Shown here in pieces: positions 1 to 45,172 of a stretch of DNA of 45,172 nucleotides. This stretch comes from Desulfurellaceae bacterium. GTDB lineage: Bacteria > Desulfobacterota > Binatia > Bin18. Below the pieces are notes generated by a model. The model made no database searches and had not been told where the DNA came from. It worked only from the letters and a program-made list of their open reading frames with translations. The DNA lies in the NCBI GenBank assembly GCA_021296095.1, contig JAGWBB010000026.1, forward strand, positions 1 to 45,172. The letters are read 5' to 3'. How positions within the stretch are numbered: position 1 is the first letter of the stretch; every line of letters starts with the position of its first letter. Both the position numbers and the translations under genes were made by a program.

Positions 1-416
1 GGTCCCGTTTGGATATCCCCACCGCCGCGATGACAAGCGATCCCGAGCGTGGTGTATTCCCAATCCTCAGGGAGAGGGTCAAACAGTTGCTCCCCCGTCC
101 CACCCTGCTCTTCCTTCTCCACTAGCACCACATGCTCCGCTTCAATCTGTTTGTGGAACGACTCGGGGACGGCGTCCCACACGAAGAGATCCACCCGAAA
201 CGGCAGGGCGCTTTCCTCAAAAGCATCCCGGAGAGCGGAAACTCCACGCTCCTGCGCCGGTGTTGTGAAGACCACCATGTCCAGATCGGACTGTGGGCGC
301 GCGTTCCATGTGGCGCGGGAGCCGTACACCCAGGCGGTGGTATTCGGCAGATGCTTTCTGAGCAAGGCCAAAATGATCTTGCGCTGAGCGGCAGTAATGT
401 CGATGGCGTTGTTCAT
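1..416 (-). CDS. MNT nucleotidyltransferase (MntA-like) fused to start of type I specificity subunit HsdS; partial at window edge
   Basis: Translating the minus strand from the ATG at 414-416 gives an open frame of 138 codons running off position 1. Residues 1-100 are a minimal nucleotidyltransferase domain: GS at 32-33, exactly ten residues, then D44-L-D46 (the GSX10DXD signature of MntA antitoxins), with a third acidic residue D76 in FRVDLF. From about residue 114 the same frame reads LPEDWEYTTLG, then GGGDIQTG, which is the opening of a typical HsdS target-recognition domain. The ATG overlaps the stop of the upstream HEPN gene as ATGA (413-416), implying translational coupling. In known HepT/MntA pairs the MNT protein AMPylates and neutralises the HEPN RNase; HsdS gives DNA specificity to type I enzymes. 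The fusion is seen directly. How much of HsdS follows, and whether hsdR lies beyond, is not visible. Confidence 0.8.
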   Translation of the reverse strand, partial: MNNAIDITAAQRKIILALLRKHLPNTTAWVYGSRATWNARPQSDLDMVVFTTPAQERGVSALRDAFEESALPFRVDLFVWDAVPESFHKQIEAEHVVLVEKEEQGGTGEQLFDPLPEDWEYTTLGIACHRGGGDIQTG

Positions 417-829
417 TCCCATGTCTCTTGGGTCATGGTTTGATATAGGCCAATGGCATCGTCAATAAAATCACTCATCAGCTCGCGCGCAAAATCCGCC
501 TTCCTGCCGCTGTAGTCATGTGTCGTTCCGATCCGGGCATCCATGTATTTCAGCCATTGCTCAATCGGTGATGAAAATAATTCATTTTCAGACGCCAGTT
601 GGAAAATCCGCTTCGGGCTGTTGGGAACATCAGGAATGCCCAATTCCTCCTGTAGATAGCGTTTGAGAACTTTCCACAGACTGTCATAACAGGTTTCAAA
701 ACGCTGGATGACAGACTCAGCGACGGCTTCCTTGTTAAGCTCGGAGAGAGTAGCGTCGAGGTTTTGGTAGTTTGCGTGCTGCACCTCAAGGCGCTTGAGG
801 GACAGCTGAAACTTGTCGTAAGCGATCAC
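413..829 (-). CDS. HEPN-domain protein, HepT / HI0074-like nucleotidyltransferase partner
   Basis: 138-residue all-helical protein of the nucleotidyltransferase-substrate-binding (HI0074) / HepT type. Residues 99-106 read RIGTTHDY, an exact RX4HXY motif. In HepT toxins this motif is the RNase active site, and its tyrosine is the AMPylation target of the partner MntA. The partner with an intact GSX10DXD signature follows immediately with a 4-bp ATGA overlap. It lies 106 bp downstream of hsdM and upstream of the MNT-HsdS gene, so the toxin-antitoxin pair sits between hsdM and hsdS. Family identity is well supported by the motif, length and partner. Whether it acts as a toxin, or only as the non-toxic HI0074-type partner, is inference. 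Confidence 0.8.
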   Translation of the reverse strand: MIAYDKFQLSLKRLEVQHANYQNLDATLSELNKEAVAESVIQRFETCYDSLWKVLKRYLQEELGIPDVPNSPKRIFQLASENELFSSPIEQWLKYMDARIGTTHDYSGRKADFARELMSDFIDDAIGLYQTMTQETWE

Positions 830-1197
830 AGGACCACCTCAGATTCCTCGCCAATCAGGCCATCGCAGCTGCTCGCGTATACTGGCTCTTATCAATGTAT
901 TCGGCCTCTGTTTCTGAATCTCAGTGACCAGTGTCTCAGTTGGACTTCTTTAACTCTCCACCGCCGCCAAAACCAAGATGCCTCAGATTCTCTGCGATGG
1001 CCGCATCCAGCTTTGCACCTTCGGCTTGCTGTTCCCTCAGTTGCGCCACCAATCGTTGCATCTTGTGCTCGAACGGCTCGTCGTCGGCCTCTTGCGCCTC
1101 CGCGCCAACGTAGCGACCGGGGGTCAGCACATAGCCGTGCTTGCGTACCTCTGCCAGGGAGGCGCTCTTGCAGAAGCCGGGGGTGTCGGCGTAGGCG

Positions 1198-1240
1198 TTG
1201 ACACCCTCACCCCGGCCCTCTCCCTTCAAGGGAGAGGGAG
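1198..1240. repeat. Palindromic intergenic-type repeat inserted in frame within hsdM
   Basis: Perfect inverted repeat with arms CCCTCTCCCTT (1216-1226) and AAGGGAGAGGG (1228-1238), embedded in the C-rich stretch from 1201. Read on the minus strand it encodes [13 protein letters not shown] inside HsdM, between the YHAWR segment and the [19 protein letters not shown] block, where ordinary HsdM has only a short linker. This repeat type is normally dispersed between genes in environmental genomes. Confidence 0.75.
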
Positions 1241-1757
1241 TAGGAGGAGACTCTACCTGCGAGGGAGAAGAGGGGAAGTTGCGCCAGGCGTGGTAGGTGT
1301 CGGCGATGCGGGCGATGTCGGCGTCGGTCAGTTCACGGTGGGTGCGGTCCACCATGCGGCCAAGCTTGCGGGCGTCGATGAACAGGATTTCGCCGTGCCG
1401 GCCGCTGGACTGTCTGTTTTTGCGGTTGCGGGCCAGAAACCACAGGCAGGCCGGAATCTGGGTTGAATAGAAGAGCTGGCCGGGGAGCGCCACCATGAAG
1501 TCCACCAGCCCGGCTTCGATCAGGCTTTTTCTGATGTGCCCCTCGCCCGACTGGTTGGACGACATGGAACCGTTGGCCAGCACGAAGCCGGCCGTACCGG
1601 CCGGTGCCAGGTGGTGGACGATATGCTGCACCCAGGCGAAGTTGGCGTTGCCCTTGGGCGGGGCGCCGTACTGCCAGCGCTTATCTTCGGTCAGCCGTTC
1701 GCCACCCCAGTCGGAGATGTTGAAGGGCGGGTTGGCCAGGATGAAGTCGGCCTTGAG

Positions 1758-1771
1758 GTCGGGGGTCGGGG
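1758..1771. repeat. 7-bp tandem duplication (GTCGGGG x2) that breaks hsdM
   Basis: Two exact head-to-tail copies of GTCGGGG occupy 1758-1764 and 1765-1771. Removing one copy restores the conserved HPDLKAD...NPPF reading frame of hsdM. A 7-nt unit shifts the frame by +1, so copy-number slippage would toggle HsdM between on (one copy) and off (two copies). Confidence 0.9.
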
Positions 1772-2488
1772 TGACGGTCGGTGTGGAAGGTGTCGCCGTG
1801 GGCGATCTGGCCCTCGATGCCGCGAATGGCGAGGTTCATCTTTGCCAGCCGCCACGTCGTGTAGTTCGACTCCTGGCCATAAATTGAGATGTCGGCCTTG
1901 ATGCCCTGCGGTGCGCCGCCACCATTGCCGTTGCCAGATTGATGGGCGCGGATGAACTCGACCGACTGCACGAACATGCCGGAGGAGCCGCAACACGGGT
2001 CATACACCCGGCCTTGATAGGGCTCCAGCAGCTCGACCAGCAGCTTGACCACGCAGCGCGGGGTGTAGAACTCGCCGCCCTTCTTGCCTTCGGCGCTGGC
2101 GAACTGCGACAGAAAGTATTCGTACACGCGGCCCAGCACGTCCTTGGAGCGGGCCGCGGCGTCGCCGACCTGGATATTGCTGATGAGGTCGATGAGTTGG
2201 CCGAGCCGCTGCTTGTCGAGCGCCGGGCGGGCGTAGTCCTTGGGCAATACGTCTTTGAGCGCCGGGTTGTCGCGCTCAATGCCGGTCATGGCGCTGTCAA
2301 CAAGCTGGCCGACTGTGGCCTGCCGGGCCTGGGCCTTGAGATGCCCCCAGCGTGCTTCGGGCGGCACCCAGAAAATGTTCTCGGCGCGGTACTCGTCCGG
2401 GTCTTCGGGGTCGGCGCCCTGGTCCTGCTCGCCTTCGAGACGGGCGTGCATCTCCTCGAAGGCGTCGGAGATGTATTTCAGAAAGATG

Positions 2489-2520
<32 letters not shown>

Positions 2521-2668
2521 GTCCATGCTGCCGCGTAGGGCGTCGGCCATGCTCCAGAGTTCGACTTCATAGCCGGTCGTCGCATCATGGGCGGTGGCCT
2601 GCGAGTGATCGTCTCGTGTCTTCTGTCCCCGTGCCACATCCTTTCCTTCCGCTTGAATAGAGGCCGGT

Positions 2669-3553
2669 CTAAGGCTCCTGTTGATAGGCCAGCTCGCCCG
2701 CCTCAATCCGCAGCCCGAGCCGGTTGTGCCGGGTCGGCAGCGGACAGGTGGTGAAGGGATTGTAGGCGCACGGCGGGTTGTAGGCGGTGTTGAAATCCAG
2801 GACCAGCCGGCCGTCGCGCGGCAGCGGGGCGTGCAGAAAGCGGGCCGCCCCGTAGGTCTCTGTGCCGCTCGTTGCGTCCCGAAACACAAAGAACAACTCG
2901 TTCGGTCCCCCGACGACGGGCTCCAGGCGCACGGTCTGCCCGCGCAGTGCAAAGACGACCTGGCCCGGACTCTGGAAACGCTCGAGATCGCCCAGGATGT
3001 TGAGCATGGTGACTGACTTGGGGCGCTCGTAGGGCTCAAAGCGTGCCTCGACCCGGTAGGCCGCATCAACGGGAAACCAGCGCAGACCGGTGAAGGTCTT
3101 GCGCAGCGGGTGGTCGGGGTCTCTGAGCCGAAGGGCAAAGCGCTGCCCGCTGGTGTGCACCCACAGGCTCAGCCGGCCTATGCTGAGCGCGTCCGAGACG
3201 GCGCCCACCCCCAGGCTGGCGGTCTGGACTTTTTCCCCGTGCTGAAAAACCTCAACCCCCGGCGCGGCCTGAAACGTCGTCGTACCGTGCTCAAGCCGGA
3301 AGACGCCGACATGGGCGGGCGCCGCGTCAGCCGGCAGGACAATGTCGTTGTCCGCAGCGCTGCCGACCCGGTTGTCGCCGGCTTGAAGCCAGTGCAGGCC
3401 GGCTATGGTAAGCCAGCCGGTCTCCGACCTGAGACCCGCCTCGCGCTCCTGACGCCAGGTCTCGATGCGTTGCGTGTACGTCTGCTGCTGACCGATCGCC
3501 GGTGCGGGCAGCAGCAGGCCGGCCAGGCAAACCGCAAGCAGCAGGACGCGCAT
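2669..3553 (-). CDS. DUF1684 family secreted protein
   Basis: 294 residues. It begins with a clear signal peptide ([19 protein letters not shown], likely cleaved near AIGQQ), so it is exported to the periplasm or beyond. The body matches the DUF1684 family. A short N-terminal helix and an FHA-like beta region ([11 protein letters not shown], then [13 protein letters not shown]) are followed by the signature C-terminal block with [12 protein letters not shown] and [10 protein letters not shown]. The biochemical function of DUF1684 is not established. The start is 3 bp after the stop of the GST gene, so the two are probably co-transcribed. It ends 31 bp before the hsdM start on the same strand, so read-through into the restriction locus is possible. 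Family call is confident, function unknown. Confidence 0.85.
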
Positions 3554-3556
3554 GGC

Positions 3557-4240
3557 CTAGTCCTGAGACGGGTACAGCGGCGTGCCACGCAGGGCGGGCG
3601 GGTAGTTGAGGGCGGCCGCACGTTGATAGGCGGGCCGCGCCGTCTGGCGGGCCGTATAGTCCAGCAAGACTTGGTCCAGGGGCTGCTTGTAGGCATCCGC
3701 CCAGGTCAGACAGCTGGTCAGAATGATGTCGGCACAGGTAAAGGTGTCGCCTAACAGATAGGGTCCGCCGGTCTGGAGGGCCTGGCTAATAACGGCGACC
3801 TGCCGGGCAAAGCCCTCTTGTGCAGCGGTGATGGCGTTGGGGGCTTCTCCGTACAGCGAGGCCAGATCACGGTGGCGGCGTATCACATACAGGGTGTGAG
3901 CGTCCAGCTCGGTCATCATGAAAAAACACCACTGATCGTACACCGCCCGCTGGCGCGAGTGGGGCGGAGGCACCAGGTCGGTCTCCCGGCCATAGGTGTC
4001 GGCCAGATAGGTGACAATGGCCGCACTCTCGGCCAGGACAAGATCGCGGTCGCCCAGGACCGGAATTTTTCCGCGCGGGTTCAAGGCCAGGTACTCCGGG
4101 GTCTGGGTCTCTCCGGTTCGGGAGCCGATCAGACGCCGCTCATAGTCGGTGATGCCGAGTTCGTACAAAACCCAGTGGACCCGCATTGTGCGGGTCGTAC
4201 CTCCGCCCCAGACGGTCAGGTGCTGATATTCGCCGGCCAT
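3557..4240 (-). CDS. Glutathione S-transferase family protein
   Basis: 227 residues, the usual size for a cytosolic GST. The N-terminal thioredoxin fold (about 1-85) holds NPRGKIPVL with the cis-Pro, and AESAAIVTYLAD with the Glu-Ser pair that binds the glutathione gamma-glutamyl group. The C-terminal helical domain (about 95-215) includes GDTFTCADIIL, the conserved Asp N-capping motif of GSTs. The ATG at 4238-4240 has GGAGA upstream with good spacing. It is the first gene of a pair with DUF1684 and divergent from the MFS gene at 4300. Likely conjugates or reduces electrophiles; the actual substrate cannot be read from sequence. Confidence 0.88.
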   Translation of the reverse strand: MAGEYQHLTVWGGGTTRTMRVHWVLYELGITDYERRLIGSRTGETQTPEYLALNPRGKIPVLGDRDLVLAESAAIVTYLADTYGRETDLVPPPHSRQRAVYDQWCFFMMTELDAHTLYVIRRHRDLASLYGEAPNAITAAQEGFARQVAVISQALQTGGPYLLGDTFTCADIILTSCLTWADAYKQPLDQVLLDYTARQTARPAYQRAAALNYPPALRGTPLYPSQD

Positions 4241-4299
4241 CGCTTGTCTCCAATCTGTGGGCAGTATAGGAGAGAGGGACGCAGAATCAAGGAGGGCGC

Positions 4300-5523
4300 A
4301 TGGCGGAGGAAAAGCTTGCGTATCGCTGGTGGGTGTTGGCCGCCAGCGTTCTGGTGTTCACTTTTACCTTTGGCATGGGCTGGACCTACATCGTCATGGT
4401 TGTTCCCCAGGTTCGAGCCGACCTTGGCCTGAGCCTGGCAGACTGGGGCTCGCTGTGGTCGGCGATCGCGTTCGGCACGACGCTGGCGGCCATTGTGGGC
4501 GGGGTCCTGGGCGACCGCTTCGGCATTCGGCGCATCGTCGGCCTGGGAGTCGTACTGATGGGAACCGCCCTGGTCTTGCGCGCCACGGCGTCCGGTTTCC
4601 TGTCCATGTACGCCTGGATGTTTCTGTTCGGGATTGCCCTGGCCCTGACCTTCCCCAACGTCCCCAAGGCCCTGGGCATGTGGTTCCCGCCCCAGGAGTT
4701 CGGCTTGGCCAACGGGGTGTCCCAGGCCGGCTACGGGATGGGCGGGGCTCTGGCCACCGTCCTGACGCCGCTGGTGCTGGGCCTGCTTGGCGGCTGGCGC
4801 CCCCTGACCCATGTGCTGGGCTTTACGTCTATTGCGCTGGGCGTGCTGTGGCTGCTGACGGTCAAAGACCGCGCGCCGGCCACGCCCCCAGCCGACGCCT
4901 CACACACGACCGACGCCGGAGAATCCAGCCTGGGTGCTGTGGCGGCAATCCGCCAGGTCTTGCGGGTCCGGGACGTGTGGATTCTGGCCGGCTGTTACAT
5001 GCTGTTTCTGGGCGGCTATATTGGCATCATCGGCTATGTGCCGACCTATTTTGTTGAGGAGCAGGGCATGACCCAGATAGAGGCGGGTTTTGTGGTGTCG
5101 CTGCTGCTGTGGGCCTTTGTGGTCGGGAGTCTCATCCTGCCCACTGTGTCCGACCGGATTGGGCTCAGAAAACCCCTGTATATCCCGGGCATGCTGATCT
5201 CCGGGGCGTGCATGATTCTGGCCGCCTATGCCACCGGCTACTCCCTGTGGGTTGTCGCCATTGTGTGGGGTCTGCTGGGCGGGGTGGGCCCGATTGCCTT
5301 TGTCGTGCCGCTGGAAATGAAGGGGGTGGGTCCGATCCTGGCTGGCTCGGCGGTCGGCATCGCGCTGACCGCTGGTTATCTGGGCGGCATGCTGTCGCCG
5401 ATCGTCGGCATGAGCCTGGTCGAACTCAACCCGCTGGCCGGCTTTCTGTTCTGGGGCGGCTGCTATGCGCTGGCCGGCCTGCTGTTCATCGCGCTGAAAG
5501 AAACCGGGCCACGGGCGGGCTAA
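4300..5523 (+). CDS. MFS transporter
   Basis: 407 residues with twelve predicted membrane helices in two six-helix halves. The loop between helices 2 and 3 carries GGVLGDRFGIRR, the MFS motif A (GxxxDRxGxR), with a second copy in the other half (SDRIGLRKP). The central hydrophilic loop lies around residues 190-210. AAGGAGGGCGC directly precedes the ATG. Overall resemblance is to the cyanate/nitroimidazole (CynX/NimT) or oxalate-formate branch, but the substrate is not assignable. The downstream DUF2628 gene starts 18 bp after the stop and may be co-transcribed. Confidence 0.88.
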   Translation: MAEEKLAYRWWVLAASVLVFTFTFGMGWTYIVMVVPQVRADLGLSLADWGSLWSAIAFGTTLAAIVGGVLGDRFGIRRIVGLGVVLMGTALVLRATASGFLSMYAWMFLFGIALALTFPNVPKALGMWFPPQEFGLANGVSQAGYGMGGALATVLTPLVLGLLGGWRPLTHVLGFTSIALGVLWLLTVKDRAPATPPADASHTTDAGESSLGAVAAIRQVLRVRDVWILAGCYMLFLGGYIGIIGYVPTYFVEEQGMTQIEAGFVVSLLLWAFVVGSLILPTVSDRIGLRKPLYIPGMLISGACMILAAYATGYSLWVVAIVWGLLGGVGPIAFVVPLEMKGVGPILAGSAVGIALTAGYLGGMLSPIVGMSLVELNPLAGFLFWGGCYALAGLLFIALKETGPRAG

Positions 5524-5541
5524 GAAAGCAAGGAAAGCCCG

Positions 5542-5937
5542 ATGAAGCACTACAGGATATTTGAGCATCCGGCCGGCAACATTGAGGCGGTGAAGCTGGG
5601 CTGGTCATGGCCGGCCTTCTTCTTTCCTGTGATATGGGCACTGTTTAAGAAAATGTGGTGGTTGGGCGGTTGCGTTTTCGCTTTCTCCTTCCTCGCATTC
5701 TTGCTCCCTGATGAGGCGCTCTATGAATCAGCGATACTTGACGTCATTGCCGTCATAGAAATCGTTCTGCGCTTTATCTTTGGCGTAAACGGCAACCGCT
5801 GGCGTGAAAACAATCTGCAATCGCGCGGGTATGATTACAAAGAGACCCGGACCGCAGAAAACCCAGAGGGAGCGACGGCTCTCTACTTGAAGCAGAAATC
5901 AAACGCCCCTGTTCAGCCCGGCGTGGGACGGCTGTAG
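5542..5937 (+). CDS. DUF2628 small membrane protein
   Basis: 131 residues. The N-terminal HPAGNIEAVKLGWSWPAFFF, followed by a Trp-rich hydrophobic segment, matches the DUF2628 family: small inner-membrane proteins of unknown function with a soluble N-terminus and two or three membrane helices. Helices cover about residues 22-55 and 65-85, then comes a conserved NxxWREnNLxxRGY block. The last eleven residues (NAPVQPGVGRL) and the stop codon are encoded by the left copy of a 47-bp direct repeat (5904-5950). The native C-terminus has therefore probably been replaced or extended by the repeat. Confidence 0.8.
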   Translation: MKHYRIFEHPAGNIEAVKLGWSWPAFFFPVIWALFKKMWWLGGCVFAFSFLAFLLPDEALYESAILDVIAVIEIVLRFIFGVNGNRWRENNLQSRGYDYKETRTAENPEGATALYLKQKSNAPVQPGVGRL

Positions 5938-5950
5938 GAGAGACAAGCCT
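5904..5950. repeat. 47-bp direct repeat, left copy
   Basis: Starts CGCCCCTGTTCAGCCCGGCG and ends GGAGAGACAAGCCT. It matches 6767-6813 at 45 of 47 positions in the same orientation (T/C and G/A differences). It supplies the 3' end of the DUF2628 gene. Confidence 0.9.
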
Positions 5951-5974
5951 GACGAAGCCCGGGAAGCCGGACTG

Positions 5975-6739
5975 TCACCTGCCCCGCCATTGCGGCTTGC
6001 GTTTCTCGGCAAAGGCGCGCGGCCCCTCCTGGGCATCCTCGCTCCGATACACCGCATCGAACAGATGCCGGGCAGCCTCAAGCCCGGCCTGCCGACCCAT
6101 ATCCGTCGTCATATACACCATCTCCTTGGCCGCAGCGACGGTCAGCGGGGCATTCTCGGCAATCGTTTCGGCCAGCGCCAGGGCACGCGGCATGACCTGC
6201 TCGGCCGGCACGACATGGTTCACAAAACCGATCTCATACGCCCGCTGGGCGCTGATCGGCTCGCCGGTCAGCAGGATTTCGAGCAAGATCTTCTGGGGGA
6301 TCATATGCATCAGCGGTACCGCCCACGGCATCCCCCGACCGACCTTGGCCTCGGTAATCGCAAACCGGGCGGTCTCAGCCGCCACAACCAGGTCGCACAT
6401 CTGCACCAAGGCCCAGCCGCCGGCATACGCCACCCCGTTGACCGCAGCAATCACCGGCTTGCTGAGCTGCGTGTTGACGTTCAGGGTTGGCAGGAAATTA
6501 CGCGGCAGGCGGCCAAGCTTCTTGAGCGCCATCTCCTTGAGGTCGGCCCCGGCACAAAAGGCCTTCTCACCCGCGCCGGTCAGAATGGCGACGCGGGCGT
6601 CGGCATCGTTCTCAAAGCGTTGCCAGGCGGCCGCCAGCCCCTCCCGCACTCCGCTATTGATGGCGTTGCGCGCCGCCGGCCGGTTGATCGTCACCACGGC
6701 GACCTGTCCACGGTTTTCATACACAATCTCGTCTGACAT
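5975..6739 (-). CDS. Enoyl-CoA hydratase/isomerase (crotonase) family protein
   Basis: 254 residues with the full crotonase fold. The first oxyanion-hole strand reads TGAGEKAFCAGADLKEM (about 53-69) and the second VNGVAYAGGWALVQMCDLV (about 98-116). Compared with hydratases such as rat ECH, the first catalytic Glu (in GGGCELAMMCD) is Ala here (AGGWALVQMCD), while the second (in ARFAITEAKVG) is kept. That pattern points to an isomerase or a CaiD/thioesterase-like activity rather than textbook syn-hydration. AAGGAAAG precedes the ATG. The gene lies between two copies of the 47-bp direct repeat and is divergent from the nitroreductase gene. Substrate unknown; family certain. Confidence 0.9.
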   Translation of the reverse strand: MSDEIVYENRGQVAVVTINRPAARNAINSGVREGLAAAWQRFENDADARVAILTGAGEKAFCAGADLKEMALKKLGRLPRNFLPTLNVNTQLSKPVIAAVNGVAYAGGWALVQMCDLVVAAETARFAITEAKVGRGMPWAVPLMHMIPQKILLEILLTGEPISAQRAYEIGFVNHVVPAEQVMPRALALAETIAENAPLTVAAAKEMVYMTTDMGRQAGLEAARHLFDAVYRSEDAQEGPRAFAEKRKPQWRGR

Positions 6740-6766
6740 CGGTGTCTTTCCTTAAAAAATATCGTC

Positions 6767-6813
6767 CGCCCCTGTTCAGCCCGGCGCGGGACGGCTATAG
6801 GAGAGACAAGCCT
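6767..6813. repeat. 47-bp direct repeat, right copy
   Basis: Second copy of the repeat at 5904-5950 (45/47 identical), lying in the divergent intergenic region between the crotonase start (6739) and the nitroreductase start (6836). It includes GGCTATAGGAGA, which may contribute to the nitroreductase promoter or leader. Confidence 0.9.
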
Positions 6814-6835
6814 AGCACACAAGGAGGAAACCCTC

Positions 6836-7486
6836 ATGGCCGACGAACCCGGAATTTTTGAGATCATGTACTCCACCCGCGCCATGCGCCGGCTCAAACC
6901 CGACCCGATCCCGGAAGACACCCTGAAAAAAATCATTGACGCCGGTATTCGGTGCGCCAGCGGCGGCAATATGCAGGATTGGGCCTTCATCATCGTCCAG
7001 GACACGGAGCGCAAGCGCTTCATTCGGGATTACTACTGGAATACCTGGCAGCAGATGCGGGGCGGCGGCACGCTCAACTACGACGATATGCCGGCCCCCC
7101 AGCAGCGCATGCTGAACGCCGCCTCTCACCTGGCCGCCCACATGGACGAGGCGCCGGCCCTGCTGCTGGCGTGTACCCGTGACCACTATCCGCCCATCGC
7201 CTCAATGGGCAATGAGCGGGCCAGTCGGGTGGTGATTTACGGCTCCATCTTTCCCGCCGTCCAGAATATCCTGCTGGCCTGTCGCGCTCTGGGTGTGGGG
7301 GCAACGCTGACGACCATCCACTGCTTCTTTGAGGATCAACTCAAGGAGAAGCTGCATATTCCGAACGATATGGAAGTGGCGGCGTTGATCCCGATGGGCT
7401 ATCCCCAGGGGAAGTTCGGGCCGGTCACCCGCAAGCCGGTCGAAGAAGTCATCCACTGGGACGAGTGGGGCAATACCAGAGCCTGA
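6836..7486 (+). CDS. Nitroreductase family FMN-dependent oxidoreductase
   Basis: 216 residues. The N-terminus STRAMRRLKPDPIPEDTLKKIIDAG, with CASGGNMQDWAFIIV after it, is the FMN-binding signature of the nitroreductase superfamily (Arg contacts to the phosphate; SxxN-Q-W near residue 42). The C-terminal GYPQGKFGPVTRKPVEEVIHWDEWG is the typical closing block. AAGGAGG lies just ahead of the ATG. Such proteins are cytosolic homodimers that use NAD(P)H to reduce nitro groups, quinones or enones; the physiological substrate is not inferable. Convergent with the PdxH-like gene 4 bp downstream. Confidence 0.9.
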   Translation: MADEPGIFEIMYSTRAMRRLKPDPIPEDTLKKIIDAGIRCASGGNMQDWAFIIVQDTERKRFIRDYYWNTWQQMRGGGTLNYDDMPAPQQRMLNAASHLAAHMDEAPALLLACTRDHYPPIASMGNERASRVVIYGSIFPAVQNILLACRALGVGATLTTIHCFFEDQLKEKLHIPNDMEVAALIPMGYPQGKFGPVTRKPVEEVIHWDEWGNTRA

Positions 7487-7490
7487 CCGG

Positions 7491-8081
7491 TCAGGGCGAC
7501 AGCAGGCCGACCCGCCAGCCCCGACCGGTACGGACGAAGGCTTCCCGGTGGTGGAGTCGATTGTCACGGTGGGTCCAGAACTCCAGGCTGTCGGGGATAA
7601 GCCGGAAGCCCGTCCAGCTGGATGGGCGGGGGACCGCGCTGGCCCGGTACTGGCGGGCCAGCTGGCGGCGACGTTGTACCAGGAGATTACGGTCGGCCAG
7701 CTTTGTGCTCTGGCGTGAGGCCGAGGCCGAGAGTTGGCTGGCGCGGGGTCGGGTCTGCCAGTAGGCATCGGCCATGTCCGCCTCGACCTGCTCAACCCGG
7801 CCCTCAAGCCGCACCTGCCTGCCCAGGCTGGTCCAATAAAACGTGGCCGCAGCATGGGGCGTGGCTCGCAGCTCGCGGCCTTTGCGGCTACGGCCGTCGG
7901 TAAAAAACACAAAGCCGTTCTCGTCAAAGTGTTTGAGTAAGACGAAGCGGACCGAGGGCAGGCCCGTCTCCCCCACCGTTGCCAGCGCCATGGCTTCGGG
8001 CTGGGGCACTCCTCTGCGCTGGGCCGTGGCAAACCAGTGCCGGAAGCGACGGATCGGATCGTGGGTCATGCCTCCCTTCAT
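7491..8081 (-). CDS. pdxH: Pyridoxamine 5'-phosphate oxidase (PdxH-like)
   Basis: 196 residues, slightly shorter than E. coli PdxH (218). Seen in order: SVRFVLLKHFDENGFVFFTD and RSRKGRELRATPHAAATFYW (FMN binding), LGRQVRLEGRVE, a SRQSTKLADR segment, and FWTHRDNRLHHRE, the substrate phosphate/active-site Arg-x-His region. The usual C-terminal W-x3-RLxP ends here as WRVGLLSP, so one conserved Arg is Leu. Function in the family: FMN-dependent oxidation of PNP/PMP to pyridoxal phosphate in B6 salvage. An alternative start four codons in (ATG 8067-8069) sits behind AAGGGAGG but with very short spacing. A PdxH-like flavoprotein with another role is less likely. Confidence 0.85.
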   Translation of the reverse strand: MKGGMTHDPIRRFRHWFATAQRRGVPQPEAMALATVGETGLPSVRFVLLKHFDENGFVFFTDGRSRKGRELRATPHAAATFYWTSLGRQVRLEGRVEQVEADMADAYWQTRPRASQLSASASRQSTKLADRNLLVQRRRQLARQYRASAVPRPSSWTGFRLIPDSLEFWTHRDNRLHHREAFVRTGRGWRVGLLSP

Positions 8082-8128
8082 ACCCGCCGGCTCAAAATGT
8101 TGTCAAATACGGCGCCGCGTCGGCTTTG

Positions 8129-8158
8129 TTGACACGCCCATGCGTTTCACCGGATAAT
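8129..8158 (+). promoter_or_regulatory. Sigma70-type promoter for the MoxR-GXGXG-VWA operon
   Basis: A perfect -35 TTGACA (8129-8134), an 18-nt spacer, and a -10 GATAAT (8153-8158, five of six consensus bases). The predicted start near 8165 leaves a leader of about 60 nt before the ATG at 8226. No other gene lies between. Predicted by eye only. Confidence 0.6.
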
Positions 8159-8225
8159 CCGCTGAACGCTGCGCACACAGGGCGACCACCGGGGGCGTCC
8201 CACGTGGAGAGCTGGGAGTGAACGC

Positions 8226-9569
8226 ATGGCTGAGACCCGCGAGCAGACCCGACATGTCGTCCGTGATGTGTACGACTTTATCGGTGAACACCTGTACCTG
8301 AACCGTCCCGACCTGGACCTCGGCGGAGAAAAACTGAACTCGACCCTGCTGTTCAGTCTGCTGACCGCGCTGCTGGGTGGCAAAGCCCTCATCATCGGTG
8401 AGCCGGGTCTGGGCAAGACCACCTCGGCCGAATACATCGCCTCGCTGTTGTACCGCATCCCACTCGGCGTCATCTGGGGCAGCCAGGTCGCCGGCCACCC
8501 CGAACAGACCGAAGAGAAAATCATCGGTCGGCCCAATCTGGGCAAGCTCAACCAGGGCGAAGAGCATGTGGTGTGGAGCAATTTCGCCCAGTTGCCGGTC
8601 AAGATCATTGACGAGATCAACCGCCTGCCCGAGACCAAACAGAGCCTGATTCTCGACGGTGTTGACCGCGGCAACTGGGAGTACCTGAACCAGTTCCTGC
8701 TCCACGACGAGTACTGCCTGTTTGCCACCGCCAACTACCAGGACCCCGGCACCCATCCCCTGATCCCGCCCCTGCTCGACCGCTTTGACGTGATGATCGA
8801 GTCCAAACATCCGGGCGCCAACCTGGCCTTTTTCATCGGCCAACAGGAGAACAAAGAAGACCTGCTGCGCAATCCCGCGCAGGAGCAGGACTTTTACGCC
8901 GTGCTGGGCGACGACCAGGTGTCGGCCGGCCAGGACGCCCGGCTGGAAGACGCCTGTCAGCGTTTTGCCGAGTGGTTGTCCGACCGCCACGGTCTGACCA
9001 CCTTCGGCAAGGCCGAGCGCCAGGCGGTACGGGAAGACATTGCCGGCATCGGCTTCAGCCAGGACGCCAGCGCCTTTGCCCGGACGGCCCTGGCCGAGTT
9101 TTCGTTCTGCTGTTTATACGGCCAAAAACGCTCGAACGAAGAGTGTCCCGAGGGCTGCCACTACACCGGCTATCTGTGCTACCAGGTCCAGAACTGCGCC
9201 TCAAACCGGCTGCCGATTTCCCTGCGCCGCTACGCCCAGGCGCTGGTCTGGTTTCTGGGCGCCGAGCAGGTCGAGGCCGAACACGTGCGCTGGGTGCTGC
9301 CCTTTATTCTCGCCCACCGCACCCAGTGGCGAGACGCCTATGTCGCCGCCCGGGAGCGCGAGTCCCGCCGCGACCCCCTGCCGCTGCATCTGGCCAAACA
9401 GGCCACGGCCGAGAGCTGGCGGCGCTTTGCCGAGCAGCGCGAAGACATCATGGGCGCGCTGGCGGTCGCAGCCCGCATTCTGGCCGGCGAGGACGTGCAG
9501 CCGAGCCAGGGCGACCATCCGATCTTTGCCGAGATTCAGCGCGACCTGGGAATCGAGACGGCATGGTAA
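8226..9569 (+). CDS. MoxR-like AAA+ ATPase with cysteine-rich insertion
   Basis: 447 residues. Walker A is GEPGLGKT (58-65) and Walker B is IIDE (127-130), followed by INRLPETKQ. The sensor-type segment FATANYQDPGTHPLIPPLLDRFDV (165-189) is typical of MoxR ATPases, which work with VWA proteins to remodel or metallate client enzymes. The C-terminal half is longer than usual and holds six cysteines (295, 296, 307, 311, 318, 324) with a His at 312 in about 30 residues. This could be a zinc or Fe-S site and is not a standard MoxR feature that I know. The ATG follows GGGAGTG. Its stop overlaps the next gene's start (ATG at 9563), and the third gene encodes a VWA protein, the usual MoxR partner. 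The client is unknown. Confidence 0.88.
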   Translation: MAETREQTRHVVRDVYDFIGEHLYLNRPDLDLGGEKLNSTLLFSLLTALLGGKALIIGEPGLGKTTSAEYIASLLYRIPLGVIWGSQVAGHPEQTEEKIIGRPNLGKLNQGEEHVVWSNFAQLPVKIIDEINRLPETKQSLILDGVDRGNWEYLNQFLLHDEYCLFATANYQDPGTHPLIPPLLDRFDVMIESKHPGANLAFFIGQQENKEDLLRNPAQEQDFYAVLGDDQVSAGQDARLEDACQRFAEWLSDRHGLTTFGKAERQAVREDIAGIGFSQDASAFARTALAEFSFCCLYGQKRSNEECPEGCHYTGYLCYQVQNCASNRLPISLRRYAQALVWFLGAEQVEAEHVRWVLPFILAHRTQWRDAYVAARERESRRDPLPLHLAKQATAESWRRFAEQREDIMGALAVAARILAGEDVQPSQGDHPIFAEIQRDLGIETAW

Positions 9570-10354
9570 ACCCGTTTGCCGAGTTCCAGACCTATCGGCC
9601 GTGCCAGCGCAGCCTGCCGCTCGACCGCATCATCGCCGTCCGGGACGCGATTCTGGAACAGCTGGTGGGCAGCTATACGGCCTATATCGACCAGACCGAG
9701 CTGGACTGGGAGCAGCTGCCCGACCCCCGGCCGGTTGAACGCGCCTATCAGAGCGCGCTGCGTCACGTGGCCGGCTTGACGTACAACCACGACGACATCG
9801 AGGACTTCTGTTTCAGCCTGGAACAGCTCCACACACCGGCGGCCGCCCACAATCTGCCGGACGACTCACCCAGTCTGTGGGGCCTGTCCGGCCTGTACCT
9901 GTCGGCCCTGTGCAACCAGACCGCCAGCCGCCAGGTCCAGCTGCGCCTGCAGTGGATGCCGGCCCGGGTGCATCTGCTGGGCTATCAACTCCCCGCCGGC
10001 AAGCGTCTGGACATCGAGGGTCTGTGTGGCGACTTCCTGGGCATGGCGCTGGCCGGCGGAGAAATCAGCTTGCAGGGCAGCGCCTTTCATGGCGTCGGGT
10101 TTGCGTTGCAGCGGGGCAAGATAGTGATCTCCGATAACGCCGGCGAAGATGTCGGCCAGGACATGATCGGCGGAGAGATCCACGTCCTTGGCGGCCGGAT
10201 TCGGGGCGTCGGTCGGGTGCGGGGCGGCAGCGTTTATCTGGGCCAGCGGCGGATCGCTCTGGCCGAGTCGAGCGAGCAAAAAGAGAGCGGTGCTGACCAA
10301 TCCCCGGGCAAGAAGACAGCACCGCTCTCTTTCAAGGAGCGGGCGGACGCATGA
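9563..10354 (+). CDS. GXGXG-motif beta-helix protein (FwdC / GltB C-terminal-like)
   Basis: 263 residues, starting at ATG 9563 inside the last codons of the ATPase gene (7-nt overlap). The N-terminal 150 residues match nothing I recognise. Residues about 160-232 form successive Gly-rich turns, e.g. GSAFHGVGFALQRGKIVI, NAGEDVGQDMIGGEIHVLGG and GVGRVRGGSVYLG. This is the repeating GxxxGxxMxGGxIxVxG pattern of the right-handed beta-helix in formylmethanofuran dehydrogenase subunit C and glutamate synthase C-termini. In those enzymes the domain is structural and channels or scaffolds cofactor subunits. Here it stands alone between an AAA+ ATPase and a VWA protein. The last 25 residues are encoded by a perfect inverted repeat and are probably unstructured. 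Role unknown; a client or scaffold of the ATPase-VWA pair is inferred. Confidence 0.7.
   Translation: MVNPFAEFQTYRPCQRSLPLDRIIAVRDAILEQLVGSYTAYIDQTELDWEQLPDPRPVERAYQSALRHVAGLTYNHDDIEDFCFSLEQLHTPAAAHNLPDDSPSLWGLSGLYLSALCNQTASRQVQLRLQWMPARVHLLGYQLPAGKRLDIEGLCGDFLGMALAGGEISLQGSAFHGVGFALQRGKIVISDNAGEDVGQDMIGGEIHVLGGRIRGVGRVRGGSVYLGQRRIALAESSEQKESGADQSPGKKTAPLSFKERADA
10280..10332 (+). promoter_or_regulatory. Perfect 16-bp hairpin overlapping the GXGXG gene end, just upstream of the VWA gene
   Basis: Arms AAAGAGAGCGGTGCTG (10280-10295) and CAGCACCGCTCTCTTT (10317-10332) pair perfectly across a 21-nt loop. The AAGGAG ribosome-binding site of the VWA gene begins two bases later and its ATG is at 10351. 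The stem lies within coding sequence, followed by only three T's, so it is more likely a translational or mRNA-stability element, or an inserted mini-repeat, than a full terminator. Confidence 0.75.
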
Positions 10355-11931
10355 ACCTCCAGGCGGTACTGGCCGAGGTCTGGCCCCGAGCCCGGCGCAA
10401 ACATTTTTTTCCCGAGCTGCCCCAGCCCCAGATGACCGACGGACTCAGCCAGGAGGCGGTGGATATCCGCCAGCGGCAGATTATTCTCAACCCCAGCTTT
10501 TGCCAGCAGCTGGCCGAGCATCTGCCTATCGCCGAGGTGATCGAAGCCCTGCTCGACCACGGCATTGCCCACTACACCCGCTGCCCGTGGGACTTTGCCA
10601 CCCAGCTGCGCCTGTACGCGGCCGCCAAAAGCGAACTCGGTCGGCGCGATTACGCCCAGCGGGCGACCGATATTTTCATCGACGTGGTGACCAACACCCA
10701 CTGTGTGAAAGACTTTGAGACCGCCCTGCCCCAGGTGTATCGCCACCTCCAACACCTCAGCGGCCGGCCGCTCGACCGGCTGATGACCGCCCTCTATAGT
10801 CTGATCTGGGGCATGGATCTGGAGGCCAGCGGCCCTGAGCCGCTGCTGCGCCGCCTGGCCCGGATTCCGTATCTGGACCGCCGCCGCTGGGAAGAGAGCA
10901 TGCGGCGGTTTTGCCGGCTGATTCATCCGGTTCTCGACCAGGAACTCCAGCACTCCGAGATTCTGCCCACCGCCCTGCTCGGTCGCCACGGCCTGTCGCA
11001 GCACTCCCACAACGAGGTCGAACGCGGCCTGCGGGCGTTTGCCCTGCACGTCGATAACCCGCGCGAATTCCGTACCACGATTGCCGATTTCGACGAAGAG
11101 CTGGTCGCCCAGGGGCATGCCGAAGAGCAGGAGGGCATGGGCCGGGGGCGTGGCGAACAGATTGACACCGGCCTGCTGTACTACATGAAGCTGACCGAGC
11201 AGTACCAGCTGCCGGTGTCCGAGGCGCCGCTGCACAAGAGCAGTTCCTCAGACCCGTATATGCATACCCCGTGGGAGCTGGGCAAGCCGATTCAGGACCT
11301 GGACGTGTGGACCAGCTTTGGCAAGATCTTCCCCGGTCTGTCTCAGGCCTGGTTGTACCAGAACGGTCTGATCTACGGCCGACGGGAGGGCGTGCCGGAC
11401 TGCATCATCATTCTGGACTCCTCGGGCAGCATGGCCAACCCGCGCTATCTGTTGAGTCACGCGATTCTGGGCGCGGGCTGCGCGGCCGACGCCTACCTGC
11501 GCGCCGGCGCCCAGGTGGCGGTCTACAACTTCAGCGACGTGCCGGCCGGCGACAAACTGTTGCTCGACTTCAGTAACGAGCGCAGACAGGTCTATCAGGC
11601 TCTGTGCCGCTATTTTGGTGGGGGCACGGTCTTTTCGTTTGAAGAACTCGACGAGTTGCTGCGGCTGGTTGAACACGACATGCCGGACATCTTTTTTATT
11701 ACCGACATGCAGATTCCCAATCTGCAAAGCTTGATCGACTATCTGTCGGAACTGACCGGCCGGATCACCGTCGTGCATATCGGCGACACCGACTCGGCCG
11801 CCATCTTCAAGAAAGAAACCGCCCGCTGGAAAAACGCCCAGGTGTTTTCCGTCCAGCGCCGGGAAGACATCCCGCATATTGTCCTGGGTCAGGTCAAAAC
11901 CTATCTGGGCTACAGCCAGGCCAATCAGTAG
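10351..11931 (+). CDS. VWA-domain protein (MoxR partner)
   Basis: 526 residues; ATG overlaps the previous stop as ATGA. The N-terminal half is helical and includes EVIEALLDHGIAHY (about 62-75) with an H-x3-H pair (His70, His74), where DUF2201-type VWA proteins have a metallopeptidase-like motif; a full HExxH is absent. The C-terminal von Willebrand A domain (about 350-515) has an intact MIDAS motif DSSGSM (356-361), a conserved Thr in GGGTVF, and Asp in FFITDMQIP. VWA proteins paired with MoxR ATPases act as adaptors in enzyme maturation or metal insertion. Three overlapping frames in one operon argue that the products form one complex. The 3' end overlaps the end of the convergent nuoN by 7 bp (stops 11929-11931 and 11925-11927). 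Confidence 0.85.
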   Translation: MNLQAVLAEVWPRARRKHFFPELPQPQMTDGLSQEAVDIRQRQIILNPSFCQQLAEHLPIAEVIEALLDHGIAHYTRCPWDFATQLRLYAAAKSELGRRDYAQRATDIFIDVVTNTHCVKDFETALPQVYRHLQHLSGRPLDRLMTALYSLIWGMDLEASGPEPLLRRLARIPYLDRRRWEESMRRFCRLIHPVLDQELQHSEILPTALLGRHGLSQHSHNEVERGLRAFALHVDNPREFRTTIADFDEELVAQGHAEEQEGMGRGRGEQIDTGLLYYMKLTEQYQLPVSEAPLHKSSSSDPYMHTPWELGKPIQDLDVWTSFGKIFPGLSQAWLYQNGLIYGRREGVPDCIIILDSSGSMANPRYLLSHAILGAGCAADAYLRAGAQVAVYNFSDVPAGDKLLLDFSNERRQVYQALCRYFGGGTVFSFEELDELLRLVEHDMPDIFFITDMQIPNLQSLIDYLSELTGRITVVHIGDTDSAAIFKKETARWKNAQVFSVQRREDIPHIVLGQVKTYLGYSQANQ

Positions 11932-13357
11932 CGGTCCCGGCCCAGGGACAGGAAGGATTCGCGGGCGATCGAGATTGAGGCCGAGGGAAAGAGCCCGAGC
12001 AGGACCGTGCCGGCGGCAGCAATGATGATCGCCGCGCTCAGGGCCGGCCGGAGGGCGGCAATCTCGAACGCGGCGTCGCCCTCTTCCATATACATGGTGA
12101 CGATCACCCGGATGTAGTAGTAGGCCGAGACCGCGCTGTTCAGCACACCGATGACCGCCAGACCAATATAGCCGGCCTCGACCGCCGCGCTGAAGACATA
12201 AAATTTGCCGGTAAAGCCGACCAGCGGCGGGACGCCGGTCAGCGACAGCATGAAAATCGCCATGGCCATGCCCAGGGATAATCGCGCAGCTCTTCATTGG
12301 GTTGGTCCTGACGATTGAGGCTCAGCACCACCCCGAAGGCGCCCAGGTTCATGAAGCCGTAGGCGACCAGATAATACATCATGGCCGCGCCGCCCAGCTC
12401 TTTGCCGGCCACCATGGCGACCAGCACATAGCCGGCGTGGGCCACGCTCGAATAGGCCAGCATGCGCTTGATGTTGGTCTGGACCAGGGCCGTCAGGTTG
12501 CCGACCGTCATCGTCAGCACGGCAATCACCCACACCACGCCCTGCCACTCGGCATGGACCGCCGCCAGCGCGTACAAAAAGACCCGGGCAAAGGCGGCAA
12601 AGGCCGCAGCTTTCACCCCCACCGCCATGAAGGCGGTGATCGTGGTTGGCGAGCCCTCATACACGTCCGGCGTCCAGACGTGGAAGGGCGCGGCGGCAAC
12701 CTTGAAGCCAAAGCCGACCAGCAACAGCCCCATGCCGACCAGCAACAGGGTCGAGGACCCCTGGGCCGCCACCTGCTCGGCAATCACGGCCAGCTGCAAG
12801 CTGCCCGTAACCCCATAAATCAGGGCCATGCCGTACAGCAGAAAACCGCTGGCAAACGCACCGAGCAGAAAGTATTTCAGCGCAGCCTCATTTGAAGCCA
12901 GACGCTGATGCCAGATCCCGGCCAGCACATAGACCGCAATCGACATGGTCTCCAGACCCAGAAAAATCGTAATCAGGTCGGTTGCCGCTGCCATCAGCAC
13001 CATACCGACCGCAGCAAACAGCAGCAGGGCGTAATACTCCCCCTGGCGGATCTTGGTCAGGTCCAGATAGCTGCCCGACATCAGCACGGTCAGCACCCCG
13101 GCCAGACAGAAGATGCCGTTAAAAAACAGGGCGTAGGAGTCGAGAGCCAGGGGACCCGACGCATCGGCCTGGCCCCACAGCCCAAACGACACCACACCGG
13201 TGACCACAAAGCCGCTGATGGTCAGCCATACCAGGTGGGGACGGTCTTCCTCCTGAATCCACAGATCCCAGAACAGGACCAGAATCGCGGTCAGGACCAG
13301 CAGCCCGGACGGCACAACGGACAGCCAGTTGATGTCCGGCGGGGGAATCGGCGTCAT
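11925..13357 (-). pseudogene. nuoN: NADH-quinone oxidoreductase subunit N, frameshifted by a short internal deletion
   Basis: Membrane-arm antiporter-like subunit of complex I. The first frame (ATG at 13357) runs from MTPIPPPDINWL through the conserved helices to NEELRDY. At about 12270-12280 the sequence jumps to PWAWPWRFSCC and stops, while another frame continues as LGMAMAIFMLSLTGVPPLVGF to the end (...SLGRDRY). Intact NuoN has some ten further residues between ELxDY and the MAxxMFSLAGxP helix, so a short segment (3n+1 nt) seems lost. The span of 1433 nt is not a multiple of three. Start overlaps the nuoM stop as ATGA. Since nuoN is needed for complex I, an assembly or sequencing error is a real alternative to genuine loss. 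Confidence 0.85.
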
Positions 13358-14928
13358 GGCAGGGGCACCCCCTGCGGCTGTTCTTTGACAGCCAGATGTT
13401 GAACAGACAGGCGTTGAACAGACAGCGCCGAGGATCGCTCCTCGTGCAGGGCAGCAGTCACATGTTCCATGCGGGCCAGGGTCGCCTCAACCGACTTTTC
13501 CATGCGGCTCAGGAACGGCCGGGGGTACAGGCCCATGAACAGCATCAGGGCCAGTAGCGGGGCAAAGATCAGCACATGTCTGCGGTCGAGGTCTTTCAGG
13601 TCGCTGTTGGCCGCATTCGTGACCGGCCCGAACATGACCCGTTGAAACATCCACAGCATGTACACCGCGCCCAGCACGATGCCGGACACGGCAATCGTGC
13701 CGAACAGCGGGCTGGCCTTGAACACCCCGAGCAGAATCAGAAACTCGCCCACAAAGCCGTTGAGACCGGGCAGACCGATCGAGGACAGCATCACAAACAG
13801 AAAGACCGAGGCGTAGATCGGCACCTGCTTCCACAGCCCGCCATACTCGCTGATCAGCCGCGTGTGGCGCTGTTCGTAGACCACGCCGACCAGCAGAAAC
13901 AGGGCGCCGGTGGACAGGCCGTGGCCCAGCATCTGGTAGATGGCGCCCTCGGTAGCCTGGACGTTAAAGGCAAACAGGCCCAGGACGACAAAGCCCAGGT
14001 GACTGACCGAGGAGTAGGCGACCAGCTTCTTCAGATCCGGCTGGACCATGGCCACCAGCGCGCCGTAGATAATGCCGATCACGGCCAAGGCCATGATCAG
14101 CGGGGCCGCCTCTATGGCCGCAGCGGGAAACAGCGGCAGGGCAAAACGCACAAACCCGTAGGTACCCATCTTCAGCAGCACCCCGGCCAGGATGACCGAA
14201 CCACCGGTCGGTGCCTCAACGTGGGCGTCGGGCAGCCAGGTATGAAACGGAAACAGCGGCACCTTGATTGCAAACGACAGGGCAAAGGCGGCGAACAACC
14301 AGCGCTGGGCGTCAAGCGGAATGACCAGCTGGTACAACTGCAACAGATCGAAGGTTACCATCCCCTGCTGGCTGTGGTGCAGATAGGCCACATACAGGAT
14401 CGCCACCAGCATCAGCAGGCTGCCGACCATGGTGTACAGCAGAAATTTGAGGGCCGCATAAATGCGGCGTGGCCCACCCCAGATGCCGATCAGGAAATAC
14501 ATCGGGATCAGCATGACCTCCCAGAACACGTAGAACAGGAACAGGTCAACGGCCACAAAAGTGCCCAGCATGCCGGTCTCCAGGAGCAGGAAAAAGAACT
14601 GATACTCCTTGACCCGGTGCCGCACATCGCCCCAGCTGGCCAGCAGCACCAGCGGGGTCAGCAAGCTGGTCAGCAGCACCAGAAACAGACTGATGCCGTC
14701 CACCCCGACGTAGTACTGGATGCCGAAATCCTCAATCCAGGTGTAGCGCTCGACAAACTGGAAGTCGGCCGTCTGGCTGTCGAAACCGGCCAATACGCCC
14801 AGCGACACGACAAAGGTCAGCAACGCCGTGGCCAGCCCTGCATAGCGAATCCTGGTCTCCTGCTCCTTGGGCACAAAGAGCACATACAGGGCGCCCAGCA
14901 CGGGCAGAAAGACGAGCAGGCTTACCAT
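13354..14928 (-). CDS. nuoM: NADH-quinone oxidoreductase subunit M
   Basis: 524 residues with about 14 membrane helices; antiporter-like, proton-pumping subunit of the complex I membrane arm. Seen: the conserved Glu in FYVFWEVMLIPMYFLIGIWGG and the hallmark FPFHTWLPDAHVEAPT, then GGSVILAGVLLKMGTYG. I chose the ATG at 14926-14928 (MVSLLVFLPVLGA), which overlaps the last two codons of nuoL, over an upstream in-frame ATG that would add 25 non-hydrophobic residues inside nuoL. The C-terminal tail past the last helix is long and repetitive (SVQRLSVQHLAV) and seems specific to this genome. Part of the nuo operon; the stop overlaps the nuoN start. Confidence 0.95.
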   Translation of the reverse strand: MVSLLVFLPVLGALYVLFVPKEQETRIRYAGLATALLTFVVSLGVLAGFDSQTADFQFVERYTWIEDFGIQYYVGVDGISLFLVLLTSLLTPLVLLASWGDVRHRVKEYQFFFLLLETGMLGTFVAVDLFLFYVFWEVMLIPMYFLIGIWGGPRRIYAALKFLLYTMVGSLLMLVAILYVAYLHHSQQGMVTFDLLQLYQLVIPLDAQRWLFAAFALSFAIKVPLFPFHTWLPDAHVEAPTGGSVILAGVLLKMGTYGFVRFALPLFPAAAIEAAPLIMALAVIGIIYGALVAMVQPDLKKLVAYSSVSHLGFVVLGLFAFNVQATEGAIYQMLGHGLSTGALFLLVGVVYEQRHTRLISEYGGLWKQVPIYASVFLFVMLSSIGLPGLNGFVGEFLILLGVFKASPLFGTIAVSGIVLGAVYMLWMFQRVMFGPVTNAANSDLKDLDRRHVLIFAPLLALMLFMGLYPRPFLSRMEKSVEATLARMEHVTAALHEERSSALSVQRLSVQHLAVKEQPQGVPLP

Positions 14929-16799
14929 AGGTAATACCCCAGAATGAGCATGGCTCCGGCCAGAAACGATAAGGCGTAGGTCTGGACATTGCCGGTCTGC
15001 CACAGGCGCAGGGCCGAGCCGCTGGCGTCGGCCGTCTGGGCCGTGCCGTTCACCAGCCGATCAATCACCTGGGTGTCCCACACCTGCCACAGCCACTGCG
15101 AGGCGCTCAGAACCGGCCGCACGAAAACGGCCTGATAGATTTCGTCGATATAGTACTTGTTCAGCAGCAGCCCGTGCAGACCGGCCAGCTGCTGGCTCAG
15201 CCGGGCGGCCCGGCTCGGCTCGCGTACATACAAGACATACGCCAGCCAGATGCCGGCCAGGCCGACCAGCGTCGGCAGATACCTGATGACAAACGACACA
15301 TGCGCGGGCTGGTGCGCAAACACCGCCTCCAGGAAATGGGGCACCGAGAAGTAGCCGCCAATGATTGACAGCCCGGCCAGCACAATCAGCGGGCCGGTCA
15401 TGACCGACGGCGACTCGTGGATATGGTGGGCCACCTCGGGCTCGGCCCGGGTCTCACCCCAGAAGGTCACGAACAGCAGCCGGAACATGTAAAACGCGGT
15501 CAGACCGGCCCCCAGGGTACCCAGCAGCCACAGCCCGAGCGAGCCGTGGGGGGCGGCGTAGGCTTCTTCCAGGATCAGGTCTTTGCTGAAAAACCCGGAC
15601 AGCAGGGGCACCCCGGCAATGGCCAGACAGCCGACCGCAAAGGTCCAGTAGGTGGTCGGCATGGTGTGGCGCAGCCCGCCCATCTTGTTGATATCCTGCT
15701 CGTCGCTCATGCCGTGGATGACGCTGCCGGCGCCCAGGAACAGCAGGGCCTTGAAAAAGGCGTGGGTCATCAGGTGAAACACCGCCGCGCCGTAGGCGCC
15801 AACCCCCAGGCCCAGGAACATATAGCCCAGCTGGCTGACGGTCGAATAGGCCAGGACTTTCTTGATATCGGTCTGGACCAGGGCAATCGTGGCCGCAAAC
15901 AGGGCTGTCCCGGCCCCGATATAGGCGACCAGGGCCAGCGCAACGGGCGACAGCGCGTACAGGAAGTGCAGGCGGGCGATCAGGTAAATGCCGGCCGTGA
16001 CCATGGTCGCGGCGTGGATCAGGGCGCTGACCGGGGTCGGCCCGGCCATGGCGTCGGGCAGCCACACATAGAGCGGAATCTGGGCCGACTTTCCGGTCGC
16101 GCCAATAAACAACAGCACGCACACCGCCGTCACCGTGCCGACCGACAGCAGCGAGGCGTTGGCCTGAATATCGGTGAACGACAGGCTCCACACCCCGTGC
16201 GCCCCCAGACCCCAGAACAGCACAAACAGCCCCAGCAGAAAGCCGGCATCCCCGATCCGGTTGACAATAAACGCCTTCTTGCCGGCGCTGGCCTTCTCAT
16301 CGTCGGTGTACCAGAAGCCGATCAGCAGGTAGGAACACAGCCCCACCCCTTCCCAGCCGACAAACAGCAGCAGCAGGTTCTCGGCCATGACCAGCACCAG
16401 CATGGCGGCCGTAAATAGGTTGAGATAGGCAAAATAGCGCGCCACGTCCGCGTCCTCGGCCATGTAGCCGACCGAGTAGACGTGGATCAAAAAGCCGACC
16501 CCGGTGATGACCAGGATCATGACCGCCGACAACGCATCGACCCGCAGGGCAAAGTCGACGTGCAGCTCTCCAGCCGTAATCCACGGAAACATCCGGTCAA
16601 CCAGCGCCCCGCCGTCGGGCAGCTGAAAAAAGGCTGACACGGCCAGCAGAAACGCGGCCAGGACCACACCCGGGCCAATAGCGTTGACCGCCCCGCGGCC
16701 CGCCCGGGCACCGTAAAACACGTGGAACACCACCCCCAGCAGGGGCAGCAGGATGATAAACCGCAGGTACGGAAGCGGAACGCTCAGCGCCTCGTGCAT
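14922..16799 (-). CDS. nuoL: NADH-quinone oxidoreductase subunit L
   Basis: 625 residues, the normal NuoL length; distal antiporter-like subunit with the long lateral helix. Seen: FVGWEGVGLCSYLLIGFWY, which holds the key Glu; GKSAQIPLYVWLPDAMAGPT, then PVSALIHAATMVTAG; STVSQLGYMFLGLG; and the C-terminal amphipathic and anchoring helices. ATG at 16797-16799; nuoK ends 4 bp upstream. It overlaps nuoM by 7 nt at its end. No anomalies seen. Confidence 0.95.
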   Translation of the reverse strand: MHEALSVPLPYLRFIILLPLLGVVFHVFYGARAGRGAVNAIGPGVVLAAFLLAVSAFFQLPDGGALVDRMFPWITAGELHVDFALRVDALSAVMILVITGVGFLIHVYSVGYMAEDADVARYFAYLNLFTAAMLVLVMAENLLLLFVGWEGVGLCSYLLIGFWYTDDEKASAGKKAFIVNRIGDAGFLLGLFVLFWGLGAHGVWSLSFTDIQANASLLSVGTVTAVCVLLFIGATGKSAQIPLYVWLPDAMAGPTPVSALIHAATMVTAGIYLIARLHFLYALSPVALALVAYIGAGTALFAATIALVQTDIKKVLAYSTVSQLGYMFLGLGVGAYGAAVFHLMTHAFFKALLFLGAGSVIHGMSDEQDINKMGGLRHTMPTTYWTFAVGCLAIAGVPLLSGFFSKDLILEEAYAAPHGSLGLWLLGTLGAGLTAFYMFRLLFVTFWGETRAEPEVAHHIHESPSVMTGPLIVLAGLSIIGGYFSVPHFLEAVFAHQPAHVSFVIRYLPTLVGLAGIWLAYVLYVREPSRAARLSQQLAGLHGLLLNKYYIDEIYQAVFVRPVLSASQWLWQVWDTQVIDRLVNGTAQTADASGSALRLWQTGNVQTYALSFLAGAMLILGYYLW

Positions 16800-16803
16800 A
16801 GCC

Positions 16804-17106
16804 TCACCACCGGAGCAGGGTCAGTTCATCCGCATTGACCGTCTCTTTGCCGCGGAACACGAGCAGCACAATCGCCAGCCCGACCGCCGCCTCGGCCGCC
16901 GCCACGGCCATGACGAAAAAGACGCTCAGCTGGCCGTCCATGGAACCCAGCTGGCGGGCAAAGGCGACAAAGGACAGGTTGACCGCGTTGAGCATGAGTT
17001 CGATCGACATGAAGATGATGATCGCGTTGCGGCGCACCAGGACACCCATCACACCAATGGTGAACAGGATGGCGCTGAGGATGAGGTGATAACTGAGGGG
17101 AACCAT
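16804..17106 (-). CDS. nuoK: NADH-quinone oxidoreductase subunit K
   Basis: 100 residues, three membrane helices, standard NuoK size. The two conserved membrane glutamates of the E-channel are visible in [15 protein letters not shown] (helix 2) and [14 protein letters not shown] (helix 3). ATG at 17104-17106. It follows nuoJ by 17 bp and precedes nuoL by 4 bp. Confidence 0.95.
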
Positions 17107-17123
17107 GGGTTTCGCTTTCAGCC

Positions 17124-17615
17124 TCAGGTCTGGCGCTGGGCCAGGACCACCGCGCCGACCACGGCCACCAGGAGCAACACCGAGGTCACTTCAAACGGAA
17201 TTAGGAAATCGGTGAACAGCCGCTCGCTCAGCCCGACCACCGTACCGAATCCTTCCGGCAGTTCGGCCGTTTCCTGGGTCGGCGCCCGGCCGAGCAGCAC
17301 CACCAGCTCGACGATCAGGACCGCCCCGCCGCCCAGGGCGACTCGACTCAGCCCCCGGCCCAGGCTGGGCTGGGGGTCGGTCTGGAGGTTGAGCAGCATA
17401 ATCACAAACAGAAACAAGACCATCACCGCCCCGGCATACACAATGATCTGCAGCACGGCCACCATATGGGCCTCCAGAAACAGATAGTAGACCGCCAGCA
17501 GAAACAGGGTCAGGACCAGAAACAGGGCGCTGTAGACCGGGTTGGGGTGCAACACCACCAGGCCGGCGACAAGGACCAGCGGAACGGCCAGGGCAAAAAA
17601 CGTGATCGGGTCCAT
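17124..17615 (-). CDS. nuoJ: NADH-quinone oxidoreductase subunit J
   Basis: 163 residues with five membrane helices; complex I membrane-arm subunit with the flexible helix 3. The conserved [20 protein letters not shown] and [14 protein letters not shown] stretch is present (Tyr and Gly of the pi-bulge helix). ATG at 17613-17615, 3 bp after the nuoH stop, so nuoH and nuoJ are translationally close. nuoI, which usually lies between H and J, is absent. Confidence 0.95.
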
Positions 17616-17618
17616 ACG

Positions 17619-18710
17619 CTATTCCACCAGGAGAATGACCAGGGCGGTGGCCATCACATTGACCAGCGCGAGCGGCAGCAGAATCTTCCAGCCCAGGCTG
17701 ATCAGCTGATCGTAACGAAAGCGGGGCAGGGTCCAGCGAATCATGATCTGCAGCCAGCAGAAAAAGATGACCTTGAGGGTAAACGCGCCGACCTGCAGCA
17801 GGCTGACCAGCAGCGACGGCAGGCCGATGCTCAGCCCGCCCGGGAACTGAAACCCCTCGCGGACCAGAAAAGGCACCTGCCAGCCGCCAAAAAACAGCGT
17901 CGTCACCAGCGCCGCGACCACCACCACCTCGACAAAATCGACCAGCATGAAGGTCGCCTGCTTCATGCCCGAGTATTCGGTGAAATAGCCCGAGATCAGC
18001 TCCGACTCGGCCTCCGGCAGATCGAACGGGTTGCGTTTGCTCTCGGCAATGCCGGCGGTCAGAAAGATGAAAAAGGCGACCGGCTGCAAGAAAATCCCCC
18101 AGGCCGGGATCACCCCGCCCCACAGCTGGCCCTGGGCGCGCGAGATAACCTGGAGGTCAAGCGTACCAAAGCTCAGCACCACCCCGATCAGCGACAGGCC
18201 CATGGCGATCTCATACGAGATCATCTGGGCCGAGCCGCGAATGCCGCCCAGCAGCGCCCAGCGGTTGTTGGACGCCCAGCCGCCCAGCACCACGCCGTAC
18301 ACCCCCAGCGAGACCATGGCCAGAACGTACAGCAGGCCGACGTTGAGCGAGGCTGCCTGCAGGGTGATGGTCCGCTCGCCGATCACCAGCACATCCCCGA
18401 ACGGGATGACCAGAAAGGTAATCAGAATCGGCAGCAGGGCAATGATCGGGGCCAGGGTGTGCAACACACGGTCGGCCCCGGGCGGAATGAAGTCTTCCTT
18501 GGTGATCAGCTTGAGCGGATCGGCCACCAGGGTGTTGATCAGGCCGAAGTTGAACGGCAGCTTGCCAAAAATGGCGGCCCGGTTGGCGCCGATCCGGTCC
18601 TGCAACACCGCGCTGCCCTTGCGCTCAACCCACAGCAGCAGCCCGCCCAGGTTGATGACCATGAACAGGACCAGCAGGGTGAGCACAAAAGAAATGATGA
18701 AATCCAGCAT
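17619..18710 (-). CDS. nuoH: NADH-quinone oxidoreductase subunit H
   Basis: 363 residues, eight helices; forms the quinone-binding chamber at the junction of the two arms. Seen: WVERKGSAVLQDRIGANRA (the ERK/QxRxGP-type motif), FDLPEAESELISGYFTEYSGMKQATF with its conserved acidic residues, and RYDQLISLGWKILLPLAL. ATG at 18708-18710, only 7 bp after the nuoE stop. In most operons nuoF and nuoG stand between E and H; here the junction is direct and shows no remnant. Confidence 0.95.
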   Translation of the reverse strand: MLDFIISFVLTLLVLFMVINLGGLLLWVERKGSAVLQDRIGANRAAIFGKLPFNFGLINTLVADPLKLITKEDFIPPGADRVLHTLAPIIALLPILITFLVIPFGDVLVIGERTITLQAASLNVGLLYVLAMVSLGVYGVVLGGWASNNRWALLGGIRGSAQMISYEIAMGLSLIGVVLSFGTLDLQVISRAQGQLWGGVIPAWGIFLQPVAFFIFLTAGIAESKRNPFDLPEAESELISGYFTEYSGMKQATFMLVDFVEVVVVAALVTTLFFGGWQVPFLVREGFQFPGGLSIGLPSLLVSLLQVGAFTLKVIFFCWLQIMIRWTLPRFRYDQLISLGWKILLPLALVNVMATALVILLVE

Positions 18711-18717
18711 GCGCGCG

Positions 18718-19200
18718 TCAGGCTTTCTCGGCTAAACCGTCGAGCAGATGCCCGACCCGGTCCGGGGTCAGGTTTTCGTGATAGTCGTCATTGACCTGGA
18801 CGACCGGGGCCGTGCCGCACGAGCCCAGGCACTCGACCTCGCTCAGCGAAAAGACCTGGTCGGCCGTGGTCTGGCCCAGCCCGATGCCGAGCTTGTCCTG
18901 GACGCAGTCCACGATCCGGTCTGAACCCCGCAGGCGGCACGACAGATTGGTACACACCTGGAGGTGAAACCGACCCATCGGCTTCCTGTACAGCATGGTA
19001 TAGAACGAGGCCACCGAGGCCACATAGGCGGGTGACAGCTCAAGCAGCTGGGCGATATACTCCATGACCTCCAGGCTCAGATAGCCGAACTCCTGCTGGG
19101 CCAGCCAGAAGGTCGGCAGCAGGGCCGCCTGCTTGGTCGGATAGTGGCTCAGAGTCTCCTCAAAGCGCTGGTAGGTCGCGTCTGAAAATTGTACCGCCAT
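18718..19200 (-). CDS. nuoE: NADH-quinone oxidoreductase subunit E (24 kDa-type, 2Fe-2S)
   Basis: 160 residues with a thioredoxin-like fold carrying the N1a [2Fe-2S] cluster. The four ligands are seen as CTNLSC (C-x4-C) and CLGSC (C-x3-C). The N-terminal helical part shows ALLPTFWLAQQEFGYLSLEV. I chose the ATG at 19198-19200 (MAVQFSDATYQRF); an in-frame GTG at 19242 would overlap nuoD and add 14 unconserved residues. NuoE normally docks on NuoF (FMN/NADH site), but no nuoF is present in the operon or elsewhere in the window. Confidence 0.93.
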   Translation of the reverse strand: MAVQFSDATYQRFEETLSHYPTKQAALLPTFWLAQQEFGYLSLEVMEYIAQLLELSPAYVASVASFYTMLYRKPMGRFHLQVCTNLSCRLRGSDRIVDCVQDKLGIGLGQTTADQVFSLSEVECLGSCGTAPVVQVNDDYHENLTPDRVGHLLDGLAEKA

Positions 19201-19222
19201 GCCGAATCTGCTGAATCCTTGG

Positions 19223-20431
19223 CTATCGGTCGCACTCGCCACCGATCATGTTGACCATGCCGAAGGTGGTGATGATATCGGATATCAGGTGGCCTTTGAG
19301 CATCGTGCCGAGTGCGGCCATGCCAAAGAAGCACGGCGGACGAACCCGGACCCGGTACGGTCGGCCGCTGCCGTCGCTGACCAGGTAGAAGCCCAGTTCG
19401 CCGTTAGCCCCCTCGACCGGGATATAGACCTCGCCGGGCGGGATTTTCACCCCCTCAATGACCAGCTTGAAGTGGTTCATCAAGCCCTCGATATTGCCGT
19501 ACACGTCCTTTTTGTCGGGCAGGCTGATGCGGGGATCGTCAACCCGGATGGGACCCTCGGGCAGCTGCTCCAGGGCCTGCTCAATCATGCGCTTGCTCTG
19601 CCGGAGTTCTTCAAAGCGGACCGCAAAGCGGTCGTAATTGTCGCCCTGGGTGCCGGTCGGAATATCGAAGTCGAGCCGGTCGTAGACCAGGTACGGCTGG
19701 GAGCGACGGATATCGTGGGGGATGCCGGTCGCCCGCAACAGCGGACCGGTCAGGCTGTAGGACACCGCGTCCTGCTGGGAGATGGCGCCGACCCCGGACA
19801 TACGCTCAATGAAAATCCGGTTCTTTGACAGCAGCTGATCGCAGTCGGACAGGATTTTGTCGATATCCCCAAACGTGTCGCGCACCCGCTCGGCAAAGCC
19901 GTGAGGCACATCCTGGGTCACCCCGCCGACCCGGGCATAGCTGACGGTCAGCCGCGCCCCGGTCACGGCCGAGACCAGGTCGTAGAGCAGCTCGCGCGTT
20001 TCCATCATGTAGAAGCCGACCGAGATGGCGCCGGCCTCGGCCGCCGCCATGCCCAGACAGGTCATGTGGTCGGTGATGCGCGAGATCTCGCTCATGATGG
20101 TCCGAATATACTGGCAGCGTTCCGGCACCTCGATTTCCAGCAGCTTCTCGGCCGCCAGGGCAAAGGCCACATTATTGATGAGCGGCGAGGCGTAGTTCAG
20201 CCGGTCGGTGTAGGGCACAACGTGGTTCCAGGTGCGCTGCTCGCACATCTTCTCAAAGCCGCGGTGCAGATAGCCGATCTCGGTCTCAAGGTTAAGGATT
20301 TTTTCGCCGTCGAGGGTCAGGTCGAACTTGATCGTGCCGTGGGTGGCCGGATGGGACGGCCCCATCTGCAGGGACATCACCTCCGAGGTCGGGTCCAGGC
20401 TTTCGGCGGCCGGGGGTGCCTCTTGTGCCAT
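19223..20431 (-). CDS. nuoD: NADH-quinone oxidoreductase subunit D
   Basis: 402 residues; 49-kDa-type quinone-site subunit related to NiFe hydrogenase large subunits. Seen: MGPSHPATHGTIKF with the quinone-binding His, IGYLHRGFEKMCE, YTDRLNYASPLINN, and the C-terminal DIITTFGMVNMIGGECDR. ATG at 20429-20431, one base after the nuoC stop. A normal-length, separate NuoD, not a NuoCD fusion. Confidence 0.96.
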   Translation of the reverse strand: MAQEAPPAAESLDPTSEVMSLQMGPSHPATHGTIKFDLTLDGEKILNLETEIGYLHRGFEKMCEQRTWNHVVPYTDRLNYASPLINNVAFALAAEKLLEIEVPERCQYIRTIMSEISRITDHMTCLGMAAAEAGAISVGFYMMETRELLYDLVSAVTGARLTVSYARVGGVTQDVPHGFAERVRDTFGDIDKILSDCDQLLSKNRIFIERMSGVGAISQQDAVSYSLTGPLLRATGIPHDIRRSQPYLVYDRLDFDIPTGTQGDNYDRFAVRFEELRQSKRMIEQALEQLPEGPIRVDDPRISLPDKKDVYGNIEGLMNHFKLVIEGVKIPPGEVYIPVEGANGELGFYLVSDGSGRPYRVRVRPPCFFGMAALGTMLKGHLISDIITTFGMVNMIGGECDR

Positions 20432-20432
20432 G

Positions 20433-20933
20433 TTATTTTTTATTCCACGGGTTGGCGATCGGGTCGCGCTCTTCGACCAGGGGCTGGCGCTTGGCGACCG
20501 GATAATCCTTGCGCAGCGGATGGCCCTGAAACTCTTCGTACATCAGAATCCGGGTGAGCTTGGGATGATCCCGGAACGACACCCCGAACATGTCCCAGAC
20601 CTCGCGCTCCAGCCAGTTGGCCGCCTTCCACAGTGCGGTCACCGACGGCAGCCAGGCCTCGTCCTCGGCCACCCGGACCTTGACCCGCAGGCGGTGGTTG
20701 AGCCGCAGCGAGTACAGGTGGTAGACCACCTCAAAGCGCGGCTCCTGGCCAAAAAAATCGACCGCGCTCAGATCGACCAGCATATTCAAGGCAAACTCGG
20801 GGTCGTCTCTGAGGCGGGTCAGCACCTCAATCAGGTCGGCCCGCTCCAGCACGATCGTGGCGTTGTCGTGGTGCGTATGGCTCTCGACAATCTTGCCCGA
20901 AAAGGCGCTCTCGGCTTTGCTCAGCAGCTCCAT
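20433..20933 (-). CDS. nuoC: NADH-quinone oxidoreductase subunit C
   Basis: 166 residues from the ATG at 20931-20933 (MELLSKAESAFSG), 22 bp after the nuoA stop. 30-kDa-type hydrophilic subunit of the peripheral arm. The conserved WLEREVWDMFGVSFRDHPKL and GHPLRKDYPV blocks are intact. An in-frame TTG at 20969 would overlap the nuoA end and is less likely. nuoB, which in nearly all operons separates nuoA from nuoC, is missing here. Confidence 0.94.
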   Translation of the reverse strand: MELLSKAESAFSGKIVESHTHHDNATIVLERADLIEVLTRLRDDPEFALNMLVDLSAVDFFGQEPRFEVVYHLYSLRLNHRLRVKVRVAEDEAWLPSVTALWKAANWLEREVWDMFGVSFRDHPKLTRILMYEEFQGHPLRKDYPVAKRQPLVEERDPIANPWNKK

Positions 20934-20949
20934 GGCCGTCTCGCTCGTC

Positions 20950-20965
20950 GTCGGCCTAGGCCGAC
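20950..20965. repeat. Perfect 16-bp palindrome at the nuoA-nuoC junction
   Basis: GTCGGCCTAGGCCGAC is its own reverse complement and spans the nuoA stop codon, at the place where nuoB would normally follow. With no loop it is better suited to protein binding as DNA than to an RNA hairpin. Confidence 0.7.
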
Positions 20966-21309
20966 TCAAGTGCCCCTTTTTTGATCACATACACCAGCCC
21001 GACCGCCAGAATCAGGACAAAGACCAGCATTTCCACAAAGCCGAACAGCCCCAGCCGGCGAAACACCACCGCCCAGGGGTAGAGAAACACCACCTCAAGG
21101 TCAAACACGATGAACAGAATGGCGACCAGGTAGAACTTGACCGAGAATCGGCCCCAGGCCGAACCGCTCGGCGGGTTGCCACACTCGAACGGCTCATCTT
21201 TGACTGCGGAATGCTGCCGGGGGCCGAACAGGGTGCTGGCAAAGACCATGGCCCCCGCCACCGCCCCGGCTAAGATCAGCGCTATCAGGACCGGAACGTA
21301 CTGCTCCAT
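20956..21309 (-). CDS. nuoA: NADH-quinone oxidoreductase subunit A
   Basis: 117 residues, three membrane helices, standard NuoA. Seen: EPFECGNPPSGSAWGRFSVKFYLVA (the loop with the conserved Cys near the quinone site) and the acidic FDLEVVFLYPWAV. I chose the ATG at 21307-21309, behind GAGGGGAAT; upstream in-frame codons are not conserved. First gene of the nuo operon, preceded by a hairpin leader and a promoter with a perfect -35 box. Confidence 0.95.
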   Translation of the reverse strand: MEQYVPVLIALILAGAVAGAMVFASTLFGPRQHSAVKDEPFECGNPPSGSAWGRFSVKFYLVAILFIVFDLEVVFLYPWAVVFRRLGLFGFVEMLVFVLILAVGLVYVIKKGALESA

Positions 21310-21326
21310 ATTCCCCTCGATCAAAA

Positions 21327-21368
21327 TGGACGATGATGACCAACTGAGCCGGAAGAGATCATCGTCCA
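21327..21368 (-). promoter_or_regulatory. Leader hairpin in the nuo operon 5' untranslated region
   Basis: Perfect 11-bp inverted repeat, TGGACGATGAT (21327-21337) and ATCATCGTCCA (21358-21368), with a 20-nt loop. It sits between the predicted transcription start (about 21379) and the nuoA ribosome-binding site. It could be an mRNA-stabilising leader, a translational control element or an operator. Confidence 0.6.
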
Positions 21369-21385
21369 CTTTGCATGCCGCAGGC

Positions 21386-21414
21386 ATAAAAACAGAGGCC
21401 GTCAGGGGTGTCAA
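21386..21414 (-). promoter_or_regulatory. Promoter of the nuo operon
   Basis: On the minus strand: perfect TTGACA (21414-21409), a 17-nt spacer, then TTTTAT (21391-21386; four of six). It is the only good match found upstream of nuoA, back-to-back with the tRNA-Ser promoter. Confidence 0.5.
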
Positions 21415-21442
21415 GCCAGGACACGGTCATGCCCCCAGTTTC

Positions 21443-21471
21443 TTGCGGTCCCAACCCGGAGGTGGTACAAC
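21443..21471 (+). promoter_or_regulatory. Promoter of tRNA-Ser (and probably ffs)
   Basis: TTGCGG (21443-21448), a 17-nt spacer, TACAAC (21466-21471). Its position, 11 nt before the tRNA 5' end, fits a stable-RNA promoter with a very short leader. Confidence 0.45.
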
Positions 21472-21481
21472 CCCGCATGTG

Positions 21482-21568
21482 GGAGAGGTGCCAGAGTGGC
21501 CGATTGGGCACGACTGGAAATCGTGTGTACCTTTACCGGTACCGAGGGTTCGAATCCCTCCCTCTCCG
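21482..21568 (+). tRNA. tRNA-Ser (anticodon GGA)
   Basis: Acceptor stem GGAGAGG (21482-21488) pairs with CCTCTCC (21561-21567), discriminator G at 21568. Anticodon stem-loop CACGA-CTGGAAA-TCGTG gives anticodon GGA, reading UCC/UCU. A long variable arm (GTACC/GGTAC stem) is typical of class II tRNA-Ser. T-arm GAGGG-TTCGAAT-CCCTC. CCA is not encoded. The 3' end abuts the SRP RNA gene. Confidence 0.97.
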
Positions 21569-21570
21569 TC

Positions 21571-21684
21571 AGTGGTGATAGCTAGGTCCTGCGCAAGGGA
21601 GTTCGGGAACCCCGTCAGGTCCGGAAGGAAGCAGCGGTACCGATTTCATCTCTGTGCCGCAGGGTAGCCTAGCTATCACCACTG
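21571..21684 (+). ncRNA. ffs: Signal recognition particle RNA (bacterial small SRP RNA, 4.5S type)
   Basis: The apical domain motif GTCAGGTCCGGAAGGAAGCAGC-type loop (about 21614-21635), which binds Ffh and promotes FtsY association, is present. The 5' and 3' ends pair over 19 perfect bases (21568-21586 with 21668-21686), giving the expected single rod of about 110 nt. It lies between tRNA-Ser and dnaX, a common bacterial order. The outermost pairs extend to the tRNA discriminator base, so mature ends are uncertain by a few nucleotides. Confidence 0.95.
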
Positions 21685-21720
21685 ACGGCAGAAGGGCGGC
21701 TCTCCGCAGCGTTGCTAGCC

Positions 21721-23547
21721 ATGAGTTATCTCGTCCTCGCCCGCAAGTGGCGGCCCCAGACCTTCGATCAGGTGGTTGGCCAGGAGCATGTGACCCGGAC
21801 CCTGCAGAACGCGATTCAGAGCGGCCGGATCGCCCACGCGTTCTTGTTCACCGGCCCGCGTGGCGTCGGCAAGACGACCATCGCCCGGCTGCTGGCCAAG
21901 GCTCTGAACTGTGAGGGCGGACCGACGCCCCAGCCCTGCAACAGCTGTAGCAACTGCACCGAGATTACCGCCGGCAGCTCAATCGACGTGCTGGAGATTG
22001 ACGGCGCCTCGCATACCGGGGTCGATCACGTCCGCGATATTACCGAAGGGGTGCAATACCGCCCGGCCAAGAGCCGCTTCCGGGTGGTCATTATCGACGA
22101 AGTCCACATGCTGTCGAACGCGGCCTTTAACGCCCTGCTGAAAACCCTGGAGGAGCCGCCGGCCCACGTCAAGTTCATCTTTGCCACCACCGAGGTCCAG
22201 AAAATTCTGGCCACGATCATGTCGCGCTGCCAGCGCTACGATTTCAAACGGATTCCGCTGCGCGATTTGCTCGGCCAGCTGAGCGCCCTGGCCGAGCACG
22301 AAGGCTTCGCGTGCGACGAGGTCGGCCTGTCCCTGATCGCGCGTGAGGCGGACGGCAGTCTGCGGGATGCCGAGTCGCTGCTTGAGCAGGTCGTGACCTG
22401 GGGTGACGGTCAGGTCAACGCCCAGACCGTCCGCCAGGCGCTCGGGGTGGCCGACCGCCAGGTCCTGTTTCAGATTGTCGAGGCCATCCTGGCCAACGAC
22501 CCGGCTGCGGTGCTGCGCATCGCCGGCGATCTGTACGAATACGGCTACGATCCGCGTCGGCTGTGCCGCGATCTGCTGGAACACTTTCACCATCTGGTCA
22601 TCATCAAGGTGTGCGCCGACCCGGCCGTGCTGAGCGACCTGCCCGACCATGAAGTCACCGCGGTCCAGGACCAGGCTGCCAAGCGCTCGCTCGAAGACAT
22701 CCAGCGTCTGTTCAGTCTGCTGTTGCGGGCCGAGGAAGAGATCAACCAGACCGCCTATCCCCAGCTGGCGGTCGAAATGAGCCTGGTCAAGCTGGCCAGC
22801 CAGCCGCCGGTCATGCCGATTGACGAGGCCCTGGCCCAGCTTCGGGCGCTGGGCGAGCAACTCACCAGCCCAAACCTGGACCGAGGGCGTCCCGCCCTCG
22901 CCCCCCCGGCCGGTGCGCAGGAGCCAAGACCGGCTGTCGCGCCCAAGTCAGACCCGGCCGACTCTTTGGTGTCCGATCCACGCCCGTCCGCGCCACCCGC
23001 CCCCAGCCTGAGGCCCGACACGCCCCCCCCGACCAAAACGCCCCACTTACAGCCGGTTCCTGACTCTCCGCCCAGCCCCGGCAACGAAGACCCTTGGGAG
23101 CGCCTGTTGGCCGCAGTCCAAAAGGACAAGCTGTCGCTGTTTTTTGCCCTCAAATCGGGTCAGCTGCACGACCTCGATCAGACCGTGCTGACCATTGGGG
23201 TGCGCAAAGAGCCGTATTTCAAAGAACTCACCCGCCAAGAGAACCGCACGATTCTGGAAGAGGCCGCAGGCCGGGTCTTTGGTCGGCCGCTGAGGATTGC
23301 GGTCACCAAGGGCGAGCCGCCACAGGCCGCCACACAAACTGAGCCAAACGGTACGGCCGCTCCGGCGTCCCCAAACGGGTCGCCGCCGGTTGCGGCCAGC
23401 CCTGCCGACGGACCAGCCGGAACGCGTTCCGGCAGTCCAGCGGCGACGGACGAAGACCCGCTGGTCCGAACCGTGCTCGACGTGCTGGGCGGAGAAGTCC
23501 AGAAGACCCGTATCCGGGGCGGCAGCGGTCGCCAGGGCGGGCAATGA
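21721..23547 (+). CDS. dnaX: DNA polymerase III subunit gamma/tau
   Basis: 608 residues from ATG 21721 (MSYLVLARKWRPQTFDQVVG); a TTG three codons earlier is possible. Clamp-loader ATPase: Walker A GPRGVGKTT, a zinc module C-x8-C-x2-C-x2-C (NCEGG...PCNSCSNC), Walker B VVIIDEVHML and a sensor-1 region. After about residue 390 comes a long Pro/Ala-rich linker, then a C-terminal tau-like domain (ERLLAAVQKDKLSLFFAL to the end) for polymerase binding. I saw no A-rich slippery sequence, so only the full-length form is predicted. First protein gene of dnaX-ybaB-recR. No strong Shine-Dalgarno is visible. Confidence 0.96.
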   Translation: MSYLVLARKWRPQTFDQVVGQEHVTRTLQNAIQSGRIAHAFLFTGPRGVGKTTIARLLAKALNCEGGPTPQPCNSCSNCTEITAGSSIDVLEIDGASHTGVDHVRDITEGVQYRPAKSRFRVVIIDEVHMLSNAAFNALLKTLEEPPAHVKFIFATTEVQKILATIMSRCQRYDFKRIPLRDLLGQLSALAEHEGFACDEVGLSLIAREADGSLRDAESLLEQVVTWGDGQVNAQTVRQALGVADRQVLFQIVEAILANDPAAVLRIAGDLYEYGYDPRRLCRDLLEHFHHLVIIKVCADPAVLSDLPDHEVTAVQDQAAKRSLEDIQRLFSLLLRAEEEINQTAYPQLAVEMSLVKLASQPPVMPIDEALAQLRALGEQLTSPNLDRGRPALAPPAGAQEPRPAVAPKSDPADSLVSDPRPSAPPAPSLRPDTPPPTKTPHLQPVPDSPPSPGNEDPWERLLAAVQKDKLSLFFALKSGQLHDLDQTVLTIGVRKEPYFKELTRQENRTILEEAAGRVFGRPLRIAVTKGEPPQAATQTEPNGTAAPASPNGSPPVAASPADGPAGTRSGSPAATDEDPLVRTVLDVLGGEVQKTRIRGGSGRQGGQ

Positions 23548-23604
23548 TACGCCCCTGAGCAGAAAACCTCAGCGTCCGCCGTCAAGGCACAGACAGGAGT
23601 CGGT

Positions 23605-23931
23605 ATGGCAGATTTTAATATTGGCGACATCATGAAACAGGCCCAACAGCTCCAGAGCCGGCTCAGCCAAGTCCAGGAACAGGCCGCCCGCAAGACCGTC
23701 ACCGCCACCGCCGGCGGCAGCATGGTCAGCGCCGAGGTCAACGGTGGGCTGGAGCTGGTCTCGCTGACCATCGATCCGGTGCTGCTGGACGGCGACGAGG
23801 TGGACAGAGAGATGATTCAAGACCTCGTCCTTGCGGCCGTCAATCAGGGCATCAACCAGGCCAAGAAGATGATGGCCGATGAGGTCGGCAAGCTGACCGG
23901 TGGACTCAAAATTCCCGGCCTGACCCCATGA
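23605..23931 (+). CDS. YbaB/EbfC family nucleoid-associated protein
   Basis: 108 residues. N-terminal MADFNIGDIMKQAQQLQSRL and the central VTATAGGSMVSAEVNGGLELVSLTIDP are the family signature. These small dimeric proteins bind DNA and are nearly always encoded between dnaX and recR, as here. CAGGAG precedes the ATG. The stop overlaps the recR start as ATGA (23928-23931). Confidence 0.95.
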   Translation: MADFNIGDIMKQAQQLQSRLSQVQEQAARKTVTATAGGSMVSAEVNGGLELVSLTIDPVLLDGDEVDREMIQDLVLAAVNQGINQAKKMMADEVGKLTGGLKIPGLTP

Positions 23932-24524
23932 ACCTCACCCCGTCTCTGGCACGTCTGGTCGAGCAGCTCGGCAGGCTGCCCGGCATTGGCGAAAAAACGG
24001 CCACCCGCCTGGCCATGTTCATTCTGAACGCCGACCGTGAGTATGCCGAGGCGCTGGCCGAGGCGGTCTGGGCGGTCAAGGCTGAAACGACTCTGTGTCA
24101 AGAGTGCTTTGGCCTGGCCGAAGGCGAGCGCTGCGCCATCTGTCTCGATCCCAAGCGCAACGACGAGGCCATCTGTGTGGTTGAAGAGCCGGCCGACCTG
24201 ATAGCGCTGGAGAAGGTCCACGAGTATCGGGGCAGATATCACGTCCTGCACGGGGTCTTGTCGCCCCTCGACGGCATCGGTCCCGAAGAACTCAAGATCG
24301 CCCCGCTGCTGGACCGGCTGCGGCGCGGCGCAGCCCAGGAGGTCATCGTCGCCACCAATCCGACTACCGAGGGCGAAGCCACCGCGCTGTATCTGGCCAA
24401 AGTCATCAAGCCGCTCGGTCCGCGGGTCAGCCGTATCGCCCGTGGCATTCCCATGGGCGGCGACGTGGAATACACCGATGTCGTGACCCTGGGCCGGGCC
24501 CTCGAAGGGCGGCGGGAGATGTAG
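23928..24524 (+). CDS. recR: Recombination protein RecR
   Basis: 198 residues, full length. Helix-hairpin-helix GRLPGIGEKTATRLA (about 16-30), a zinc site CQECFGLAEGERCAIC (about 58-73), a Toprim domain starting ICVVEEPADL, and the C-terminal RIARGIPMGGDVEYTD. Acts with RecO/RecF to load RecA at single-strand gaps. ATGA overlap with ybaB indicates translational coupling. Confidence 0.97.
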   Translation: MNLTPSLARLVEQLGRLPGIGEKTATRLAMFILNADREYAEALAEAVWAVKAETTLCQECFGLAEGERCAICLDPKRNDEAICVVEEPADLIALEKVHEYRGRYHVLHGVLSPLDGIGPEELKIAPLLDRLRRGAAQEVIVATNPTTEGEATALYLAKVIKPLGPRVSRIARGIPMGGDVEYTDVVTLGRALEGRREM

Positions 24525-24555
24525 CCGCCCGGCTCGGCTGGACAACGCGCCATAC

Positions 24556-24584
24556 TTTACACCCGCCCGGCCCTTTGCTACAAA
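24556..24584 (+). promoter_or_regulatory. Promoter of tRNA-Asn
   Basis: TTTACA (24556-24561), a 17-nt spacer, TACAAA (24579-24584). Predicted start about 24591, some 27 nt before the tRNA. Confidence 0.5.
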
Positions 24585-24617
24585 AATCTGCCCAGACTGC
24601 TGCACGCACGCATGTGA

Positions 24618-24693
24618 TCCTCGGTAGCTCAACCGGCAGAGCAATCGGCTGTTAACCGATGGGTTGTAGGTTCGAATCCTACCCGAGGAGCCA
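24618..24693 (+). tRNA. tRNA-Asn (anticodon GTT), CCA encoded
   Basis: Acceptor TCCTCGG (24618-24624) pairs with CCGAGGA (24683-24689), discriminator G, then an encoded CCA (24691-24693). Anticodon arm ATCGG-CTGTTAA-CCGAT gives GUU. T-arm has GGTTCGAATCC. It stands alone behind its own promoter and ahead of a sparse accessory region, but I found no duplicated 3' end that would mark an attachment site. Confidence 0.97.
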
Positions 24694-24731
24694 TCTTTCC
24701 ACCGCCAACTCGGGCGCCTCGATAGCTAACG

Positions 24732-24765
24732 CGAAGCCCCGGAGGATCACCCCTTCGGGGCTTCG
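24732..24765 (+). terminator. Hairpin after tRNA-Asn, probable terminator
   Basis: CGAAGCCCCG (24732-24741) pairs perfectly with CGGGGCTTCG (24756-24765) over a 14-nt loop. There is no proper T-run after it (TCGTATCTGG), so termination would be weak or factor-assisted. Confidence 0.5.
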
Positions 24766-25060
24766 TCGTATCTGGCGCTTTTCCAAAGAGTGACGCCCCT
24801 TCCTACTTGGTCCTCGTTTCTCCGGTTCGTAAATTCAACCTGGGATGCCGCGTGCAACCAGATTGACGAATCACTTCAGGAGCGCCGTTTCGGCTCGTTA
24901 GCCGAAGGCTCCCGCGAGATGGTCGAAGGCCCGTTTCAGTTCACCGAGCTGCTGGATGTCGGCCACTTCGTCCCGGTTGTTGGATGTTGACAAAATTGCT
25001 ACGTAATTTGCGCACCCTATAACTCGATGGCAACGCGGAAAACAACGAAGGGGAATAACC
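24766..25060. other. Non-coding stretch with no supported gene
   Basis: About 295 bp between the tRNA-Asn hairpin and the next gene. Short open frames occur on both strands but none shows a ribosome-binding site, conserved motif or consistent codon bias. AAGGGGAAT near 25050 belongs to the following gene. Confidence 0.5.
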
Positions 25061-26140
25061 ATGCCAGGGCGTGTAACCAGCGATTTTATGCTTGTCGGTA
25101 GCCTACCCTCAGCAAGCACCGAGGATGCTTTGCGCACGTGTGGGCCTTTGTTCGGAGATTGCTGTTTTGCCTTACCCGACGGTGAGACCGGCAATCGGGC
25201 GCTGTGGATTTGCCAGGAAGCGAACTGGCTCTTTCGCCCCCACCCGGCTATCGAAACCTTGCAAATGCCCAAAGACACTCCGCCGGGTTTTGACGACTGG
25301 GTGCCGGGGCACCAATGGGATATGCAGGAATTTCGCGTGAGGCCTGGTGTTTCCTCGTTCAAGCTCGATAGCTGGTTACGGATAGACGACGCCATCGAGT
25401 CCTACCAAACGTTCTCCGCGCTGCGCGAGGAAGGCGTCATACCGGCGGGCGTCCGTTTTCAGATTGGTCTGCCCTATCCGAACAGTGCAATTGGCATGTG
25501 GTTTCGAGAAGATTTCGCCCACGATTACCCCATCGTGGCGGCGGCCTACGAGGATCTTGCTGAAAAACAACTCGACCGCTTGTTCCAGGCGGTGCCAGCC
25601 GATGACATCGCGATTCAGTGGGACGTCTGTGTGGAGGTGCTCGACATCGAGGGGATCTTGCAATGGATGACCAAAGACAAGTCGTGGGACCGTTATGCCG
25701 ATCCGCTCCCGCGGCTGGCGCGGATCGTCCCGGAGCAGGCGCTGCTCGGTTATCATTTTTGTTACGGCACTTTTCCCGCCTGGCCGATGTTCGAGACGAA
25801 AGACATGGGGCTGGTAGTGCGTATGGCGAATGAAGCCGTGGCAGCGGCGGGGCGTCCTGTCGACTTCCTCCATCTCGCCGGGTCGAAAACGAGCCGCAGC
25901 GACGACGATTCCTTCTATGCGCCGCTGACCGATCTTCATGTCGGTGATGCCCGGGTGTTTCTGGGTCTGGCGATGAATGTCGATGGCGCGGTCGGCCTCA
26001 AACTGCGCGAGACGACCGCGCGCCGCTACCTGGAGGATTTCGGGGTGGCGAACTACTGCGGTTTCGGGCGCCAACCCGGCGTCAATCCGCTCGAGACGAT
26101 GCGCGCGCACCGGCGCCTGGTCGATGCGTTTCGGTCTTAG
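25061..26140 (+). CDS. Conserved protein, likely MetE/UROD-like TIM-barrel enzyme
   Basis: 359 residues, ATG behind AAGGGGAATAACC. The opening (FMLVGSLPSASTEDAL, then FALPDGETGNRALWI) and the segments IAIQWDVCVEVLDIEG and LGYHFCYGTFPAW resemble the cobalamin-independent methionine-synthase-like (UROD/MetE) barrel family found mostly in uncharacterised proteins. In true MetE zinc is bound by His-Cys-Cys. Here a His-x-Cys (YHFCYG) is suggestive, but I cannot confirm a full metal site. No folate- or homocysteine-binding half is present, so it is not MetE itself. It stands alone in its transcription unit. Family call moderate, function unknown. Confidence 0.55.
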   Translation: MPGRVTSDFMLVGSLPSASTEDALRTCGPLFGDCCFALPDGETGNRALWICQEANWLFRPHPAIETLQMPKDTPPGFDDWVPGHQWDMQEFRVRPGVSSFKLDSWLRIDDAIESYQTFSALREEGVIPAGVRFQIGLPYPNSAIGMWFREDFAHDYPIVAAAYEDLAEKQLDRLFQAVPADDIAIQWDVCVEVLDIEGILQWMTKDKSWDRYADPLPRLARIVPEQALLGYHFCYGTFPAWPMFETKDMGLVVRMANEAVAAAGRPVDFLHLAGSKTSRSDDDSFYAPLTDLHVGDARVFLGLAMNVDGAVGLKLRETTARRYLEDFGVANYCGFGRQPGVNPLETMRAHRRLVDAFRS

Positions 26141-26383
26141 CGCCGGGCGGCTTTTCAACCGGTCGCAAACTTTCCAGGGGAGCGCTTGGCCTTAGAGTGC
26201 TTACACCTTACCCTCAGAACTTCTCTTTCAAGGACACTGTTGAGACACAGCTCGCACGTCTGCGAACAGAACCAAATTGAGGGGAAGAAAATCGCACACG
26301 CCTATGACCAATGAGATGCAACAAAAAGAGAAATCCGCGACAACGGCGCTTCCGCCTCCCCCGAGCCGCCAGATTTTCGTAAG

Positions 26384-26744
26384 TCACTGTCGTGAGCCGA
26401 ACCTGATCAGATTGCCGTCCGGATCATAGACATACAATTCGGCCATGCCCCAGGCTGTCTTCGTGACGACTTGCAGGGTTCCTAATTTCGCGCTCAGCTC
26501 CTCATGCAGGGCAGAAATATCCGCCACACGCACGTAACACGAGGTATTCTCGGCGATGTATCTGTCATCGTAGGCCCAGAAGTGGAATCTCCGTGTCACC
26601 GCGTGCGGCCATGCCATACGAGAAGTCCTCAATATACCGGGTCTTGAAGCCAAGAGACTCCTCAAAGAATTTCAGTGTTCGCGCAAGGTCCAGCGACGCC
26701 AGGATGGGGACAGCTTTCCCGAACGCATAATTGGTCTCGGTCAT
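26384..26744 (-). pseudogene. VOC-superfamily (bleomycin-resistance/glyoxalase-like) protein, frameshifted
   Basis: ATG at 26742-26744 behind GGGAGGAAAAA. The frame reads MTETNYAFGKAVPILASLDL and continues through RTLKFFEESLGFKTRYIEDF to GMAARGDTEI, then breaks. One extra base in the GG at 26584-26585 is enough: without it the frame continues as HFWAYDDRYIAENTSCYV and ends ELYVYDPDGNLIRFGSRQ. The span of 361 nt is 3n+1, as expected for a single insertion; repaired length 119 residues. The pieces match the dimeric vicinal-oxygen-chelate family that includes bleomycin-binding resistance proteins. Either a recent pseudogene or a one-base sequencing error. Confidence 0.75.
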
Positions 26745-26787
26745 TTTTTCCTCCCGGTTGAGTTGACTCAAGGAATGGCCTTGAGGG

Positions 26788-26910
26788 ATGGCCAGATACC
26801 TGCTCGACTCGGTCATCGTCAGCGACCACTTTAACGGCGTTGAGGCAGCGACGGTGTTTCTTGCCGCCCACGGGGGCGACTGCGCGACTTCCGTCATTTC
26901 AAAAGGAAGA
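26788..26910 (+). pseudogene. N-terminal remnant of a PIN-domain (VapC-type) protein
   Basis: After GAGGG, the ATG at 26788 opens MARYLLDSVIVSDHFNGVEA, then ATVFLAAHGGDCATSVIS. This is the first beta strand with catalytic Asp and first helices of a VapC toxin (LLDSxxxIDHxNG...ISVIT). After SVIS the similarity ends (KGRIPPYGY...), the usual Arg-Ala-Glu helix is absent, and the frame closes without the rest of the roughly 130-residue fold. No VapB is recognisable upstream. Probably a deletion remnant of a toxin-antitoxin locus. Confidence 0.5.
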
Positions 26911-27013
26911 ATACCACCATATGGATACCGCTCCCAGCGTCTCCACGAGCGAGAGGGGATGGGGAGGAGGGGAAAAACGGTGAAGCGATCACAGAACCGG
27001 GTTACTGCCAGCC

Positions 27014-27304
27014 TCAGCCCGGGAGCAGCTTGAGCAGGGCCACAATGACCCCGCCCTGGGCAATCAGCGCTCCCGTCATCCACTTGAGCAGATCGGATTT
27101 GACCTCGGCGAGATTGGCCTTCGTCTCTTGGCGCAGGGCGTCGATATCCCGGTGGATGGCAGCGACATCGGCTTGAGTGGCCAGGTTGGAGTTGAGCAGA
27201 TGAACCTGCTCATCGGCCAGGACTTCGGCCTGCTGCTCGGTAAAGCCGTTCTCGGTCAAATGCTTGACGAACCGATGGGTGTCAAAGGCAATCGCTGCGG
27301 CCAT
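27014..27304 (-). CDS. DUF1640-like coiled-coil membrane protein
   Basis: 96 residues. FDTHRFVKHLTENGFTEQQA, then EVLADEQVHLLNSNLATQAD, matches the small bacterial proteins related to DUF1640/CCDC90 (the fold of the mitochondrial uniporter regulator family). A charged coiled coil (about 45-75, RDIDALRQETKANLAEVKSD) is followed by one C-terminal membrane helix (about 76-95). In bacteria the function is unknown; such genes often sit near mobile or toxin loci. The start lies 7 bp from a 7-bp inverted repeat that could be an operator. Family call good, role not assigned. Confidence 0.7.
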   Translation of the reverse strand: MAAAIAFDTHRFVKHLTENGFTEQQAEVLADEQVHLLNSNLATQADVAAIHRDIDALRQETKANLAEVKSDLLKWMTGALIAQGGVIVALLKLLPG

Positions 27305-27310
27305 GGACCG

Positions 27311-27327
27311 GGACTATAGCATAGTCC
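27311..27327. promoter_or_regulatory. Short inverted repeat upstream of the DUF1640-like gene
   Basis: GGACTAT-AGC-ATAGTCC, a perfect 7-bp inverted repeat with a 3-nt centre, 7 bp upstream of the start codon of the minus-strand gene. Placement suits an operator or start-proximal hairpin; binding partner unknown. Confidence 0.35.
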
Positions 27328-27357
27328 AAGTGAGCGGGGCAGGTCTGCACCAGCCTT

Positions 27358-27427
27358 GGTGCTGTCCTATTTTGAACTGTAAGCCACTGTTTCTGTTGAG
27401 GGAAAAACCTCAAATTAGGACAGTACC
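27358..27427. mobile_element. 70-bp miniature inverted-repeat element
   Basis: Left end GGTGCTGTCCTATTTTGA and the reverse complement of the right end GGTACTGTCCTAATTTGA match at 16 of 18 positions and enclose 34 bp without a gene. Such terminal repeats resemble insertion-sequence ends, so this looks like a MITE or a collapsed IS. No clear target-site duplication is visible. Confidence 0.5.
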
Positions 27428-27703
27428 CCAGCCTTTCTGCATCTGCGGATAACAGTCCTTGCTGTGGGGTGTGGGTTATCTCCGGCCCAGCGACCGCCGC
27501 ACGACTGGCGAGCGCAGGTTCCTGGAAACGTGCATCACACGTTGAAAAAGGGGGACTGGGGGGGATTTTTCTCTTCCAGCCTCTCGCGGACCACGCTGAT
27601 AATGCGCTCTGTCACCGCCTCTGGCTCCTGGAGTACCTGGAGATTATCAAGCTGAGCGGTAGGGGCGGGTTTCAAACCCGCCCCTATGCGGAGGTGGGAC
27701 AGT
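27428..27703. repeat. Gene-free repeat-rich stretch (REP-like palindrome and C/G-run element)
   Basis: Contains a near-perfect 25-bp palindrome at 27661-27685 (AGGGGCGGGTTT-CAA-ACCCGCCCCT type), the same family as the one at 32870-32898. Also a GAAAAAGGGGGACTGGGGGG run near 27544-27563 of the type often dispersed in environmental genomes. No gene with a ribosome-binding site or recognisable domain is seen here. Confidence 0.6.
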
Positions 27704-29137
27704 TCAGTGATGGACCGGGCACTGGCCGGCTCCGGCGGGCGTGTCATGCTCGACCGGGCACTGGCCGGTGTCGTGCCGCTCGGCACGCGGCAGGCCCTTG
27801 GGCACCCCGTGACGGCGCTGGTACCGCACCCGGCAGGGGCTGGCCGGCCACTTGGTCTTGGCGCCCGACACGGCCTTCGGGGCCGGGTCGAGCAGACTGA
27901 ACTCGTAGTGCTGGAGCAACAGGGTCAGCACGACCTTCATTTCCAGATAGGCGAAATTGACCCCCGCACAGCGATGGATGCCGCCACCGAAACCGATCAG
28001 GCTGTGCTGATTGCGGGATTCGTCGCGTTCCGGCGAAAAGCGCTCCGGCACGTAGCGGTCGGGGTCGGGAAACACGTCCGGCATGCGGTGCGATACCGAC
28101 GGCGCGGCAAACACCTGAGTGCCCTGCGGCACCTGAAAGCCGTCGATCTCCAGGTCCTCGGCTGCGGTCCGCATCAGGATGTAGGCCACCGGATGGAGCC
28201 GTTCGGTTTCCTTGACCGCCCAGTCCATGCGCACCAACTGGCGCACGTCGGCCATGGCCAGGTCCTGGCGGTCGCCAATTTTGGCGTCCTGGTCATCAAT
28301 CACCGTGTGCAGATAGTCGGGATGCTGGAGCAGGTCGATCAGCGCCCAGCTGATATGACCGGCGGTCGTTTCGTGGCCGGCCCAGACCAGCAGCAGAATC
28401 AGGTTGATGGTCATCTCTTCGTCGAGCAGCCTGCCGTCGGAAAAACGCGATTCGACCAGGGTCTGGAGGAAGTCGGGCGGATCGACCGGCTGCTGGCGAC
28501 GGGAGCGGATCAACTCGCCCAGAACCCGGTGCAGCTTCTTCTTGGCCTTCTGGCTTCTGAGCAGCTTGGGCAGGGGTAGCCACAGCGGCAGGACCGGCTC
28601 CATGCCAGCCGAGAAATGCCGGAAGTCGGTAAAGAACTCCCAGCCCAGGCGGCTCCGAAAATCCGAGCCCAAAAATGAGTGGGCGGCGATGTTCATGACC
28701 AGCGGACCGAGGGTCGGAATCAGGTCGAAGGAACCGCTGTCGCCCAGCTGGTCCATCAGATCGACGGTCTCCCGGACCATGGTCGAGACATACTGGGTCA
28801 TCTGCTGGCCCTGGAAACGGGGCATCAGAATGGACCGCTGTTCCAGGTATTCCTCGAACTCGGCAAAGAAATAGAACCGCTCGTGGAACATCTTGATAAA
28901 GAACGGGTAGCCCTCCCGAATCGACAGCAATTTATCGGTTTCGGCGAAAAAGAAGCGGTTGTTTTCAGGGCCCAGGAGGATGACCGCCGGCTTGTTGCCG
29001 AGCCGCACGGAAAAGACCACGCCGTGCTCCTGATAGCCGCGTTCCAGGAGCGGAATCGGGTCTCTGAGAAATTGGAGCGCGTGTCCAACCACCGGGGCCG
29101 AACCGCTGACTGTCGGGGGTAATGCAAGCGCTTCCAT
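27704..29137 (-). CDS. Cytochrome P450, CYP51-like
   Basis: 477 residues. I-helix oxygen-activation motif AGHETT (253-258), K-helix ExxR (Glu310-Arg313), a PERFSPERDE region, and heme-ligand loop FGGGIHRCAG with Cys390. The HSLIGFGGGIHRCAGVNFAYLEMK block and the ending GAKTKWPASPCRVRYQRR are closest to sterol 14-demethylase-type (CYP51) P450s, though bacterial relatives act on varied terpenoids and lipids. It has no membrane anchor, so it is cytosolic. AAGGAGGACACT precedes the ATG, 18 bp after the MaoC gene stop, giving a two-gene operon. The last 30 or so residues (from about 448) go past the normal end and include GQCPV twice, encoded by a 17-bp direct repeat. No redox partner gene is nearby. 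Confidence 0.92.
   Translation of the reverse strand: MEALALPPTVSGSAPVVGHALQFLRDPIPLLERGYQEHGVVFSVRLGNKPAVILLGPENNRFFFAETDKLLSIREGYPFFIKMFHERFYFFAEFEEYLEQRSILMPRFQGQQMTQYVSTMVRETVDLMDQLGDSGSFDLIPTLGPLVMNIAAHSFLGSDFRSRLGWEFFTDFRHFSAGMEPVLPLWLPLPKLLRSQKAKKKLHRVLGELIRSRRQQPVDPPDFLQTLVESRFSDGRLLDEEMTINLILLLVWAGHETTAGHISWALIDLLQHPDYLHTVIDDQDAKIGDRQDLAMADVRQLVRMDWAVKETERLHPVAYILMRTAAEDLEIDGFQVPQGTQVFAAPSVSHRMPDVFPDPDRYVPERFSPERDESRNQHSLIGFGGGIHRCAGVNFAYLEMKVVLTLLLQHYEFSLLDPAPKAVSGAKTKWPASPCRVRYQRRHGVPKGLPRAERHDTGQCPVEHDTPAGAGQCPVHH
27713..27768. repeat. 17-bp direct repeat in the P450 3' end
   Basis: GACCGGGCACTGGCCGG occurs at 27713-27729 and 27752-27768. Both copies lie in the extra C-terminal coding region of the P450, which they appear to have lengthened. 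Confidence 0.8.
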
Positions 29138-29155
29138 AGTGTCCTCCTTGTGGTG

Positions 29156-30289
29156 TCATGCCGTCCGCGACGGCAGGCGAACCGTGGCCGTGGCCCGCAC
29201 CGACAGCTCGTCGTTCTGATTCTTCGCCGTTTGGGCGATTTCGACATAGTGGGCCTTGTCCTGTTCGAAGATGCGCGTGACTTCTCCGCTGATATACAGC
29301 GTATCGCCGACCGGATTGTGACGCCGAATTTCCACATGGATGTGGCGCAGAAAACCGGCATCGCCCATCCAGTCAGTTATATGATGGGTCATCCACGAGG
29401 TGCGCTCGGGGCCGTAGTCATAGGCGTCGGGCGTACCGACCAGGGTGGCCAGGTCGCCGTCCCAGTGGACCCGTTCGGGCACGTCGGGAATGCCGAAGCG
29501 GTCCGCAATGCCCAGGCCGGGATGTTTCTTGAGCTGCTTCCAGGCCAGCCGGTTGGCCCGGATGTACAGGCCGCCCCAGCCCTGGGCGTAGCAGATGAAG
29601 CCCGTCACCGTCATCGGTCCCTTGACCATGCCGGGCAGGCTGTCGCCGACCCGCACGTCCTCAATATAGCGCGGGGTCGCCCCCCGGATTCTCTCCTCGG
29701 CGTACTGGGCGAAGATCCCGGCAATGTCGTCGCGCGAATACTGGACCGGCCGGCGTTGTTTGACCTCGGTGTACTTTGTGCCCCGCTCGCGGGCGGTATC
29801 GCGCTCGGTCCGAAAACACCAGCTGTCGCCGCTGGCGACCAAGACGTTGTTCTGGTTGGAGTACTCGACGTGGTAGACCTGCTGAATCGCCCGGCCGGCA
29901 AAGTGGGTGTCGTGCTCGATCAGGTCTTTGAGCCAGGCTGTGGTGGTAAACGCATCGCCGCGCAGCATGGGCGCGTGCCAGTCGATATCGGCCCCGGCCC
30001 ACATGGCGTGCACGCCGGGCAGGCCGCCGACATAGCCGCTCAGGATACGGTTCAGCGGAAACACGAACGACGGCGGTGCGACCAGGCTGCCGTAGGCGGT
30101 GGTGGCGGCGTAGTCGGGGTCGCACCACAGCGGGTTGTCGTCGCCGATGCCGTGGGCGTAGTGGCGAATGTTGTCGCGGGTGGCCTCGTAGCACCAGGGT
30201 TCCAGCGAGTCCTCAATCGGCACCCCGATCAGCTGCCGCAGTTTGCCCAGGGATTCGTCGGTAATCAGGGAAAAACGTTGTTCTGCCAT
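29156..30289 (-). CDS. MaoC-type (FAS1-like) double-hotdog acyl dehydratase
   Basis: 377 residues with two hotdog domains. The N-terminal half carries YAHGIGDDNPLWCDPDYAA and GSLVAPPSFVFP, the hydratase motif with Asp and catalytic-loop residues of FAS1-like/MaoC dehydratases. The C-terminal half begins about residue 195 (DVRVGDSLPGMVKGPMTVTG) and has a WMTHHITDWMGDAGFLR segment. Such proteins hydrate or dehydrate bulky acyl-CoA esters (mesaconyl-C4-CoA, steroid or methyl-branched acyl-CoA). It heads an operon with the P450 and is divergent from the CoA-transferase gene. Exact substrate unknown. Confidence 0.85.
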   Translation of the reverse strand: MAEQRFSLITDESLGKLRQLIGVPIEDSLEPWCYEATRDNIRHYAHGIGDDNPLWCDPDYAATTAYGSLVAPPSFVFPLNRILSGYVGGLPGVHAMWAGADIDWHAPMLRGDAFTTTAWLKDLIEHDTHFAGRAIQQVYHVEYSNQNNVLVASGDSWCFRTERDTARERGTKYTEVKQRRPVQYSRDDIAGIFAQYAEERIRGATPRYIEDVRVGDSLPGMVKGPMTVTGFICYAQGWGGLYIRANRLAWKQLKKHPGLGIADRFGIPDVPERVHWDGDLATLVGTPDAYDYGPERTSWMTHHITDWMGDAGFLRHIHVEIRRHNPVGDTLYISGEVTRIFEQDKAHYVEIAQTAKNQNDELSVRATATVRLPSRTA

Positions 30290-30445
30290 GCGGTTTCTTT
30301 TTCCTTCCGTTCAGTCCTGCATACCAGCTTGGTCGCGGCATTCAAGACCGCGCAGCGCCACGCGACGCCACGGCTGTTGAAAAGCCGGGGCAGAAGTCTA
30401 TCATGGCAGGCTTAGTCTGGCAGGCTCGATGAAGGAGGGTACGGC

Positions 30446-32845
30446 ATGCAAGGACTCGAAGGTGTCAAGGTTGTCGAGTTGGGACAGCTGGTCTCGGCCT
30501 CATACGCCGGCAAAATCATGGCCGACCTGGGGGCCGACGTGGTCAAGGTCGAGGAACCGGGCGGAGACTTGGCCCGGCGGCGCGGGCCGTTTCCCGGCGG
30601 TTTGGCCGACCCGGAAAAGAGCGGCCTGTTCCTGGCGCTGAATACCAACAAGCGCGGCATCACGCTCGATCTGGCTCGGGAGCAGGACCGGCTCGCCCAG
30701 CTCGTCGCCTGGGCCGACATCGTGGTCCACAATTACCCGGCCGCCCAGATGGCGGAGCGGGGCATCGACTACGACGCCTTTCGACGCATCAACCCCGGGC
30801 TGGTCCTGTGTTCGATCACGCCGTTTGGGCTGACCGGGCCGTATAAGGACTATAACGCCTATGAGCTGAACGTGTCCCACGGCGGCGGCTGGGGTTGGCT
30901 GAGCCCGGGCGCCTCGGACTTCCCGGACCTCCCGCCGCTGAAGGTCGCCGGCCACCAGTGCGATTTTCAGGGCGGCGTGTCGGGCGCCATGGCGTCCCTG
31001 GCCGCCTATCACCGGGCTCTGGAAACCGGTTCCGGGGAGCATATCGACCTGTCCACCCAGGCTTTTATCGCCGCCTTTCTGGAGCAGAATTTTGTCTACT
31101 ACTCGTACAGCGACCGGATTGCCTCGCGCCTGGGAAAACGCCTGCTGTACCCGTGGGGCATCTTCGAGTGCCAGGACGGACTGCTCTTTATTCTGGCGGT
31201 CGAAGAAGATCAGTGGGAGCGCATCGTCGAACTGATGGACAAGCCCGAGTGGGCCGGCTGGGAAATCTTCGAAGGCGCTACCGAGCGGTCCAAAAACCAG
31301 GACGTGATGAAGATGTACCTGGACGAGTGGGTCAAAGACTGGAAGGTCGAGGAGCTGTGGCACCAGGCCCAGTCACGGCGGATCTGTTTTGCGCCGGTGT
31401 TCGGCATGGAGCAGCTGAGCAAGCAGGAACAGCTGCGGTCCCGGAATTTCTTTGTTGAGGTGAATCATCCCAAGGCCGGGACGGTCACCCAGCTCGGCCC
31501 ACCCTACCAGCTGCGCGAACCGTGGTGGCAGATCCGTCGCCCGGCCCCGCTGCTGGGCCAGCATACCGACGAAGTCCTGGACGCGCTGCCGCCGACTCCG
31601 GCTCCCCGGCCGCCGGCCCCCAGCCCCAAAACCCGTCGTCCGCTTGAGGGCGTGCGGGTTGCCGACTTCACCTGGGTCTGGGCCGGCCCCTACGGCACGA
31701 TGTACCTGACCCACCTCGGGGCCGAGGTCATCAAGATCGAGTCCAACACCCGCATCGATATCACCCGCCGCCTGCCGCTGTATCCCACGGGCATGGAAGC
31801 CGGAGTCAACCGCTCGGGGCTGTTCAACCAGTGGAGCCTGGGTAAAAAGAGCGTGCTGATCAACTTTGCCCAGCCCGAGGGTCTGGCCGTAGTCAAGGAG
31901 TTGATTGAGAACAGCGATGTGGTGGTCGATAATTTTGCGACCGGGGTGATGGAGCGCTTGGGCCTGGGTTATGACGAGCTGGTCAAGATCAAGCCCGACA
32001 TCATCATGGCCTCGATTTCCGGCTATGGCCACAGCGGCCCGCTCCAGAACTACATGGGCTACGGCCCGGCCATTGCGCCGCTGACCGGGCTGTCGGCCAT
32101 GACCGGTTATGCCGGCGGCCCGCCCCAGGAGGTCGGCATTTCCTACGGCGATCCCAACAGCGGCATTCACGCCGCGGTGGCCGTGACCGCCGCCCTGGCC
32201 GCCCGCAAACGGACGGGCAAAGGCCAGTATATCGACGTGTCGCTGTGGGAGTCGGTGGCCGCGCTGGTGCCCGAGGGCTGGATGGACTACGCCATGAACG
32301 GCCTTGAACCGACCCGCCGCGGCAACCGCGACCCGCTGATGGCCCCGCATAATTGTTTCCGGTGTGCGGGCGAGGACGAGTGGGTGTCGATTGCCTGCGG
32401 CACCGACGCCGAGTGGCAGGCCCTGTGTGGGGCCATGGACCAGGCCGGGCTGGGCGCGGACGCCCGGTTCCGAACCGTCCAGGACCGCAAGGCCAACGAG
32501 GACGAGCTGGACAACATCATCACCGCCTGGACCCGGACGCGCGACAAGTGGCAGGTGACCGAGACCTTGCAGGCTCGGAGCGTGGCCGCCTTTCCGTCCA
32601 TGAACAGCAAGGACTTGGCCGACGACCCGCACCTCGCGCAACGGGGCTTCTTTGCCGAGCTGCCGCACGCCGAGGTCGGCCTCCGCAAGCACACCGGCAT
32701 TCCCTGGCTGCTCAGCGAGTCGCCCAACGGGGTGCAGAGCCCGGCCCCGCTGCTGGGCCAGCATACCGATCAGGTCATGCGGGACGTGCTGGGCTATTCC
32801 GACGAGCACATCGCGCAACTGAAGGAACGGCAGGTTTTATATTAG
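30446..32845 (+). CDS. Tandem two-domain CaiB/BaiF (family III) CoA-transferase
   Basis: 799 residues, about double a normal class III CoA-transferase. Domain 1 starts LEGVKVVELGQLVSASYAGK (about 3-22), has ADLGADVVKVEEPGGD and a catalytic Asp in GEHIDLSTQ (about 201). Domain 2 starts at about 398 (PLEGVRVADFTWVWAGPYG), has THLGAEVIKIES and its own Asp in GQYIDVSLW (about 596). Both domains keep the LLGQHTDxV closing motif. A Pro-rich linker (about 380-395) joins them. Family III enzymes move CoA between carboxylates via an aspartyl-CoA thioester. ATG behind GAAGGAGGGTACGGC. Next to MaoC, P450 and SDR genes, so activation of a carboxylate for beta-oxidation-like breakdown is likely. Whether both active sites work is untested. 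Confidence 0.92.
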   Translation: MQGLEGVKVVELGQLVSASYAGKIMADLGADVVKVEEPGGDLARRRGPFPGGLADPEKSGLFLALNTNKRGITLDLAREQDRLAQLVAWADIVVHNYPAAQMAERGIDYDAFRRINPGLVLCSITPFGLTGPYKDYNAYELNVSHGGGWGWLSPGASDFPDLPPLKVAGHQCDFQGGVSGAMASLAAYHRALETGSGEHIDLSTQAFIAAFLEQNFVYYSYSDRIASRLGKRLLYPWGIFECQDGLLFILAVEEDQWERIVELMDKPEWAGWEIFEGATERSKNQDVMKMYLDEWVKDWKVEELWHQAQSRRICFAPVFGMEQLSKQEQLRSRNFFVEVNHPKAGTVTQLGPPYQLREPWWQIRRPAPLLGQHTDEVLDALPPTPAPRPPAPSPKTRRPLEGVRVADFTWVWAGPYGTMYLTHLGAEVIKIESNTRIDITRRLPLYPTGMEAGVNRSGLFNQWSLGKKSVLINFAQPEGLAVVKELIENSDVVVDNFATGVMERLGLGYDELVKIKPDIIMASISGYGHSGPLQNYMGYGPAIAPLTGLSAMTGYAGGPPQEVGISYGDPNSGIHAAVAVTAALAARKRTGKGQYIDVSLWESVAALVPEGWMDYAMNGLEPTRRGNRDPLMAPHNCFRCAGEDEWVSIACGTDAEWQALCGAMDQAGLGADARFRTVQDRKANEDELDNIITAWTRTRDKWQVTETLQARSVAAFPSMNSKDLADDPHLAQRGFFAELPHAEVGLRKHTGIPWLLSESPNGVQSPAPLLGQHTDQVMRDVLGYSDEHIAQLKERQVLY

Positions 32846-32869
32846 GGATTGGGGCGGCGAGGGAATCTC

Positions 32870-32898
32870 GTAGGGACGGGTTTCAAACCCGTCCCTAC
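32870..32898. repeat. REP-like palindrome between convergent genes
   Basis: 29-bp near-perfect palindrome (GTAGGGACGGGTTT, central CAA-type junction, ACCCGTCCCTAC) in the 60-bp space between the CoA-transferase stop and the SDR stop. Same family as 27661-27685. It could act as a bidirectional transcript-end hairpin. Confidence 0.75.
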
Positions 32899-32904
32899 CG
32901 CTGT

Positions 32905-33666
32905 TCACTGGGCGACAAAGCCGCCGTCGACCGGCAGCTGGGTGCCGGTCACAAACGACGCGGCCGGCGAGCACAGCCAGACCACCGCCCGGGCGATTTC
33001 CTCGGGCTGGCCGATCCGCCCGACCGGATGGACGCTGGCGAAGCGCTCTTCGAGGTCGGGATTTTTCTGTAGCCCACGCTCGAACATCGGCGTCTTGATT
33101 ACCCCCGGACACACCGCGTTGACCCGAATGCCGGCCTTGGCGTATTCCAGGGCGGCCGTCTTGGTCAGGCCGTTCACCCCGTGTTTGCTGGCCACGTAGG
33201 CTGGGCCGTAGCGAAAGCCGACCAGGCCGGCGACCGAGGCGGTGTTGACAATCGCGCCCCCGCCGTGGCCGAGCATGTGCTGGATTTCGTACTTCATGCA
33301 CAGCCACACGCCTTTCAGGTTGATGCGAATGACCTGCTCCCAGCGCTCTTCCGCATAGTCGGCGGTCTTGGCCATGCCGCCCTCGATGCCGGCATTGTTG
33401 AACGCGCAGTCGAGACGGCCGTAGGTCTCGACGGTTTGCCCGATCAGGGCTTCGACCTGAGCCGCCTGGGTGACATCGGTTTTGATGAAGGTGGCCTGGC
33501 CGCCTGCGGCGCCGATGAGCCGGACCGTCTCCTGGCCGGCCTCAGCCAGCACATCCGACACCACCACCCGGGCGCCCTGGTGGGCGAACTCCAGCGCGGT
33601 CGCCCGGCCGATTCCGCCGCTGCCGCCCGTCACCAGAGCCGCCTGTCCGTCAAGCCTTCCTGCCAT
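32905..33666 (-). CDS. Short-chain dehydrogenase/reductase (SDR)
   Basis: 253 residues, classical SDR. Cofactor loop TGGSGGIGRA (about 14-23), FNNAGIEGG (Asn-Asn-Ala-Gly), and active-site Ser in NTASVAGLVG, with Tyr and Lys in YVASK. The C-terminal VDGGFVAQ is usual. Asp39-type residue in VVSDVLAE after the second strand favours NAD(H). ATG behind AGGAGAAACGAC. It starts 18 bp after the ammonium-transporter stop on the same strand, so it may be co-transcribed with amt, an odd pairing. Likely oxidises or reduces a hydroxyl/keto group in the neighbouring acyl-CoA or terpenoid pathway; substrate unknown. Confidence 0.92.
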   Translation of the reverse strand: MAGRLDGQAALVTGGSGGIGRATALEFAHQGARVVVSDVLAEAGQETVRLIGAAGGQATFIKTDVTQAAQVEALIGQTVETYGRLDCAFNNAGIEGGMAKTADYAEERWEQVIRINLKGVWLCMKYEIQHMLGHGGGAIVNTASVAGLVGFRYGPAYVASKHGVNGLTKTAALEYAKAGIRVNAVCPGVIKTPMFERGLQKNPDLEERFASVHPVGRIGQPEEIARAVVWLCSPAASFVTGTQLPVDGGFVAQ

Positions 33667-33684
33667 GTCGTTTCTCCTTTTCTC

Positions 33685-35094
33685 CTAGTCGGTGGACGCT
33701 GGTGCGCCGGCCCGCAGCTCCTCGACCTCGTCCGGGTCGGGCATGAGCACAAACTCGGGATAGGATTCGATGCCGAGTTCCATCGCATCCTGGCCGATCT
33801 CTTCGACGTTGCGCGCGACCCGAACGCCCAAGAGCTTTTCCAGGGCCAGCCAGGTCAGCCACGAAGTCCCGAACACGAAGACGCCGACCGCAACCACCCC
33901 CAGGAGCTGGACGCCGAGGTTTCCGCCGGCCGCGATGCAGACCGCCAGCGTGCCCCAGATGCCGGCGACCAGATGGGCCGGAATCGCCCCAACCACATCG
34001 TCCAGCTTCAGGGTCTCCAGCAGTTTGATGCCGCCCAGGCACAGTGCGCTGCCCAGCGCCCCGATGATGACCGCCCAATAATGCTCGACAATGTCGGGTC
34101 CGGCGGTAATCGACACCAGACCGGCAATAGCGCCGTTGAGGATGGCCAGCAGATCGATCCGGCCGAAGATGGGCCGCGACAGAAACAGGGCGGCCACGAC
34201 CCCTGCCGAGGCGGCCAGATTGGTGTTGGCCAGCACATTGCTCATAGCCACCGCATCGGTCACGCCGCCCAGGGCGAGTTGCGAGCCACCGTTGAAGCCG
34301 AGCCAGCCAAACCACAGGATCAGGACGCCCAGGGTCACCAGCGGCACGTTTGAGGGGGGCGTGATTTTGACGCCGCCGTCGGACCGAAACTTGCCTATTC
34401 TCGGCCCGACGATGATGACGCCGGCCAGCGCAGCCCAGCCGCCGGTCGAGTGCACGATGGTGGAGCCGGCGAAGTCCTGAAATCCCATCTGGTTGAGCCA
34501 GCCCTCCCCCCACGTCCAGGCGCCGACAATGGGGTAGATGATCGCCGTCAAAATAGCCGTAAAGGCCAGGAACGACCACAGCTTGACCCGCTCGGCCAGC
34601 GCCCCCGACACGATAGAGGCTGCGGTGGCGACAAAGACCATCTGAAAGAACCAGTCCGACATGGTCGCGTAGCTCTGGCCGAGGACTGCGGCCCGGGCTT
34701 CGTCCTGGCCGGACAACAGGGCCAGCTCATCCGCCGAGGGACCATACAGAAAGGAGACCGAGCCGATCCAGGCGCCGACATCGACGTACATGAGGTTGTA
34801 GCCGATGAAGTAGAAGGTCAGCCCGGCGATCGAGTACAGGCCGATGTTTTTGAGGCAGATGACAGACGCGTTCTTGGTCCGTACCGAGCCGGACTCCAGC
34901 ATGGTGAAGCCGGCGCACATCCACATCACCAGCGCGCCCCAGATGAGAAACGAGAAGGTGTTGAGGACAAACTGCGACTCGTCGTCTATGGCCGCCTGGG
35001 CGGTGTCGGCCAGCAACACGAGGCCGCCGAGCGCCGCCAATACGCCGGCTGCCAGCGGGCGATAGGCGCGCGGCCTTGATTCGTACCCGTTCAT
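33685..35094 (-). CDS. amt: Ammonium transporter (Amt family)
   Basis: 469 residues from ATG 35092-35094 behind GGGAGGCGAAC. The N-terminus has a signal-like segment (AAGVLAALGGLVLLADTAQA), then 11 membrane helices. Amt features seen: FAGSTIVHSTGGWAALAG (first pore His), HLVAGIWGTLAV (second pore His), and the CAGFTMLESGSVRTKN opening helix. The cytosolic tail ends EEIGQDAMELGIESYPEFVL. No glnK/PII gene is adjacent, unlike most bacterial amt loci. A longer in-frame start (35208) is open but lacks conservation. Imports ammonium for assimilation. Confidence 0.93.
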   Translation of the reverse strand: MNGYESRPRAYRPLAAGVLAALGGLVLLADTAQAAIDDESQFVLNTFSFLIWGALVMWMCAGFTMLESGSVRTKNASVICLKNIGLYSIAGLTFYFIGYNLMYVDVGAWIGSVSFLYGPSADELALLSGQDEARAAVLGQSYATMSDWFFQMVFVATAASIVSGALAERVKLWSFLAFTAILTAIIYPIVGAWTWGEGWLNQMGFQDFAGSTIVHSTGGWAALAGVIIVGPRIGKFRSDGGVKITPPSNVPLVTLGVLILWFGWLGFNGGSQLALGGVTDAVAMSNVLANTNLAASAGVVAALFLSRPIFGRIDLLAILNGAIAGLVSITAGPDIVEHYWAVIIGALGSALCLGGIKLLETLKLDDVVGAIPAHLVAGIWGTLAVCIAAGGNLGVQLLGVVAVGVFVFGTSWLTWLALEKLLGVRVARNVEEIGQDAMELGIESYPEFVLMPDPDEVEELRAGAPASTD

Positions 35095-35149
35095 GTTCGC
35101 CTCCCGGTTCGTGGTGGACCGCCCGCTGCTCTTGGTCACAACTGCGTCC

Positions 35150-35173
35150 CTATTCACATGCAATATGTTCCAT
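35150..35173 (-). promoter_or_regulatory. Seven-codon upstream mini-ORF with strong Shine-Dalgarno before amt
   Basis: AAGGAGGACAT leads straight into ATG (35171-35173), encoding MEHIACE and a TAG stop, 56 bp before the amt start and out of frame with it. The ribosome-binding site is stronger than that of amt. Candidate leader peptide for translational control, or a chance occurrence. Confidence 0.4.
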
Positions 35174-35217
35174 ATGTCCTCCTTTTCCCTTCCACAGCCT
35201 GAACACATGGCGGCTCT

Positions 35218-35688
35218 TCACCCGTCTTGGAGCAGGGCCTCCAACACTCTGCGCGGGTGGTCCGCGGCTTTGGCGACTTTCTTCCAGTGCTTTTTCACTT
35301 TGCCGTCCGGTCCTACCCAGACGGTCGAGCGGATGACGCCCAGCGTCTTTTTGCCGTACAGCGTTTTCTCACCGTAGGCCCCGTACTTGGTCATGACTTT
35401 CTTGTCGGGGTCGCACAGCAGCGAAAACGGCAGCCGGTGTTTGGTGACAAACTGTTGGTGTGAGGCTTGACTGTCGGGAGAGATGCCGAGCACGGTCGCC
35501 CGTCGCTCCTGGATAGCGTGCCAGACATCGCGAAAACCGCAGGCTTCTTTGGTACAGCCGGGGGTGTTGTCCTTGGGATAGAAGTACAGGATGACATCCC
35601 GGCCTCTGAAATCTTTGAGCGAGACCGGCTTCCCTTCCGCATCTTTGAGACGGAAGGCCGGGGCGGCTTTGCCTTCTTCGACCGGCAT
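35218..35688 (-). CDS. bcp: Thioredoxin-dependent peroxiredoxin (Bcp/PrxQ)
   Basis: 156 residues, normal PrxQ length. FYPKDNTPGCTKEACGFRD holds the peroxidatic Cys (in PGCT) and, five residues on, the resolving Cys of the atypical 2-Cys PrxQ type. The VLGISPDS and IRSTVWVGPDGKV blocks follow. Reduces peroxides with thioredoxin; cytosolic. ATG behind GGGAGGACACGACA. Single-gene unit upstream of amt on the same strand. Confidence 0.94.
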   Translation of the reverse strand: MPVEEGKAAPAFRLKDAEGKPVSLKDFRGRDVILYFYPKDNTPGCTKEACGFRDVWHAIQERRATVLGISPDSQASHQQFVTKHRLPFSLLCDPDKKVMTKYGAYGEKTLYGKKTLGVIRSTVWVGPDGKVKKHWKKVAKAADHPRRVLEALLQDG

Positions 35689-35790
35689 TGTCGTGTCCTC
35701 CCTGGTGTGACGGCTGGATTCGGGAGCCGGGCTGGTTGCGGAACACGGGCGGCCGACAAGGCTGGGACGGCTGCCCGGTCAGGGAACAGA

Positions 35791-35818
35791 CAAAAGCGCC
35801 GGGTGCAAACCCGGCGCT
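35791..35818 (-). terminator. Intrinsic terminator of the amidohydrolase gene
   Basis: AGCGCCGGGT (35795-35804) pairs perfectly with ACCCGGCGCT (35809-35818) over a 4-nt loop. On the minus strand it is followed by TTTTG. It lies about 43 bp past the amidohydrolase stop. Confidence 0.75.
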
Positions 35819-35860
35819 CATCTCAAGGATCAGAGCAGGAGAAACCCTGCTCGTGGGTGA

Positions 35861-37603
35861 TTAGGCAGCGGCCGTATCGTAGCTGCGCAGCATCTTGCCC
35901 GGCAACGCTCCGGTGCACTTCTGGCCCTCAAAGGTGATACCACCGTTGACGATCGTATAGTGGTAGCCGTCCGCCTTCTGGACTCGCCGCCAGTCGTTGT
36001 TCGGCAGATCGGTGACGATCTCCGTCGGCAACACCTGGAGCTTCTCCAGATCATAGACGATGATGTCAGCCGGCATGCCCTCACGCAGCCAGCCGCGGTC
36101 GCGGATGCCAATCGCCCAGCCCAGCATGGTCGACAGCCGCCAGTGCGCCTCTTCCAGGCTCATGAGCTGCTTGTCGCGCACCCAGTGGCCCAGGAAGTGG
36201 GTCGGATAGCGACCGGTGGTCAGGAACTTGGTATGGGCGCCACCGTCCGAAGCGCCAATCAGGCTCATCGGATGCTTGACGATCTCGCTCACCGCTTCCT
36301 CATCGCCGTTGATGAAGTCGTGCAGGGCAAATTCGGTTCCCAGGTTCTCCTCGACCGCCAAGTCCAGCATGGTGTCAACCGGAGATTTCCCCAGCTCCTG
36401 GGCGACCTCGGCTATGGTCCGGCCCTCCAGGTGCTTGTTCTTTTCCAGACACACCTCGGCGATGGTGGTCTTGTCCCAGTTGAAGAGGGATATCTGGGCA
36501 GCTTCGCCGTCATCCCGCCTCTTCTCCATGAGGGTCGGGGTATTGTCCATATCCCGCCTCAGGGCCGGGCGTCGGGACGGGTCAGACAGCTTGGCCTTGC
36601 GCTCTTCGTGGGTGCCGACCGTGGCTTCATTCCAGGCCGGCAGCTGGTCAAACAGCCCGACGGTCTCAAATTTGAACTCAAATTCGATCGGCAGGCAGAT
36701 ATTGACCGGCAGCACCACAGCTTCGTTGAAAACCTCTTCTGTCCACTTCAGCTGGTCGCGCCAGACAGTCGGGTTGGTGGGATCATAGATAATAGCGTTC
36801 CAGTTCACCGGCCGGCCGCTGGTCTTGGCCAGCTCGACCAGGAAATCCCGCCCCAGACCCTGCAGGGCGTGGCCCATGGTCCACTCAATCGAGCCGCGGT
36901 TGAACTCGCGCATGACCTTGGCCATTTCCAGAAACTCTTCGCGCGGGGCCACGTGGGTCGGCAGATAGCCGCCGTCGTAGTCGCGGTTGGCCATGCTGAA
37001 GCTGGCCGAGAAGCCAAAGCCGCCGGCCTCGATGCCTTCGCGTACCAGGTGCTTCATCTGAGCGACCTGATCCGAGGTGGCCTTGTAGTTCGGATCGCGG
37101 GCTGCGTCCGTGCCCATCACCCAGGCGCGCAGCGGCGAGTAGGGAATGAGCGAGGCGGCATTCACCCCTGTTCCATGCTGGTCAATGCTGTTCAGAAATT
37201 CGGGAAAAGTCTCCCAGTCCCAGCGCATCGACGCCTGCATAATGGACATCGGGATCGTCTCGGTGCGCTCCATGCGCAGCATCGCCCGCTCGCGATCCTC
37301 GGGCCGGACCGGGGCAAAGCCAAAACCGCAGTTGCCGATGGCGACGCTCGTCACCCCGTGCCAGCCGGACAGCGTGGCATACGGATCCCAGCCGGTCAGC
37401 GCCGCGTCGTAGTGGGTGTGGATGTCCATGAATCCGGGAGCCACGACCAGCCCGGTGGCATCAATGACGCGCTGGGCGCTGCCCTGAACATTGCCCATCG
37501 CCGCGATCTTGCCATCCCGGATGCCGATGTCCCCTCGGAACGCGGGCATCCGCAAGCCATCAACGATCTTGCCGTTTTTAATAAGCAGATCATAATCAGC
37601 CAT
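35861..37603 (-). CDS. N-acyl-D-amino-acid deacylase-like amidohydrolase
   Basis: 580 residues from ATG 37601-37603, which has a strong AAGGAGGATCGC; an ATG seven codons upstream lacks this. The N-terminus is typical of cyclic amidases and D-aminoacylases (DLLIKNGKIVDG), then a metal site DIHTHYD, and DPYATLSGWHGVTSVAIGNCGFGFAP as in D-aminoacylases. A C-terminal GVPADI-type segment (REGMPADIIVYD) rebuilds the small beta domain. A Zn-dependent hydrolase of an amide or N-acyl-D-amino acid is expected. Ends in an intrinsic terminator; divergent from the M81 peptidase. Substrate uncertain. Confidence 0.88.
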   Translation of the reverse strand: MADYDLLIKNGKIVDGLRMPAFRGDIGIRDGKIAAMGNVQGSAQRVIDATGLVVAPGFMDIHTHYDAALTGWDPYATLSGWHGVTSVAIGNCGFGFAPVRPEDRERAMLRMERTETIPMSIMQASMRWDWETFPEFLNSIDQHGTGVNAASLIPYSPLRAWVMGTDAARDPNYKATSDQVAQMKHLVREGIEAGGFGFSASFSMANRDYDGGYLPTHVAPREEFLEMAKVMREFNRGSIEWTMGHALQGLGRDFLVELAKTSGRPVNWNAIIYDPTNPTVWRDQLKWTEEVFNEAVVLPVNICLPIEFEFKFETVGLFDQLPAWNEATVGTHEERKAKLSDPSRRPALRRDMDNTPTLMEKRRDDGEAAQISLFNWDKTTIAEVCLEKNKHLEGRTIAEVAQELGKSPVDTMLDLAVEENLGTEFALHDFINGDEEAVSEIVKHPMSLIGASDGGAHTKFLTTGRYPTHFLGHWVRDKQLMSLEEAHWRLSTMLGWAIGIRDRGWLREGMPADIIVYDLEKLQVLPTEIVTDLPNNDWRRVQKADGYHYTIVNGGITFEGQKCTGALPGKMLRSYDTAAA

Positions 37604-37865
37604 GCGATCCTCCTTTTTGCTCATGCGAGCAGGCTAATGGTGAAGCCAAAAAATGACGCGATGAAAAAATCCCCATGTGCTCGACCGCACTGCCGTGCAG
37701 CCTGTCATCCTCGGGTTCAAGAGACTCTCTGGCTTCTAGCACACCCGGGCCGGCTTTTACAATGGATGAAATGAGTAAACGTTCAGTCGGCCTCGGCGGT
37801 CGTCACGCTTGCCAGCTGCGGCCCGGAGGGGGTACACGTGGGGTGCATCAGAGGAGGGCTGTATC

Positions 37866-39329
37866 ATGCGTGTTGCCGTGGGTGGATATCTCACCTGTAC
37901 CAATTCCTTTGCCACCCAGACGGTGGGCTTGGAACGCTTCCAGGCCGCCACCCTGAGTGGCGAGCGGCTGCTCAGAACCGGCCGCGGCTGGAGTGCGATT
38001 GCCGGGCTTGTCGATATTGCCAGGGCCGAGGGCTGGGAGCTGGTGCCGCTCCAGTTCATCCTGCCCGGCATTGGGGGCAAGATCAGCCCCGAGGCCCACG
38101 ACTCTGCTAAAGAATCGTTCCGTTCCCTGCTGCGTCAGGCCGGGCGCGTGGACGGCGTGTTTTTGCAGCTCCATGGCGCGGCCGCAGCCGAGCATGTGGA
38201 TGACTGCGAGGGAGATTTCCTGGCAGCGGTGCGCGAGGTGCTGGGAGACACGACACCGCTTATTGCCTCCCTGGACGGCCATGCTAACGTCACCCCCCTC
38301 ATGGTTGAGCAGGCCAGTCTGCTGATCGGCGTCAAGACCAACCCGCACCATGATTTCGTGGCGGTTGGACGCGCGGCGGGCCGGGCGCTGGCCGGCATGT
38401 TTGCCGGCAGCCTTGCGCCGACCAGCGCCTGGGCTCAGCCGGCCCTGGCTCCGGCCCTGCAAAAGCTGTATATCGCCCCCGGCTGGCCCATGGATCAGCT
38501 CATGCGTCAGGCGCGTAACCTGGTGGCCGGCGATGCGCGTGTAGTGGATGTCTCGCTGCTGGGCGGCTTCTTCTGTTCCGATATCCCCGAGACCGGGATC
38601 AGCGTCACCGTGACCACCGACCGCGAGCCCGATCTGGCCCGGGATCTTGCCGAGCAGATCTCGGCAGCCTGCTGGGCCAGGCGCCACGCGTTTCAGGTCG
38701 ATGTCGTGTCGGTAGAGGACGGGGTCCGCGAAGCGATTGAGACCGCAGAAGGACCGGTCTTACTCGGCGACCTGGCCGACAGCGGTGGGGCGGGGACGCC
38801 CGGAGACGGAACGGTGCTGTTGGCCGAGTTGCTGAAACAGAACGCGCAGGGTGCGGTGGTCGGCAATATCACCGACCCGGCGGCGGTCCAGGCCGCGATC
38901 CGCGCCGGGATCGGCCGCCAGGTCACACTCACGGTTGGTGGCAAGGTTGATCGCTTCCACGGCGAGCCGGTGCAGATCGACGGCAGGGTGCGGGTGATCC
39001 ACGACGGGCGGTATGCTGCCGCCACCCGGTTCAACGCCGGCAACTACCGCCGGGGCGCGACCGTTGTCATCGACTGCGGCGGGCTGGAGGTGATTCTGAC
39101 CTCGCGGCCAACCCATGGCTTTGAGGTCAACCATTTTCGCAGCCTGGGCATTGAGCCGACCGCCCGGCAGATTCTGAGCTGCAAATCAGAGCTGCAACAC
39201 CGGGCCGCGTTTGAGGGCATCGCCAGCAAGATTATTGATGTGGATACGCCAGGGCTGGCCAACCAGATTCCGGGTCGCCTGCCGCACCGGAAGATTCGCC
39301 GCCCGGTGTTCCCGCTGGACGATATCTGA
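37866..39329 (+). CDS. M81 family metallopeptidase (MlrC / microcystinase C-like)
   Basis: 487 residues from ATG 37866 behind GAGGAGGGC. MlrC features: TCTNSFATQTV near the start (the usual E-x-N-TF block is altered), LQLHGAAAAEHVDDCEGD, and SLDGHANVTPLM with the Asp and His metal ligands. Then NPHHDFVAVG with the third ligand His, and a C-terminal half with DLADSGGAGTPGDGT. MlrC linearises or degrades microcystin peptides in Sphingomonas; most relatives have unknown substrates. Cytosolic, no signal peptide. Divergent from the D-aminoacylase-like gene, suggesting shared breakdown of modified peptides (inference). Confidence 0.9.
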   Translation: MRVAVGGYLTCTNSFATQTVGLERFQAATLSGERLLRTGRGWSAIAGLVDIARAEGWELVPLQFILPGIGGKISPEAHDSAKESFRSLLRQAGRVDGVFLQLHGAAAAEHVDDCEGDFLAAVREVLGDTTPLIASLDGHANVTPLMVEQASLLIGVKTNPHHDFVAVGRAAGRALAGMFAGSLAPTSAWAQPALAPALQKLYIAPGWPMDQLMRQARNLVAGDARVVDVSLLGGFFCSDIPETGISVTVTTDREPDLARDLAEQISAACWARRHAFQVDVVSVEDGVREAIETAEGPVLLGDLADSGGAGTPGDGTVLLAELLKQNAQGAVVGNITDPAAVQAAIRAGIGRQVTLTVGGKVDRFHGEPVQIDGRVRVIHDGRYAAATRFNAGNYRRGATVVIDCGGLEVILTSRPTHGFEVNHFRSLGIEPTARQILSCKSELQHRAAFEGIASKIIDVDTPGLANQIPGRLPHRKIRRPVFPLDDI

Positions 39330-39403
39330 AGCCGACACGAGGAGGGGCCGTGGACATTCGTCAAATCGACCCCGGCCGGGATGCCCGGTCCTTTCGATTG
39401 CCC

Positions 39404-40705
39404 CTATTGCCTGTCGTGCAGAAGATGGAGGTTGAGGCTCACCCACGCCGCCGCAGCCAGACAGCCCGCGCCGGTCAGGGCGACGGTCAGGGGTGCGCCG
39501 ATGTAGGGCGCCAAGGTTCCTGACAACAGGCTGCCGACCGGGGCGGCGCCCATGATCATGATGAAGTACAGGCTCATCACCCGGCCCCGCAGGTGGTCTG
39601 GGGCGATGGTTTGCAGCAGGGTGTTGACGGCAGCCATCGGAACCATAAAGCCTGAGCCGACCAGGGGCAGGATCAGCAGCGACAGCCACAGGTTACGAGA
39701 GTAGGCAAACAGGATGAGCCCCAGGCCAAACCGGACCAGGGCAAACGCAATCGCTCGACCCATCCTGTCGGTCCCGCGATGCCGGGCCAGAAAGCTGACC
39801 CCGATCACCGCGCCGATCCCGGCCGCGCCCATGAGCAGGCCCATGCCGCTCGGTCCGCTGTCGAGAATATCCTTGGCAAACACCGGCATGAGGACGGTAT
39901 AGGGCGTGCTGAGCAGACCGACCAGCCCGATCAAGACCAGGGGCAGGCGGATGGACGGCGTGCGGATGGCGTACACAAGCCCTTCGTGGATAAAGGCCAA
40001 AACCGACGTCTTTGAGGCGGCCGTGCGGGTCCGGGGCGGCAGCCGCATGGCCAGAAACCCGCCGATAATGGCCAGGTAGGACAGTGCGTTGACCGAAAAA
40101 CACGCCCCTTCCCCGGCTTGGGCCACGATAATGCCGGCCAGCGCCGGACCCAGAATCCGGGCGCCGTTGACCAGGGCCGAGTTGAGCGCGATTGCGCTGG
40201 GCAAATCCTCTCGGCCGACGATTTCCATCAGAAAGCTCTGCCGGGCCGGCATCTCAAAGCTCTGGACTATGCCGGCAAACAGGGCCAGAAAAAACACCTG
40301 CCAGGCCGTAATCCAGCCGCCCAGGGTCAGGACGCTCAGCACCGCAGCCTGAAGCATGGCCAGCACGAGCATGAGCAGGATGACGTGGTAGCGGTTGAAG
40401 CGGTCGGCCACCACGCCCGCGAACAGACCCAGCAGCAGCGAGGGAAACTGCCCGGCAAACGACACCAGGCCGAGCATGAATGCGGACTGGGTCAGCTGGT
40501 AGACCAACCAGCCCTGGGCCACCCATTGCATCCAGAAGCCGGTCCGGGAGACGAACTGACCGATAAAGAACAGCCGGAAGTTGCGGTGCTGGAGCGCACG
40601 CAGACTGTAGGGCAGTTGCCAGCCATAGGCGCTGGCCGGTGCAGGCGGTGCAGGTTCGGCTTCTTGGAGTTGTGTATGGGCGAGAGGTGCCGGCTTGGAT
40701 AACAC
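39404..40705 (-). CDS. MFS exporter, EntS/DUF894-like
   Basis: 433 residues, twelve helices. The N-terminal cytoplasmic tail ends in LRALQHRNFRLFFIGQFVSRTGFWMQW, typical of the enterobactin-exporter-like (EntS, DUF894) branch. The helix 2-3 loop has GLFAGVVADRFNRYH (motif A), and RGRVMSLYFIMIMGAAPVGS is in helix 10-11. Likely a proton-driven exporter of siderophores or drugs. Convergent with the M81 gene; its promoter region faces the LLM gene. Confidence 0.9.
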   Translation of the reverse strand: MLSKPAPLAHTQLQEAEPAPPAPASAYGWQLPYSLRALQHRNFRLFFIGQFVSRTGFWMQWVAQGWLVYQLTQSAFMLGLVSFAGQFPSLLLGLFAGVVADRFNRYHVILLMLVLAMLQAAVLSVLTLGGWITAWQVFFLALFAGIVQSFEMPARQSFLMEIVGREDLPSAIALNSALVNGARILGPALAGIIVAQAGEGACFSVNALSYLAIIGGFLAMRLPPRTRTAASKTSVLAFIHEGLVYAIRTPSIRLPLVLIGLVGLLSTPYTVLMPVFAKDILDSGPSGMGLLMGAAGIGAVIGVSFLARHRGTDRMGRAIAFALVRFGLGLILFAYSRNLWLSLLILPLVGSGFMVPMAAVNTLLQTIAPDHLRGRVMSLYFIMIMGAAPVGSLLSGTLAPYIGAPLTVALTGAGCLAAAAWVSLNLHLLHDRQ

Positions 40706-40843
40706 GGTCTGAGCCTATGCGCCGAGCCCTGGGCTGTCAATGAAAAGGGAGAAAAGGGCAGGGTCAGGCCGCAGTCCTGTCCGCGACCCGTTGGCCCGTG
40801 TGCCAGTCCTTGGTATAAGACACCCACAGAGGAGGGCACACGC

Positions 40844-41725
40844 ATGGAAGTTGGCGTTTTAGTGACCGCTACCGCCCAGAGCGGCGATCTAGCCGAGGTC
40901 GCCCGACGGGTCGAAGCCGAGGGCTTTGATTCGCTGTGGATTCCCGAGCATCCGGTCATTCCGGTTGGCCACCAGACCCCTTTTCCGGGAGCTGCGGACG
41001 GGCAGCTGCCGGAGCATTACAACCGCTGGGCCGACCCGTTTATCGCCCTGACCGTGGCGGCAACGGTGACGACAAAGGTCAAGCTGGGGACTGGCATCTG
41101 CCTGCTGCCCGAACGGGAACCGCTGGTCACGGCCAAAACCATCGCCAGTCTCGACCTGTACTCCGGCGGGCGGGTGGTGATCGGAGCCGGGGCCGGCTGG
41201 TTGCGAGAAGAAACCGAAGTCCTGGGAACGGAATTCCGGCTGCGCTGGAAGCGTATGCGGGAGACGGTCGAGGCGATGAAGGTCTTGTGGACCCAGCCGG
41301 AAGCCGCCTATGAGGGCGATCTGGTCCGTTTTCCGGCCGTCCGCTGTGAGCCGAAACCCGCTCAGCCCGGCGGGCCGCCGGTCCTGCTCGGCGCCCACGG
41401 CCCAAAGGCATTGGAACGGGTGGCGCGCAGCTATGACGGCTGGTTTCCGCTGGTCCAGAGTCCCGACGCTTTTGACAGGCAGATGACAAGCCTGCGCCAG
41501 CTGACCACAGAGGCGGGCCGTGACCCGGACGGCTTACACATCACGATCATCGTCGATCCGGGAGAGAACGGTCCCTCAGAAGACGAACTCAAGCGCTACC
41601 GGGACGCCGGAGCGCAGGGTGTCGTGACCTTCTCCCAGCAGATGGGCACCGAGATTGCGGATGGCGGGGCCATGACCTGGATTGACCGGGTGCTGCCCAC
41701 GGTCGAGCGGGCGCAGCGGGTGTAG
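40844..41725 (+). CDS. LLM-class F420-dependent oxidoreductase
   Basis: 293 residues, luciferase-like monooxygenase TIM barrel. Seen: EVARRVEAEGFDSLWIPEHP, TKVKLGTGICLLPEREPLVTAKTIASLDLYSGGRVVIGAGAGW, and EPKPAQPGGPPVLLGAHGPKALERVAR. These match the TIGR03619-type F420-dependent subgroup. Cofactor F420 versus FMN cannot be settled from this alone. ATG behind AGAGGAGGGCACACGC. Single gene. Substrate unknown; such enzymes are abundant in Tectomicrobia- and Binatota-like genomes. Confidence 0.9.
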   Translation: MEVGVLVTATAQSGDLAEVARRVEAEGFDSLWIPEHPVIPVGHQTPFPGAADGQLPEHYNRWADPFIALTVAATVTTKVKLGTGICLLPEREPLVTAKTIASLDLYSGGRVVIGAGAGWLREETEVLGTEFRLRWKRMRETVEAMKVLWTQPEAAYEGDLVRFPAVRCEPKPAQPGGPPVLLGAHGPKALERVARSYDGWFPLVQSPDAFDRQMTSLRQLTTEAGRDPDGLHITIIVDPGENGPSEDELKRYRDAGAQGVVTFSQQMGTEIADGGAMTWIDRVLPTVERAQRV

Positions 41726-42108
41726 GCACCTGCCATGGCGCATTGACGCGTGTACGCCCGCATCCGTCCGCGACTCGGGAGCCTGAAGATATCCTCCCCC
41801 AACGCGAAATCGGCCATGGGATTGAGCGCCGGGCAAGCCGAGAATTGTTGGAGCCGGCATACTGCGGACGGTGCTTGCTTCGCTCGACATGTCTCGACTG
41901 TCTTCATCCCGGCGTGGTGTTGCTTGGAGAGTGGATATGGCCTTGTTGCAATGATTCGTGTATGCTGAGCCGTCGCTGACCCGGGCAAGAACCCCGAAGA
42001 GAAAGGGATAGAAAAAACGGACGAGTGGGAGTTCTGCCCTAGCTATAAGCTTACATGCATTTCGTACGCATGTTTTTGGCGGCTAGCGCACTTCACGATG
42101 CTGTGTCG
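41726..42108. other. Gene-free intergenic stretch
   Basis: About 380 bp. Small open frames on both strands lack ribosome-binding sites and recognisable motifs. ACATGC (42052-42057) and GCATGT (42068-42073) could form a weak hairpin followed by T5, possibly ending the LLM transcript. Confidence 0.4.
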
Positions 42109-42190
42109 CCCTTCGACTTCAGGCGCGTTACGCCTGACGCTCAGGACGAACGGCCTCCCGTTCATGCTGAGCGGAGCGAAGTCGAAGCAG
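42109..42190. repeat. Dispersed-type nested inverted repeat (CTTCGACTTC/GAAGTCGAAG)
   Basis: Outer arms CTTCGACTTC (42111-42120) and GAAGTCGAAG (42178-42187) are perfect. Inside, CGCTCAGGACGAACGG and CCGTTCATGCTGAGCG pair with two mismatches, and AGGCG-CGTTA-CGCCT forms a further small hairpin. This is a repeat type commonly dispersed between genes in environmental bacterial genomes. Confidence 0.75.
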
Positions 42191-42338
42191 GGAATGCCGG
42201 ATCACGTCCAGCCTGACGAGAGCGGAACGGCGGGGCTACAGCCTAACGTGAAACGCTCTAGGGCGTTTGAGCCGGTCATTGCTCTGGAGCTTCAGCACGC
42301 TTTGCTTGTTCTCCTCAGGCGGGCGAGTTAAGGAGGAG

Positions 42339-42438
42339 ATGTCGATCCAGAGCCTTGGCTCAAGACGAGAACGGTTGATACGTACCTGAGAGGTCGAAGA
42401 TGAAGAGTTTCAACATACCCTGGAGGAGGTCGAAGATG
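42339..42438 (+). promoter_or_regulatory. Leader of the TonB receptor gene: short ORF and repeated ribosome-binding/start units
   Basis: AAGGAGGAG leads into a 16-codon ORF (42339-42389). Then GAGGTCGAAGATG occurs twice, at 42390-42402 and 42426-42438, each giving an in-frame ATG for the receptor (42400 and 42436). The second has the better GGAGGAGG and begins the signal peptide. Confidence 0.5.
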
Positions 42439-45090
42439 CAGGTAAAACGAGTTGGAGTGGTAGTGGGGGTCTTTATGCTGATGGGCGCCCCGAGTCTAGA
42501 GGCCCAGGAGACGCAGGAGGCGAGCCAGCAGGAGCCGGTCGCAGCCCAAGACGTCGAATCCCCGGAGGATATCATCGGGCTGGAAGTCTTCCGGGTGGTC
42601 GGCTCGCGCGTGGCCGGGCGCTCGGCCCAGGATTCGCCGGTCCCGGTGGACATCATTCGGGGCGAAGACTTGCAGACCTACGGCATCCGGGACATGGATT
42701 CCCTGCTGTCGGCGAGCGTGCCGTCCTACAACGTCGGCCAGGAGCCGATCAGCGACGAGGCGACCTTTGTCCGGCCGGCCACGCTGCGCGGTTTGCCGCC
42801 CGACTCCACCCTGGTGCTGGTCAACGGCAAACGGCGTCACCGCGGGTCGGTGATTAACTTCCTGGGTTCTCCGAATTCCAGAGGATCGCAGGGGGCTGAC
42901 CTCTCCACCATTCCGACCATTGCCCTGGAGCGGGTCGAAGTCCTGCGCGATGGCGCCGCCGCCCAGTACGGCTCGGACGCCATTGCCGGCGTGCTGAATT
43001 TCGTGCTCAAGGAGAACCGCGAGGGCCTGACGGTCCACACCAGCTGGGGCCAGAACTACCACGGCGACGGCGACAAGGTACAGGTGGCCGCCAACCTCGG
43101 CCTGCCGCTGACCGAGAACGGCTTTGCCAGCCTCAGCTTCGAGTTCATGAACGTGGACGAAACCAGCCGCAGCGTCCAGAGCAGCGACGCGCGGGGCTTG
43201 ATTGAGGCCGGCAACGAGCATGTCCGCCGTCCTGCGGCCCAGATCTGGGGCGCGCCCGAAGTCCAGTATGACTACAAGTTTTTCGGCAATGTCGGCCTCG
43301 ACCTCGACGAGATCAACAGCCGGCTGTACGCCTTCGGCAACTATGCCGAGCGGCGGGTGGAGGGTGGCTTCTACTTTCGTAATCCCCACACCCGGCGCGG
43401 CGTGTTCCGGGGCGACCCGCTCGAAGACGGGACCAACACGGTCAAGATGATTGACCTGTCGCACGACGGCATGTCGGGCAACTGCCGGGATATTCCCATC
43501 CGAGGCAATGTTCCCCAGTTTGCTGAAGTCGCCGATAACGGCCCGGACTGCTTTTCGTTCATTGAGCGCTTTCCGGGCGGCTTCACCCCCCGCTTCGGCG
43601 GCTATGTGAAGGACTGGAGTATCGCCTTCGGTCTGACCGGCGACCTGGAGGGATTCGGCGGCATCTATTCCCTGCTGAACGGCTGGTACTACGACATGAG
43701 CGCCTACTTCGGGGAGAACAGCGTTGACTATTTCTTCATCAACACCATCAACCCCCAGCTGGCCGACATGCGAACGAACATTCCCACGCAGTACCGGCCC
43801 GGCGGCGTCTCCCAGTCCGAGAAGACCTTCAACCTGGATATTTCCCGGCTGGTGGACCTCGGCGTGTTCGCCTCTCCGCTGAACATGGCCTTCGGCTTCG
43901 AGTACCACATCGAGGAGTACGAGGTGAAACTCGGTGGCGAAAACTCCTGGTATTCCGACTTCGACCGGTTCGGTCCTCAGGGTCTCGGTGTGGGCTCGAA
44001 CGGGTTTAACGGATTCGGTCCCAATATCATCGGCGACTATCAACGGAATAACTACGCCCTGTACATGGACCTGGAAACCGAGGTGATTGAGGCCGTCACC
44101 CTCGGCGTGGCCGGACGCTACGAAAACTTTGACGCGCCGATCGGCGAGTCCCTGAACGGCAAGGTGTCGCTCAGGTGGCAGCTGCTGGAGATGCTGGCCG
44201 TGCGCGGCGCGGTCAGCTCGGGCTTTCGCGCGCCCACGCCCGGTCAGGCCAACGTGAACAGAATCACCACGGCCTTTGACACCGAGCTTGGCGGGTTGGT
44301 GGACAGGGGTACTCTTCCCGCCCACCATCCGGCTTCGGCCTTCCTTGGCGCCAAGCCGCTGACCCCGGAAAAAGCCGTCAACTATTCTGCTGGCGTGGTG
44401 TTCAACTGGGACGAGCTTGAGGTCACCCTCGACTATTACCGGATCAAGATGCAGGATCGCATCGTCCCCGGCAGCCAACTCCATGTGCCGACTGAACTCG
44501 CCCGGCGGGGCATTACCCGGGCGGAATTCGACGCGGCAGTTGGGCCGAACCAGATCACGACGTTCACCTTCTACACCAACGATTTCGACACCACCACCCA
44601 GGGCCTTGACCTCGTGGCCAGCTACCCGCTGGAGTCCATGCTCGGCCTCACCGAGTTCACGTTTGTCGGCAACTGGAACAAGACCGAGGTGGACAGCCGT
44701 ACCCCGGAGTTCATTAGCGACAAGCTCGTGCGGCAAATCGAAGAGGGGCTGCCGCAGTTCCGCTTCTCGCTGACGGCCGACCACAACTGGGGACCGTGGC
44801 GTTTGCTGTCCCGCCTGTACTTCTACGACAAATTCCGCGATTACCCGACCGACGGTGCTTTCGGCTTCGATACCGGCGAACGCTGGATGATGGATGTCGA
44901 ACTCTCGTACACCCTCCTGAACCTGCCGTTTACGCAGGCGGTTACCATCGCGGTCGGCGCGGAGAACGTGTTCGACGAGTACCCGCGCAGAAACCCGCAA
45001 GCGGCTAATGTCGGCCTGAAATACCCGGAAACCTCGCCCTACGGCTTCAACGGCGGCTTCTACTACCTGCGAGCCGGATTCGAGTTCTAA
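42436..45090 (+). CDS. TonB-dependent outer-membrane receptor
   Basis: 884 residues from ATG 42436. The signal peptide MQVKRVGVVVGVFMLMGAPS ends near LEAQ. The plug domain (about 40-190) shows VVGSRVAGRSAQDSPVPVDI, TLRGLPPDSTLVLVNGKRRH, and ALERVEVLRDGAAAQYGSDA, the last being the classic plug-end motif. A beta-barrel of alternating aromatic strands follows, ending YYLRAGFEF with terminal Phe for BAM insertion. A start at 42400 would add 12 residues before the signal peptide. Ligand unknown; the family takes up siderophores, cobalamin or glycans with TonB-ExbBD, none of which is in the window. Ends before a strong terminator. Confidence 0.94.
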   Translation: MQVKRVGVVVGVFMLMGAPSLEAQETQEASQQEPVAAQDVESPEDIIGLEVFRVVGSRVAGRSAQDSPVPVDIIRGEDLQTYGIRDMDSLLSASVPSYNVGQEPISDEATFVRPATLRGLPPDSTLVLVNGKRRHRGSVINFLGSPNSRGSQGADLSTIPTIALERVEVLRDGAAAQYGSDAIAGVLNFVLKENREGLTVHTSWGQNYHGDGDKVQVAANLGLPLTENGFASLSFEFMNVDETSRSVQSSDARGLIEAGNEHVRRPAAQIWGAPEVQYDYKFFGNVGLDLDEINSRLYAFGNYAERRVEGGFYFRNPHTRRGVFRGDPLEDGTNTVKMIDLSHDGMSGNCRDIPIRGNVPQFAEVADNGPDCFSFIERFPGGFTPRFGGYVKDWSIAFGLTGDLEGFGGIYSLLNGWYYDMSAYFGENSVDYFFINTINPQLADMRTNIPTQYRPGGVSQSEKTFNLDISRLVDLGVFASPLNMAFGFEYHIEEYEVKLGGENSWYSDFDRFGPQGLGVGSNGFNGFGPNIIGDYQRNNYALYMDLETEVIEAVTLGVAGRYENFDAPIGESLNGKVSLRWQLLEMLAVRGAVSSGFRAPTPGQANVNRITTAFDTELGGLVDRGTLPAHHPASAFLGAKPLTPEKAVNYSAGVVFNWDELEVTLDYYRIKMQDRIVPGSQLHVPTELARRGITRAEFDAAVGPNQITTFTFYTNDFDTTTQGLDLVASYPLESMLGLTEFTFVGNWNKTEVDSRTPEFISDKLVRQIEEGLPQFRFSLTADHNWGPWRLLSRLYFYDKFRDYPTDGAFGFDTGERWMMDVELSYTLLNLPFTQAVTIAVGAENVFDEYPRRNPQAANVGLKYPETSPYGFNGGFYYLRAGFEF

Positions 45091-45113
45091 GTAGGCTCTG
45101 ACGAACCGAGATG

Positions 45114-45153
45114 ACAAAAAGGGGGGCAGGCTCATATCCGTCCCCCTTTTTGT
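45114..45153 (+). terminator. Strong intrinsic terminator after the TonB receptor gene
   Basis: ACAAAAAGGGGG (45114-45125) and CCCCCTTTTTGT (45142-45153) pair perfectly with a 16-nt loop; the A- and T-runs make it work in both directions. Confidence 0.85.
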
Positions 45154-45172
45154 CCGGCTCCTACCACCCGCT

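Follow-up and report, generated by a model that had tools for sequence, protein, structure and literature searches.

A putative HEPN toxin and its nucleotidyltransferase partner, the latter fused to the HsdS specificity subunit, in type I restriction-modification operons

Here we establish that a nucleotidyltransferase (MNT) domain forms the N-terminus of the specificity subunit HsdS in type I restriction-modification operons that also encode a HEPN protein, together with the order of these operons, the conservation of the motifs of both partners, the wide distribution of the fusion and the predicted folds of its parts. The reading we favor, to which we give a probability of roughly 60%, is that HEPN is a toxin and that the MNT domain on HsdS is its AMP-transferring antitoxin, the antitoxin being thereby wired onto HsdS. 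On this reading it is the antitoxin, not the toxin, that is fused, and its partner is the subunit that gives both methyltransferase and endonuclease their specificity: the toxin-antitoxin pair and the restriction enzyme are physically tied together in a defined manner, and records from 16 named phyla carry the fusion.

The window (the whole stretch of 45,172 nucleotides that was analyzed) is an entire contig (C26 of genome G000) of a draft genome of 4.3 Mb in 185 contigs, and its base 1 is the contig end. Its minus strand carries a type I operon in the order hsdM - HEPN - MNT·hsdS, interrupted by that end (Table 1). The original prediction held that an intact GSX10DXD nucleotidyltransferase domain reads without a stop into the start of HsdS, and that a HEPN gene with an exact RX4HXY motif follows hsdM and overlaps the fused frame by ATGA. 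The first part is borne out by the sequence, by Pfam and by full-length relatives, the second by the RIGTTHDY motif, the overlap at 413-416 and the HsdM domains upstream. The ATG at 416 is the MNT start that agrees with relatives in the alignment, that at 422 being an alternative, and the frame is open down to base 3. In the hsdM upstream of HEPN, Pfam identifies HsdM_N (E 2.9e-28) and, twice, N6_Mtase (E 1.1e-42 and 9.6e-40); its first part is 82-93% identical to the hsdM of fusion-carrying relatives. The type I gene set of the window thus consists of a frameshifted hsdM, a feature absent from the original prediction, and the start of hsdS; hsdM, hsdS and hsdR are complete in L044, L047, L058, L082 and other loci. 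A search for the remainder of hsdS on the other contigs of the genome gave only two HsdS matches, both at other loci with their own starts. Because the contig begins at base 1 and both matches belong to other loci, the remainder of the window hsdS and hsdR are unreadable.

Table 1. Features of the operon in the window, with the basis on which each was assigned.
Feature	Position	Strand	Basis and remarks
MNT domain reading into in-frame HsdS start	3..416	-	Incomplete at contig end; alternative start 422; open frame
Start of first HsdS recognition domain (LPEDWEYTTLGIACHRGGGDIQTG)	3..71	-	Similarity to HsdS N-termini; junction position as in full-length fusions
GSX10DXD nucleotidyltransferase motif (GSRATWNARPQSDLD)	279..323	-	Sequence; third acid in VDLF
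ATGA stop/start overlap of HEPN with MNT·HsdS	413..416	-	Sequence; HEPN TGA overlaps MNT ATG at 416
HEPN gene, HI0074 / NTase_sub_bind family, predicted RNase toxin	413..829	-	PF08780 E 2.7e-18; AlphaFold2 model
RX4HXY motif (RIGTTHDY), RNase motif and AMPylation tyrosine	512..535	-	Sequence
QxxE (QRFE), spacing as in L. pneumophila HEPN Mg-binding Q44/E47	695..706	-	Motif spacing; PMC11586414
hsdM 3' part, after frameshift	936..1631	-	PF02384 E 9.6e-40
hsdM 5' part, before frameshift (HsdM_N and start of N6_Mtase)	1681..2637	-	PF12161, PF02384
7-bp tandem duplication (CCCGACC x2) shifting hsdM frame	1757..1770	-	Alignment to four relatives

The MNT domain of the window is recognized by two Pfam families, in both cases beyond the cut-off (Polbeta, PF18765, E 1.3e-10; NTP_transf_2, PF01909, E 9.7e-7), and the G, S, D and D of its motif are invariant in all nine sequences of alignment A1. 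On the NCBIfam model MntA_antitoxin it scores 42.4 bits against a cut-off of 60: judged by profile score, it is related to that model but no assigned member. It also matches positions 2-101 of the PADLOC model Specificity_I (PDLC03138), which is labelled solely as a type I specificity subunit; since the first 100 positions of that model match MNT, the fusion is already contained in PADLOC, unremarked. The sequence beyond the MNT domain is short. The tail LPEDWEYTTLGIACHRGGGDIQTG matches the HsdS N-terminus of the Streptomyces plasmid pM92 weakly (61% over 23 aa, E=6) and resembles WSTTTLGEICDRVGGIIQTGPFGSQLHQSDY of genome G244, a short match, weak alone, that lies inside a disrupted HsdS gene. 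When the MNT tail was the sole query, six of seven weak matches outside the window fell in no HsdS gene, and one of these weak matches was to a different enzyme (64% over 14 aa). While the short matches are weak individually, assignment of the tail to the start of HsdS is secure because full-length relatives show the fusion.

The HEPN gene encodes 138 aa with no further domain; the N-terminal ABC-type NTPase of the PrrC type is absent. The protein scores 66.6 bits on PF08780 (cut-off 31.8) and 47.4 bits on TIGR01987, just under the cut-off of 55.8, and its AlphaFold2 model (pLDDT 95.5) matches HEPN toxin and HI0074 structures. Of the CHARACTERISED systems, HI0074 is nearest by HEPN profile (E 2.6e-37); Thermus homologues and the HEPN of L. 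pneumophila (E 7e-18) come next, and the match to Shewanella HepT is far weaker (E 0.008). In L. pneumophila HEPN a QxxE pair, Q44/E47, is reported to bind Mg, cleavage being Mg-dependent (PMC11586414); the equivalence of the QRFE of the window to this pair is set by motif spacing, not by structural superposition.

An open frame that runs into a contig end could be an artefact of that end, or could have arisen by chance; both are ruled out by full-length fused relatives. In relatives of the same family and class, complete MNT·HsdS frames of 523-738 aa follow hsdM and HEPN. Matches from an MNT-seeded search of related genomes sit within long open frames, and Pfam places nucleotidyltransferase and Methylase_S (PF01420) domains in the same proteins. 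Judged by PF01420 and an HsdS fold, the full-length fusions of relatives fit a type I HsdS, which has two recognition domains and conserved spacer helices. Two fused relatives come from one-contig genomes (G007 and G078, the latter without most of HEPN). On the Zymomonas mobilis plasmid pZMOB01 the gene after HEPN encodes a 527-aa fusion, called simply subunit S in the annotation, and hsdR comes next; gene order is the same on the Acetobacter pasteurianus plasmid pAPA01-020, but MNT and S occupy separate, neighboring frames there and S is disrupted.

A scan of approximately 85,000 species genomes yielded 169 relatives, the best 80 of which were analyzed. Homologous fusions, which the original prediction expected in other genomes along with an upstream HEPN gene and hsdM, were found in 54 of these best 80; HEPN lies directly upstream in 52 of the 54 and hsdM, by domain annotation, in 51. 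The two fused loci without HEPN are L060, where a contig end intervenes, and L076, where an unrelated frame (Abi_2-like by eye) occupies the HEPN position. HEPN and MNT·HsdS overlap by 8 nt in 19 and by 4 nt in 14 of 52 fused loci (33/52 together). Among the 26 non-fused loci of the best 80, 24 are stand-alone dyads in which hsdM was undetected, only L115 having other restriction genes nearby; the other two (L092 and L109) are cut by a contig end and have hsdM upstream. The fused records span 16 phyla by NCBI names, some of which may reflect contamination because the records are mostly metagenome-assembled. The distribution is patchy: in a sample of 297 genomes from the phylum of the window no full-length MNT·HsdS match to PDLC03138 was found. 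In a tree of MNT domains, fused forms are scattered among stand-alone ones, and the well-supported branches require the 'fused' label to change at least eight times; the tree is built on few columns and does not indicate the direction of change. A search of viral contigs with the window protein gave no confirmed relative. A HEPN-seeded search in the class of the window found hsd-linked HEPN loci (L153 and L159-L165, a small number) that all retain an adjacent MNT, fused in every case but L164, where MNT stops before hsdS.

Structure prediction gives a picture of how the two parts are joined. In the AlphaFold2 model of a 524-aa fusion (L053), MNT residues 1-98 have pLDDT values of about 90-97 and are followed by a linker (103-111) at pLDDT 43 and then by the HsdS fold; the overall pTM is 0.44, so the placement of the domains is unreliable. 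By Foldseek, the MNT part resembles HI0073 (TM 0.95) and MNT antitoxins, and HsdS structures match the remainder. As modelled, MNT looks like a complete, compact and autonomous domain, tethered to the first recognition domain by a flexible linker. In-frame start codons are present in 36 of 45 fusion linkers, 12 with a Shine-Dalgarno-like stretch, and hence some HsdS may be made without MNT.

A further expectation was that the active-site motifs would persist in relatives, and they do. The R, H and Y of the HEPN motif are kept in 50, 50 and 51 of 52 fused loci, figures free of search bias, while the MNT figures (G, S, D and D in 54/54, and a third acid, D or E, likewise in 54/54) are partly biased by the search. 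The Q and E of QxxE are kept in 46 and 49 of 52 fused-locus HEPNs. This conservation speaks against the notion that MNT and HEPN, rather than being antitoxin and toxin, make up a two-part nucleotidyltransferase whose modification of a restriction subunit, or of some other substrate, regulates restriction. HI0074 was originally named a nucleotidyltransferase substrate-binding subunit, and the toxicity of fused members is a prediction; yet L. pneumophila HEPN, from the same branch, is a toxic RNase whose tyrosine is AMPylated by its own MNT (PMC11586414), and we regard this notion as very improbable. A Mantel test for HEPN-MNT co-evolution gave r 0.52 for MNT-HEPN vs 0.62 for MNT-HsdM and 0.63 for MNT-HsdR: being no higher than the latter two, the first carries no pair-specific signal beyond shared operon history.

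Comparison with known systems refines the identity of the pair, which had been put down as HepT/MntA. The HEPN/MNT anatomy of that assignment stands, but the branch does not: by sequence the window pair appears to belong to the HI0073/HI0074 branch (PF08780), with the L. pneumophila HEPN-MNT as nearest tested pair and the Shewanella HepT/MntA more distant. H. influenzae HI0073/HI0074 (PDB 1no5, 1jog) are separate genes, unlike the fusion, and HI0073 is the nearest sequence of known structure for MNT (E 1.4e-15), as HI0074 is for HEPN by profile; no toxin assay of this pair was found in the literature examined. The L. pneumophila pair (lpg2920/lpg2921; PDB 8xdj, 8xeh) resembles the fused loci in having HEPN first and MNT second (with an overlap of 8 bp), in both motifs, in an MNT without a long C-terminal helix and in the branch of its HEPN; its MNT, however, is a free protein, and the word restriction is absent from the paper that describes it (PMC11586414). 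The type VII toxin-antitoxin HepT/MntA of Shewanella oneidensis shares the motifs and presumably the AMPylation chemistry, but has the MNT gene first, an extra C-terminal helix on MNT, a more distant HEPN and no fusion to a restriction protein. PrrC, encoded with the type IC enzyme EcoprrI, is likewise a HEPN-type RNase in an hsd operon that is silenced via the restriction enzyme, but it lacks an MNT and brings an ABC-type NTPase domain of its own, and its inhibitor is the enzyme itself and not a fused AMP-transferase. In CRISPR type III, a PDB chain considered here by its name (9z7q_I, 'Cmr1-MntA') indicates that attachment of MntA to one component of an immune complex is already known in another setting. 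In a 2013 survey (PMC3710099) restriction-linked HEPN RNases were proposed as second-line effectors; fusions to nucleases, helicases and ATPases were noted there, not to methylases, and the word HsdS is absent. Reviews PMC12707154 and PMC3874165 mention neither HEPN nor nucleotidyltransferase, and no description of an MNT·HsdS fusion was found in the open literature searched, subscription papers and preprints lying outside that search.

The favored reading may be set out as follows. A type I restriction-modification operon would embed a toxin-antitoxin pair, the antitoxin being part of the specificity subunit. The HEPN gene product would be an RNase, translated immediately ahead of MNT·HsdS via overlapping stop and start codons; MNT, as the N-terminal domain of HsdS, would move AMP from ATP onto the RX4HXY tyrosine of HEPN, thereby silencing it. 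Because most or all HsdS bears MNT, the supply of antitoxin would equal that of HsdS. If HsdS were lost, shut off, degraded or blocked, fresh HEPN would stay unmodified and its cleavage of RNA would halt the cell. The benefit under selection would probably be a second line of defense behind restriction, similar to that of PrrC, plus resistance to loss of the operon. The core of this reading rests on conserved anatomy and on tested relatives, in which toxicity and neutralization by covalent AMPylation of the HEPN tyrosine are described (PMC7641770, PMC11586414); RNase activity and AMPylation are carried over from those relatives, and the probability of the core, about three in five, is set with this in mind. 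The stop/start overlaps, the PrrC precedent, the MNT-HsdM fusion in L043 and Cmr1-MntA speak for the reading; the patchy distribution, the linker start codons that may yield HsdS free of MNT, the covalent nature of silencing and the variants discussed below weigh against it. The trigger, and an anti-phage role for the fused module, are matters that we infer only.

One candidate for that trigger is the restriction complex itself: HEPN would be silent only as long as MNT sits in the assembled complex, and would be released when an anti-restriction protein from a phage disturbs that assembly. PrrC offers a precedent, since EcoprrI keeps it silent and T4 Stp activates it (PMC3710099, PMC12707154), and a guard of the PrrC kind is plausible. 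Moreover, dyads adjacent to hsdM are fused in every fully readable locus of the scan while stand-alone dyads lie away from hsdM; addiction could be had from operon linkage alone, so the physical joining suggests that the complex is being sensed. The wiring in L043, where HsdM carries a second MNT that comes with a HEPN of its own, also fits a guard. But relatives silence their toxin covalently, and toxin once modified would not become active again through dissociation alone, and the modelled linker is flexible and MNT seemingly autonomous. The window (broken hsdM) and L043 (broken hsdS, lacking most of both recognition domains) nevertheless keep HEPN and MNT intact, from which it follows that an intact methyltransferase seems unneeded for neutralization. 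Covalent silencing and these natural variants argue against a simple model in which the complex disintegrates and the toxin is freed, and we consider so strict a dependence on assembly unlikely.

The natural variants bear equally on a second possibility, namely that the module merely stabilizes the restriction operon against loss, senses nothing, and through the fusion makes hsdS indispensable. Losses and mutations hit HEPN and in no fused locus break MNT: HEPN is lost in G078 (L037) and in L076, and single active-site substitutions are found in five further loci (L079, L093, L104, L113 and L118; in L079 another HEPN, motif present, lies upstream). This asymmetry is biased, because the loci were found via MNT. 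The retention of the MNT frame in L043, from which most of both DNA-recognition domains are gone, and the broken hsdR of L062, L070 and L086 beside an intact HEPN, point the same way. Set against this, repeated fusion would be needless, since operon linkage alone gives addiction. Stabilization of this kind is a serious possibility that falls short of being probable.

Under the favored reading, loss of the antidote and loss of the part that targets restriction would be one event, in many unrelated bacteria, and the fusion makes the hypothesis of a coupling between immunity and suicide directly testable. Genes annotated 'restriction endonuclease subunit S' can hide an antitoxin, and therefore deletion of hsdS in such strains could be toxic. 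The boldest extension is that type I enzymes of a widespread class guard their own HsdS: HsdS would be an AMP-transferase that silences a co-encoded RNase, interference with HsdS by phage, or the loss of HsdS, would arm an abortive response, and the MNT-HsdM fusion seen at one locus would represent an independent second wiring of this kind. This extension is doubtful at present.

Several loci show additional rearrangements. In L037 (7700-8420; G078) a frame resembling an ORF6N-domain protein replaces most of HEPN, leaving a 3' HEPN remnant and an intact MNT·HsdS. In L043 (3632-5695; Magnetococcales) the second MNT forms the N-terminal end of its HsdM fusion and is preceded by its own HEPN; the operon is shared with the MNT·HsdS depleted of recognition domains. 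Two or three HEPN genes accompany a single MNT·HsdS in L111 (576-1902), L079 (6079-7008) and L100 (1349-2327), and the fused operon of L120 is followed (8814-9946) by one more HEPN-like gene and by a gene for a double-MNT protein whose second domain lacks the catalytic motif. Within the family of the window, four loci (L033, L034, L036 and L039) have a nuclease-like DUF559 domain (PF04480) of approximately 105 aa inserted in frame in HsdS, past the first recognition domain and spacer helix; a similar DUF559-like insert is seen by eye in the hsdM of L092. The insert looks like a dispersed coding repeat.

The hsdM of the window is split into two frames by a perfect 7-bp duplication, each of the four aligned relatives being one unit shorter. 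The duplication could reflect genuine mutation, slippage that can revert, or faulty assembly. Were it real, the locus might be a decaying relic, as would accord with a low-complexity insert in the C-terminal region of the same gene. Against decay, both HEPN and MNT are still intact, and the tandem repeat might revert, or might stem from misassembly of a draft genome; we see a relic as conceivable, but lean the other way. The conclusion drawn from the relatives is unaffected by the status of this one locus.

Two minor observations concern sequence in the window itself. The low-complexity insert in hsdM (1201-1260) is in frame and resembles an interspersed palindromic repeat read as coding sequence. 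Far from the operon, at 21482-21702, a tRNA-Ser (gga) stands immediately before the RNA of a signal recognition particle; since the tRNA already contains the first bases of the Rfam large-SRP match, the real SRP RNA is probably a shorter hairpin that follows the tRNA.
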